From the NCBI GenBank assembly GCA_949752745.1, contig OX457034.1:4167646-4231645 (forward strand): 64,000 nucleotides of DNA, given 5' to 3'. Source of the stretch: Protula sp. h YS-2021. Its lineage: Eukaryota > Annelida > Polychaeta > Sabellida > Serpulidae. Each line of letters begins with the position of its first letter. Position 1 is the first letter of the stretch. The notes beneath the pieces were generated by a model that was not told the DNA's origin, ran no database searches, and worked only from the letters and a program-made list of their open reading frames with translations. A program made the position numbers and the translations under genes. Of the stretch, positions 1-64,000 are shown one piece after another.

Positions 1-334
1 CCGGGCCATAAAGCAAAGCACGTAAACTCCAACTGTAAAAAATTAATTCACATGTGCTGTCAAGATATAGCTGCTAACTTTTTCATATTAAACAAATGAA
101 CTTTATAAAAAAAATCTCTTATAATAACGCATGACTGCTTTCGACCTGTAATAACATATACATTTCTTGTTTCGTGAATGAATTGGGTGTCACATTGTAT
201 CAATATTCATATTACAATGTCTGGATAAGTGATGCTTGTGTGAATGTCTTTCTTTCTAACTCTTCTTTTACTATTTTCTCGTTCTTACTTCTTTTTTATC
301 ACTCGTTTCTTTAGCAAGTGCGTCTTAATATACT

Positions 335-385
335 CATCTTAGTTGGTGAAGGAACGTTAAATATCAAACAAACAAACAAAATGAA
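335..385 (+). repeat. SINE-like 3' tail
   Basis: A GGTGAAGGAACGTTAAA-type end runs into a (CAAA)n tract. The same architecture, a GTTAAA box followed by a tetranucleotide run, recurs at 690-770 and 11205-11265, which supports three truncated copies of related tRNA-derived SINEs. The 5' head is not visible here. Family assignment is inference. Confidence 0.45.
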
Positions 386-689
386 TGGCTGTAAGTAACC
401 CATTTTTATGGTTTCTTGAAACAAGGTGAAGCTTTCCACTTGCGACACTGCAAACATGTAATTGTAAAATAGGTCACTTACAATCATTCCCACAGCAACC
501 TTAACTGAACGTTTGAAAAGCCTTAATTGAAGTGTATTCAACATTTTGACAATCACTTATCCATGAAACAAGGTAGTTGTTACGCCCTTTTGACTTTCGC
601 CTTAAGTGCCAATATATGACTTGCTGCGTTGTTCTCATGAAACAACCTTACAATATAACTTTTTATTAGGGGTTTTTCCTTAATCTCTA

Positions 690-770
690 CTTGACATGCA
701 TTGACACACTGTAACCCACTAAGGGTTGGTTGTGTCGTTAAACTAAATCCTACAGCTAACTAACTAACTT
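690..770 (+). repeat. SINE-like 3' tail
   Basis: The segment reads CACTGTAACCCACTAAGGG, then a GTGTCGTTAAACTAAA box, then (CTAA)n. This layout is typical of molluscan tRNA-SINE tails and matches the copy at 11205. The internal promoter region is absent, so the copy is truncated. Confidence 0.5.
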
Positions 771-1299
771 ATTCTCGACTTTTGTCGAGTGCGACTAACA
801 CTTTCAATATACGCGGTCGAAGGTAAAGGATCATACAGATTGAATAATATGTAATAATCGCTAAATGCTTTCAGATATTTTATAAAAGAATTTTTTCTGA
901 AGATTTGCGCATTTTTGTTTTAAGAAAAACGATCATCTTCATTGCCTCCACTGCAATCGATTTTCTGTGTCCAGCCAGCCCTGGGAGAGGGGGAACTTGG
1001 TTGCCTATTTCGGTAAAAGGGAACCCCAAACATTTTTGCATAGGCACTTCTTGACATTAATCTTGGTTCTATGACTCAAGTGAGGTGTGTTGTTACGCAA
1101 GTTCTAAGAAATAGACAATTCAGTGTAAAAAGTTTTAAAAAAATAAAATTGACGTTTAAGATATGAAATTTACGCACAAGGTACATGAAGTGTGCAATTT
1201 TCCCGCCCTCCACTGCTCAATCTGAAAAAATTTCTTCGCTGTGTAAGCGCCTCGATTCGTTTAACATACATCAGCATAGAAAGTTGATGGGGACAATTT

Positions 1300-1620
1300 T
1301 AGCCCAACCGACTTAAGTCGGTGGGCTATTCCCATCATTTGTGGACTGTCCGTTGTCCCTTGCGTGTGTGCAAACAAGTTTTCAAAGTGCTGCTCCTCTT
1401 ACATTTTTGATCCAATTGTTTTGAAAATTGGTAGGCATGTTTCCTAGATAATCCTCCACCTGAATTTTTATGGCGACAGTCTATCATCTTGGCCAAAAAC
1501 GGTCAAATTTAAGTAAACAAAAATAATGCTCTTCCTTCAAATCGGGTTCAAGTGCTTTCAAGCTTGACAGAAATGCTCCCTCAAATGTGCTCTGCTAGGC
1601 TTGTATCTTATTTCCGATTC
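1300..1620 (+). repeat. Hairpin-led dispersed repeat, copy 1
   Basis: It opens with a near-perfect hairpin at 1300-1328 (TAGCCCA, then CCGACTTAAGTCGG, then TGGGCTA). A body follows with the phrase TTTTGATCCAATTGTTTTGA and a Phe/Lys-like AT-rich tail. Related copies start at about 15988 and 16908. No protein is encoded; it is probably a non-autonomous mobile element. Confidence 0.6.
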
Positions 1621-1624
1621 TACA

Positions 1625-2765
1625 AAACTGCCGATGCATAAACGACGTCGTTAATCTCTAAATTGCATCGGCAGCGTTGGCAGCGGATTTGAAACATCGT
1701 TTATACGTTGGATATACGGCGGAATATATACGCATTTTTAGAAACATCGTATATGCATAGAAAATGCGTCGGAAAAAAGATGCCGATATTGCCAACGCGT
1801 ATTATACGTATTTTTTTTAAACGTCTATAAAACGCATATTTTCCTATGTATAAACGACGTCGGAAATACATCTGAAAAAAGATGCCGATATTGCAATCGT
1901 ATATTATACGTATTATTTCATACGTCTATAAAACGCATATTTTCCTATGTATAAACGACGTCTGAAATACATCGGAAAAAAGATGCCGATATTGCCAACG
2001 TGTATTATACGTATTTTTTATACGTCTATAAAACGCATATTTTCCGATGCTTATTCGGCGTCGGAACTATCCATCAGCAAACATAAAGGAGGAAAAGACA
2101 ATACAAATAACTAAATTTAAAAGCGCCAGCGGTAACAAAAAAAACTAAAATGTAAGAAGTTTACTTTTTGGGACGAAATAAAAACGTTAGACCACTTAAT
2201 TACACTGACGAGGCAGCAGCCGCCGTGGAGTAGAGGTATGTTCCGCGCCTAGGATGCAAGAGGTCCCCGGTTCAAACCCGAGTAAGTACTAGTGTTCAGT
2301 TTGCAATATATAAATATGCTATGTTGTATATTAATATGCTATGGTGTATGTATGAATATGTGAATTATGAATGGTTGGTAAGGTTCAATGGGTCAGTTAA
2401 GGTCAGAAACAATTTTTTTTTTCAAATGCGCACACGCATTTTATACGTCTAAAAAACGCATATTTTCCGATTGTCACTTGGTCGGAAATGCGTTGGAAAA
2501 CCTCGGAAATACGCATTTTATACGTATAAAATCATCGGAAGTTCGTCGGAAATGCATCGGAATATAAACGTATAACCGACGTATAACCGACGTATAGCCG
2601 ACGGTTGGTAATACGTCGGATAAGCGTCGAATATATGCATAAAAAACTTCGTCGAAAAATATGCGCATAAACGACTAATAAACGATGAGCAAAACGGAAA
2701 AAATATGCGTATATCCGACGTATGTTGCCGATATTGCCGACGCATTTTATATGCATCTCCGACGT
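1625..2765. repeat. CpG-rich satellite, about 102-bp unit, split by an insertion
   Basis: Units contain GATGCCGATATTGCC (for example near 1779, 1881 and 1982), TATAAAACGCATATTTTCC and the palindrome CGACGTCG. The period is about 102 bp at 1700-2070; related but more diverged units continue at 2410-2765. The two blocks are separated by unrelated DNA (about 2080-2405) that includes a tRNA-like SINE head. The array is unusually CpG-rich for this AT-rich neighbourhood. Open frames in it on both strands are by-products of the repetition. Confidence 0.75.
2213..2290 (+). repeat. tRNA-derived SINE head with pol III box B
   Basis: A tRNA-like block carries a perfect box B (GGTTCAAACCC) preceded by GAGTAGAGG, which could serve as a weak box A. 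It cannot be confirmed as a functional tRNA: the arms do not close cleanly and no anticodon stem is convincing. It sits in the interruption of the 1625-2765 satellite, consistent with insertion of a SINE into the array. Confidence 0.5.
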
Positions 2766-3170
2766 CGAAGAATTTGTAGGGATTCAGCCAAACTATTGGC
2801 CACAAAGCATCCAAATTTCTGAAATCAAACAATACTGCTCTTCCTATCAATCTGGTCTGATTGCTTTAAAACTTGATGGGAATGCAACCATTCTTATTGT
2901 CGGTTTTACGAATTAACCAAAAATTTCGAGGACATCAACAGGAAAAATCCAAATTCATAAAATCAAAAAATTCCACTCATATAGCAGTTGCGAGTCAATC
3001 GTTTTCAAATTATCGATTTGAAACGAAACCTGTGTTTAAGAAAAACACAGATAATCCTGCGCTTACTACAATCTTAAAATTTATAGCAATGTTGCCAAAG
3101 AGACCTGCCATCCAATGTATATTTTATCAAATTTGTTGCTCTTACCATTCTACTCTTTCACGGTGCAATG
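2766..3170. other. No gene seen
   Basis: Short frames are present but none resembles a known protein, and no repeat structure was noticed. Confidence 0.55.
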
Positions 3171-3174
3171 TCAA

Positions 3175-3705
3175 GGTAAAAAGCTTCTGTATAAGTAAGA
3201 TTGAGAGGGACCATGGCCACTCTCTTCGTTAAATGCTCCTATGTAAGCAAGATTCAAAGCACGGCCATTCTCTTCGCAAAACCCTCCTATATACGCAAGA
3301 TTGAGGGGAACCTGACCATTCTGTTGTAAAACGCTTTTATATTAGCAAGATTGATAGGGACCATGGCCACTCTCTTGGTAAAATGCTCATTTTTAAGCAA
3401 GATTGAAGGCATGGCCACTCTCTTCGCAAAACCCTCATATATACGCAAGATTGAGAGAGACGTGGCCACTGTTGATAAAACGCTCCTATATTAGCAAGAG
3501 TGAGAGAGATCATGGCCACTCTCTTCGTAAAACACTTCTATATAAGAAAGATTGATATGGACCGTGGCCACTTTCTTCGTAAAACACTTCTATATAAGAA
3601 AGATTGATATGGACCGTGGCCACTTTCTTCGTAAAACCCTCCTATGTAAGCAAGATTGAGGGGGAACTATTTTGACTCTCTTCGGAAAACGTTCCTATGC
3701 CTAGG
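3175..3705. repeat. Tandem repeat, about 50-bp unit, 10 copies
   Basis: Each copy carries AAGATTGAGAGGGACCATGG, CCACTCTCTTCG and TAAAACnCTCCTATATAAGC. Copies begin near 3199, 3249, 3297, 3347, 3400, 3447, 3496, 3548, 3600 and 3651. They are diverged, with an exact 52-bp duplication at 3548 and 3600, so the array is old with one recent duplication. Confidence 0.75.
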
Positions 3706-4350
3706 GTTTTCATTTACTTCTAGAAACAGACGTTACAACGACGTCGGAAAGGCAATCCAGCTCAAAGTAACGCATGCTTTTAAAAATTTCTATGGCCAGG
3801 CATTGGCAGAACACTTATATTATCAGTCTTAAATTTGTTGGTTTGAACCGAACCCGAGGACGCAAAATTTTAATATAAATATCTCCTATAAAAGACAAAT
3901 CCATTACTTTTTTCTAAATCCTGGTTAAGTGGTTTTTACTCAAAAATTTTATGCACCCGACTGGCCAGTTGCTTTTTTTCCTCGAAAATTTGAGACCCGA
4001 CCAAGTGATCCATTCGGGGTATAAGAAATAAGGTTATTTTTGCTGCTAGTTTTTTCCTGTGTAGGTGATATCTACCTTGCTGTTGTCCAGGAGTTAAATA
4101 TGGACAGAAACGAACATTCAACATGCCCCATAATGAATTTCATCAGAACCCAACTGTATGCTCAAAGTGTATTGAAGCTCCACACAGCCTATCACCGGAC
4201 TTAGTGAATGGGTTTAATGAACGGGCTTAATAAGCCATGGCCACGATTTAGGAAAACTCCCGTTCGCATTCAAATAGGCGCCGTGAACAATTTTCGGTTA
4301 TTTTACAGTTAGAACATATTTTCGAAATCTGAAAAGCTTTCGATTGAAAC
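3706..4350. other. No gene seen
   Basis: Mixed-composition intergenic DNA. No exon, repeat or RNA gene was recognised. Confidence 0.55.
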
Positions 4351-4352
4351 AT

Positions 4353-4556
4353 GACATATAGTTGGCAATTAAAAATCAATGATCTAGCTCTTTGTAATTT
4401 TCTGTAATTGCTCATTTGCCAGCCTCTCTTACACGTAGATGGCAAACAGGAAATATGACATATAGTTGGCAATTAAAAATCAATGATCTAGCTCTTTGTA
4501 ATTTTCTGTAATTGCTCATTTGCCAGCCTCTTATACCCCTAGATGGCAAACAGAGC
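4353..4556. repeat. Direct duplication, 104-bp period
   Basis: A block beginning GACATATAGTTGGCAATT at 4353 is repeated almost exactly at 4457 and ends in GATGGCAAACAG both times. Two copies only. Confidence 0.8.
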
Positions 4557-6180
4557 TCACTTCCCCAGTATCCGCAATGTACTAAATGGTCTTGAAGCTC
4601 TTTTCACATTTCGGTTCACAGAATCAACCACGGCCTCAGAAAGGGATTAGAATCCAAATTGTTGATTTATAATCCCGATCTCTATCCGATTTTGCGCCCG
4701 AAAGCTGTTCACTTTTCGAAAGCATGTCGTAATGAGTTAGTAGTGTTTGGCTATCTGGCCTACAACTGCATGAGCCATATCTAGATGACTTGATTTTTTG
4801 CGCTTGACGTCACGTTTGCCTTATTTTCTCCTGGTCGGTTAATGTTGGATTTTAGTTCATTGTGTACAGAAAAATTTGTTACAAAGTCTAATAAAACTTA
4901 TAATTATTATAGCGCACCGCGTGATGCCTATCAACGCATAAATTACAGGGCAAAAAATCCTTTTCGCGAAAAAAACGCAGTTTGAATACAACACGATATG
5001 GCCGATGGCTTTCATTAACACAAAGACCCTGTTGTTAACATGTTGTAAAATATCAACGTGGCGTCAGAATGGCTGTTTTGTGCTATTTTTAAAATCTACC
5101 AACAACCCTTTAAGAATAAACATTTCTAAACACTATTTTGCAGGGTATGTACTGAAAATTTTGGGCTAAATTTACAGTAGGAATTCATATTTTTGCTGCA
5201 GAACAATTTTCTGGCTTGTTTTTAAACAAAGTAACGTGATGATTCGCGTAGGAGCCTATTTGTGAACAAGGCCAGTTTCATTTTTTCTTCAAAGTATTAG
5301 ATTTTCTACCATTAGTTAAATAAAACATTATCGCTAAAGATGATAGCAAAATGTATAATCAAATATTTAATTTAGTTATTTCAGACAGGGGTATGAAAAC
5401 CATTGCTTCTTATGTGGTGCAGTTTCATAGGGATTCAACCAAAATTCTCAATCAGAGGACCTCCTCAAAAATAAAAAATTAGTTTCCCCACGTTGCTAAG
5501 ATATTGAAATATTCCTTGTTACTTTTGTGAAGTCCTCACGTAGCAAATACAGTAAGAAGTTTATTTCATTACGGCTTTTTGCCAGAAAACTAATAGAATG
5601 ATTTTTGCTACAGTACTGATTGAATCGTCTGACATTTTTTTAAAAATGCCTCCCGCGTACAAAAGATTATGGATTGTTCATTATATCGAAACTGGTATCA
5701 ACTGTTTTATATGTGGTCTTAAAGAGTAGTAGTAGCATCTTTATCATCGAATCTAAATCCTTTTTCAGTTTTTTGTCACGTCTGGCATCCAAGCTTAGTA
5801 GAATATTTCAATCTGGAATGTTCTATGTTAGACCAGCTGTCTTTCATTATGCTGCTTTAATACAGGCACTCTTGCTTCGGCCGGATGTTCGTATCCAAAC
5901 GAAGGTTTCTATACCCTACAGCTTTAAGGGTTTGGGTCGATTTATCAATATCATTCACAATGTGGTTCTCCACCCGAGTATTTGTTTTTGGCCATCTGCA
6001 TAAAAATGTCAAATTGGTATAACGTCTGAGAAAAAATATAAAATGATTCTGAATATTTAAAACTTCAGAATTCTATAAAAAAAACCTTTGTTTAAAGTCA
6101 GTTCTACTTTATAAAGCCTTTAACGTGCTATATGCCAGTAAACATTCTGATGTCGATAAAATGCCGATTTGAAGTTGCAT
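4557..6180. other. AT-rich intergenic stretch, no gene seen
   Basis: The longest frame (5674-6003, +) is hydrophobic, Ser/Leu-rich and matches nothing recognised. It lacks splice-bounded or family features, so it is not called as a gene. Confidence 0.5.
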
Positions 6181-6185
6181 TAGTG

Positions 6186-6500
6186 AACGGCCAAATCGCA
6201 ACATTAAATCTATTTGTAAGTTGGCTTTGCTTGTTGACGACCACAGATCAACGTCTTTTACATAATGCTAACCAGATGCTCGAATAAAGCATTTCGCAAC
6301 ATTAAATCTGGTTGCAATTTGGTTGTTATTTATATTCGACCACAGATCAATGTCTTTGAAATTACGCTACCTAGAGGTTTGAGAAACAACGGTGTTCTGA
6401 CACTGATTTTGCTTGAAAAAGCATTTCGCAACATTAAGTCTGGTTGTAATTTGGTTGTGATTTATCGCGACCATAGATTGACGTCATGGTATTTAATATC
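6186..6500. repeat. Three diverged tandem copies
   Basis: A block with CGCAACATTAAATCTGGTTG, a TTGGTTGT segment and CGACCACAGATCAA occurs near 6186, 6281 and 6412. Period varies between about 95 and 130 bp. No coding role is visible. Confidence 0.65.
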
Positions 6501-6510
6501 CCTTGAATAA

Positions 6511-7430
6511 AAACGGTGTTAGCAGTGGCGTCGCTTTTCCTTGCCGAAAACTCAACTTTTCCTGAAGCTTAATTAACGTCTATAATACATTGCTGAATAT
6601 ATTTCAGAAAGTTCACGATTTGTGCAGACATCGGAAAATTGACGTGACAAAAAAATTAGGCCAGGGCAGATAAAAGACCACCTCCCGCCTAAATTTTTGC
6701 CTTTTCCGGATTTTTGCGATATAGACTTCTATATTCAAAGTAAAACCGGCGTTGATAAGACGGCAAAATGTTTAAATTATAATACCGTCACAAACATTAA
6801 TGTTGAGTCATATTATGCCTGTCTGTTCCATGTACCGTATTTTGCCGTTAGACTGAACAGCAAATATCTCTGTGAATACTTGACTTAGGCCACTGAATGA
6901 ATGAATCTATTGTGTTCAAGCTGGTTCGGTGAAATAGTTGGAATGGCAAAGGAATGGAACTCCATTGATTCCACCCCCACAATAGTGTTCCTGTTGTATT
7001 ATAGATTTGTTGTTTTATCCAAGCAACTTTTTTAATCCAGTGAAACATTACAGTCTTATCTTTAAATTACAGCGCGGTGTTTGGTTGAGAAAATTATTAT
7101 TATCTCATAAATTGAGCGCAAAAAAATTAAATAAATCCTAGGCTTCGACCAGGAAAAACATTGTTTCTCATCCACCGGTCGGACCACTGAAATCGTAAAT
7201 ACGAAAAGTGATTTTTTTAAATGGCGCAACAATAAAAGAATTTCAAGTAAAGACCAACAATCGACTGGCCAGTCGGATGTAAGAAAGGAAATGGAAAAGT
7301 AAAAGTAAAAACTCAGATCAGGAATTTATTTTAATTCCCACTTGCAAACATAGTTTGCAAACGGATATGCTTTGCAAAGAATTCTGGCTGTTTATTCCTT
7401 CCTTTTTTGGTTTTTTATTTCTTTTTCCGT
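6511..7430. other. No gene seen
   Basis: AT-rich sequence without a recognisable exon or repeat. Confidence 0.5.
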
Positions 7431-7435
7431 CACGG

Positions 7436-8245
7436 AGGTTTCCAGAAAACTCCTCCTACGCTATTTGACGTAGGACGATGAAATTTTCGCACAGAGATAG
7501 GTGTGTGATGAGATGTCGTGAAATCCGCTTTTTTTTTTACCTTGACCCTCATGGTCAAGGTCAAATTGAGGTCAAAGTTTTTTGACAAAGTGGTTTCCAG
7601 AAAGCTCCTACTACACGGTTTGTAGTAGAAAAACGGCGTTTGGCACAGACATAGAGAATAATGAGATGTCGTGAAAACCTCAAAAATTGGGTTCAAAATA
7701 TTTTTTCAAAAACCTATTCCATCACGAAAAATTGCTGGAAATAGCGCTCAAATCCTTGTTTCTATACAAGTACGTTGTCAATAGGCAGTAACATCATGGA
7801 TGGAATCTCGACATTGAGTGTCAAGGTTAACGTCATGTGACTTTTGTATATTGAAATCCGTTAGAGAAAAATTGTTCATTATCTCGAAAACGGTCAGAGA
7901 TAGAGCGATTTTGAGCTTATTTTCGACCCTTTGGGCCTGAAAGACGTTACATAAGAGGTACCTCGGTGACCTTGACCTCCTCGTCATGGTCAAGGTCAAA
8001 AACCGGAAGTTAACCATTATCTCGAAAACGGTTAGAGACAGGGCGATTTTGAGCTTATTTTCGATCCTTTGGGCCTAAAAGACGTTATATAAGAGGTTCC
8101 TTGGTGACTTTGACCTCCTCCGTCATGGTCAAGGTCAAAAACCGGAAGTTAACCATTATTTCGATAACAGTTAGAGATACAGCGATTTTGAGCTTATTTT
8201 CGACCCTTTGGGCCTTAAAGGCGTTATATAAGGGGTACCTCGGTA
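7436..8245. repeat. Tandem repeats of the GGTCAAGGTCAAA family
   Basis: Two copies of GGTTTCCAGAAA-led DNA (7436 and 7589) precede three roughly 137-bp copies of a unit with TTATCTCGAAAACGGT, GCGATTTTGAGCTTATTTTC and TGGTCAAGGTCAAA. The same family is embedded in both arms of the inverted structure at 53.15-53.34 and 58.74-58.93 kb, so it is dispersed as well as tandem. Confidence 0.7.
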
Positions 8246-9125
8246 TTTACTTGTTGTTACTTTTATAGTATAAGACCTAAACCCCGGAGTATCGTGGAAG
8301 GAAAGTGATAGTCCACTTAATTGATTGAATACTCCAGTGAGAAACATTATTGGCCATTGACCTATTCCGAAATTGGAGCCCATGGGACAATGTTTTACTC
8401 TGGCCATAATTGCAATTATGAAACATGATCAGTTAAGACACGTATACTAAGACCCCCTATTATATTTCCCCAAGTACATGCCTGAATTGCAATTATTTCG
8501 ATAATAAAGAAAGAAATTAACAAATTTGGCTCTGTTAAACATTTAATATTTTGATACACAAATTGTCTGAAACGTCTTAAGGCAATTTGTGAACAAAGAA
8601 CCCTTCAATTTCAGGCAATTCACGAACTGCCTGACTCCTACAGGCAGTTCACGAATTGCCTGAAAATTTCAGCCAATTCATGAATTGCCTGAATACACAA
8701 ATTGCCTGTAACATATATCCCGTTTCCGAATTTACCTGTGCTGAATTAAGCATTGGGATGTAGATTTGGCAGATATGAACAATGTGTCGTAACACAATGA
8801 AGACGTAAAATTTTTACTCATTGTGATCGATGTCTTCTCCGTACAGTTATGGTTAGAGCCTTTGATGATTAAACCACGTGGTACTGCCATTCAAGACCAA
8901 TATAGACATAGGCAGTGAATTTATCAACCGTTGGATGTAGCCATTTTAAGTAACACAACATTCACGCTTACACCACACAAAATAGACTAAAGCCAATTAC
9001 ACAGAACGTGTCATTGATATACCATTATTTTCTGCAGAATCAAACGTGCCGGTATCTTATTTCCTTCAAGACCTTGCTTCCAATTACAACTCTAGACCCC
9101 ATTTTACTTTAAAATAGACAAGCAC
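8246..9125. other. No gene seen apart from a palindrome cluster
   Basis: Intergenic sequence. The only structured part is the palindrome set at 8612-8691. Confidence 0.5.
8612..8691. repeat. Three 22-bp palindromes at exact 29-bp spacing
   Basis: CAGGCAATTCACGAA-CTGCCTG at 8612, CAGGCAGTTCACGAA-TTGCCTG at 8641 and CAGCCAATTCATGAA-TTGCCTG at 8670 are each near-perfect inverted repeats. Half-copies lie at about 8577 and 8697. No function is known to me. Confidence 0.75.
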
Positions 9126-9129
9126 ATCA

Positions 9130-10680
9130 AGTTTGCATTACCAAGAAGAATGAAGCCAAATTGTTGAAACAAATGTACATCGACTCTCTGAAACTTACAA
9201 ACAAACTGGTTATGAAAGGTGGAACTATAGTGACCGGGTCTCATGCAGCCGATTTACTGGAAGAAGCATTGGTTTGTATACCGAAGCAAACGAGGGAACA
9301 TGTTTGGGAAGGGACCCATTTATTCAAGAAGTGAAGGCACAAATATTCTCGTGGCATTAGTTGAGAAAGAGCATGAGCTTTAAGCCTTATACATATACTT
9401 CAGCTTATGCCAACTTCAGGTTGTTGGAGACGCATATATACCTCTACTGCGTCATAACCAAGACGTATAAAAGGTCATATGGAAACTACATTTTCGTCCA
9501 AAAGTGCTATGAGACCTTGTGGTCAAGACGCAACTCGGTTTAAGCGGCACTTTTGAAACAGAAAAGGGTTTGCTAGGATTTAAACATACAAGACTGCAGT
9601 GTGCTATTGTATTCTGGTCGTTGTTTAGTAAACTGGGTAGACAGGCTATTCCTCTACTCAGCAAAGGGATTCAGTTAGCTGTCCCACATGTACAGGAAGA
9701 TGCTAAGGTAATACTCAAAGATGCATGGGCTCTCTGTTGGCATTCTTAGTGCAGGACCAGCGCAACCGAAAACGATACAGTAAGAAACACAGATGCAACA
9801 TCTAAAGATTCCTTTAAATGACGATCATTTCTGTAAATGCACTGTTTCTGTCTTAGAATGGGTTCGCGTTGTACCGACGCACATTTCAGTAATGCATGTA
9901 GAATATCAGCCCATAACTGCCATGAGTGACAATGGACCAGTGGAATTCTACATCAACAGAGGACTATACTGTCTTGCAGAATACACATCAGTATATAAAA
10001 TTTCACATTCAGTGCACTGATGGAGGAAGTGTTTGAGATAGTAAAGTGGTTCCCATCAATGACATTTCATGGGTTATGGACAATCTGTGAATATTTCTGA
10101 ACGACCTGTTGATTTTGCACAGGATCAACACCCCAAGGTTACATAGCACGATGAAATTGCTCAACGTGGCAAGAAGACTGCTTCAACTCTGAGCACAGCA
10201 TACGGCTGACGTATAAAGATGCAACTGATCCAATGGATGCTACAGATCCGTCTCTACTAACTGAGATGGGCACATACCCTATTTTGTTGAAAGATGGTGA
10301 GATCATGCGACAGTAGCCAGAAATGCCTTACACTAACGGTTTTTATACACCACTGGCAATAAAAGCATAAAAACATAAACCCATATTTATGTTGATGTCA
10401 TGTTAAAATCGATGAGACATGTTCACTTGTTTGCAAAGTGAAGCCTAGCCTCTGAATTCCAAATTTAAAATCACAAGTACAGAATGCAAGGTTATTGCTG
10501 TTCCTCAAGGCATGCTTACTATTTAAGAAGAAAATATTTCCTTAGGAACTACCGAAACTTGTGGTGATAGGTAGGCTAGACAATGATGCCTTTGCGGGTT
10601 CTTACATCCAAAATCCTTAGGGTTTCAATAATTATGATGTCAGCAACCTCATGGTGTTAGCTTATGGAGAACTGCTATGG
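9130..10680 (+). pseudogene. Decayed Polinton/Maverick (adintovirus-like) capsid region
   Basis: Several short plus-strand frames in series look like remnants of the structural genes of a Polinton-type element, a large DNA transposon related to animal DNA viruses. The frame at 9519-9749 resembles the small basic minor-capsid-like protein, with a hydrophobic stretch containing AIPLLSKGI. The frame at 9793-10020 contains SDNGPVEFYI, resembling the start of the major capsid protein. A frame at 10546-10672 contains LVVIGRLDNDAF and an in-frame TAG, resembling a later capsid segment. Frameshifts and stops separate the pieces, so the copy is dead. No polymerase, integrase or terminal repeat was found. 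Family recognition is by eye. Confidence 0.62.
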
Positions 10681-11200
10681 TGAACTTTTCGATTCCTAAA
10701 AAAATCAAAATTTCGAAGCAACAATGCTATGTACATTACCATTCACCTGCAAGGTCCATTCTCCATTTTGTATGTGATCACAATTGTGTAATGTATATTA
10801 CTTCGCTTAGGGGTCACAGCCTATGTATGCATGTCCACATCATGTACCATGAAATGTATACACATATCCGCAGTACAGAAAACTACCATTCATTACTGTT
10901 GTCCCACTCGAGTTCTATTTACAGACGTCCGGTACAAAAATCATGCATTTGGTGCCTGTTGCACATGGAGTCCTTGTACTGTTACAAAGTTTCTCTTCTC
11001 CGGTAGACATTCATTCACGCTACTACAGTGTGAATTCCATGAAAGAGCTTTTTACAAAGGTAGCACCAAGCAAAATTATTTCTTTTCTGAAAGAAATACA
11101 CTTGTACAGCAAGTTTTAAATTGAATATAGTTGGTTTTAGATGTATACACTACTTGTTATGTCTATTTTAATTGATTTTAGTTTAGGCTGAGTTTTTTAT
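10681..11200. other. No gene recognised; may be Polinton flank
   Basis: Two overlapping frames (10677-11006 and 10831-11124) match nothing known. Given the upstream capsid remnants, this could be decayed element DNA, but nothing in it proves that. Confidence 0.4.
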
Positions 11201-11204
11201 AGCA

Positions 11205-11265
11205 ACAGAAACGACACAATATGACCCTGACGGGTTGTGTTGTGGTTAAACCAGTCAATCAATCA
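11205..11265 (+). repeat. SINE-like 3' tail
   Basis: ATATGACCCTGACGGGTTGT, a GGTTAAACCAG box and (TCAA)n form the best-preserved of the three SINE-like tails in the window. Confidence 0.55.
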
Positions 11266-11970
11266 ATCTCTTTCGTCGTTCCTCTTTTCCCTCCCGTTCC
11301 TCCTCCTGCTGCCCACCACAACAGCCTCCATCCTGACACACACGAACAGAGTTACTTTTGACCGGATTGAATCTGTAGTGAAAGCCGTGTTGTGTATGCG
11401 TGTCTTAATGCAGTGTTAACAGAAGACCCTCCACCAAATTCGAAAAACAAACTATTAAGCTTTGGGATTTCTGAAACTTTTAAACTCAAGGTGTCAGAAG
11501 TTGAAATCTCACCCTCTCCCCTCCCCTTCACGAAAAGTTGAATCCAGCCTGATCCTTGAAGTCAGTTGTGTTTGAGGTCACAATTAAAAACCGTAAGGAG
11601 AGAGAAAGCTATGTCTCCCTTCATTGTTTAGTAAATTTGATCTATAAAAATATGACAGTTGCTTTGGTGGTGCGTTAGTCGTGTTGAATTCTTGTCATTT
11701 TGTCTTTGCAATAAAAGAGAACGACAAGTGACCATTAACACAAGTATCTATATTTCAAAAATCAATAAATAAATGAAATTCCAGCGTAGTGATTAATTAA
11801 CTAGGCTAGGAGGGAGGGTGATATATTCAGACATGGGTCCATCTTACTGAAAAATATCTTTGGTGCAGTCACATTTCATTTATACAACAGCTGCTGTCTG
11901 TATGATTTTGTAAGAAACAATGGGATGGTAAAGTTGTTTACTTTCCTTTTGTTGGGCTCAGCTGGTTGCA
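11266..11970. other. No gene seen
   Basis: Pyrimidine-rich then AT-rich sequence without an identifiable feature. Confidence 0.5.
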
Positions 11971-12411
11971 ATGTCCCTGGACATTCTTTTTTTAACACTG
12001 CGTCCGCGGAGTGCATATATTCAACAGGTGTCTAATTTATCATTGCTTCAAAATGTATCAATTGTTGGTGACTTCAGCTATGACGTCTCAGAAAATTACA
12101 ACCACATGTTTGTGACATTTATGAAACAGTCTTTCCCCACAACAAATCAAATAGTTTCATCGCCAACAACAAATCATCACACCATGTTGGATCTTGCTTT
12201 TATTACATACAACAACGCAAGTCCAGAAATTATATGTTGTTTGGCCATATCATCACACTCTTGCTGTGATCATACCATATTCGTAACGTCAATGTTTTCA
12301 CTTAAACATTTCAGACTTATAATGCCAGATTTTAGTTTAGCCTTACCTATTGGACAGCGTCATTTCTCCCACATGTCAGTATTTTTTCTATATTTGCAAT
12401 CCGTGGAATAA
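11971..12411 (+). pseudogene. LINE endonuclease-domain fragment
   Basis: A 146-codon frame contains, in the right order, signatures of an apurinic-type endonuclease of a non-LTR retrotransposon: a VGDFSYDV core (Asp-Asn/Ser-type motif), a middle segment SSPTTNHHTMLDLAFIT, and a C-terminal CCDHTIFVT in place of the usual Ser-Asp-His. The catalytic motif appears altered and no reverse transcriptase follows, so this is a 5'-part remnant. The clade cannot be assigned from this much. Confidence 0.55.
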
Positions 12412-12704
12412 TTGAAGCGTACCGAACCGAACCGTGGGAATGGCGTATCGTCAAACCTCTAATATATATAATTGAAATATACGTTCAGATGCTGCGCGAG
12501 TAGTTATTGAATTAGCAACAAGAGGTACATTCTTTAGTCGCATTTAATATTACACGAACTAATTGGATACATATTTAAACTCTAGGAATAGTATATTGTC
12601 CAAATAACGGTTAGTGGCATTGCTGTTGCGCTGGCAGTTCTTAAAAGAAAAATTATGTGAATTTTGAGCGATATTAGGAGATAAATGGGAGTTCGCACTT
12701 TTGG
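12412..12704. other. No gene seen
   Basis: AT-rich spacer between the LINE fragment and the next repeat. Confidence 0.5.
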
Positions 12705-13600
12705 GAATTATATGTCTCCCTAAGGGAGACATATATAGCATTTGGTGTGTCCGTCCGTCTGTCCGCAGTGAGTTCTTATGAAATTAATGATTCGATTTTT
12801 CTCAAAACATACATACATATTGGGGTACATGTCTAGATGATGCCCGTGGTATTTTTTTTCGTTTCCTCAAAAATTCTATTTTTGGCCAATTTTTGAATAT
12901 ATGGGGGGGGGGGGGGGGTTCGTGCATTTTTTTCACTTTGGCAGGCTATATCTCCAAAACAGTTAGTTGGATTAGGCTGAAGCGTGGCAAGAACAACACA
13001 CATATAGTGCAAATGTTTACTGTGAAGTTTTACTTCATTTCAGCTGAAAATGTATGTTTTGGCGAATTTTTAAATTTTTGATTTTGAACTTTTTTGGCCA
13101 TATTTTTGCGATATCTCCGAAACGGTTTGTTGGATTAGGCTGAAACTTGGCAAGAAGAACTCAGAAAAAAGTGTAAATGTTTACTGCGACGTTTTTCTTC
13201 ATTTCCGTTAAAAATGAATTTTTGACGAATTTTTCAATTTTTGATTTGTAACCTTTTTGACAATATTGTTGCAATATCTCCGAGACAGTTTGTTGGATTA
13301 GGCTGAAACGTGGCAAGAATAACCCACATATAGTGCAAATGTTTACTGCGAAGTTTTTCTTCATTTCCGTTGAAAATGTATTTTTGGCGAATTTTTCCAT
13401 TTTTGATTTTTTAACTTTTTTGGCCATGATTGTCGCGATGTTTCCGAAACAGTTTTTGGATTAGGCTGAAACATGGCAAGAAGAACTCATATGTAGTGGA
13501 AATGTTTACTGCGAAGTTTTTCTTCATTTTCTGTAAAAATGTATTTTTGGCGATTTTTTTCCACGTGACTGATTGGGGGCGGGGGAGACATATCCGTTTT
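12705..13600 (+). repeat. Hairpin-led element with four 164-bp internal tandem units
   Basis: It begins with the hairpin TATGTCTCCC-TAAG-GGAGACATA, followed by GTCCGTCCGTCTGTCCG. Four units then recur with ATATCTCCGAAACAG, GTTGGATTAGGCTGAAAC and CAAATGTTTACTGCGAAG (about 12945, 13108, 13273 and 13437). It ends near 13590 with GGGGGAGACATATCC, echoing the start hairpin. The structure suggests a non-autonomous mobile element with internal satellite expansion. A G-run lies at 12903-12918. Confidence 0.7.
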
Positions 13601-13736
13601 TGTTTTAACAAAAACACTGGCCAATCTAGTTTCCGATGGGGATTATGCTTTGACCTCGACTTTTTTGGGGTGAAGTATAAATAAACGTTAAGAAAAAATT
13701 CCCATTTTCTTTGCATGCATGCTCTTCGAAATAGCC

Positions 13737-14740
13737 CAAGTATAAGTCAAATCATACTCTGGGCGTTCCCGATAAAACGTGCAAAATTTCGTTTCTTGAC
13801 TGCAAATAATAAACATGTGAAATGAAAGTAATAAGCCAAATCACACTCTGGGCGTTCGGAATAAAACGCGCAAAAATTCTGCGTTTCGAATACAAACTCA
13901 TCCATAAAAAATGAAAGAAGTGATGGAGATATTTCGCTTAGATGTCTAATCCTAGATGACTCTTGCGGTCTTCCTATGACAGCAAGAGTCATAGTTCCTA
14001 TAATATGAAATGTCATTCATGTCAATTTTCAAATCTTGGTGCACGACTGGGGCCAACTTTCGCTGAGGTTGAAAATAATGCGCCAGGGTACTTCTCAGTG
14101 TGCTTTTAAAGAAAAGGCCTGCCAGCTCGAACCTCGGTGTCCTTGAACGTGCGCCGAAAGATCCAGGGCCTCGAAAATTGAGATCAATGGCCATTTCTAT
14201 TGCAGGAACTGTGATCCTTTCTGTCCTAGGAAGATAGAAAGGGTCCGCTGGGACTATTAGATATCAAATGTTGTTTTTAACAACCCGTATGCTGTTTTAA
14301 AAATTAATTACATGTTTTAACAAATAGTGTTAAGTTTCAGTTTCTTTTATATTCTGAGTATTAGCTGTTTTAGCTATATTTCTAATATATATTTTTCTGT
14401 CATTTCGTTCATTTTTTATCCGGTTCCCTCGCAGTCGAAATTCAAAATTCTTGCGCGTTTTATTCGAAATACCCAAAGTGTGATTTGGCTTATGATAAAG
14501 AGACTTGACCCAAATGTCAGATTTTGTTTGCATCAAAAATCGTTTTTAACAACTCGTGTGCATTATTATTTTTTTTTTAAGTTAAAAAAATAGTTTAAGC
14601 TGCAATTGCTTCTAAGTGGGTCATATGTTCTGAATATGAACTATTTTCCGATGTTTCTTATGTCCTTATTTCATATCTTTACCTATTTGGTTTGCAGTTG
14701 AAACGCAGAATTCTTGCGCATTTTATTTGGAACATAAAAA
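13737..14740. repeat. Inverted repeat pair around a 0.5-kb spacer
   Basis: Two left copies (about 13737-13800 and 13830-13885) read AAATCACACTCTGGGCGTTC then AAAACGCGCAAAA. Two right copies in opposite orientation (about 14433-14500 and 14695-14740) read TTCTTGCGCGTTTTATTCG then AAAGTGTGATTTGGC. Doubled copies on both sides make this a possible foldback-type element. No coding sequence is evident between them. Confidence 0.6.
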
Positions 14741-15070
14741 AAAGTTAGTTAAATGTATGAATTTTTTAAAAATCATTTACGTGTTATTTTAAAGTGTTAC
14801 CTATCTGTAAATAGTCTTCTATGCTCCTCTCCCAAAGACCAGTGCACAAAAGTGTCTGCCTCATCCCTCTTTTGTTTTGTTTTGTCTTACTCACCTAAGA
14901 AAACAACAAAATCGTTTTGTTTGATTTGTGTGTCTATTTCTTTCTTTATTGTTTATTTATTTATTTTTGTTAGCAAGTTCTCCGGCATCCTGCATGGTTG
15001 TTTGAGAGTGTTGGGGAATTCCTTCTGGATAGTTGAAATGTATACTTCATATGTTTGCAGGAGCAAGGCT

Positions 15071-15910
15071 ATGGAATTCATACGCAAGATCTTCCGAAAT
15101 CAGAATTTCGCCAGGACAAATGGAGATAAACTTGCCAGCAGTGTTTTTCTCGTGGGCGGAATATTCGCGTTCTGGTATGAAACATGTCACGTCATGTCTA
15201 CGTACAAATTCTCCACCTCAGTACAGACGTTCCACTTCCTGGTGGCCGCCTGGTGCTTTGTAGGCGCTGTGACCAACTGGTACAAAATGATAAGTACTCG
15301 GGTGTTTCCATACTACGTCGAACTCGAAGCGAAAAAACAACAGGATTGGAAATACTGCGAGAGATGCTTCCTCTTCAGCCCGCCACGGGGACACCATTGT
15401 AAAATCTGCAACGTGTGTGTTCTCAAGCGTGACCACCATTGTTGGTTCGCAGGCTGCTGCGTCGGATTCAGAAACCAGCGCTTTTATTTAGTCATGCTTG
15501 TGTATATTTGGATCTCAGCTTTATATAGTAATACCTTCAATGTAGCGTTTGTTTATGACACAATGGATGGCTTCGGAATCGGAAGCCTCTTCAGTCTGGC
15601 CTTTCCGCATGGCGCCGCACTCATCGGATTAGTGTCCTTCTATCAGTTTTGTATTTGCGTCGTGTCATTCTTAGGATTTCTCTGTCTTGTTTTGTTTTCG
15701 TGGTTATTGCAAATTCAAATTTCGCAAATATACGCGGGTCAGACGAAATACGAGAAGAAACATAACCTAAGGGACTATGATCTCGGCTGGAGGAATAACA
15801 TCAGGGAGGTGTTAGGTCAGCGCCATGTTTTGACTATTTTCTCAGCATTTTTGCCATCACCACTGCCCAGTGATGGAGTGACATTTTCAAAGCAGGCCAA
15901 AGATCAGTGA
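15071..15910 (+). CDS. DHHC palmitoyltransferase, ZDHHC24-like
   Basis: Predicted 279-residue integral membrane protein S-acyltransferase that transfers palmitate to cysteines of target proteins, probably at Golgi or endoplasmic reticulum membranes. Two membrane segments (about 21-40 and 54-72) precede the cysteine-rich domain (about 93-135). Candidate zinc ligands are C96, C99, H109, C110, C113, C116, H123 and C130. The catalytic motif DHHC is at 121-124, followed by CW in place of the usual P-W context. Two more membrane segments follow (about 136-153 and 182-213), and the tail has SPLPSDGVTF, as in ZDHHC24-type enzymes. Length fits that family. The frame is open upstream to 14753 but that part looks non-coding. 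TTTGCAG at 15054-15060 may be a splice acceptor of a 5'-UTR intron, so ATG 15071 is preferred. The coding part has no intron, so an old retrocopy is possible, but no frame damage is seen. Confidence 0.85.
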   Translation: MEFIRKIFRNQNFARTNGDKLASSVFLVGGIFAFWYETCHVMSTYKFSTSVQTFHFLVAAWCFVGAVTNWYKMISTRVFPYYVELEAKKQQDWKYCERCFLFSPPRGHHCKICNVCVLKRDHHCWFAGCCVGFRNQRFYLVMLVYIWISALYSNTFNVAFVYDTMDGFGIGSLFSLAFPHGAALIGLVSFYQFCICVVSFLGFLCLVLFSWLLQIQISQIYAGQTKYEKKHNLRDYDLGWRNNIREVLGQRHVLTIFSAFLPSPLPSDGVTFSKQAKDQ

Positions 15911-16900
15911 AAATGTTAAGGTATGAAGAAGTTTACGTCTGACACAGTGTTCATTATAGAGGGTGTGTTTGGACAGAGTCTTGTAATTTTTAGCCCAGTC
16001 GACTATTGTCGCTGGGCTATGCTCATCACTTGTGGGAAATTTGTTGTCCGTTTTGTGTGTGTAAACAATTTTTTTTTTCAAAATGCTAACTCTTTCTACA
16101 TTTTTGGTCCGATTGTGTTGAAATGTGACAGAAATGTTCCCTTCAAGCTCCTGCCCCAGGTTTGTATTTTTTTTGTAGGCGATTGGACCAAAACTGGCCA
16201 ATATAGTGATTGTTAGACTGTACAAAAATTGCACCGCGCCCCTACTTCATCTTTCTTCCCCCGTCTCCTAACAACTTCGCCCGATAGGTCAAGCGATACG
16301 GCGTTTGACTGATGATCACGTGGTCGTGGGTCAAGCCTGTCTCAAGTTTTCAACAACTCCCTTTATCGGTTCTGGAGATTCGGGAGAAAAATTATGGGAA
16401 AATATCAATCACTGCAATCAAATAACATCAATCTACTCCTTCTTTTTCTTTTCTTTCTTCCCACCTTTCTCATTCTCAAGTAGGTCTTCATGATGAAGTT
16501 GCAGTATGTTTGTTCTCGGTTCGACAAAAACTGGCCAAATAAACGGAAAGCTTTAAAAGAAACGTGAACAATGCTGATTGCCTCACAGTTTCAGTCTGAT
16601 GACTTTTGATAGCAGTGTCGCACATGAGGTCTTCTATCAAATCTAAATGTTACCCAGATTCGTCGATTTCTCCTTTAAAACATTTTACTTGTTTGTTTTG
16701 TGGCTGATTGGGATAAGTGTCATAATGAGATTGTGGTGTGTAGAATGCAACAATTTTTTTAACAAATTTCTTTATTATTATCATTTTTTTCGTTGCTGCG
16801 GTAGTGTTGAATCAGTAGCATAACGAGATTGTGGTGTGTAACATGCAACGATTTTTTTTTCAATACATTCAGTGCTTGTCTTGAGCTCTGTCGAATTTTT
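15911..16900 (+). repeat. Hairpin-led dispersed repeat, copy 2, with tRNA-like block
   Basis: From 15988 the sequence TAGCCCAGTCGAC-TATT-GTCGCTGGGCTA forms the same leading hairpin as at 1300, with the same body phrase (CATTTTTGGTCCGATTGTGT). A tRNA-like block follows at about 16265-16345 (AGGTCAAGCG box-A-like, GTGGGTCAAGCC box-B-like). The remainder to 16900 contains two copies of GAGATTGTGGTGTGTA, which belong to a motif family described in the findings. The 3' UTR of the DHHC gene must lie within this stretch. One AATAAA is at about 16537. Confidence 0.55.
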
Positions 16901-16904
16901 AATT

Positions 16905-17720
16905 TTATTAGCCTAGCCGACTTTTGTCGCTTGGCTTTTCTCGTCGACTTTTAGGGTATCTGTTCTACATTATGGGTTGTGTGAGTAACAATTTTTCACG
17001 TATTTCTTTTGCACAGGTTACATTTCTCGTCCGATTGTTTTGAAATTTTGAGAGATTTTGCTTGGCTAATCCTCTGCACAGCTTGTTTTTTTCTTTCTTT
17101 TTTTTTTGCGATTTTTTTCAAAATTGGCCAAAATATTTGCCAAATTTGGGAGAACACATAAAATGCTACTCTTCTTCCAAATCCCACCTGATTACGTTGA
17201 AGTTCGACAGGAATGATGCTGCACAAGGTTTGTATTTTGCTGGGCGATTTGACCAAAATGGTCACGAAGTCAAACTGCAGAAAAATCACAGCGCTCCAGT
17301 ATGAGGCTTCTTCACCAGTCGTTATGGGTGAAGGCAGAAAAGCTCATTTGTTATTCTTTTTCTTCTTTTTTTTTCTTGGGGGGGGGGGGGATTTATTGAA
17401 TACAATATAAAAAATGCTACTTTTCTTACAAATTCGGTCCGATTGCGTTTCAATTTGGCAGAAATGTTTCCCTGATTCTGCATCGGGCTTCTATTTTGTT
17501 TGGCAATTTGACCAAAATTAGCTAATATATTGACCAAAAATTGTCAAATTGGAGAAGAATCATGTTGTCTCGTACTTGACGCTTCTGCACCACCGGCATG
17601 AACAAAAGTGCACAAAAACATCACACATCTAGTCTGATTACTAGTCATGAGGCCTTCTACTAAATGTAAATTTTGTCAAATTTGGCCGGTTTCTTTCACA
17701 TTTGTGATGTCTGCGTTTTT
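16905..17720 (+). repeat. Hairpin-led dispersed repeat, copy 3, with about 250-bp internal units
   Basis: It starts TTAGCCTAGCCGACTTTTGT. Three successive units contain a CCGATTGnGTTnAAATTT phrase followed by GGCnATTTGACCAAAAT (near 17030, 17180 and 17435). It is the same family as copies 1 and 2. A G-run lies at 17379-17390. Confidence 0.6.
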
Positions 17721-18425
17721 ATGGCTGGGCCCAATGTCCAAGGGCATTCTTGTTTATGTATTTATTTTGTTACTGCTTTTGAATCAGTGTCATGAGATTG
17801 TGGTGTGTAAAATGTAAAATATGCTTCAATTGTTGGTTGTAATTGTTTTAAATTCTTGAAATGATATCAAAGGGGCCGTGTCATTTAACAAATTACATAA
17901 CTAACCACCTGATATCAAAGGATCCTTGTTAAAGAATTTGGCTGACTTTGTTGATGGCCGATTTTTAATTTAACATTACTTCATTTTACACACCACATTT
18001 TCGCATAAATCCTGCACTGTAATAGCAGGAAAATACCATAAAAAATAAATTGTGTTGAATTAAATTCATTTTGTAATTTATTCCTATTATGATGCGTTTG
18101 CACATCAAATCATGGTGATCAATCCGCACGGATAGAGCTATTAATTCCTGATTAGTTTTTTATATATAACCTTATTAAATGGTGATTTACTGGGGTTGGA
18201 ATTATATCGCTTCTTCACTTACCGGAATGGTGGTCGGGAAGGGAATGTTAAGCGCGTTACTTGCAATCTAAAATGAACACTGCCATATAAAAAACACAAG
18301 ATCAAAATCAGGGTGAGTGCTGCTATATACATTAGTATTACCGTCCCGTGTGTGGATAATCAGCCCTGCTTAACAAACTTCCAACGACCTGTCGTGATGC
18401 ACTTCTTGTCCATTTGTATAATACA
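17721..18425. other. No gene seen
   Basis: AT-rich. It holds two copies of the TTTTACACACCACA motif in opposite orientation (about 17799 and 17982). Confidence 0.5.
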
Positions 18426-18429
18426 GAAC

Positions 18430-19745
18430 TTGTCCCGTACACATTTGTCCACTTTTGTCCCGTACACATTTGTTTACTTTGTCCCGTACACATTTGTCCA
18501 CTTTGTCCCGTACACAATTGTCCACTTTGTCCCGTACACATTTGTCCACTTTGTCCCCTGCTCATTTGTCCACTTTTGTCCCGTACACATTTGTCCACTT
18601 TGTCCCCTGCTCATTTGTCCACTTTTGTCCCTTGCACATTTGTCCACTTTGTCCCTTGCATATTTGTCCACTGTCCCGTACACATTTCTCCACTTTTCCC
18701 GTACACATTTGTCCACTTTGTCCCGTACACATTTGTCCACTTTGTCCCCTGCTCATTTGTCCACTTTTGTCCCGTACACATTTGCCCACTTTGTCCCCTG
18801 CTCATTTGTCCACTTTTGGCCCGTACACATTTGTCCACTTTGTCCCGTACACATTTGTCCACTTTGTCTCCTGCTCATTTGTCCACTTTTGTCCCGTACA
18901 CATTTGTCCACTTTGTCTCCTGCTCATTTGTCCACTTTTGTCCCTTGCACATTTGTCCACTGTCCCGTACACATTTGTTCACTTTCCCGAACACATTTGT
19001 CCACTTTGTCCCCTCCTCATTTGTTTACTTTTGTCCCGTACACATTTGTCTACTTTTCCCGTACACATTTGTCCACTTTGTCCCCTGCTCATTTGTCCAC
19101 TTTTGTCCCGTACACATTTGTCCACTTTGTCCCTTGCACATTTATCCATTTTGTCCCTTGCACATTTGTCCACTTTTCCCGTACACATTTGTCCACTTTG
19201 TCCCCTGCTCATTTGTCCACTTTTGTTCCGTACACATTTGTCCACTTTGTCCCGTACACATTTGTCCACTTTTCCCGTACACATTTGTCCACTTTGTCCC
19301 CTGCTCATTTGTCCACTTTTGTCCCGTACACATTTGTCCACTTTGTCTCGTACACATTTGTCCACTTTGTCCCTTGCACATTTGTCCACTTTTCCCGTAC
19401 ACATTTGTCCACTTTGTCCCTTGCACATTTGTCCCTTGCACATTTGTCCACTTTTCCCGTACACATTTGTCCACTTTGTCCCCTGCTCATTTGTCCACTT
19501 TTGTCCCGTACACATTTGTCCACTTTGTCCCGTACACAATTGTCCACTTTGTCCCTTGCACATTTGTCCACTTTTTCCCGTACACATTTGTCCACTTTGT
19601 CCCGTACACATTTGTCCACTTTTCCCGTACACATTTGTCCACTTTATCCCCTGCTCATTTGTCCACTTTTTTCCCGTACACATTTGTCCACTTTTGTCCC
19701 TTGCACATTTGTCCACTTTGTCTCGTATACATTTGTCCACCTTTG
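18430..19745. repeat. 24/25-bp minisatellite, about 55 copies
   Basis: The unit is TTTGTCCCGTACAC followed by ATTTGTCCAC. Three variants (CCGTACAC, CCCTGCTC and CCTTGCAC) alternate in irregular higher-order blocks, and 1-2 bp length changes in the T-run shift the frame between copies. All three plus-strand frames stay open for over 1.3 kb and the minus strand has several frames as well. That is expected from a stop-free unit and does not indicate a protein. Confidence 0.9.
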
Positions 19746-21895
19746 TCCAAATTGTACTTTAATTGGTTTGATTTTACTTGAGCACGAGGTTCACGTTGAG
19801 TCAAAACGTTAATCATATTTAGCGGCATGCCTTAAGTTGTCATGCAACAAGAATATGGTGGTGAAATTGCCACATTTATGTGAAAGTATGCGACAGGCCA
19901 TATTTTGTTGTTTGCTTTTGTAGTTGTTGAGTTAACAGTGATATGTAAGGAACACGTAAGAACTCGACACAAAACGAGAATTGTCACAAATCGACATAAA
20001 CCTTACAGTAGAAGTCACAAAACGGAAATTGTCACAACTCGGAGTCGACATAAACTGCACGGTAGAGGTCGTCCCCTTTTCTACACTGAACAATTCTGAG
20101 TTGTTCTTCGAAGTTTAGTTTCTGAAATTGATTGTGTGAGGAATCGAGCCATTGCACACCCGAGCTGTTGTAATTTCGAAAATATATATATTTATTAATG
20201 CGTTTTATAATTGCAATTAATAGATGAATGATTGTGGGATATGGTATTTGGGTCTATGGAAGTTATCAAAAATCACCGAAATTTAGTTTTGATTTGAATT
20301 GCTGTTATTAATCCCATGGCCAAAAAAAGACTGGCATTTAATCGTGAATAGCAGTGAAGAAGAAAAAATGCCCTGAAATTCTAAGTTTTGCATTTAGATT
20401 CCGTAAAATTGAATTTAGAGTGTCCTTAGTGCTTCGCGAATGCTGTAAAATCAGACTGAAGTTTCCAAATGGGCATGTTAAATTTTTAAGGGACTCTTGA
20501 TATAATGACAGTAGCTATAACGCGCCTATAACGCGTCTTTCTAAATGCTGTGTCGAGTGTCTCTGATGTCGATTGTGGTGTGTAAAAAAAGCTTGTATCG
20601 ATTTCTGCCGCCAACACGTGTATTTTTGTCACAATGTTCACAGCATGACAGTGTTTGTGCCGGGATTTCTGCCGAGTAAAAGTGACGCAGACAAATTAAC
20701 TTACTCTGTTTTGTTACATAGCAACTTCCTGTACGCAACACCAACATTTATCAGTTTTATCAGTGTTACGTTCGCTTATCCCTTCAGCGTTTCATGTGAC
20801 TATTACCAGCGAGGCTGTATACGCAGATAGAGAACCGTATCAGTGCACTGCTTGTTTCAGTGCTCTGATACGATAAGCAAGTTTGTTTTTCATTAAAAGA
20901 CTTTGTCAGATTTTGTGACATCTGATTTGTGGAATTTCAGTGATTCTGCTTTAAAAATCGCAGTCTTTTATCCTGATCTTGATATTTTGCATCTTGTAAA
21001 CAATGATGTTTTGTTTTGAAAAAAAAAACATACTTTTCATAAATGATTAACTTCGGTTGTTGTTGTTGTTGAAGTGTCGAATTGTGGTATGTTTATTCAG
21101 TTGGGATGTCAGGTAACTAGAGGTTCGATATATGCACGTAATTTGAATTTGGACTAGGAGGGTTTGTGGGGGGGGGGGGGGGGGGGGTCAACTCGAGCTA
21201 TCAGAGGTAACATAGCAGGCGAAAAGGCAGGCTATCAAGGTCAGTGTCTGTGGCCGTGTTCATAAAAGTTAACTGATTCCGTGAAGTGCTGCGTTGCCAA
21301 TCAAACATCCGAAAGTAAATGGATAAATTAACCCTGTTCATTAAACAAAAATCCACTTAAATTATTAGCGTGCTGCAGTTCGATCAACCGATTCGCGCTT
21401 CTAGGAGTAAGTAGTGTTAACTGCACAGTTAACTTTGTGGAGTAGTGTTGACTGCACAGTTAACTTTTGTGAATACGAGGATCTGACTGCTTAAGGACGT
21501 CACATATATGGAGGGCGGACTTCGGCGCTCGATGCCCCGTCGTTAGCGGCGTGTGTCGGTTTGTTTTTGAACGTTAACTGTATGTAATATGGCTGTAAGA
21601 AAGCAAGTAATCAAAGTACTTTGTTGTTAACAAGAACATCAAAGTACCGGTACTTTGTTGTTAATAAGTAACAAGTACATCAAAAACAAGCGATTTGTAA
21701 AAATTACGGAAGCTACTGTTATTTGTATACTATATCAGTTCTTTTTCTCTGCCAAGAAGTGTTTCAAAAAATGTTACGTCGTCAAATGGAAATGCTTTTA
21801 AGCGAAAGCCATGAATTTTGTCATAACGAGGCTCGTGAAGACTGTACCTATTCACCTTCTGTCTCTGTACAAAGTTACGGTACATCTCACAGTAC
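19746..21895. other. No gene recognised
   Basis: Mostly AT-rich sequence. Small features: two copies of GTGGTGTGTA/GTGGTATGT-type motif (about 20573 and 21085), a 25-bp G-run (about 21171-21187), and a palindrome GTTAACTGCACAGTTAAC at about 21416 that recurs with one change at about 21449. Frames at 20573-20830 and 21723-22041 match nothing known. Confidence 0.45.
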
Positions 21896-21899
21896 CGTG

Positions 21900-23610
21900 G
21901 CCATGTGTTAGGGTGAGTGAGCTGACCCACGTATTTTCCGCTGCTGGTGTCACGGGGGAGTGGTGGGCAGTGCACCTCAGTGAGTACCGTGGCTGTTATG
22001 ATGAGTGAGCTGACCCACGTCATTTCCGCTGCTGGTGTCACGGGGGAGTGGTGGGCAGTGCACCTCAGTGAGTACCGTGGCTGTTATGATGAGTGAGCTG
22101 ACCCACGTCATTTCCGCTGCTGGTGTCACGGGGGAGTGGTGGGCAGTGCACCTCAGTGAGTACCGTGGCTGTTATGATGAGTGAGCTGACCCACGTCATT
22201 TCCGCTGCTGGTGTCACGGGGGAGTGGTGGGCAGTGTACCTCAGTGAGTACCGTGGCTGTGTGTTAGGATGAGTGAGCTGGTCTGGCCCATTTCAGGTGC
22301 TGGTGTCACGGGGGAGTGGTGGGCAGTGTACCTCAGTGAGTACCGTGGCTGTGTGTTAGGATGAGTGAGCTGGTCTGGCCCATTTCAGGTGCTGGTGTCA
22401 CGGGGGAGTGGTGGGCAGTGCACCTCAGTGAGTACCGTGGCTGTGTGTTAGGATGAGTGAGCTGGTCTGGCCCATTTCAGGTGCTGGTGTCACGGGGGAG
22501 TGGTGGGCAGTGTACCTCAGTGAGTACCGTGGCTGTGTGTTAGGATGAGTGAGCTGGTCTGGCCCATTTCAGGTGCTGGTGTCACGGGGGAGTGGTGGGC
22601 AGTGCACCTCAGTGAGTACCGTGGCTGTGTGTTAGGATGAGTGAGCTGGTCTGGCCCATTTCAGGTGCTGGTGTCACGGGGGGAGTGGTGGGCAGTGCAC
22701 CTCAGTGAGTACCGTGACTGTGTGTTAGGATGAGTGAGCTGGTCTGGCCCATTTCAGGTGCTGGTGTCACGGGGGAGTGGTGGGCAGTGTACCTCAGTGA
22801 GTACCGTGGCTGTGTGTTAGGATGAGTGAGCTGGTCTGGCCCATTTCAGGTGCTGGTGTCACGGGGGAGTGGTGGGCAGTGCACCTCAGTGAGTACCGTG
22901 GCTGTGTGTTAGGATGAGTGAGCTGGTCTGGCCCATTTCAGGTGCTGGTGTCACGGGGGAGTGGTTGGCAGTGTACCTCAGTGAGTACCGTGGCTGTGTG
23001 TTAGGATGAGTGAGCTGGTCTGGCCCATTTCAGGTGCTGGTGTCACGGGGGAGTGGTGGGCAGTGCACCTCAGTGAGTACCGTGGCTGTGTGTTAGGATG
23101 AGTGAGCTGGTCTGGCCCATTTCAGGTGCTGGTGTCACGGGGGGAGTGGTGGGCAGTGCACCTCAGTGAGTACCGTGACTGTGTGTTAGGATGAGTGAGC
23201 TGGTCTGGCCCATTTCAGGTGCTGGTGCCACGGGGGAGTGGTGGGCAGTGCACCTCAGTGAGTACCGTGGCTGTGTGTTAGGATGAGTGAGCTGGTCTGG
23301 CCAATTTCAGGTGCTCGTGTCACGGGGGGAGTGGTGGGCAGTGCACCTCAGTGAGTACCGTGGCTGTTATGATGAGTGAGCTGACCCACGTCATTTCCAC
23401 TGCTGGTGTCACGGGGGAGTGGTGGGCAGTGCACCTCAGTGAGTACCGTGGCTGTGTGTTAGGATGAGTGAGCTGGTCTGGCCCATTTCAGGTGCTCGTG
23501 TCACGGGGGAGTGGTGGGCAGTGCACCTCAGTGAGTACCGTGGCTGTGTGTTAGGATGAGTGAGCTGGTCTGGCCCATTTCAGGTGCTTGTGTCACGGGG
23601 GAGTATGTTT
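21900..23610. repeat. 91-bp minisatellite, about 19 copies
   Basis: The common unit contains GAGTGAGCTGGTCTGGCCCA, TTTCAGGTGCTGGTGTCACG and ACCTCAGTGAGTACCGTGG. The first four units carry a variant core (GCTGACCCACGTCATTTCC) and that variant reappears once at about 23370, a sign of conversion between copies. Copies are otherwise nearly identical. Each common unit has an acceptor-like CCCATTTCAG and, 39 nt later, a donor-like GTGAGTACC. Confidence 0.9.
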
Positions 23611-24320
23611 CTAAGTACCCCAATACTTTGTATTCAGGGACAGTTTAGTCTGTTTTGCCGTGTCAAGTAATCAGTAATAAGCACCTTTTGTGGTGTCCAG
23701 CAATCAGTAATCAGAAGAGGTATCTTTTCCATCACACGCATACGCTCATTTCACAAACAAAATGGGAGGCGATTGATTTTGCCGAGGTGTCGTGTGCTAA
23801 TCGAACACATACTTTGTTGTTTACAAAGGTTAATTTTTACACGATTATGTTTTTTTTCTTTAGAACTTTATGACTTAATGTGTTATTCACTTTGGAAGAC
23901 TTTTTCGATTATTATGCTTTTTAAGAAGCTCCTTACGATTTAATTTGTTAGTAAAGAAATATATCTTGTTATTAAACAAGTATATATATCTCTCGATTTG
24001 TTTATAAATTTTAATGAGGAATGTATAAATATTGCAAAAAAGAATTTAAATAAAAAATATTCATGAAAGTACTTGTCTTTTATTAATACGTTGGCTTAGT
24101 TACCTCTGTTGTCAACAAATTGAAATATATATAATATATATATATAAAGAAATCAAGTTTAATAATTTTCCGTTATTTTTATAAAATATCGAATGGGAAC
24201 AAATGACCTTGAATTTTTGAAACAATTATCGTAATGGGATAAAATCGAGCGTCCCCAATGGTATGTGTGTTCGTTTCGGGCTTCTTTCTATTTAATGGCT
24301 CGTTTCAATGCCTTCATTTA
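23611..24320. other. AT-rich, no gene seen
   Basis: Strongly AT-rich with short (TA)n tracts around 24128-24148. Nothing recognisable. Confidence 0.5.
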
Positions 24321-24338
24321 CCGTCTGCGTTCAGACGG
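24321..24338. other. Perfect hairpin next to a GC-rich island
   Basis: CCGTCTG-CGTT-CAGACGG: a 7-bp perfect stem with a four-base loop, at the left border of the GC-rich block 24340-24570. Confidence 0.6.
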
Positions 24339-24362
24339 CTCTCCCTCCCCGAGACAGGCGTG

Positions 24363-24563
24363 TTAATACCATTCCCTCTGTCGGGGGATGTAGTGATTGG
24401 TGTCGCTTGCCATTGGGGTGTGCGGCACACCTACTGACAGCACCGCCCGGCCAGGACTGACAGGGTGGCGTTGCTGTCGGTTTCCGCACACCCATCCCTC
24501 CACGAGCTGCACATTGCCCACTACGCCCCCGTTCCGTAGAACAGACGCGCCGTGAGTCGGCAC
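24363..24563 (-). CDS. Unidentified GC-rich open frame
   Basis: A 66-codon minus-strand frame fills a sharply GC-rich island in AT-rich DNA and ends in TAA. The peptide has no recognised domain. It could be a terminal exon of an unknown gene or part of a repeat. Composition, not homology, is the only reason to list it. Confidence 0.2.
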   Translation of the reverse strand: MPTHGASVLRNGGVVGNVQLVEGWVCGNRQQRHPVSPGRAVLSVGVPHTPMASDTNHYIPRQREWY

Positions 24564-24569
24564 ATCCCG

Positions 24570-25305
24570 AAATGGGGCATTGGTGCGAGAAACACCAATA
24601 AAAGATTTATTACAATTGAGAGCGGGTAAGACTTATATTGTTTTCCAAGTCTACGAATTAAGGTGTGTGAAATTAAAATTTTTCTCTTCCTGCCTCAATT
24701 TGCTTGTCGGTGAGACACGAAACAATAAATACTTCGGTTCTGCGCTCCCTGAAGGAGGAGAGATTGAGGGGTGAGGGGAGGGTAAAAAAACCGGAGAATT
24801 TTGAGGACTTGTGGATTTTTAGCGTATTCAATATATTTTTTTTTCCAGGGCAGGCTTAAGTAGGAGGAATCTTTATTTGGAGATGTTTTCGCGATTCACG
24901 GCAAGATTTTCCGACAATTGTCTTTCCTGGGACTTTTTCTGAGCTCAGATACATTAACTGGCCTTAAATTCAACCTTGGCCTCATGGCTAAGCTCAGCTT
25001 TAAAAAGTTTCTACCAAATCGAAAATACCGGACTCATCTGTAAATAAATATATAAATAAAACGACATTGAAATAAAAATGTTTATTTAATTGACTAGTAT
25101 TACAACTGAGAATAAAATGTGATGACAAAAATGCGTGGTTGAAAAAAAAACCTCGATTTCAGACTGATAAATATTACGAATGTTTCACATAGTTATTTGG
25201 GGCACTTGAATTTGGCTGGGACCATTAAAATCACGAAAATAAACAAAAGCTGGATTTCTGTTTTCATAAAAGAAAAGTACAATAACCATACTAATAAGAC
25301 GACAA
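24570..25305. other. No gene seen
   Basis: AT-rich spacer. The frame at 24580-24774 is not recognised. Confidence 0.5.
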
Positions 25306-25309
25306 CACA

Positions 25310-25765
25310 ACTCAAGGCTCTCAGCTCTGCCCCCACCCCCACTCCACAATACCAACCCCATCCCAACCCCCATTCCACACTCCCAGCCCAACCCCAACCC
25401 CCACTCTACACTCCCAGCCCCACCCCACCTCACACTCCCAGCCCAACCCCCATCCAAACTCCACACTCCCAGCCCCACCCCAACCCCCACTCCACATTCC
25501 CAGCCCCACCCCAACCCCCATTCCAAACTCCCAGCCCAATCCCAACCCCCACTCTACACTCCCAGCCCCACAACACCTCACACTCCCAGCCCAACCCCCA
25601 TCCCCACTCTACACTCCCAGTCCCACCCCACCTCACACTCCCAGCCCAACCCCCATCCCCACTCCCAGCCCCACTCCACATTCCCAGCCCCACCCCAACC
25701 CCACTCCACATTCCCAGCCCCACCCCACTCCACATCCCCAGCCCCACCCCAACCCATCACCGTCC
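25310..25765. repeat. C-rich minisatellite with G-quadruplex potential on the minus strand
   Basis: Degenerate units of about 30 bp are built from CCCAACCCCCACTCCACACT and CCCAGCCCCACC. The strand asymmetry is almost complete. The complementary strand is a long series of GGGG blocks able to form G-quadruplexes. The proline-rich 226-codon frame on the plus strand and the Gly/Trp-rich minus frames are by-products. Confidence 0.85.
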
Positions 25766-26325
25766 ATCACATGATTCCCTTGGGGGGGGGCATCTATTAA
25801 CTATGCAAATTAAAATTCAGATCTTTTCTACCCCATCCCCCCCCCGCACCCCACCCCCTGACATGCAGAATTTGTGACGTCATCGCCTATGACACCAGCA
25901 TACGTAACGCCCCCTCCAACACACACCATCGCACGTAGCTTATTGGTGAAAGCTTAGAGCTAATGGGGGTAGGGTGGGGGAAGGGTGGGGGTAGGGTGGG
26001 GGCTTTGGTGCGGAAGAAAGCAATGCAAAGCACACATTTGAAATCCCACAGAGGACATCAAAGCTACACGATCACTTCAAAAATATAATCAGCACAGAAC
26101 GGGCTGAGTCATGACGTCATGATCTCTACACAACGCCTCCTTCTCCGGTAGAGCTCTGAGATTTAACAAATAAACCAACTCGTGAACTGCAGAAAGATAC
26201 ACGAAAGTCACAACTTGACCTTTTTAAGCAAGATCTGGAAACTGTCCCCGACATTTCGTCACGTTTCAATAACTGAGATCAAAACTACAAAACGTATATT
26301 TTATGCCGAAGAATTAGAAATTAAT
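25766..26325. other. No gene; contains a G-quadruplex-type block
   Basis: At about 25964-26002 the plus strand has consecutive TAGGGTGGGGG / AAGGGTGGGGG blocks, a textbook G-quadruplex pattern. The rest is unremarkable. Confidence 0.6.
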
Positions 26326-26329
26326 ACAA

Positions 26330-26770
26330 ATTTACTATAACCGTATTGATCGCGCATCAAAGATGTGCCATTTCATATTTATTCCTTTATTATTTTTCAT
26401 CAATAAATAACTTTTGACATCACAAAATTATTTACTTATATCATAATCTCAACGTTCATATCAAAAATTGATTTTTGATGTCAACAAATAATTTCTGACA
26501 TCAATAATTTATTTTATTAACTAATTATATCAAAACTGAACTGAATAAGTGCTATTGAAAATTCTTCTATTGATATCCTTAAAAGACACTAAGTACGTGA
26601 TATCTATAAATCCATTCTTGACATCATTAGAGCAATTTTTGATATAACATTACTAAAATATCAGGCATCCATATATTGATAAAACACAAATTACTGCTGT
26701 CAGGATTTAACTTCATATATCAAGAATTCAGTTGTATATGAATAATCATATATATGACATCACTAATCTA
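26330..26770. repeat. Degenerate TTTTTGAYATCA repeat region
   Basis: Very AT-rich DNA in which TTTTTGATGTCAA, TTTCTGACATCAAT, TTCTTGACATCATT and similar words recur every 30-60 bp, often around a GATATC palindrome. It looks like an old, eroded tandem array. Confidence 0.5.
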
Positions 26771-26862
26771 TTTTTTGCATGAAGAGTTACTGAAATAAAG
26801 GAATGAAACTGAAATAAAGGAATGAAACTGAAAACGGCATTTCATAAGAACTCCAGCGTCTT

Positions 26863-27213
26863 AACTCGGAATACACCAGGTTGTTACGGCGTGACAAAGT
26901 CAACACGGAATACACCAGGTTGTTACGGCGTGACAAAGTCAACACGGAATACACCAGGTTGTTACGGCGTGACAAAGTCAACACGGAATACACCAGGTTG
27001 TTACGGCGTGACAAAGTCAACACGGAATACACCAGGTTGTTACGGCGTGACAAAGTCAACACGGAATACACCAGGTTGTTACGGCGTGACAAAGTCAACA
27101 CGGAATACACCAGGTTGTTACGGCGTGACAAAGTCAACACGGAATACACCGGGTTGTTACGGCGTGACAAAGTCAACTCGGAATACACCAGGTTGTTACG
27201 GCGTGACAAAGTC
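26863..27213. repeat. 39-bp minisatellite, nine nearly identical copies
   Basis: The unit is AACACGGAATACACCAGG followed by TTGTTACGGCGTGACAAAGTC split over 39 bp; 351 bp equals nine units. Only the first and the last two junctions differ (ACTCGG for ACACGG) and one copy has CCGGG for CCAGG. Because 39 is a multiple of 3, every frame without a stop stays open and gives 13-residue peptide repeats such as STRNTPGCYGVTK. The uniformity points to recent expansion. Confidence 0.92.
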
Positions 27214-27354
27214 AACTCGACACTTTATAAGACTAGGCAATTTCTCACTTGTTAATCAGATTCTTAAGTAAAACGTCATAAATAAAAGCTAAAAAAACTT
27301 CACTATCTGCGTATAAACAAAATGGCCGTGACATCAAAGGCAAGTTCATCGCAA
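27214..27354. other. Spacer
   Basis: Short unique-looking spacer between two arrays. Confidence 0.5.
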
Positions 27355-27476
27355 CATTGATGGACAACACTGATGGACAACATTGATGGACAACACTGAT
27401 GGACAACATTGATGGACAACACTGATGGACAATATTGATGGACAACACTGATGGACAATATTGATGGACAACACTG
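27355..27476. repeat. 15-bp tandem repeat, eight copies
   Basis: Units TTGATGGACAACACT and TGATGGACAACATTG alternate, with some TATTG variants, so a 30-bp dimer is visible. Confidence 0.85.
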
Positions 27477-29530
27477 CATACATTTATAAAATAAAGTGTA
27501 TAAAAAGCAACAAAAAAAAATGACTATATAAAGTATGTAAATACATAAATAAAACCTCTACAAAAAACGGAAAGTTAAGCACTTTGAGTATCGCACCAAA
27601 TTGCCAGTCATTCCAACAGCCAAATTGTGGTGTGTATGATGTCGTGAACCGACTTCCACATCGCCCCGTAAAAGAACAACGATTTAACACACCACAATCT
27701 GTGTTCTGAGACAGAAACTCTTCCTAATGACACTGATAGCACACATCGCTAACGACACAAAACAATAATAACCAAGACAGTTCCTTCCACCAAAACGAAA
27801 GCACAACGCGTGATCGCTCGGTAATGTCTTGTATAAATAGTAAACATGTATATCACTAGAGTGCCTGACATGTAACTCGAGTGCCTGACATATAACTCGA
27901 GTGTCTGACATATAAATAATAAGCGACACCTTTGAGACATTTTCCCACACCACATATCACCAGTAGCACTTACATCACGACCGCGGGATGCCCAGAGAAA
28001 AGGCAGGAAAAACTGATTAATTTGTCCCAAATCCCAGCAAGATATTGTCGCTGCTTTTGGCCAATTCGTCAAAAAAATAAAGTAAAATAAAATGAACTTA
28101 GACCAATTTCGCTGCTTGCAAATGGGTGCAAAAATGATAACCTTGCACGAGAACACTTAATTTTACATTTCTGATGGGGTTTGGTTTCGTCACAATATGT
28201 ATCTGTCTACAAAATGAGCTATATTTTACACACCACAATTTTGTTATAGGACTGACTGAGTCACATGACGAACTAGCAACGTCACATATAAATGTGTACG
28301 CAGAATATTCCCCGACTCATCCCAACTCACGCATCATTTTTCAAGCTTTATGCACAAATGAACACTAAACACAGAACGCGTTACTGTTATACGTAGCAGA
28401 ACTGAATCTTCACATCAACGACATCTCCTCATAAAGTAATTAGATTTTCAATGATTTGGGCTCAAACCTAAATTGCTTCAATAAATGATTCTGAACGAGG
28501 TGAACAACAAAGACCGAAATCCTGAAAATTCCAACTATCAGACGGATACCCAAACTCAGATGTTTCAAAGCACTGTTTCGCGATGTGTACGTAACATAAA
28601 TAAGCAACATTTTACACACCATAATTCTACTAAAGGAGATAATGAGGATACTGTCGGAATTTCTTACAAAGAAAAGAATGTGTTTATTTGTTGTTGTGTG
28701 TGCAATAACTTTATTAAATATTAAACTCACGCGCTTGATAAAGAGATTTCACTGAACCTTAAATGGATGGATCGGTGGATTTAACAATTTGCCAGTCTGG
28801 ATATAGCAGAGGTCGGACACAATACCACTGGCATCTTCCTTAAGATAAGACCGCAAAATACAGTCATTCGCTTTCGAAGAAGCCAGGGTGATCTTCGTCT
28901 CCTGAATGAAATTTCAATGGAATGCATAAAGTCTATATATTGTAAAGTGATTAATCTTTCGTTTCGCGAATTTCAATATTTTACACAGCACAATCACGTT
29001 ATTGGATAAAGTAAGGATAACTTATCTGTCTAATGCAAAATTCCAACACTGACAACGAATTAAAAAAAAGAAAAATATGGAAGTTCAGATCAATATCAAC
29101 AAAAAAAAAGATGCTGAATGCACCTTAAAAGATGCTGAATGCACCTTAAAAGATGCTGAATGCACCTTAAAACTGAATTCTGAGACCAACAAGACCCCAG
29201 TCATTTGTTGTGGGCTATTTCTCAATCATGTCTTCCGATGCACATAATCACTACACGAAAACAAGCTAAGATTACCGAGATGTGAGTGCTGAAATGATTA
29301 AACGCCATGCAATAAAAGTTCAGTTGCCCGGCGAAAAATCTCAAAATTAACAATGTTCCCCTTGTTGCTAATTAAATGCTGTGTTTCAATATAGTTGATT
29401 TCGTGAATTTAAATCGAAATAAATTTTACACACCATAATCGGCTGACGGGACTTCTTGAGGAGATTAACTTAAAGTAAATAATTGTGAGACATAAATCAA
29501 TGTTTTCGACACGTGACTCCTGTAGCTGCT
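27477..29530. repeat. Diverged repeats sharing a TTTTACACACCACAAT core
   Basis: Cores lie near 27618 (opposite strand), 27685, 28208, 28608, 28977, 29422 and 29630. Several are preceded by GTTTCGCGAAT-like sequence 20-40 bp upstream and followed by GGA...GAGGATA-like sequence. This suggests eroded copies of one roughly 400-bp element. No coding frame in this interval is convincing. Confidence 0.5.
29105..29172. repeat. 21-bp direct repeat, three copies
   Basis: AAAAGATGCTGAATGCACCTT is repeated three times exactly. Confidence 0.85.
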
Positions 29531-29545
29531 ACAAGACTCGTCACA

Positions 29546-29551
29546 TTTATT
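29546..29551 (-). terminator. Candidate polyadenylation signal of the KLHL gene
   Basis: AATAAA on the minus strand about 280 nt after the KLHL stop codon. No closer canonical hexamer was seen. Confidence 0.5.
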
Positions 29552-29776
29552 TCCAAATGCCATCTATAATACTTAATACAGGCAAAAATGAGAACACCCT
29601 AAATCTGTCGTCAAAATGTCACGATACTGACATTTTACACACCACAGTCTCGTTTGCGGAAGTGTTGAGGACACAGACTGTTGGAAAAGTTGAAAAACAC
29701 ACACACACATACACTTTCGGATACGCATAAATAAAGCGAAATCCTCTTCCGCGTACACCTACACCCTCCCTCCGAC

Positions 29777-29828
29777 AACCACCGCCCCCCTCGCCCCTCA
29801 CCCGTCCCCCACCCCCACCCCCGCCCCT
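29777..29828 (-). promoter_or_regulatory. Possible RNA G-quadruplex just after the KLHL stop
   Basis: Read on the transcript strand, GGGGCGGGGGTGGGGGTGGG begins within a few bases of the TGA stop and is followed by more G-runs. It would sit at the very start of the 3' UTR. Function is inference. Confidence 0.5.
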
Positions 29829-29829
29829 T

Positions 29830-30032
29830 TCAGTCGTCTCGGTCGCGTACGAGTTCTTTCGGAATGTTGGCGACGACGCAGGCGAAGGTGCTCATGACTG
29901 TGGGCAGCTCGTGGCCCTCCCGCCACGCCTGCGAGCCGTCGTCGGCCGTGCTTAGGACGTACGTCCCCGCCATCCACGACTTGTCGTCCTCCCCGCCTAC
30001 CACCATCACCGTGTCCCCGTACTTCACGACGC
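29830..30032 (-). CDS. KLHL exon J (last): kelch blade 6 and stop
   Basis: Acceptor TCGGGCAG, then 203 bp ending in TGA. It encodes VVKYGDTVMVVGG and the final blade, ending KELVRDRDD. Phase continues from exon I (one base carried over). Confidence 0.9.
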
Positions 30033-33000
30033 CTGCCCGAGAGAAGAAAAAAATGAAGTTCTTAACTCTGGGGCAGTAGATTGTTCATGGCGGAGTACGC
30101 GGATACTATACTAGGCCGTGTTAGGCAGGCCACGCGGACACTAGACTGATTATGACAAGGTACATGGACACTAGACTGGCAGGGTACTGGGACAGTACAC
30201 TGTTCATGGCGGAGTACGCGGATACTACACTAGGCCGTGCCAGGCAGGCCACGAGGACACTAGACTGATTATGACAAGGTACATGGACACTAGACTGGCA
30301 GGGTACTGGGACAGTACACTGTTCATGGCGGAGTACGCGGATACTACACTAGGCCGTGCCAGGCAGGCCACGCGGACACTAGACTGATTATGACAAGGTA
30401 CATGGACACTAAACTGGCAGGGTACTGGGACAGTACACTGTTCATGGCGGAGTACGCGGATACTACACTAGGCCGTGCTAGGCAGGCCACGCGGACACTA
30501 GACTGATAATGACAAGGTACATGGACACTAGACTGGCAGGGTACTGGGACAGTACACTGTTCATGACGGAGTACGCGGATACTACACTAGGCCGTGCTAG
30601 GCAGGCCACGCGGACACTAGACTGATTATGACAAGGTACATGGACACTAGACTGGCAGGGTACTGGGACAGTACACTGTTCATGGCGGAGTACGCGGATA
30701 CTACACTAGGCCGTGCAAGGCAGGCCACGCGGACACTAGACTGATTATGACAAGGTACATGGACACTAGATTGGCAGGGTACTGGGACAGTACACTGTTC
30801 ATGACGGAGTACGCGGATACTACACTAGGCCGTGCTAGGCAGGCCACGCGGACACTAGACTGATTATGACAAGGTACATGGACACTAGATTGGCAGGGTA
30901 CTGGGACAGTACACTGTTCATGGCAGAGTACGCGGATACTACACTAGGCCGTGCTAGGCAGGCCACGCGGACACTAGACTGATTATGACAAGGTACATGG
31001 ACACTAGACTGGCAGGGTACTGGGACAGTACACTGTTCATGACGGAGTACGCGGATACTACACTAGGCCGTGCAAGGCAGGCCACGCGGACACTAGACTG
31101 ATTATGACAAGGTACATGGACACTAGACTGGCAGGGTACTGGGACAGTACACTGTTCATGGCGGAGTACGCGGATACTACACTAGGCCGTGCTAGGCAGG
31201 CCACGCGGACACTAGACTGATAATGACAAGGTACATGGACACTAGACTGGCAGGGTACTGGGACAGTACACTGTTCATGACGGAGTACGCGGATACTACA
31301 CTAGGCCGTGCTAGGCAGGCCACGCGGACACTAGACTGATTATGACAAGGTACACGGACACTAGATCGTTCGCAGCAGAATACATGGACACTATACTTTG
31401 CATGACAGGGACCGTTAATGGCAGAGTACGCGGACACTAAGCTATTCATGGTGGAGTATATGGACACTATATTGTGAAACACACGGTGCGCCGACACTAG
31501 ACGGATTATGACAAGGTACACGAACACTGGAATCATTATGACAAGGTACGCGGACACTAGACTGTTCATGACATTTAAATGGACACTTGACTATTCACAG
31601 CAGTGTACGCGGACAGTAGACTGCCAATGGCAGGGTACGCGGACACCAGACTGTGCATGACAGGGTACAAGGGCGCCAGAAGGTACACGGCATTTGATGC
31701 TGACATTAGACTGTTCATGGTAGAATACGTGGATACAAAACGGTGCTTCAGGGTACGCTGACACTAGACTATTCACAGTAGGATACACGAACACTAGACT
31801 GTTCTTGGCAGGATACGGGGACACTGTACATGACGTACACAGCAGGCTACATGAACACTATACCATGATACAGCATGGTACATGGACACTAGACTGTACA
31901 CAGCAGGCTACATGAACACTTTACCATGATACAGCATGGTACATGGACACGAGACTGTACACAGCAGGCTACATGAACACTTTACCATGATACAGCATGG
32001 TACATGGACACTAGACTGTACATGTACAGAATACTACGAATCTGAATACAGACCGGCGCCACAAAGCGCGTTGGGGATCTCGGGACCGGGGCTCCACTGG
32101 GCCGTGTGCGGGTCGAACACCTCCGTGGAGGCCACGCAGTGCTCAGGCAGCAACTCGCGGCGCCATTTCGCGCTCACTTTGGAGTTTCCGCCTGTGAGAA
32201 AACAACCAGAATATTGTGCGTAACAACCCATGTTTCTGCACTGCTTTGTCTTAGGGAAATGCTGCAATCTGATTGGTCGACCCATATCTCAACAAATTTT
32301 CAATGTTCACCGGAACGGAAAAGTCGATAGATATTGCAGTTGTTTGTAATCTTTATAATCAAAGCATATATTGACTGATGAACATATTGTTAACCAGTTG
32401 CGAAAATGTTGACCCAAAGATCAACATTTTCTTACTCGCCAACAACACTTCATGTTGGCTCGATTCATGTCAATATCTACTAAAAGTTGATATTTTCGAT
32501 ATTTTTGAAAGAAAAGACCCTGATGAGTTACTACAAGCAGGTGAGGAATGTTTGTACGGAAAAAGCTACACTCACCTATGACGTAAATCTTATTTTTGAA
32601 GACGACACCACCAGCTAGGGCCCTGGGTGTGGCCATGGCACCGAGCTCCGTCCAGGCATTCTCCTCGGGGTCGTATCTACCACAGAGAATGGCCATCGTT
32701 AGCCGACACTGACATGCTCTGGTCACCGGTAGGGCATGAAGCGAGTGTCAAAGGTCAACACGGACTGATGAGCATGAAGCGAGTGTCAAAGGTCAACACG
32801 GACTGATGAGCATGAACCCAGTAAGCACAGAAAATTTTCCCATGTGGGATACGTATGGTTTTTAATTGGGATTTGCATGGGAAGGTGGGAAAGGGGAAAA
32901 CCCATATTAATCCCGTGGAGAAAGGAGCCATTTCTGGGTGGGAAATGCCTGGGTTTTCCCACCCTGGGAAACCCCCTGTAAAATACACATGAAATATGTA

Positions 33001-35915
33001 TGGGAATGCCCATGTAAATCCCACCCGGGTAAACCCAGGTGGGTCCCAACTGGGAAATGCATGGATTATGCGTGGGAATTCCGACCATGGATTTTACCTC
33101 GATATTTGTCTCATTCCCATGCTAATCCCTGCATGGGATTCACGTGGGAAGGCCAAAAATAAGCCTGGGTTTTACATGGGTTTTACTTGGGTGTGCTTAC
33201 CGGGAAGCGAGTGTCAAAGGTCAACACGGACTGATGAGCATGAAGCGAGTGTCAAAGGTCAACACGGACTGATGAGCATGAAGCGAGTGTCAAAGGTCAA
33301 CACGGACTGATGAGCATGAAGCGAGTGTCAAAGGTTAACACGGACTGATGAGCATGAAGCGAGTGTCAAAGGTCAACACGGACTGATGAGCCAAAACAAC
33401 CCCCTGCTTCGTCGTATTGTCTGTGACGTGTGGGAAATGGCAAACCGGAAGTGCTTGCTGGCCAATCATTCAAGTGTGCACCTAAATCTCATTCAAACAG
33501 GTGCACATGGATGCAAGAAAACCAAGGATTGATTCATTTGGGCGTTTGGGAAAGAAGGAACATTCGCAACAACATGCTCTACGCTTGCAGAAGACAGACC
33601 CAATAATAAACAACACCGAGAAGACTAATTCTCCAATAGGTGACAGTGAGAGAAGAAATGTGCCAAACCTGAAGGCCATATCGGACATGTCGCTGGTTGT
33701 TTCGCCGCCAAAGACGTAGAGCTTGCCTTTGTGACTGACCGCCGTCATGCATCGCAGCGGTCGCGGCATCGGGCACACCTCTGTCCACGCATTCGACTGG
33801 ATGTCGTATTTCTCTACGGACGTCAACAAGTCGGCTTCGCTTTGACCTCCGACCGCGAATAATACACTGGACAGAAAAAATGATCGACGTTTTGCATAAA
33901 TCTTCCAACAGGCAAATTGGTGTTATGGAAAAAAAAACCTTTTGAAAATCAATCCGTATATTTTATTAAATCATTCATAAACCTCAATTAAACATCTTCT
34001 CTGAAATAAATAAATTTTAACTGAACTAAGAATAAGTACAAACATACAATAAGCGAAAGAGAGGGATGGAAATGAGACGCAAGGAGTGAGTATGTAACAG
34101 TATGTAACATTATGTAACATTATGTAACAGTATGTAACAGCATGTAACAGTATGTAACAGTATGTAACAGTATATAACAGCACGTAACAGTTTGTAACAA
34201 ATGTAACACATGTAACAGTATGTAACAGCACGTAACAGTATGTAACAAATGCAACAGCATGTAACAGCACGTAACAGTATGTAACAGCACGTAACAGCAT
34301 GTAACAGTATGTAACAGCATGTAACAGTATGTAACAGCATGTAACAAAATGTAACAATATGTAACAGTATGTATCAGCACGTAAGAGCATGTAACAGAAT
34401 GTAACAGCATGCAGCAGAATGTAACAGCAAGTCTAATGTAAAATGATAAAACCACACGAGCGGGGTTCAATAACCCGAAAACCCCTCCCACACTCTGTAG
34501 CACAGGCAGCCTGAAAGGCGAGCGCGAACAGTGCTCAAGGCTAAGGAAGGGTTCTCCGATCAGTCCAAATGCGAAAGTGGTTTTATTTTTATTTTATGAA
34601 TTTTGGTAGATGCACAGTCTCTCATAAATTATATGTCTTTTTGTGCATTCTCTGCGACGCTTTCTGTGGCGTAAGTTTATGTTGTTATGCCGATGTCAAG
34701 TACACACTTCAGTAGTCAAGTACACACTTTTGGTAGTCAAGTACACACTTTTGGTAGTCAAGTACACACTTTCAGTAGTCAAGTACACACTTTCAGTAGT
34801 CAAGTACACACTTTCAGTAGTCAAATACACACTTTCAGTAGCTGAGTACACACTTTCAGTAGTCAAGTACACACTTTTGGTAGTCAAGTACACACTTTCA
34901 GTAGTCAGGTACACACTTTCAGTAGTCAAGTACACACTTTCAGTAGTCAAGTACACACTTTCAGTAGTCGAGTACACACTTTCAGTAATCAAGTACACAT
35001 TTTCAGTAGTCAAGCACACACTTTCAGTAGTCGCGTACACTTTCAGTAGTCAAGTACACACTTTCAGTAGTGCGCAGCGTGACGTTATCCATACTAGAAT
35101 ACGGCTGTGTGTAACGATCGGGCGCATCTACCAGGCTAAATTCCACTGTTTTCTGAGGGAAAGAAAGGAGGAAGACGGAGCTAGTGACGTCAATAAGAAA
35201 GGCTCACCCGTCGACCATGACTAGCGAGAACTGAGATCGTCCGTGGTGCATTTTGGCCTTCACCTGCCACGAGCCAAAATGCCTGTCATACAGGAAGAGG
35301 TTTGCGGATACTCCCTCAGAAGTGACAGGACCTCGGTAATTGATTTTGCGGATAGCTCCACCAGCTAAAAATATCTGGTTATCACCCGTAATGCAGGCGC
35401 CTACAAAAGAAGCCATTCACTGTGTTGGTGCTCACAGACAAGACATCTTATATATATATATATATGTTACAGAGGATCTGTGTAATTAGGGATTTCATGA
35501 AACCCCTAGGGAATTCGTGTGATGAATAAGCTCATATTGATTATAAAACTATTTTGAAAAATTATCCATTCAGGAAAGCTGTTTAGTGGTTCTTCAAAAC
35601 TGTGTATCCCTTTTCACATCGAAAGGAATTGGAATTTCAAACATTACCATCAAAAATAACTGAATTTGGCGTGAAATGTGACATAAGTTACATAGGATAA
35701 AAAATATCGCTAAATTCAGGTACTGAAGTATCTCATGAATGATAGTTTGGCAATCGAGTGCTTTGAGTATATTAATTCAAAATCTACAATTAATTTCGGT
35801 AAAATACTACATTGCAAACATGAAAATTCTCAATAAAAACATCGAAATTGATTGAGCAAGTCATTACACGAATCCACTAGGGATTTCATGAAATCCCTAA
35901 TTTCACAGATTCCCT

Positions 35916-35967
<52 letters not shown>

Positions 35968-38900
35968 CAGGGGCCCCTCGTTAATTCGTACTCCTCCGGA
36001 CCAAGGGAAAAAGTACGAACTAACCGAGGGTACCAATCAACCGGGGGCCAAATTTTCGAATGGACAAAAACAACAATGAACCTTCAAGCCTTGCGCGCTT
36101 TCGAGCAGGCTCAAATTGGCTGGTTTCAACACCATTGATTATTTTATCCTTATTCTTTATCCATGAAGCAAGTGTATTTTATTAGTTACCCCATACTCCG
36201 TCGTTATTTCAGTTCTGGTTTTTGAGCCACTCGTTATTTGCTGTAACACTTTGAACTTAAGGTTCATTGTGTAATCATTGTGTTTTCGTTTCGATGCCAT
36301 TTTGCAGGTTGAAATGCATGACCAGTGTTCACAATTTATATGCACGCTCCATAGCGCGAAGTGTACACAGAAGACAAACAGCATCTTAAGCTGCTGCATA
36401 GTACGTGACAGACAATGCTCCGCCGGATTAGTGGCCACTGAAAACGCTGTGCACACTAAGACACTTGGTGTATTGAGAAGACCATGTCAATCATAATCCC
36501 TAAACCCCCATCGTTACTGCCGCACAATGCGCATTATGCAACCCCTTCAAATGCTGCACAAGATGCGTGAGTAACCTGTTGTTTTAACTGTGTGGCATGC
36601 CTAATCTGTATGGCTCTGCATTGTTAAAAGACCAGAATAGAAAAAAAATTGAGGGTAAATTTTGGGACGAATTATCCGAGTTCTCGTTAATTCGTACTTT
36701 TACATAGAAGTGCATGAGTCCCAAAATCGGGACCGACGGAATTGGTACGAATTAGCCGTCTTTTTAATCTGGGTCTGGAAGGTGATCACTTTTTCATCTG
36801 AGTCACGACAGGTGGTTGCTGAAAACAGGTTTAACTGTACGTTTATTATCAGGGTCGAAGAGGGACCTACAAACAGGTTTCAGTGTATGTTTTTTTGTCC
36901 GGGTCAGGAAGGTGGTCGCTACAAACAGGTTTTACCGTAGCCCTTTTTTGTAGGAGTCAGGAAGGTGGTCGCTACAAACAGGTTTTACCGTAGCCTTTTT
37001 TTGTACGACTCAGGAAGGTGGTCGCTACAAACAGGTTTTACCGTAGCCTTTTTTGTACGAGTCAGGAAGGTGGTCGCTACAAACAGGTTTTACCGTAGCC
37101 TTTTTTGTACGGGTCAGGAAGGTGATTGCTATATAACCAATTCCATATTTCATTGGCGATTTTCACTGCTTAAGCGTCAATTCCTCCCACCCCGCGCCTT
37201 CTAATGGCCCAGCTCTGAACGCAACCCTAATCCTGTTACCCTTTCCAAGGTCTGGGCCTGAACATTCGTACATTCTTAACTACCAAAAAGCATAAGAAAG
37301 GCATCCTTCACAACTGTAGAGCAGATGATTCATCTCGGTGGGGAGGAGGATGGTAGGGGGAGAGGAAATATTTGTCCCGAAATGGTCATTCCAAGTTCTG
37401 TAAGCAAATATTACATGACCGGTCCGCTCCCATATACACAACTTTCTTGTGAGCCCAGTAAAATCAATAGACAGTCGTCCAAGCCCAGCCAGCCGCGAAA
37501 GCTTGTGCACTTGTTAAGATATCGACCACCTTCTCTCCACCCTCCTCCCCACTCACCGCACATCAAAAATCGAAAATCCTCTGGCTCACCCTCTCACCTC
37601 AAAACGGCTCTGCGTTGCCCTTCTCCCCCCCCCCCCCCCCCAGCCCATCAATCTGGCTGCTACAGAACCTTCCTTCCCTTAAATTATCTCCGTATGCGAG
37701 GTGGTCACTACAAACAGGTTTTATTGCACGTGTTTTTAATCCGGGCCTTGAAAGTAGTTGCTACATCATAAATCCCGTCCTTAATTTTTTTTTTGCTAAA
37801 CGCCTAATCCTCCTTGGCTCTAAACTCAACGGTAACCCTTTTACCCAAATATACTGTCACATCCGTTACCCAGACTATAGTTACAATCCTGATATTCTTT
37901 ACCTTAGTACGGTCTCGTCGCTCACAAACACGATTTCGCTCACAAACACGATTCCCAGCCCCCTCCCCCCCCCCCCCCACCACTCCAGTGTAACATCGAT
38001 TTTGTTTTCTGGTCAAATGTTACGTTGAGCAGCTAAATACGACTATAAATACGGTCTACAACTGACCCGACAGGTCAAGGCTGTGCTAGGTAATAACTTC
38101 ACTACGTTCATCTCGAAACGCGTTTTTTAAACATTGAAGTATCACGTTTCACAAGGTCTTTCACAACACTTGCTTTTAACTTGTACTGTCTCGAAAAATT
38201 AACAGTTTCTGTATGTTTCTTTTCTCTCATAGAGCTTCACTGGGCCTTTATTGTACATAGGCAAGTTCCAATACTTCAAAATAAAAATAAACTAGAGCAG
38301 TGTGCATAGCCCACATATTCCCCACAGGCCCACCAAGAGTCAACCAAGAGCTGAAGTCCAGTTGGTGCATTTTCCATGGACGAACCTGGCCCATTTACAA
38401 TACCGATCTGTGTTTGCTCCCATAGAAGCTACACACCAAGTTTCATTAAAATCCCTGCAGTTGTTCTTAAGATATCGTGTTAACAAACTCATTCCGATGT
38501 TGAATAATTTCCAGGATTTGGTAAATTTTAAAGTCCATTTGGTTGATTTTCCAAGTTTCATTAAAATCCTTGTAGTTTTTCTTGAGATATCGTGTTAACA
38601 ATAGTCAATCAAGAGCTGAAGTCCAGCTGGTTTATTTTCCTTGGACGAACCTAGCCCATTTACAATACCGATCTGTGTTTGTTCCCATAGAAGCTACATA
38701 CCAAGTTTCATTAAAACCCTTGCAGCAGTTTTTAAGTTATCGTGTTAACAAGCTCTTGATGACAGACCGACAGACCGACCGACCGACCGACCGACACGCG
38801 GTCGATCGCATATATTCCTCACAGGTTCTACCTGTGGGGAATAAATAAATAATCATGCTAAAAGATTTCTTTTAGGATAGTTTAGCATCTGGATTCAGAC

Positions 38901-41900
38901 CATTAGTTGCATGAATAAGCCGGCCTCGTTTTCAAATCGCCCGACCAATCACAATCCGTACATCATTTACATCATGCTAAATACGTTCTTGAAAAGCACA
39001 GAACACAGGTCAAAATGGCAATGACCCCCAATGGTCCATCAGTTGTTCTTAAATTGTATTTATATACAGATATATGGCAAGACAAGATCAGGGCTAAGGA
39101 AACTCAACACAATATACCTCACGAAGTCGGAATCTATAACTGCTAAAACTGTAAGCGTCCTGATATCATACACACATTCTGTGTACACATTGTTTTAACC
39201 ACATTAATCATACATCACAATGACGTCTCCTAACCGTGTAGATATTCTAACTGTGTATCCTAAAAGGCATGTGCACTCGTAACAGTTGTAACGGTGAAAT
39301 AACTCCGTACCGGAGCGTTGGCCAGATTAGGTTGCTTATCCCCACCCCCCACCGACCCCGCCCCGCATCTTACCACTGCTTATCCCCCGTCCCCCGTATC
39401 TTACCACTGCTTATCCCCCCTCCCCCGCATCTTACCACTGCTTATCCCCCCACCCTCTCCCCCTCCCCCGTATCTTACCACTGCTTACCCCCCCCCCGCA
39501 TCTTACCACTGTTTATCCCCCCATCCCCCGCATCTTATCACTGTTTATCTCCCCTCCCACGCATCTTACCACTGCTTATCCCCCTCTCCCGCATCTTACG
39601 ACCTCTTATCCCCCCTCCCCCGCATCTTACCACTACTTATCCCCCTCCCCCGCATCTTACCACTACTTATCCCCCTCGCCCGCATCTTGCCACTGCTTAT
39701 CCCCCCTCCCCCGCATCTTGCCACTGCTTATCCCCCCTCTGCCGCATCTTACCACTGCTTATCCCCCGCATCTTACCACTGCTTATCCCCCCTCCCCCGC
39801 ATCCTACCACTGCTTATCCCCCCTCCCCCGCATCCTACCACTGCTTATCCCCCCTCCCCCGCATCCTACCACTGCTTCATATCTCTGCGCATCAAGCTGG
39901 GAAAATTTCGACCAACCGATATGATCCTAAAATAATTATGACTGCCCAAACATTCGAATTCGCAAGTTTTTTTTTCATAACCATTAGAACAAAGGACAGA
40001 CATAGAGGCTTAATAATATATGGGAACTAGTTTTAATGCGAATAAAGAATTTCTATCTCTCGGTCATGTGCCATTCTGCCAGGCCTCGGCGGCGGAAGTC
40101 ACCATCAGGTGCAACAGCAACAGATAAAAAAAAACAAATTGAAGTGGCGGATGGGGGATACTGCCAACGAAAAAAAGGCGAATAAAAAGCTGTGTACCAG
40201 GCATGTAGACACTCTGCGGCAGCTTGCACAAGTGCTTCATCTCGCCAGTTTTCGGTAACAATATCTCCATACTGTTGAACTTGCGCGACGCTTCCTCGTT
40301 GTGCGGATTCGCCATGACAACGACGCCGCGCACACTCTCCATGCCCCGCCGCGGCACGAAATTCAGGTCGATTTCTTCCACTCGATTCTAGAAACACGAA
40401 ATTCACGTCGATTACTTCCACTCAATTCGAGAAACACGAAAATCACGTCGATTTCTTCCACTCGATTCGAGAAACACGAAAACCACGTCGATTTATTCCA
40501 CTCGATTCGAGAAACACGAAAATCACGTCGATTTATTCCACTCGATTCTAGAAACACGAAAATCACGTCGATTTCTTCCACTCGATTCGAGAAACACGAA
40601 AACCACGTCGATTTCTTCCACTCGATTCTAGAAACACGAAATTCACGTCGATTTCTTCCACTCGATTCTAGAAACACGAAAATCACGTCGATTTATTCCA
40701 CTCGATTCTAGAAACACGAAAATCACGTCGATTTCTTCCACTCGATTCTAGAAATACGAAATTCAGGTCGCTTTCTTCCACTCGGTTATAGAAATAAGAA
40801 ATTGATGCCCCCACCCGGCCTTATAAATACGAAATTCAGATCGATTTCTCCCAGCCGGTTCTAGAAAACAGGATTCATTATGCCTGATTGCTCCGGTCTC
40901 AAAAATAATATTGTTTCATCAAGTTAATAATTATTTGTTTTAGCAAGCAGCTTGTAAACAAAAATCTATAAATGTCTGCTTAGCATTTACTGATGAAGTT
41001 GGGTCAATGCTCTTCACCCCAAAGCAAGCAGCAGAAATCTAGTTAACCAATTTTATATACTTGTCACCAATGAAATAAAAATTAATAGCAAACGAAACGG
41101 TTTCACTGGCCAATGTTTACTTTCAGCATGTGACAATACTTGCTTACAGCATATGATTATATTTACTTTAAGCATATGATACTTACTTTAAGCATGTGAC
41201 AATGTTTCCTTTTAGCATATGATAATGCTTACTTTCAGCATGTGACAAATTCTTTTAGCATGTAGTGATTCTTACTTTCAGCATACGACAATACTTACTT
41301 TCAGCATGGGGTAATACTTCCATGTAGTCATACTTACTTTCAACACAGGACAATACTTACTTTCAGCTTGTGGTAATACTTCCATGTAGTGATACTTACT
41401 TTCAGCACAGGACAATACTTACTTTCAGCATGGGGTAACTTCCATGTAGTAATACGTACTTTCAGCACACGACAATACTTATTTTCAGCATAGGGTAATA
41501 CTTCCATGTAGTGATACTTACTTTCAGCACAGGACCATACTTATTTTCAGCATGGGGTAATACTTCCATGTAGTGATACTTACTTTCAGCACACGACAAT
41601 ACTTACTTTCAGCAAGGGGTAATACTTCCATGTAGTGATACTTACTTTCAGCACACGACAATACTTACTTTCAGCAAGGGGTAATACTTCCATGTAGTGA
41701 TACTTACTTTCAGCACACGACAATACTTACTTTCAGCATGGGGTAATACTTCCATGTAGTCATACTTACTTTCAGCATATGGTAATACTTGACTTTGTCG
41801 CGAATCTCGGCCATATACGGATCGCTGCACACAAGAGTGTTGGACTCAATCCAGTCACAAAAGTAGTAACAGCTGATGTTGACAAAGCGCACGTGCCTCA

Positions 41901-44900
41901 TCACTTTGTAGATATTACTCCGCCGCTCCTCAAGGCTGTAGTTCAACCACGACAGACACGCCTCGAATACGATCTAAAAATATAAAACATCTCAAAACAC
42001 ATTTTATTTTTCATTTAAGGTAATTAAATGAAAACTCATTTGAGACAACATAAACTATTTAAATTGCTATTAGATATCCGAGACGCCTTAGGAAATACGT
42101 ATATCAGACCCTCAGAAAGGAGTACGGCCCATTCCGTCCCGCGGTGAAATCGCGTGGTCAATGTGGTGGCTCAGTGAGGTCGTCAGACCCTCAGAAAAGA
42201 GTACGGACCATTCCGTCCCGCGGCGGGATCGCGTGGTCAATGTGGTGGCTCAGTGAGGTCGTCTGACCCTCAGAAAGGAGTATGGACCATTCCGTCCCGC
42301 GGCGGGATCGCGTGGTTAATGTGGTGGCTCAGTGAGGTCGTCAGACCCTCAGAAAGGAGTACGGACCATTCCGTCCCGGGGCGGGATCGCGTGGTCAATG
42401 TGGTGGCTCAGTGAGGTCGTCAGACCCTCAGAAAGGAGTACGGCCCATTCCGTCCCGGGGCGGGATCGCGTGGTCAATGTGGTGGCTCAGTGAGGTCGTC
42501 AGACCCTCAGAAAGGAGTACGGCCCATTCCGTTCAGCGGCGGGATCGCGTGGCCAATGTGGTGGCTCAGTGAGGTCGTCAGACCCTCAGAAAAGAGTACG
42601 GACCATTCCGTCCCGCGGCGGGATCGCGTGGTCAATGTGGTGGCTCAGTGAGGTCGTCAGACCTTCAGAAAGGAGTATGGACCATTCCGTCCCGCGGCGG
42701 GATCGCGTGGTTAATGTGGTGGCTCAGTGAGGTCGTCAGACCCTTAGAAAGGAGTACGGCCCATTCCGTCCCGCGGCGGGATCGCGTGGTCAATGTGGTG
42801 GCTCAGTGAGGTCGTCAGACCCTCAGAAAGGAGTACGGCCCATTCCGTCACGCGGCGGGATCGCGTGGTCAATGTGGTGGCTCAGTGAGGTCGTCAGACC
42901 CTCAGAAAGGAGTATGGACCATTCCGTCCCGCTGCGGGATCGCGTGGTCAATGTGGTGGCTCAGTGAGGTCGTCAGACCCTCAGAAAGGAGTACGGACCA
43001 TTCCGTCACGCGGCGGGATCGCGTGGTCAATGTGGTGGCTCAGTGAGGTCGTCAGACCCTCAGAAAGGAGTACGGCCCATTCCGTCACGCGGCGGGATCG
43101 CATGGTCAATGTGGTGGCTCAGTGAGGTCGTCAGACCCTCAGAAAGGAGTACGGACCATTCCGTCACGCGGCGGGATCGCGTGGTCAATGTGGTGGCTCA
43201 GTGAGGTCGTCAGACCCTCAGAAAGGAGTACGGACCAATCCGTCACGCGGCGGGATCGCGTGGTCAATGTGGTGGCTCAGTGAGGTCGTCAGACCCTCAG
43301 AAAGGAGTATGGACCATTCCGTCACGCGGCGGGATCGCGTGGTCAATGTGGTGGCTCAGTGAGGTCGTCGTCCTGTACCAACTCCACGAGCTCCTCACAC
43401 GGCAGCGCCAGGAACTCATACATTCCCGTCCCCCACCCCCTCCCCAAGCCCCATCTTCCCACATCATACCCCCTCACCCGCCCCCCCCCCCTTCCCACAC
43501 ACACATACACACACACCTGCTCATTGCGCACGCTGAGGTCGTCGTCCTGTACCAACTCCACGAGCTTCTCACACGGTAGCGCCAAAAACTCGTGCTCCAA
43601 ACACAGCACGCCGAACTGCTTGTTGATGATCTGCTTGGCCTGCCAAAACAACAAACAAAACAGCAGACACAGTCAGCCTTATAATGCTCTTCACTGCCCG
43701 TAAACAGCAATGTTAACACTCTTTCTTGAGCTTAAAAATTGCTTTTTGTTCATCAGTCATATTCCACGCAAGATGCTAGACGCTCATATGTACTGTATCA
43801 TTTTCGGGTGGCTGGAAAGGACGCGGTTTCAGATATCTGTGCCTATGACGACAGATAAATGATCCCGTCTCGGAATTGTAATATACTGGCAGTTTCACAT
43901 CTACGGGTACAGCATCCTGCATCGCCATTGATGGCCATGGCCTCCTAACCGCCCCCCCCTCCACCCTCGCCCACAGAACATCCCCCCCCCCCCAAATTCC
44001 AGCGTCTGTTCCACTGCGTCGCACTGATGGTGTTAGCGTGTCGCACTGATGAGCCCTGGCCCCCTACCCCCTCCCCACACCTCCCCTCACCTTCTGTGCT
44101 AGAGTGTCGCACTGATGGGCCGGGCCCCCACCCCCTCCCCACACCTCCCCTCACCTTCTGTGCCAGCGTGTCGCACTGATGGGCCCGGGCCCCCTCCCCA
44201 CACCTCCCCTCACCTTCTGTGCCAGCGTGTCGTACTGATGAATCCGGGCCCCCTACCCCCTCCCCACACCTCCCCTCACCTTCTATGCCAGCGTGTCGCA
44301 CTGATGGGCCCGGGCCCCCTCCCCCTCCCCACACCTCCCCTCACCTTTGTGCCAGCGTGTCGCACTGATGAGCTCGGGCCCACTACTCCCTCCCCACCTG
44401 TGCCAGCGTGTCGCACTGATGGGCCCGGGCCCCCATCCCCTCCCCACACCTCCCCTCACCTTCTGTGCCAGCGTGTCGCACTGATGGGCCCGGGCCCCCT
44501 ACCCCCTCCCCACACCTCCCCTCACCTTCTGTGCCAGCGTGTCGCACTAACGAACCCTCACCCCCTACCCCCTCCCCACACCTCCCCTCACCTTCTGTGC
44601 CAGCGTGTCGCACTGATGAGCCCGGGCCCCCTACCCCCTCCCCACACCTCCCCTCACCTTCTGTGCCAGCGTGTCGCACTAACGAACCCTCACCCCCTAC
44701 CCCCTCCCCACACCTCCCTCACCTTCTGTGCCAGCGTGTCGCACTGATGAGCCCGGGCGAAGAAGTAGATGCCGATACAGTTGGACACAGTCACGTGCTT
44801 GATCATGTAATCCGCACAGCCGCTGCGCAGCGAAATCAACTGGAAAAGGTTAGCCGCAGACAGAAGGTTCTGCACTGTCTCTTCTGTCAGAACCACTTCC

Positions 44901-45864
44901 CCTAAACAAAGCGACACCTGTGCTTCGCCCACGCTCCCGTGTTTCGTTCATTTTCTTGTCCTTTTGGTCCGCAAATATCACTCAAACAATTAGTTTTTTT
45001 TTTTACTTTATTATATGTATTTTTTCTTTTAGTGAACAATGGCCAATAAAGTACATGGTTTTCAAAATTATTCAGAGCAGTTTAATCACTTGAGAGAGGC
45101 GTGTGTGTAACACGTGCCATACGTATTTTTAACACGTGCTTCGCGTACTTGTAACACGTGCAACGCGTGATTTTTAACAAGTGCCATGCGTATATTTTAA
45201 CGTGCCGTGCGTATTTGTCACACGTGCTATGCGTATCCGTCACACGTGCCATGCGTATTTGTCACACATACCATGCGTATTTGTTACACGTGCCATGCGT
45301 ATTTGGCACACGTGCCATGCGTATTTGTCACACGTGCTATGCGTATGTCACACGTGCCATGCGTATTTGTCACATGTGCCATGCGTATTTGTCACACGTG
45401 CTATGCGCATTTCCCACACGTGCCATGCGTATTTGTCACACGTGCCATGCGTATTTGTTACACGTGCCATGCGTATTTGTCACACGTGCTATGCGTATCT
45501 GTCACACGTGCCATGCGTATCTGTCACATGTGCTATTCGTATTTGTCACACGTGCCATGCGTATTTGTTACACGTGCTACGCGTATTTTGGCACACGGGT
45601 GCCGCGCTTTTTTGACCACGCGCCATGCAGCACGTGTTGTTTTAACACCTGTGTATATATAGTCGAGCACGAGGGAGAGCGTTTGCGCGTCCATTTCCTT
45701 CAGTCTGACGCGGCCTTGCTGATTCTCCACCAAGTTATTGTTGAACATCGCCATAAAGTAAGGACTGGAGATGGCCAGGACGTTCTTGTGGCACGGGAAC
45801 TCGGCGCCCCCCGCCATGAGAACCACGTCCGTGAATTCTTTGTTCTCGTAGAGCGCCGCGAAGC
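29830..45864 (-). CDS. Kelch-like (BTB-BACK-kelch) protein, ten exons, start exon missing
   Basis: Predicted substrate adaptor of a Cullin-3 ubiquitin ligase. The BTB domain would bind Cul3 and dimerise, and the kelch propeller would bind substrate. Ten exons A-J join in phase with GT-AG borders into about 581 codons: 45649-45864, 44723-44901, 43517-43639, 41770-41973, 40198-40387, 35208-35400, 33669-33866, 32576-32676, 32054-32191 and 29830-30032. BTB spans exons A-B, BACK B-E and six kelch blades E-J (for example LFAVGG, YVFGG, YVIGG and VMVVGG). Full-length family members have about 570-620 residues, so only the N-terminal start is missing. It should lie above 45.9 kb but was not found. 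Subfamily was not resolved. The introns are dominated by minisatellites. No frameshift or stop was seen in the exons. Confidence 0.9.
30080..32035. repeat. 119/120-bp minisatellite filling intron I-J
   Basis: About 10.8 near-identical units from 30080 to 31370 with GTTCATGGCGGAGTACGCGG, AGGCCGTGCTAGGCAGGCC and TGGCAGGGTACTGGGACAG. Eroded relatives continue to 32035, where the 5' donor of exon I is only about 20 bp away. Array DNA takes up nearly all of the 2021-bp intron. Confidence 0.9.
32054..32191 (-). CDS. KLHL exon I: kelch blade 5
   Basis: Acceptor TTCTCACAG and donor CCG|GTCTGT; 138 bp. It encodes GGNSKVSAKW to PNALCGAG, including the blade core ASTEVFDPHTAQWSPGPEIP. The long insert KWRRELLPEHC lies in the blade loop. 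Confidence 0.9.
32192..32575 (-). other. KLHL intron H-I
   Basis: 384 bp, the only KLHL intron without a minisatellite. Nothing else is recognised in it. Confidence 0.7.
32576..32676 (-). CDS. KLHL exon H: kelch blade 4
   Basis: Acceptor TCTGTGGTAG and donor CATAG|GTGAGT; 101 bp. It encodes RYDPEENAWTELGAMATPRA and then GGVVFKNKIYVIG, a classic kelch blade. Confidence 0.92.
32727..33390. repeat. 38-bp minisatellite in intron G-H, split by a MITE
   Basis: Unit GAAGCGAGTGTCAAAGGTCA followed by ACACGGACTGATGAGCAT. About two and a half units lie at 32727-32816 and about five at 33205-33390. Between them is a 388-bp element, so the array existed before the insertion. Confidence 0.88.
32817..33204. 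mobile_element. 388-bp MITE-like element inside the minisatellite
   Basis: Terminal inverted repeats: CCCAGTAAGCACA at the left and the complement of CCCGGTAAGCACA at the right. The array unit is interrupted exactly, with only AA duplicated at the junction. The inside is composed almost wholly of short CCCA...TGGG inverted words (for example CCCATGTGGGAT and CCCACCCGGG). No coding capacity. Confidence 0.75.
33669..33866 (-). CDS. KLHL exon G: kelch blade 3
   Basis: Acceptor TTCTGTCCAG and donor TTCAG|GTTTGG; 198 bp. It encodes VLFAVGGQSEADLLTSVEKY, then the SNAWTEVCPMPRPL core and GKLYVFGG, the best-conserved blade. Confidence 0.92.
34094..34435. repeat. 10-bp minisatellite in intron F-G
   Basis: The unit GTAACAGTAT varies to GTAACAGCAT and GTAACAGCAC, about 33 copies. 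The two variants are mixed without a clear period. Confidence 0.88.
34697..35078. repeat. 21-bp minisatellite in intron F-G
   Basis: The unit AGTCAAGTACACACTTTCAG is repeated about 18 times with a TTTTGG variant for TTTCAG. The 21-bp period keeps frames open (193 codons on +, 114 on -), giving a heptapeptide repeat that is not a protein. It ends 130 bp from the exon F donor. Confidence 0.9.
35208..35400 (-). CDS. KLHL exon F: kelch blade 2
   Basis: Acceptor CTTTTGTAG and donor GACGG|GTGAGC; 193 bp. It encodes ACITGDNQIFLAGG through FLYDRHFGSWQVKAKMHHGR to FSLVMVDG. Confidence 0.92.
35466..35920. mobile_element. 455-bp MITE with about 75-bp inverted termini
   Basis: The left end starts GTTACAGAGGATCTGTG and AATTAGGGATTTCATGAAA. 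The right end, read on the other strand, starts GTTACAGGGAATCTGTG with the same AATTAGGGATTTCATGAAA. It is bordered by (AT)n on the left and (AC)n(AT)n on the right (35921-35967). The interior has no coding frame of note. Confidence 0.8.
35968..36760 (-). mobile_element. Pogo/Tigger-type transposon remnant, copy 1
   Basis: The left end reads CAGGGGCCCCTCGTTAATTC. An internal minus-strand frame (36157-36456) contains KRKHNDYTMNLKFKVLQQI, the start of a CENP-B-like helix-turn-helix DNA-binding domain of pogo-family transposases. The frame runs out after about 40 residues of similarity, and the catalytic domain is absent. The right end (about 36660-36750) has matching AATTCGTAC words but the outermost terminus is lost. 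Confidence 0.7.
36765..37130. repeat. Tandem of GGTGGTCGCTACAAACAGG units
   Basis: Five to six units of about 55 bp with GTCAGGAAGGTGGTCGCTAC, AAACAGGTTTTACCGTAGCC and a T-run. Single copies recur at 37698-37760 and 52700-52860. ACAGGTTTTACTGTA resembles a pogo/mariner terminal sequence, so this may be an array of transposon ends. Confidence 0.7.
37131..38295. other. KLHL intron E-F, low-complexity part
   Basis: No exon seen. It contains C-runs at about 37624-37640 and 37961-37978 and one GGTTTTATTGCACGT-type repeat copy near 37720. Confidence 0.55.
38300..38850 (+). mobile_element. Dispersed repeat with (ACCG)n and a terminal hairpin
   Basis: Two direct internal copies (about 38335 and 38608) contain AAGAGCTGAAGTCCAGTTGG, GGACGAACCT and GATATCGTGTTAACA. 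It ends CAGACCGACCGACC, then CACAGGTTCTACCTGTGGGG and AATAAATAAATAA. A related copy is at 50175-50412. It probably belongs with the hairpin-led non-autonomous elements of this genome. Confidence 0.65.
38851..39335. other. KLHL intron E-F, unique-looking part
   Basis: No feature recognised. Confidence 0.5.
39340..39885. repeat. About 30-bp C-rich minisatellite in intron E-F
   Basis: The unit is CCCCCGCATCTTACCACTGC followed by TTATCCCCCCT, about 18 copies with C-run length changes. On the transcript strand every unit carries AGTGGTAAGATG, which resembles a 5' splice donor. Confidence 0.88.
40198..40387 (-). CDS. KLHL exon E: end of BACK, kelch blade 1
   Basis: Donor CCTG|GTACAC; 190 bp; joins exon D in phase 0. 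It encodes NRVEEIDLNFVPRRGMESVR, GVVVMANPHNEEASRKF and QSVYMP. The acceptor TTTCTAG and the first roughly 35 bp of the exon are the last copy of the minisatellite at 40380-40790, so the splice acceptor lies inside array DNA. Confidence 0.88.
40370..40790. repeat. 40-bp minisatellite containing the exon E acceptor
   Basis: About ten copies. On the transcript strand the unit reads CGTGTTTCTAGAATCGAGTG then GAAGAAATCGACGTGAATTT, that is, the exon E acceptor and its first coding bases. Copies at about 40541, 40621, 40661, 40701 and 40741 keep TTTCTAG. Copies at about 40421, 40461, 40501 and 40581 have TTTCTCG and have lost the AG. Confidence 0.92.
40800..41110 (-). other. KLHL intron D-E, spacer between two arrays
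   Basis: AT-rich sequence with fading copies of the 40-bp unit at its left edge. Confidence 0.55.
41115..41775. repeat. About 62-bp minisatellite carrying exon D end and donor
   Basis: Read on the transcript strand, units contain TACCCCATGCTGAAAGTAAG and TGTGCTGAAAGTAAGTATCA. The real exon D ends TACCATATGCTGAAA with donor GTAAGTATG. About 17 donor-like CTGAAAGTAAG copies lie at about 41229-41750, two per unit. The part before 41229 is more eroded. Confidence 0.92.
41770..41973 (-). CDS. KLHL exon D: BACK domain
   Basis: Acceptor TTTTTAG and donor CTGAAA|GTAAGTATG; 204 bp, phase 0 at both ends. It encodes IVFEACLSWLNYSLEER, then VMRHVRFVNISCYYF and MAEIRDKVKYYHMLK, typical of the BACK region of KLHL proteins. 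Its last bases and donor are repeated downstream in the 41115-41775 array. Confidence 0.92.
42105..43366. repeat. 79-bp minisatellite in intron C-D, 16 copies
   Basis: The unit contains TCAGACCCTCAGAAAGGAGT, CGCGGCGGGATCGCGTGGTC and GTGGTGGCTCAGTGAGGTCG. Sixteen units of 79 bp fill 1262 bp. On the transcript strand each unit begins GACGACCTCA, ten bases matching the QDDDL coding stretch of exon C, and the array abuts a partial copy of that exon. Confidence 0.93.
43367..43430 (-). pseudogene. Partial duplicate of KLHL exon C
   Basis: About 64 bp match 43541-43604 and encode EFLALPCEELVELVQDDDL with one residue change from exon C. It is not bordered by splice sites and runs directly into the 79-bp array. 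It is an exon fragment captured in the intron. Confidence 0.88.
43517..43639 (-). CDS. KLHL exon C: BACK domain start
   Basis: Acceptor TTTTGGCAG and donor GCAG|GTGTGTGTG; 123 bp, phase 0 at both ends. It encodes AKQIINKQFGVLCLEHEFLA and LPCEKLVELVQDDDLSVRN. The donor runs straight into a (GT)n microsatellite. Confidence 0.92.
43640..44030 (-). other. KLHL intron B-C, unique part
   Basis: A minus-strand frame (43776-44024) overlaps this part but resembles nothing known. It is not called. Confidence 0.5.
44032..44750. repeat. 61-67-bp minisatellite carrying exon B end and donor
   Basis: About eleven copies. On the transcript strand each reads CATCAGTGCGACACGCTGGC then ACAGAAGGTGAGGGGAGGTG: the last 27 coding bases of exon B, its GTGAGG donor and a G-rich intron piece. 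The copy nearest the exon is the real border at 44723. Nearly all duplicate donors are intact; those at about 44342 and 44396 are damaged. Confidence 0.93.
44723..44901 (-). CDS. KLHL exon B: BTB end, start of BACK
   Basis: Acceptor TTGTTTAG and donor CAGAAG|GTGAGG; 179 bp; joins exon A by a phase-1 intron. It encodes EVVLTEETVQNLLSAANLFQ and LRSGCADYMIKH, the Cul3-binding end of BTB, to ARAHQCDTLAQK. The last 27 bases plus donor are multiplied downstream. Confidence 0.93.
44940..45100 (-). other. KLHL intron A-B, unique part
   Basis: AT-rich, nothing recognised. Confidence 0.5.
45105..45600. repeat. 21/22-bp minisatellite in intron A-B
   Basis: The unit is CGTATTTGTCACACGTGCCA plus TG, about 22 copies with TTACACGTG and TTTTTAACACGTG variants. 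On the transcript strand the variant CACGTGTTAAAAATACG resembles the sequence just after the exon A donor (GTGTTAAAACAACACGTG), so it may also have started there. That link is weaker than for the three arrays above. Confidence 0.85.
45649..45864 (-). CDS. KLHL exon A: BTB domain
   Basis: Donor TACACAG|GTGTTA; 216 bp if the acceptor is GACTTCAG at 45865-45866. It encodes FAALYENKEFTDVVLMAGG, FPCHKNVLAISSPYFMAMF and LDYIYTG, core BTB motifs. The frame stays open upstream to about 45919, reading PTNACLTSGF, so the exon may extend further and the acceptor may lie near or inside the 40-bp array. Confidence 0.88.
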
Positions 45865-45902
45865 CTGAAGTCAAACACGCATTTGTAGGGGAAAACCGAC
45901 TC

Positions 45903-46220
45903 CACAAAAACCTTGACAAAGGCGCACATCGTACAGTTAGGTCACAAAAACCTTAACAAAGGCGCACATCGTACAGTTAGGTCACAAAAACCTTAACAAA
46001 GGCGCACATCGTACAGTTAGGTCACAAAAACCTTGACAAAGGCGCACATCGTACAGTTAGGTCACAAAAACCTTAACAAAGGCGCACATCGTACAGTCAG
46101 GTCACAAAAACCTTGACAAAGGCGCACATCGTACAGTTAGGTCACAAAAACCTTGACAAAGGCGCACATCGTACAGTTAGGTCACAAAAACCTTAACAAA
46201 GGCGCACATCGTACAGTTAG
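45903..46220. repeat. 40-bp minisatellite upstream of the BTB exon, eight copies
   Basis: The unit is CACAAAAACCTTGACAAAGG followed by CGCACATCGTACAGTTAGGT, with only A/G and T/C changes between copies. On the transcript strand each unit has GACCTAACTG, a branch-point-like CTAAC, and the array ends about 40 bp before the proposed exon A acceptor. Confidence 0.9.
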
Positions 46221-47330
46221 CTTTCTCTGTGTTGCTTCATGGCCACTGCTGTCACGACTTGAGTTTCAGAAGAACTTTTCCCGCCAAAAACACAGCAAAA
46301 ATGCGAGTAAAACAAACCATTAAACAGCGTGTTGTGTTTGGCCTTTCTAGATTTGAACTTACCACAGGGATGATCTCCCAAACATCGGAGTCACACACAA
46401 AATTAAATTCTTTAAACACAAGCACCATTCACATCTGCTGTACCTGTATGTCTGACAGTAACCTGGCATCGCCTGCCACATTTCAGTGGTACTCTACATT
46501 GGGTATTTTAACTTCTGTTTTGCGTGGGGGAGGGCGAGGGGCTTGGGACAGAATTCCATACCACACCTCCAAACCGCCATACGGAAATCAGGTTTTCGCC
46601 AGGCCGATGGCTTTTCATTTAATATTGATAGGGAATGCAATAAGCTTCGGATGTGACAGAAGTGAAGTCTGTTTGTATCGCTTCACACAACATTGCCCCA
46701 TTTCAAACTATCATCAGCCCGCCCTGGAATGTGGTAATTTTCTTCCGAAAACAATGTAGTTTATGAGAAGTGCCGCTGTATTCCTATCGCTAACACAGTT
46801 AAGGTTTACTGGTATGACAGTTATATGGAAATTATATCGCAACCTTTTAGGAGAGACAGGGCCCGCATGCTGTCAGAAAATCGGTGCTGCTCCCCGGCGA
46901 GGCCGTCTGACTGGGGAGACGTGGCACTCCCTCGCTCTCCGCCCATCCGCAACTAAAAACCGAAAGCTACATGTGTCAAATTCAAGATATGCAGCAAATC
47001 CGCACGCAGCTACAGGAGGGGAGGGGGCGGGGCTTGAATAAAAGACGAGCGCCAAGTGTCTTTTAAATGTTTGCACTGGTTTGGGTTCAAAATACGCGTG
47101 GTTTGTTGAGCGGCAAGTGCACAACATCAGTGTGCCTGAAAAAATCAGACATTTGTATTAACCAGAAAAACCGATAGAGAAAAACCGCGGTATTTTCGGG
47201 TTTTTTTTTTTTTTTTGCAGTTTAATTTTTTCACTGATAACAGAAGTTATAAAATAAAGTACTGCTTCACGCTTTTTAAAGAAAAACATGTAAATTTTGA
47301 GAACTTACACTCGACATCGTAATGTGAACT
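46221..47330. other. No exon recognised; first KLHL exon could lie here or further right
   Basis: The longest frame (46229-46759, +) is not recognisable and is on the opposite strand. A poly(T) run lies at 47200-47216. No credible N-terminal KLHL exon was found on the minus strand. Confidence 0.45.
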
Positions 47331-47334
47331 GTTC

Positions 47335-49254
47335 CCTGAGCGGGGATCCTTTTGAACAATTCCGTACCCTTTTTTTAGACGTTCCGCACCCTTTGTTATT
47401 TTCAGCGTTTTCATCGACTAAAATATTGTTTATTTCAGTTCATTATTATTTTTCGATAAAAAAAGATTTTGCACTACGATCAACTGTACATTATCTGATA
47501 AATTTTCAAATTGAGTTCTGAAGAAAAGAGCAAAGTTTGCGTTTCGACGACTTAACAAGCTGATTGCAATCAACAACATTGAGGCGAACGTGTGATCACT
47601 TCAATTTCTCCCGAATTGAATGCAATTTCAATATACTGAAGGATTTCATATTCCGACCAGGGCTGGAAAAAAATCCGATTTTTTCAAAAGAAATCATGAT
47701 TTTTGATTTTTTTTATAAAATCTGATTTTTTTAATGTTTTTGATTTAAATCAAACTGAAAAAAACCCGACAAAATATCCAAAAGCGCCACCTTTTAACAG
47801 TTAATTGAAGACTCGCAACACTCTCTTGTACTACAAAAACATTTATATTTCACAAAATCTGTGACAACGGTCCTCACTTTTCAAATGTTCAGATAACTGT
47901 CTTCAAGTTCAATTCTTCATTTATTGAGTGATCGGTAGCAAAACGCCAGTTTCCAGCCTTTTCCACTCCGAGGTTTGTTCAATCAACAGTCGAAAATGCA
48001 GTGATATGGGGGGGGGGAGATTTAAATAACCTCGCTCGACGCGTAACACTAATACTTTGTTTACAAGCACACGCGGTTGGGAGAAAGGACGGAGTACGTT
48101 GGAGATATCGATGCTACCGGGAGTTTCTGAAGATTAGTTTGCCATTACATATCTACTACAGAGTACTTGCTCAAACTATCATAAAAAATACTATGAGACT
48201 CAAGGGTTTCTTTTCAAACACCAAAGGCAGTTACCTGCTTAAGGCGTGCTGCCCCTAACTAAACGCCTTCTACCCACCTCTGAGGCTCATGTGCACTAAT
48301 AAGCGTACCATATGAAATGCCTTGTTTAAACAAAGGCGTCTCCAAGTGCCTTCAGTGAAACAGTCTGGATGACACACATTTTAAGTAGAAAAAAAATCAA
48401 CAAATTAAAAAAATCAAAAAAAATCAAAAATCATGATTTTTTTACGTTGATTTAAATCACGATTTAAATCATGATTTAAATCAACTGATTTAAATCATAC
48501 CAGCCCTGATTCCGACTTGAGTAAATCAGTCCGGTCCGAGTTAGTGCTGCCAGCAGGACATTGCACCGAATAAAACTTTGAACAATTGCAATTTACTGTG
48601 ATCACTGTGATCCCTAAACTAATCCTAACGGAGATCACTGCACCGCGGCATATCACCTCTGGTGTATAGCCTGTCTTAGTACATGTAATGCCTGTCTCTG
48701 GCGAGTAAATCCGTTTTGGGGGAGTAAGCCCTGTCTTTGGACGTTAAGTTATTGCCTCTGGGTATAAATGATGACTGCCATGATCTCTGTTAATCGTCTC
48801 CGTCATCAGATTAAATAGCATATTCTTAAGTTTTATTCAGTTCATTGTACTGCTGGAAGTATTTGCTCCGGACTGACTTACTCAACTCGTAATATCAAGT
48901 CCTTCAGCAGATTAAAATTGCAATCAATGCTGAAAAAGAGCTGATCGATCACACGTTCTTCTCAATGTTGGTCATCAAAACGCAAACTTCGCTGGTTTCT
49001 TCACTACTCAATTTGACAATTTATCGAATAATTTACAGCTGATAATGCTGCAAATCTATTGTCCCGAAAAACAAGGTTGAAAATGAAATGTAAAAAATAC
49101 AACTTGAAGAAAAGGCTGAAAATAAGAAAGGGTGCGGTTGGGCCAAATAGGGTGCGAAACGTCTTTTGGCAGTGTGCGGAACGTCCACTAAAAAGGTGCG
49201 GAAAGGCAGGGTACGAAAAGGAAAAGGTACGGAACGTCCAGGAACCCCCTCAGT
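47335..49254. mobile_element. Inverted-repeat element hosting a nested hAT copy
   Basis: The left part (about 47335-47620) and right part (about 48895-49254) are inverted copies. The ends read CCCTGAGCGGGGATCC and the complement of CACTGAGGGGGTTCC. Inside, GACGTTCCGCACCCTTT and AAAGTTTGCGTTT...CAACATTGAG...AACGTGTGATC recur in opposite orientation. Shorter GGTGCGGAA words repeat near the right end. No transposase frame was seen. Confidence 0.65.
47658..48508. mobile_element. 851-bp non-autonomous hAT element with 8-bp target duplication
   Basis: Termini CAGGGCTGGAA at the left and the complement of CAGGGCTGGTA at the right, with AT-rich GATTTAAATC subterminal repeats (GATTTTTTGATTT-like on the left). 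The flanking 8 bp ATTCCGAC occurs at 47650-47657 and again at 48509-48516, the hallmark of hAT insertion. The internal frame 48001-48258 is not a transposase. Confidence 0.88.
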
Positions 49255-49635
49255 GACATCAACGCTATGTTTCCTAAGTATAATTCAAGATTTAAAGCTT
49301 CTTATAATATGTGTAAAGGCGCTTTATTAATGGCGCTATAATTGAGAAACTCTGTAAATGTTCTTAAGTTAGAACAAAACTGAATAACTGCTATGTGATA
49401 TACTAAAAGTTAGGACAAAACTGTAATGATTGTTACAGGCTACACTATAAACACCATATTATTTAAAATAAGAATTCCGAAGCAAGCAGGCTATATAAAA
49501 TAACTTATTTTCTTTCCTTATACGTAATTAAAAATATGAAAAAATGGAAATACAAATAATTTTTTAAAACTTTTAAATTTCAATGTAAATTCAATTTTTC
49601 GATATTTTTTTCACTAAAAGATAAGAATTTACATT
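49255..49635. other. AT-rich spacer
   Basis: No feature recognised. Confidence 0.5.
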
Positions 49636-49637
49636 GT

Positions 49638-49800
49638 TAGTCCCCCGCCGCAGCGAAACGCGGCTTGGGGAACTATAGTTTTCGGATCTGTCTGTCTCTC
49701 CGTCAGTCTGTCTGTAGACACTTTTTTGCTAACACACTCAAGCCTACACTTCTTGGTCGATTGTCGAAATATCCCACCCCTCCCACCCCCTTTTCCACCG
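49638..49800 (+). repeat. Hairpin-led dispersed repeat fragment
   Basis: GTCCCCCGCCGC-AGCGAAA-CGCGGCTTGGGGAAC forms a hairpin, followed by CTGTCTGTCTCTCCGTCAGT. Same architecture as at 12705 but a different family; truncated by the next element. Confidence 0.6.
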
Positions 49801-49823
49801 CTTATAAATATAGATGAATATAC

Positions 49824-50175
49824 AGGGTCCACTCGTTAATTCGTTCTCGGTCAATTCGGTCCCTCGGCTAATTCGTACCAATTCCGTCGGTCCCGATTTG
49901 GGACCCATTCACTTCTATATAAAAGTACGAATTAACGAGGACTCGGATAATTCGTCCCAAAATTTACCCTCCATTATTTTCTACTCCGGTATTTTATCAA
50001 TACAGAGCCATACAGATTAGGCATGCCACACAGTTAAAACAACACGTGGTCAAGCATTTCAACTTGATAACTGGCATCAAAACGAAAACACAATGATTAC
50101 ACAATGAACCTTAAGTTCAAAGTGTTAAAGCAAATAACGAGTGGCTCAAAAACCAGAACTCAAATAATGACACGG
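49824..50175 (+). mobile_element. Pogo/Tigger-type transposon remnant, copy 2
   Basis: It starts after a TA with CAGGGTCCACTCGTTAATTC. The terminal and subterminal words match copy 1 at 35968 in opposite orientation. The start of the same CENP-B-like DNA-binding domain is present near 50080-50165, then the element is cut off at the next repeat. Confidence 0.7.
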
Positions 50176-50412
50176 CCATCAATAATCAATCAAGAGCTGA
50201 AATTTTCCAAGTCCAGCTGGTTCATTTTCCTTGGACGAAGCTGGCCCGTTTACAATACTGATCTGTGTTTGTTCCAATAGAAGCTACGTATCAAGTTTCA
50301 TTAAAATCCTTGCAGCAGTTTTAAGTCACCGTGTTAACAAGCTGTTATTGACAGACCGACACATGGTGGATCGCACATATTCCCCACAGGTTCCACCTGT
50401 GAGGAATAAATA
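50176..50412 (+). mobile_element. Second copy of the 38300-type repeat
   Basis: It shares AAGAGCTGAA, CAGCTGGTTCATTTTCCTTG, GACAGACCGACA and CCCACAGGTTCCACCTGTG, then ends in AATAAATAA. It appears inserted into or joined to the pogo remnant. Confidence 0.7.
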
Positions 50413-52690
50413 ATGGATTTTTTCATCTTATTCCATCGTATTCACAACCAGTCGAAGAACATGACACTATGTCCTTTATTTTATAATAACACAGGCCCTC
50501 GGACAGAATAGCCCAAGAATAGCTACGAATAGCCGCACTCATCAAAAAGAAATGTAGTGGGTTCTGTGCATAGCGTGGCATATTCCATGGCCAATCACTG
50601 CGGGTCGCAGCAACCAGAATAGCTACGAAAAATCGCAATTTGCTAAACTCCAAGCGATCTTTAATTTCGAGTCAAGTTCATGTAATGGGCAGCTGGTTTT
50701 TACTGTTCTTGTGTAAAAATGGTAGCAGCAGGCCTCTGCGTGAAGAACTTGTATGTGCAGAAAACTATAGGGTAATGCATTCATGGCTATTACTGGAAGA
50801 CAGGCCACACATAAACCTGGCCTTAATTGTTGAAACACTGCTGAATCAGGAATGGCATGTCAATGGTGTAACTTCAAAACATTTGCAATGTAACGGAATA
50901 AATTGGACATTATTAAAATGGGTTTCCAACACAAAAGTTATCATATCTATTTCAAAGTGATCTTGATATATTTCTCCATGTTTCTAAGTTTCTCTGCTTC
51001 TATGTTTATCACCCCGTCGAGATACGAGATACCCCCCCCCCCCCCAAAAAAAAAAAAAAAACTTTTTTGCGTAGATCTCGTACATACGAAACTGTGAATC
51101 CGCTTATACTTTATTAACGGGCCAATTATGATCGTATGTGAGTCACTACTGTATCTAACTGTTATGTTCTCATTTAATATGCAATTTATTCGCTTAGAAT
51201 GGTTGCTGCAGAAATTGTAAAAAGGTTTATTTTTAGAGCAACGGTTGCACTTAACAAAGGCTTTCGCATTATCGCCCATAATAAATTCAAATAAATATTT
51301 ACCATCGTTAACACCACTGCATCAGATCGAAAGCACTGTGAAAATAAGGTGCAAATCTTAATGATACCCAGTGTGTTAAATATTCCGACAATCCAACTGT
51401 TATATAATCAGGTTTTTGCTATTTCGATTTTGTTTATTTATATCTTTGAGAAGCTATGTGTCCAGTTGGTTTAGTAATAAGCCAATTCGCACTTTGACTT
51501 CTGCCGAAAAGTTTTTGTTTTTCGGTTGAATTCAGTTGGAATAAGGATATAAAGAAATGATAAAAAAGGCAAAAATCAACAAAATTCCATTTTGCCAGAA
51601 ACATATTTACATGTTTGTTCTTAAAGGGACTGAATAATATGTAAAATAGTTTTTAAAAGACGATATGACGGCTTTATGAAATTGAAAGTGTGCATGTTGA
51701 AAGAAAATTAGAATTGTGATGCTTTTCCTTATCACTTCTTATAATTTACCAAAAAAAAAAAAAGAAAAGAAAATGCAGTCGACACAACACCTCCACCGGA
51801 AAGATCCGAAAGTGCGAATTGGCTGATTTAATCGTAAGTCGTGACATGTTTTCAACACATGTTTGAAACGAGGCAAACCAGCGTGAGGGTCAAAATGAGG
51901 GCCCTTTTAGGAAACCTTTCCATACGTCAACCAGCAAATACGAATTAAGTACAAGACAATATGAAAATTCCTTTGGTGGTACATTACGCTGTTACCGCAA
52001 TAATTTCAAATTGACACCTTAGTCTTAAATTGGGAGATTCATCGACTAATCCCTGACTTGTTCTCTCGTTAGCAACAATTTATTTAACTATTGCATTAAA
52101 AGCTCAAAATAAGCAATTGCGATTTTCGAATATCGATGAGCTATATTTAATATCAACTACAGAGAACACTAACACTTGATAGAAACGGAACGACCAAATT
52201 CAGAGAAACCAGGGAGACCGAAAAATCCGCCATTTTTTAGAATAGATGGTAGACTGCAAAGAAAGGCACTATTTGTACCCAAATTTTATTGACATTAGCA
52301 GGCCAGTTTCTAATAAATCCGTGCGGACATATACATGAAACTAGAGCGACCAGTGCAGACACAACATAAGAGTGCAGGCTTATATCACACACTTTCAATC
52401 GACACCTATTAATTTTTTGTTTTTGTAAACAAAAACAAATGTTTCGGAGACATAACCGCCAATTCACTAGTAACCATTTTTCATTTTTCTGTTTCGCCCG
52501 ACAGGGTTGTCACATACTTTTATTTGAACGATTGTGTACCATTTTCAGAAAAATAAAAAATTTGCCTCATATAAACGAATTCCATGTAGTCGGAATGTGT
52601 ATCACTTTTATCCAATGTTTGAAGGGGGTGGTACGTAACTTGGATGAATTTTTGGTATTTCAATCCTATTTTCTATACTAGTTTAGATTT
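50413..52690. other. No gene recognised
   Basis: AT-rich DNA. It contains a C-run followed by an A-run at about 51032-51060 and an A-run at 51752-51770. No frame resembles a known protein and no array was noticed. Confidence 0.5.
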
Positions 52691-52891
52691 AGGTGTTTTA
52701 TCTGGGCCTAGAAGGTGGTCATTTAAGAAGTTGTACTGTATGTCTCTTTGTCCGGTTCCAGATGTTGGTCGTTAAAACAGGTTTTACTGTACGTCCTTTT
52801 TTTGCCGACTTTGAAGTTGGTCGTCTAGAAGGTGGTCAAGACAAGCAGGTTTTACATACAAATTTTTCATCCTTGAAGGTGGAGTTACAAC

Positions 52892-54260
52892 TAGACCGAT
52901 TTCGCCACCTAGTGACGACATCAACGCTTGGAAGCAGTCAGTTAGAATGTTAAACATATAATTTATCGTTAATACACTTTTATATGGAGAGTTTTCAATA
53001 TTGTGCGATTTATCGAGCTTCATTCCCATGGTTAGGCATAATCTGTTCACTAATTACTGCGTCCCTTTTGTTTTATGTCCACACTCGCTCAGCTGTGACA
53101 AACCTCGTAGTCACACAGTACCCCTTCGTTATCGCTGCTTTGATCCAATCTCCTTTTTTTGACCTTGACCATGACAAAGGTCAAGGAAACCGATGTACCT
53201 CTTATGTTTCGTTGTTTAGGTCCATAGGATCGAAAATGAGCTTAAAATCGTTCTATCTGTAACTGTTTTCGAGATAATAGTCAACTCCCGTTTTTGACCT
53301 TGACCGTGACCCAGAAATTCATATTTTGAATAATCCCGTAGAACATTCAACCCTTTAATTGAACACTCACTACTCCCTGCCCCCCCCCCCACACACACAC
53401 ACACTCACTGTAAACAGATTCCTGTTTCAAAAGCATTTTAAACTTTTTATAAAGTCAACGAATACCTACTTTTCGAGTGGCTCTTCCTTATCCTGCACAG
53501 AACTTTGTAAAACACAAGGACAAACAGCTTTTATAATCAGCTTTCGTAAATAAATAACTTGCAAAAGACTATGAAATTTAAGAAGCAACTTGTTCTCTTT
53601 GTAATCAAAAACGCAGTCGGCTGCTTTATGAAAAAAAAAACACTTAAGTACACTCCATCGATAAGCGCAGCGAAAATGAGTACCATGAAGGCAGCATTGC
53701 ATGCGCACAGTGAATGGAGCCTTTCTGTATCAGCCAGTTACAGCAACATTGCTTATTTATGCTTATCCTTATTTGGCACACATACCGCAAATAGCTACTG
53801 CGAGTACTACAGTATCTATTTACTTGCTGATCTTGTGATGGCAGTATTTTGGTTACGTATTTTAGGGGTGGGATGGGGCGTTTACAGGGCGTTTGGCAGT
53901 TAAAAGTTACTTTTAACCGTCAATTCGTATACAACTAAGCTTTCTGTATACTGTGCGCAAAAATCCCGCTTTAAAACCGACCAGGAACAAAAAACGTAGA
54001 AATGACGTCAGAATTACGCAATACGTAAAAAATAGTGCTATCACGGTGTTCTTTGTCAAAAAGTAGTCTCATGACGTATTTAGCTCCAAACCTCTAGATC
54101 CAGCGGTTTTGGAGATATTAAGCTATGAAATCTGCGTGACGTCACAAGACGCAGATGATGACGTCATAGGTCAATAAAAATTCATTTAGCACCACTTCGC
54201 ATAGTCGCATAGCTTCAGCCGTTTCGGAGGAGATGTCTGGAAACCGACGGGGACTTCGCG
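52892..54260 (+). repeat. Inverted structure, arm 1
   Basis: It starts ACTAGACCGATTTCGCCACC and ends near GAGGAGATGTCTGGAAACCG. It is nearly identical in opposite orientation to 57889-59187. It carries a GGTCAAGGTCAAA-family segment, a (C)n(AC)n tract and a frame (53559-53903) that also exists in arm 2. Compared with arm 2 it has about 110 extra bases (about 53560-53665) and lacks about 35 near 54200. A partial start of another copy follows at 54303-54500. Confidence 0.85.
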
Positions 54261-54302
54261 TGAAACAAATATAAAGAAGAAAAAAAAACAAAAAACTAAC
54301 AA

Positions 54303-54810
54303 AAAAAGGAAAAACTAGACCGATTTCGCCACCGAGTTACGAAATTAACGCTTGGAAGCAGTCAATTAGAATGCTAAGGATATAATTTATCGTTAATATA
54401 CTTTTGTATGGAGAGTTTTCAATATTGTGCGATTTATCGAGCTTCATTCCCATTGTTAGGCATAACCTGTAATTACTGCATTGTTTTGTATCCACACTCG
54501 CTCAGCTGTGACAATAACCATGCAAGTAACACCCCGTCAACAGGTCTTTGTTAAAAAGGACGGTCTTAAATACACATGTTCATCAAAACGGAATACCTAA
54601 GCCACGAAAACACTCCCCTTGTTTTCTTTATCAATCGTTGTGTCAGACCACCTCGAAAATGAGATCAACTCGCATATAGGCGAGTCCTGATCAAGTCCTG
54701 ATCTAGTTTCGTCACTATTTTTCACAGTATTTTTCCAGGTTGCATCAATAAGAACCTCCCAAATAAGTAGAAATTGGCCCACTTTTGGTCAGCCTTACTG
54801 GTTGTGTCTC
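54303..54810. repeat. Truncated third start of the arm element plus spacer
   Basis: AACTAGACCGATTTCGCCACC recurs at 54315 and follows arm 1 as far as about 54520. The remainder to 54810 is not recognised. Confidence 0.65.
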
Positions 54811-54812
54811 GG

Positions 54813-54937
<125 letters not shown>

Positions 54938-54939
54938 TA

Positions 54940-55660
54940 CTACGGAAATAGGACCATCAGTTAGACTTATCAGACGTCTAGCCTTAAGAGGTCTGATTTC
55001 CAGGATGGCCTTATTTGCAGGGTTCTTCAATAAGGAAGTAGTCTGGAACGGGACTACTCAGAAGCAGAGCTGTTGGGAGCTGGTCCCATTTGTTGGATGG
55101 TTTTATCAAGGATTCGGGTGTATACATACGAACACATGAAATAGGGTCACCAGCTCGACTGAACCAAAATGGTCCCATTTCTGGTTATGTTCTTATTCGG
55201 GAGGTTCTTGATCATGGAAGGAACGTGGAACAGGACTGTTAAAATCTAGCCCTATATGTTAGATGGTCCCATTTTCGAGACAGTCCAACTCCATGCTTGA
55301 TATATAATACTGGGGGATTCTATTCGGCACTCCGGACTGACCCGAAGTGGTTCAATTTACGGCCTTATTTGTAAGGTGGTCCCATTTCCTGGGCGGTCCA
55401 ATCAAGGGGTTCCAGTGTTAATTACGATGCACCAGAAATGCACCAGAAATAATACACCAGTTCGACTGACCAGAAGTGGTTCAATTTACGGTCTTATTCG
55501 TAAGGTATCCTATTTGCTCGGCGGTCCGATCCCGGGGTGTTCCAGTGTTCATTTTGATGCACCAGTCAAAGGTCCACCACTTGGACTGGCGAGAAATGGT
55601 TCAATTTCTGATCTCACTTGACAGGTGGTCCAATCTGCAACTTGTTCTAGCATTAATCCA
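54940..55660 (-). repeat. Diverged satellite, minus orientation
   Basis: Units of roughly 150 bp contain, on the minus strand, CATTTCTGGTGCAT, CACTGGAACCCC, GGACCGCCCAGGAAATGGGA and CAAATAAGGCCGTAAATTG. The copies are strongly diverged. Confidence 0.75.
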
Positions 55661-57560
55661 ATGATCGGACCATAGGGAGAATATGACCACGTCACATATA
55701 GGACCGCTTTTCGACAGTCCTCTTAAATGTTCCATCCAATCCCGCAAATAGAACCTACACTTTGGGGCAAATCCCAGTGCAGGTCATATTTCATGGCTTC
55801 TTGTGCATATAAGACAGGAATAAGACGATTTTGTACGGACCGCACAGCAAATTGGACCACCTTACAAATAAGGTCGTTAATTGAACCAGTTGGAGTTCAT
55901 CCAACTGGTGGTCCTATCTCTAGTACATCGAATTTAACACTTGAATCCTAGGATTCGACCGCCCAACAAATCGGACCACCTCGCAAATAAAATTGGTTAT
56001 TGGAAGAATCTGGCTTAATCCCAGGTTCCTTCCATTTTCAAGAAATCACTTCAAACACAAAAAAGACCACACCTGGAAATTGGAGCAACTCACAGATAGG
56101 ACTGGAAATTGGTCTAACTCGGTCACTACAACTGATGGTCCCATTTCTGGTGCACCAATAAATATACTGGAACCCCGGGATCGGACCGCTCAGAAAATGG
56201 GATCATTTCACAAATAAGACCCGAATTTGAAACACTCCGGGTAATTCTAACTGGTGGCCCTATTTCTGGTGCATAAATATATACACTGTAACCTCTGAAT
56301 CGGACCACCCCGCAAATGGAACCACCCCACAAATAAGACTAGAAATTTGACCAATTTGGGTCAGTCTGACTATTGGTCCTATTTCACGTGCATGAATATA
56401 TACACAGTGTTATTTCAGGTGTACGGAGATATACGATGGACCTTTTGGATCGTACCGCTCCGCATATAGGACCACCTCACAAATTGGACTGGGAATTACA
56501 CCAATTTGAGTCAGTCCGACTATTGATCCTATTTCAGTTGCATCAAGAATTACACTGAAAGCCGTCTGATCAAACCGTCCCGAAAATGAGACCACGTCAA
56601 AATTAAAACCTAAAATTGGACCAATTTGGGACAGTCCGACTTTAGATCCTATTTCTGTGCATAAAAATATACACACCGCAACCTCGGGATCAAGCCACAT
56701 CGGAAATCGGACCACCTCCCAAATAAGACAGGAAATTAAACCCTTGGGGTCAATCCGACTAGTGGTCCTATTTCTGGTGCATAAACAATTACACAGGAAC
56801 CTTGGGATCGGACCGCAACGCAGATGGACGACCTCACAAGAAAGACCGGAAATTGAACCAGTTCGGGTCAGTCCAAATGGTGGTCTTATTTCTGGTGCAT
56901 GAAAATATAGACTGGAACCCCGAGATCGGACAGCGCAGAATATGGGACCAGCTCACAAATAGGACTGGAAATGGGACCAATTCGGGTTAGTACGACTGGT
57001 GGTCCTATTTGTGGTGCATAATAAATTGCACTAGAGCCTCGTGATCGGAACGCCTATTAAAAAGGGCCACCTCACAAATAGAGCACTTTTAACGTTCCTG
57101 TTCCAGGTTTCTTCCATGTTCAAGAAATCATCTCCTCAGAACTAAGACCATATCCGAAATTTGAACCACTTTGTTTGAGTCCTACTGGCGGTCCTATTTC
57201 TGGTGCATAAACATATACACTGGGACCCTGTTATAGCACCATCCACAAAGGAACCACCTTACAAGTAAGACCACTTTAAACGGCCCTATTCCAGGTGCTT
57301 TCCATTTTCAAGAACTCACCTCTTCCGAAATAAGACCATACTGGCAAATGAACCACTTCGGGTCCGTCCAACTGATGCATAAATATATACACTGGAACCT
57401 CGAGATGGAACCACCTTGCAAATAGGACCACTTTAGTCCAGTCCCACTGGTCCTGTTTTCGAAGTTCTGGTGAACATCAGTACGGAATAACACTCAAGCC
57501 TGTTCCTCGAAAACATACCATCTGGTCTATATATGAATCCTGGGACTGGTGCGATTTTCA
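55661..57560 (+). repeat. Diverged satellite, plus orientation
   Basis: The same family in the opposite direction, about twelve units with GGTCCTATTTCTGGTGCAT, TATACACTGGAACC, CGGGATCGGACCGC, CTCACAAATAGGACTGGAAA and GGGTCAGTCCGACTGG. Orientation switches at about 55.65-55.7 kb. Confidence 0.8.
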
Positions 57561-57579
57561 GGTTGGTCTCATTCACTTA

Positions 57580-57888
57580 ATAATATTTTGAATAATCCAG
57601 TAGAATATTCAACCCTTTAACTGATCAGTAACTACTCCCTGCCCCCCCCCCCCACACACACACTCATTCCAAACAAATCCCCGTTTCATTAGCAAGCGAA
57701 AATCAGTACCATGCAGGCAGCATTGCATGCAAGAGGCCAGACAAAACAAGTACAGTGATGGCTTATTAACGCTTGGAACTTCGTTCCAAGAAGTTATTGT
57801 TTTTCCTCGAATTGTTGGGGTTAAAGTACCTCTTTTTTTCCTTTTTTTGTAAGTTTTTTTTTTTTTTTCTTCTTTGTTTTTTTTTTCA
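57580..57888. repeat. Junction with a partial element copy and one tail unit
   Basis: 57585-57725 is a diverged plus-strand copy of the (C)n(AC)n part of arm 1. 57767-57840 is one minus-oriented unit of the hairpin array found at 59.8-60.5 kb (CTTGGAACTTCGTTCCAAG). Arm 2 therefore seems to end with one tail unit. Confidence 0.7.
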
Positions 57889-59187
57889 CGCAAAGTCCCC
57901 GTCGGTTTTCAGACATCTCCTCCGAAACGGCTGAAGCTAGAAGAATGAAATTTGTCACACTTGAAGTCGACTATGCGAAGTGGTGCTAAATGAATTTTTT
58001 ATTGACCTATGACGTCATCATCTGCGTCTTGTGACGCCACGCAGATTTCATAGCTTAATATCTCCAAAACCGCTGGATCTAGAGGTTTGGAGCTAAATAC
58101 GTCACGAGACTACTTTTTGACAAAGAACACCGTGATAGCACCATTTTTTACGTATTGCGTAATTCTGACGTCATTTCTACGTTTTTTGTTCCTGGTCGGT
58201 TTTAAAGCGGGATTTTTGCGCACAGTATACAGAAAGCTTAGTTGTATACGAAATGACGGTTAAAAGTAATTTTTAACTGCCAAACGCCCTGTAAACGCCC
58301 CATCCCACCCCCAAAATACGTAACCAAAATACTGCCATCACAAGATCAGCAAGTAAACAGATACTGTAGTACTCGCAGTAGCTATTTGCGGTATGTGTGC
58401 CAAATAAGGATAAGCATAAATAAGCAATGTTGCTGTAACTGGCTGATACAGAAAGGCTCCCATCACTGTGCGCATGCAATGCTGCCTTCATGGTACTCAT
58501 TTTCGCTGCGCTTATCTATAGTTATTTATTTACGAAAGCTGATTATAAAAGCTGTTTGTCCTTGTGTTTTACAAAGTTCTGTGCAGGATAAGGAAGAGCC
58601 ACTCGAAAAGTAGGTATTCGTTGACTTTATAAAAAGTTTAAAATGCCATTGAAACAGGAATCTGTTTACAGTGAGTGTGTGTGTGGGGGGGGGGGCAGGG
58701 AGTAGTGAGTGTTCAATTAAAGGGTTGAATGTTCTACGGGATTATTCAAAATATGAATTTCTGGGTCACGGTCAAGGTCAAAAACGGGAGTTGACTATTA
58801 TCTCGAAAACGGTTACAGATAGAACGATTTTAAGCTCATTTTCGATCCTTTGGACCTAAACAACGAAACATAAGAGGTACATCGGTTTCCTTGACCTTTG
58901 TCATGGTCAAGGTAAAAAAAAAGGAGATTGGATCAAAGCAGCGATAACGAAGGGGGTACTGTGTGACTTCGAGGTTTGTCACAGCTGAGCGAGTGTGGAC
59001 ATAAAACAAAAGGGACGCAGTAATTAGTAACAGGTTATGCCTAACCATGGGAATGAAGCTCGATAAATCGCACAATATTGAAAACTCTCAATACAAAAGT
59101 GTATTAACGATAAATTATACGTTTAACATTCTAACTAACTGCTTCCAAGCGTTAATTTCGTCACTAGGTGGCGAAATCGGTCTAGTT
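57889..59187 (-). repeat. Inverted structure, arm 2
   Basis: Reverse complement of arm 1 with few differences. It ends at 59187 with the complement of ACTAGACCGATTTCG. The frame at 58273-58500 (-) matches the frame in arm 1 at almost all positions. There is no domain similarity, so the conservation reflects recent copying. Confidence 0.85.
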
Positions 59188-59790
59188 TATGCTTATCCTT
59201 ATTTGGCACACATACAGCAAATAGCTTGTGTGAGGATACTAGTATCTGTTTACTTGCTGACCTTGTGATGGCAGTATTTTGTTTGCGTATTTTGAGGGTG
59301 GGGTGGGGCGTTTTACGGGGCATCTGGTAGTTTAAAGTTATTTTTAACTGTCAATTCGTATACAACTAAGCTTTCTGTATACTGTGCGTAAAATTCCCGC
59401 TTTAAAACCGACCAGGAACAGAAAACGTAGAAATGACGTCAGAATTACGCTATACGTAAAAAATAGTGCTATCACGGTGGTCTTTTGTGAAAAAGTACTC
59501 TCATGACATATTTAGCTCCAAACCTCTAGATCCAGCGGTTTTGAAAATATTAAGCTATTAAATCGGCATGACGCCACAAGACGCAGATGATGACGTCATA
59601 GGTCAATAACAAATTCATTTAGCACCACTTCGCATAGTCGACTTCAAGTGTGCCAAATTTCATTCTTCTAGCTTCAGCCGTTTCGGAGGAGATGTCTGGA
59701 AATCGACGCGGACTTTTGCGTGAAAAAAAAATGAAGAAAAAAAACAAAAAAAAAAAAACAAAACAAAAAACTAACAAAAAAAAAAGGAAG
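59188..59790 (+). repeat. Third element copy (body only), head to head with arm 2
   Basis: It matches arm 1 from about 53750 to 54290 in plus orientation, starting exactly where arm 2 ends. It is more diverged than the two arms. It leads directly into the hairpin array, showing that body plus tail array is one element type. Confidence 0.75.
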
Positions 59791-59794
59791 AAAA

Positions 59795-60530
59795 AGAGGT
59801 ACTTTTAACACCGACAATTCGAGGAAAAGCAATAACTTCTTGGAACGAAGTTCCAAGCGTTAAAAAGAGGTACTTTAACCCCCACAATTCGAGGAAAAAC
59901 AATAACTTCTTGGAACGAAGTTCCAAGCGTTAACTAACAAAAAAAGGAAAAAAAGAGGTACTTTAACCCCCACAATTCGAGGAAAAACAATAACTTCTTG
60001 GAACGAAGTTCCAAGCGTTAACTAACAAAAAAAGGGAAAAAAAGAGGTACTTTAACCCCACAATTCGAGGAAAAACAATAACTTCTTGAAACGAAGTTCC
60101 AAGCGTTAAAAAGAGGTACTTTAACCCCCACAATTCGAGGAAAAACAATAACTTCTTGGAACGAAGTTCCAAGCGTTAACTAACAAAAAAAGGAAAAAAA
60201 GAGGTACTTTAACCCCCACAATTCGAGGAAAAACAATAACTTCTTGGAACGAAGTTCCAAGCGTTAACTAACAAAAAAAGGGGAAAAAAGAGGTACTTTA
60301 ACCCCAATATTCGAGGAAAAACAATAACTTCTTGGAACGAAGTTCCAAGCGTTAACTAACAAAAAAAGGAAAAAAAGAGGTACTTTAACCCCCACAATTC
60401 GAGGAAAAACAATAACTTCTTGGAACGAAGTTCCAAGCGTTAACTAACAAAAAAAGGGGAAAAAAAGGTACTTTAACCCCAATATTCGAGGAAAAACAAT
60501 AACTTCTTGAAACGAAGTTCCAAGCGTTAA
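59795..60530 (+). repeat. 68-88-bp array with a perfect hairpin in every unit
   Basis: Nine units contain AGGTACTTTAACCCCCACAA, TTCGAGGAAAAACAATAACT and CTTGGAACGAAGTTCCAAG. The last is a perfect 8-bp stem with loop GAA. Unit length differs by the presence or absence of CTAACAAAAAAAGGAAAAAA. The poly(T) at 60551-60573 follows. Confidence 0.9.
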
Positions 60531-60574
60531 ATAGCTTTACCGAAATAGCTTTTTTTTTTTTTTTTTTTTTTTTT

Positions 60575-61220
60575 GGTTTTTTTGCTTACCTTAACTAACA
60601 CCTCCAGCTATCGGATGTGACCCTAACCATTTTAGCAAACGTTACGGTAAAGGTTTGTGCCTGGCGATCCGATTTTCGGCTATCGAGATATCTTACCATT
60701 GACGTCCGGGAGTATTTGACAGAATCCTTCAGACCTCCCAAGCAGCGGCTGAGAAATGTGACATATACGATTTTAACGTAATGACGTCATACACCGCACT
60801 CGTTCGTTGTACTCGCAAAAAACACTTGATAGAATCGACCTCTCCTTTTCGTTCTCGAGATATCTTGTACACAACATTTTGTTCACAACAGACACACAGG
60901 CACATACTCAGAACGTACAAACACTATACATCTCCCCTTGGTCAGCCAGACATAATAATCTATGTCTCCGGAAGGGAGAGCACTTTGATTGTTTGCTATT
61001 CTTCCGATTGCAAAGTAATCGTAAAACCTCGCTGAGAGTACCACCAATGGGATTGCCCAAAAGTGCTCCTTAATCTGTCGAAGTGAGCCATTTTGAAGGT
61101 TCTTGTGCTATATTATCTAATTGTCTATTGTCATTTTTTGAGGTGGTTTAATTTAAGATGGGTCTGATGGTGAGTTCTTCTGCATCAAAATTTCGTCACT
61201 CAGTGAAGAACACGTGTGAT
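60575..61220. other. No gene recognised
   Basis: Unremarkable sequence. Frames at 60781-61073 are not recognised. Confidence 0.5.
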
Positions 61221-61231
61221 GATGTGTGAAA

Positions 61232-61237
61232 TATTTA
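61232..61237 (-). terminator. Candidate poly(A) signal for the distal dynein last exon
   Basis: AATAAA on the minus strand about 950 nt after the stop at 62186. The region in between shows no other feature and would be 3' UTR if this signal is used. It is a weak call. Confidence 0.35.
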
Positions 61238-62185
61238 TTATAAAATGTACAGCATTAACAAAATAACACAGAATGCCATGAATAAGAAGTGTTCTTCTAA
61301 TGATTAATACACCAACAGTGATCATTATATTTAAGGTATTGTAGAAAAAATACCAAAAAGTCCCATCCAAAGCCCAATAAAATTAACTGAGCGCATCAAA
61401 AATAGTTTATATCTTGCTTTAATTAGTTGTTCACACTGGGCAATTACGCATTTAACACTTACACCACACTTTGATTCAATGAGACACACACAGACTAACA
61501 GTTCACTTGCTATTTACAAAAATCACACAAATCTTAAGAAAACAGAAAGATAAAAAAAATGCATAGCAAATTGATTGTCTATTATACACAGATCACAGCT
61601 ATAAAGGCCTGCTTAAACATATGGACGGAATATGCTGAGGTTCGTAGATGCAGCAAAACTGCGGCTCTATTCATATAAAAACCAACAAACAAACAACCAA
61701 TAAAACTTAAATAAACACAATATACCTACACTGTACACGATCCTATAGCACAAATGTGTATTTTACCACTGCTGCACATTCCATATTAAAAATAGCACAC
61801 ATATTCAGCCAAAATATAAAATTCAACAAAAGTGATTTTATCACATAATACTGTAATAACAATTGTTTGTTCGCTTCGTCCACAGTTCCTACAGATGTTC
61901 TTTCAAAACCGATGATATATCTTTATATAGTCTTAAGAATAAAATAGGAACGCATTTCTAGACCATTTACACGTCTTTCAAATGAGAATAAACTTGTAAA
62001 TCCCCTTCACTTTTAAAAGTTCTTCGTGAAGACCAATATTCGTGAATGCTTACGCTGGCACGCATACTGTCATATTGCTGTGGTCATCGCTTTTCTTATT
62101 TTCTCAGCCTCTTGATATCAAACTCACTAAATTTTACTGTAAAAATGCCAATCTGTCATCTTGATTCTCCAGTCTTTGCTACTAT

Positions 62186-62340
62186 TTAATTGTCCAAGGA
62201 CATAAGCAGAGCTGTTCCGCGTTTACACCAATGATCTGCAGTCTTTTCGCCACACTTTAAATCAACACTGACGATAAATGAAGCTCTCCCTGAGCCGCCA
62301 GCGCGATTCGGATAATAGTAGCACGGGCATATGTAAATAC
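62186..62340 (-). CDS. Axonemal dynein heavy chain, distal alternative last exon
   Basis: Acceptor TTGTTGACAG, then 155 bp ending TAA. It encodes IYICPCYYYPNRAGGSGRAS, a VDLKCG strand and DHWCKRGTALLMSLDN. This matches the extreme C-terminus of axonemal dynein heavy chains: a Cys-Pro-x-Tyr strand, then the (D/E)HW-x-(K/R)RG/A-TALL end. Length and splice phase are identical to the exon at 63083-63237. The upstream exons lie beyond the window. Subtype is not assigned. Confidence 0.82.
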
Positions 62341-62890
62341 CTGTCAACAACACAAACAAGTTAATTAAAACAAGTCATTATAAGTGCCCTTAACAGACAA
62401 TTTGTGTGCATTTTGTTAAACAACAACCAAAAAAAAAAAAAGTTTAACACTGAATACAGGTTCAAAGGGTTAGTATCAAATATTTACCCAACATACAACG
62501 AAACAACAGAAGTATATTATATTGTATTATATAGCAAATTGTTCTCCGGCATCTTATTATATGAAAGTGGTTGTTAAGAACAAGTTATATAATATATAAT
62601 CCCAAATATTCTAATCTGTTTTAAAAGAAAAAGTAATGATAGATAATGCAACAAATGGTGCAATATACAGACGTGCAAGGTTTAAAACTACACAACATAA
62701 ATAATTTAAATCATGGAAATTTTGGCATAAAAATGTCGACAGCCACCATTGTAAATATGAATATTTACAAGATCAGGTTAAAATTTAAAATGGTTAACCC
62801 ATTTTAAAATAAAAGGCTAGAAAGGAAATATCCGAAACAGCAGTAATGTCACCGGAAATAGAAATGAGAAGCAGCCAATCAACCGTGGTA
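62341..62890 (-). other. Interval between the two dynein last exons
   Basis: AT-rich sequence serving as intron for the distal form. No repeat or other exon was recognised. Confidence 0.55.
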
Positions 62891-62894
62891 CAGC

Positions 62895-62900
62895 TTTATT
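62895..62900 (-). terminator. Poly(A) signal of the proximal dynein last exon
   Basis: AATAAA on the minus strand about 183 nt after the stop at 63083, so the proximal exon has its own plausible transcript end. Confidence 0.6.
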
Positions 62901-63082
62901 AATTTCGCTTCCCGCTTAAGTAATTATTAGTACGTGTAATGTTTTGTTGTGATACAAGAATTAACTTTTATCATGCAGTGCGTAGAACGGTATCAGCAGG
63001 TGCCAAATTCAGTAGGGAAAACTGCAGATTATAGGTGGCTAGAGGCAGAGGTGTGCCCATGCGATATTACACTGTTTATTTT

Positions 63083-63237
63083 CTATATGTCCAAGCTTAG
63101 CAGAGCGGCAGTGGCTCTACGCATCCAGTGCTCGGGAGGTTTGCCGCCAGTCTTCAGGTCTAGTGCAATAACGAAGGAATCCCGACCCAGTGAACCGGAC
63201 CGGGTTGGGTAATAGTACAAGGGGCATGCGTAAAATC
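63083..63237 (-). CDS. Axonemal dynein heavy chain, proximal alternative last exon
   Basis: Acceptor CTTTTTTACAG, then 155 bp ending TAG. It encodes FYACPLYYYPTRSGSLGRDS, a FVIALDLKTGGK strand and EHWMRRATAALLSLDI. It is the C-terminal end of a dynein heavy chain motor (the C-terminal domain packs on the AAA ring). It is about 27 of 50 residues identical to the distal exon. Both begin with two bases completing the same codon, so either can follow the same upstream exon. Confidence 0.85.
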
Positions 63238-64000
63238 CTGTAAAAAAGATGCCCGCATCATACAATCTATTTCTTGCTTCAAAAGATTTCTTGTTTCAAC
63301 AGATTTTCTTGTGTTATGTGTGCTTGCCGCGCAGCGGTGATTGAGCTGTGTGTTAATTGCAATTACACATGTACGTTTAGCGAAGTATTAATTGTAATTA
63401 CAGGCAAACATAACTATTTTTAGCAACAACACGGCTAAATAACACAGACATCCTCGTGGTGCATATAAGAAACATTGTGTCCAGTGCAGCTAATTCCCAC
63501 CACCTCGGCACTGAAAACTCCAGATCAATCCACACGTATATTTCTATAATGCCCCCTTTTAATTCACTTAGAAGAAAAATGCAAAAATCTCAAATTCAGA
63601 ATAAAAACAAATAACAATATTTTGACTGCTCTAAGCATTCCCTAGACGTAGAACCTGCTATCACTACACAAACCGTCTGTCACAAACAACACACACTTCT
63701 ATTAATATCAGTAAATAAAACTAGCTGAAATCTAATAGCATAGCTACAACATAAAACAACATCAGATTGTTAATGACCTGGGTTCATTTAACTACTCTTA
63801 AAGAAATAAACCTACGCTCTCTAACGTCACACAAACACTCGGCTGTCGCTTCAACTTTCATCTTTTTCACATTCCCTTAACGCAATCTTTTTACTAAACA
63901 GACGTGTGACATAATATTCAAACATTTCGTTTAAACATTGTTTAACAAACGCAACAAAGCATGGTGGGGTGGGGTAGAGAGTGGGAGTGGGGTAGGGGTG
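63238..64000 (-). other. Dynein intron, no exon seen
   Basis: AT-rich sequence upstream of the proximal last exon. The window ends in GGTGGGGTGGGGTAGAGAGT and more G-runs, probably the start of another G-rich repeat. Confidence 0.55.

Follow-up and report, generated by a model that had tools for sequence, protein, structure and literature searches.

Minisatellites Spanning Exon–Intron Borders in a KLHL Gene of the Tube Worm Protula sp. and in Other Sampled Genes of Its Genome

Introduction

In the genome of the serpulid annelid Protula sp., two introns of one KLHL gene contain tandem repeats whose units run across the exon–intron border, and rows of splice-site copies (decoys) stand beside the exon-proximal splice sites. 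The locus raises the questions of how such arrays come to lie at exon borders, whether borders are hit more often than other intronic points, and what would become of the protein if a decoy were used. The initial annotation of this locus had proposed that tandem duplication repeatedly starts at splice borders and that duplicates are tolerated there. "Window" below means the whole stretch of DNA analysed, 64,000 nucleotides in length.

Border arrays are real and turn up repeatedly among the sampled genes, and their kind is already known from amphioxus. According to the passages available from PMC3087553 and PMC3902484, such repeats, called "mirages", occur in amphioxus Adh3, troponin C, the globins BflGb6 and BflGb9, and PGBD5. 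The arrays are most probably mirage-type minisatellites whose neutral growth is tolerated at borders, a reading to which we give a probability of about 0.7.

The KLHL Gene and Its Exons

The joined frame of five exons (A to E) on the minus strand contains no stop codon and belongs to a KLHL gene with the order BTB-BACK-Kelch; the stop check of the joined frame took in one extra base of exon E. The joined frame matches KLHL3 with an E value of 8.2e-48, and there is no gap over the junction of exons B and C. The exons are 123–216 nt long, and the introns between them measure 747, 1083, 1543 and 1382 nt. The coding parts are as follows:

45649..45864, minus strand: exon A (BTB); open frame and BTB match, with acceptor CTTCAG and donor CAG/GTGTTA
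44723..44901, minus strand: exon B (BTB/BACK); open frame, gap-free KLHL3 alignment over the B–C junction
43517..43639, minus strand: exon C (BACK); open frame
41770..41973, minus strand: exon D (BACK); open frame
40198..40387, minus strand: exon E (BACK-Kelch linker and first part of Kelch); open frame
33764..33874, minus strand: downstream Kelch coding block, probably part of the same KLHL gene; Kelch_1 match, tblastn

Arrays at and near the Exon Borders

Three arrays in the window cross an exon–intron border, and four further features lie in the introns or upstream of exon A:

44035..44758, minus strand: exon B donor array, unit of about 66 bp (TRF, unit lists, self-alignment)
41259..41796, minus strand: exon D donor array, 62-bp double unit with two GCTGAAAGTAAGTAT per unit (TRF, self-alignment)
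40355..40801, minus strand: exon E acceptor array, 40-bp unit (TRF, unit tables, self-alignment)
42104..43369, minus strand: 79-bp array of 16 copies, one end inside the partial exon C copy (TRF; overlooked in the initial annotation)
43358..43420, minus strand: partial exon C copy, intronic (self-alignment 93% over 58 bp; tblastn block)
45099..45597, no strand assigned: 22-bp array within intron A–B, 51 bp away from exon A, no overlap (TRF)
45903..46220, no strand assigned: 40-bp array upstream of exon A at a distance of 38 bp, no overlap (TRF)

The repeat units of the B, D and E arrays each hold both exonic and intronic sequence, and all extra copies are found towards the intron. Self-alignment shows that the exon B unit consists of the final 36 nt of the exon, GTGAGG and the start of the intron. 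Beyond the exon-proximal donor there are 10 further copies, with GGTGAGG in nine and CAGGTGGGG in the remaining one; the array described earlier is thus present, with 10 extra donors in place of about eleven. The exon D array reaches 27 nt into the exon by self-alignment. When up to 4 mismatches are allowed, it holds 16 further copies of the donor within the TRF array (GT in 14, exact AAAGTAAGTAT in 12), or 22 if degenerate copies as far as 41127 are included (GT in 18, exact in 13), in good agreement with the roughly 17 counted before. The exon E unit, again by self-alignment, comprises the acceptor and 33 exonic nt. Ten further copies were found here as previously stated, but the motif TTTCTAG, once ascribed to all of them, is present in five only; four read TTTCTCG and one TTTCTAT, and AG is lost in the three copies closest to the exon. 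In summary, the description of three arrays with differing units crossing exon–intron borders is confirmed by TRF (66, 62 and 40 bp) and by self-alignment. These three arrays share with mirages a border-spanning unit, an intact copy adjacent to the exon, and splice signals in many though not all copies. As for the partial exon C copy, its aligned part ends 17 nt before the exon C donor would be reached.

Arrays with units of at least 10 bp make up 25% of the window. Two long ones, 21891–23604 (92 bp × 19) and 30068–31365 (119 bp × 11), were also reported by TRF and have no tie to the exons examined.

Border Arrays in Other Genes of the Genome

The assembly surveyed comprises 863 Mb in 218 contigs, of which C1–C11 measure 33 to 114 Mb. 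The Kelch sample consisted of 20 loci of 10 kb each, selected among the Kelch_1 matches in a manner favouring spliced genes. It yielded 8 further border arrays, located in 7 of the 20 loci:

Kelch donor border arrays: L011 (46 bp), L012 (52 bp), L013 (110 bp), L018 (33 bp), L019 and L024
Kelch acceptor border arrays: L017 (44 bp) and L018 (44 bp)

The L011 array has up to about 31 copies. At the Kelch exon acceptor of L017, the 44-bp array (L017:4248-4953) has lost AG in all 10 aligned copies, nine of which read GCTT and one GTTT. L019 and L024 are a duplicated pair, 89–91% alike across the longest alignments; the exon end at the border is unchanged between them, and the number of units is unequal. 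In myosin loci, where 30 exon matches were read of 87 listed, there are three border arrays (L079, L084 and L093) and a single border copy (L073). By eye, the arrays of L079 and L084 appear decayed, and the copies in L084 appear to be without the acceptor stretch. In the kinase loci (20 loci, from 21 hits chosen among 133 matches), no array touching the coding match was found.

That the repeat copies were inserted by misassembly is extremely improbable. Among 81 matches, none was a second near-identical copy of the window gene with which its arrays could be compared, a circumstance that leaves some room for an artefact; against it, the copies in the window are diverged (78–95% matches by TRF), and at L084 the array does not differ between two contigs that were assembled separately, C74 and C11, which are 99.2% alike over 1034 bp.

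The segment of the small contig C74 (L094, C74:56700-57950), as a 99.2% alike copy of the C11 myosin region (C11:7266869-7267900), possibly represents the other haplotype. Two myosin exon matches are spaced very differently in these contigs, about 40 kb apart in one and 1.9 kb in the other.

Frequency of Repeats at Borders and at Intronic Points

If duplication were targeted to splice borders, whether by sequence, R-loops or transcription-linked breakage, repeats should be over-represented there. In the Kelch sample, with 96 exons outside the window, repeats were found at 9 of 192 borders, against 8.6 expected from intronic points, where the matching one-sided state occurs at rates of 4.7% and 4.2%. 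The donor side is slightly above expectation (7 observed, 4.5 expected, P 0.17), which would speak for targeting, and the acceptor side is below it (2 against 4.1). The total of nine derives from 8 program hits (5 donor-side and 3 acceptor-side), from which the L010 acceptor was removed because its repeat ends before the AG, and to which L012 and L013 were added by eye; it includes one single distant copy, at L017. A border was required to have 8 exonic nt in the repeat and an intronic point 10 nt on either side, and the intronic rate includes a few points from the myosin loci L090 and L091.

For the window gene itself, 3 of 9 tested borders carry repeats, whereas the rate of repeats within its introns would predict 0.6 (Poisson P 0.023). 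This figure speaks for targeting, but the gene was chosen for its border arrays. The program flagged the partial exon C copy as well, which was left uncounted since its aligned part stops before the donor. A first placement test on 58 arrays gave 3 observed against 2.6 expected, with a cut-off that omitted the L011 array. A first automatic border caller, applied to 53 donors and 53 acceptors, gave 3 donor-side and 0 acceptor-side cases against 1.4 and 1.6 expected; it overlooked the weak donors of L012, L013 and L024 plus two acceptors. Its donors and acceptors were weighted by frequencies, and U1 pairing energies were calculated against the U1 5′ end. The 20 other Kelch loci therefore do not bear out the earlier proposal that duplication preferentially starts at borders, and border-targeted duplication is regarded as unlikely. 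Neutral growth that is tolerated at borders fits better.

Predicted Consequences of Decoy Use

Frame analysis predicts that nearly all decoys would interrupt the protein. All 10 exon B decoys lead to a predicted stop at residue 141, 12 of the 13 exact exon D decoys to one at residue 259, and all 10 exon E copies lead into a stop. The exception is the first exon D decoy (41730), which is in frame and would add 39 nt, that is, 13 residues (VSMTTWKYYPMLK). Since the decoys nearly all run into a stop, only the proximal copy would give the normal protein, the first D decoy excepted, and the earlier suggestion that the spliceosome can use any copy is not supported. The related suggestion that introns can grow in this way while splicing is kept agrees with the data: the added copies sit towards the intron and would lengthen it, with the working splice site left untouched. 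At L018, the decoy donors, if used, would add 11 residues per 33-bp unit. This 33-bp in-frame border array (L018:1747-1962) belongs to a BTB exon and encodes MFTHGVSQIC repeats.

The decoys might also be kept by selection for a function in splicing, as regulated alternative sites, for U1 recruitment or as poison sites. It would be in line with such a function that GGTGAGG persists in 9 of 10 B decoys and GT in 14 of 16 D array copies, and that the reading frame is kept by the first D decoy and by the L018 units. On the other hand, the site is lost in copies at E, L017 and L084, and array turnover keeps copies nearly identical, so that intact sites are no sign of selection. A splicing function of the decoys is accordingly held to be very unlikely.

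Intron Positions and the Question of Intron Birth

The introns of the window gene differ in how far their positions are shared with paralogs. Intron A–B is common to the window gene, L014, L015 and L025, judging by alignment ends, and intron C–D is common to the window gene, L009 (by alignment ends) and L017 (by exon start). The B–C position is uninterrupted in 11 paralogous loci and the D–E position in 2. The introns with border arrays (B–C and D–E) lie at positions unshared with the informative paralogs, and the shared introns (A–B and C–D) are without a border array. A general statement that arrays occur only in unshared introns was not drawn, four introns being too small a number for such a claim, though the pattern would be compatible with a link to intron gain.

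A further explanation sees the arrays as remnants of intron birth, in which tandem duplication within an exon would have made an intron between the two copies, as in the Rogers-type or the globin mirage model. The uninterrupted paralogs at B–C and D–E point this way, and so does the BTB intron of L018, which has a border array and sits where 9 other loci are uninterrupted. The ends of these introns point the other way, as the L018 intron has no copy of the exon end at its acceptor and the B array in the window stops 396 bp short of exon C. The D and E arrays, moreover, have different units, and no border array occurs at A–B or C–D, whose positions are shared and old. Intron birth is therefore considered quite improbable as the origin of the arrays. 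An intron lying between two copies of one exon segment, as the strict Rogers-type form would have it, was found neither at the 3′ end of the L018 intron nor, by eye, in the window, where B–C has a one-sided array and the units of the D and E arrays are unrelated.

Proposed Mechanism of Array Growth

Under neutral growth tolerated at borders, local tandem duplication, which is common in this genome, would occasionally begin on a segment straddling an exon border, presumably through slippage or unequal exchange. The copy adjacent to the exon would keep a working splice site, and the remaining copies would end up intronic. In the intron the array may then expand and contract as minisatellites do, and drift may erode the splice signals of its copies. 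Decay of the decoys is seen where AG is kept in 5 of 10 copies at E and in 0 of 10 at L017; the decoys of B and D are largely intact, so that decay is not general.

The gene would tolerate such arrays because its short exons and long introns let exon definition pick the nearest site across the exon. Near-equal 5′ sites under exon definition are chosen by their closeness across the exon, as stated in passages of PMC9225289. Exon definition is thus the likely reason for the tolerance, with the choice of splice site deduced from the gene structure.

Comparison with Known Systems

The closest known system is that of the amphioxus mirages. In the parts of the sources available, these are likewise border-spanning tandem repeats, affect both 5′ and 3′ sites, and can occupy more than one border per gene, as in PGBD5; their units range from 10 to 160 bp, AG or GT is present in many but not all copies, and the authentic copy is the one adjacent to the exon. 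The PGBD5 repeats described in the available passages of PMC3902484 sit at splice borders of two exons, 60-bp ones at exon 3 and 108-bp ones at exon 4. The view that several affected introns in one gene were undescribed is thus contradicted by these two border repeats. The present arrays differ from the amphioxus mirages in the annelid host and in the genes concerned (KLHL and myosin), and also in copy number, with about 31 copies at L011 against the 3 or 6 given for amphioxus globin BflGb6 in the text available.

Three other systems are partly similar, as far as the passages of the respective papers go. Intron gain in Drosophila through tandem duplication of AGGT exon segments (PMC2891723) shares the involvement of exon sequence and splice motifs; there, a duplication within an exon yields a new intron, whereas the present arrays occupy an intron edge and demonstrate no gain. 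In human genes of segmental duplications (PMC2812944), border minisatellites also change gene structure, but half of those repeats are in coding sequence and transcripts are altered, while the extra copies here are predicted to be intronic. The metallothionein genes of earthworms (PMC12783039), likewise annelid, have large minisatellites in the first intron, and a crossing of the border is not stated in the passages available. No report of border minisatellites in annelids was found in the available text of open-licence PMC papers, which is weak evidence of absence.

With the present arrays, a peculiarity reported from a few genes of lancelets is found in several genes of an animal far removed from them. 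The arrays also provide natural test cases for the choice of the spliceosome among many nearly identical sites and for harmless intron growth. Beyond this, it is conceivable, though doubtful, that introns of this annelid lineage grow by mirages throughout the genome, a mode that would have arisen independently of amphioxus, with many genes carrying at least 10 near-identical competing sites, and that some in-frame units, such as the D decoy (13 residues) and the L018 units (11 residues per 33 bp), occasionally enter the protein as new coding segments.

Additional Observation on the Assembly

Contig C218 (21,318 bp) contains the mitochondrial cox1, cox2 and nad genes as identified by reading, and these lie on one strand across the 7 kb read. 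Among 120 listed of 8000 matches to its cox1, the named records that score best, at 67%, belong to the serpulid tube worms Hydroides elegans and Ficopomatus enigmaticus, and the remaining named ones lie near 59–62%, so that cox1 places the host with serpulid-like annelids. One-strand coding of all protein genes is known from a serpulid mitogenome, as reported in passages of PMC12853217.
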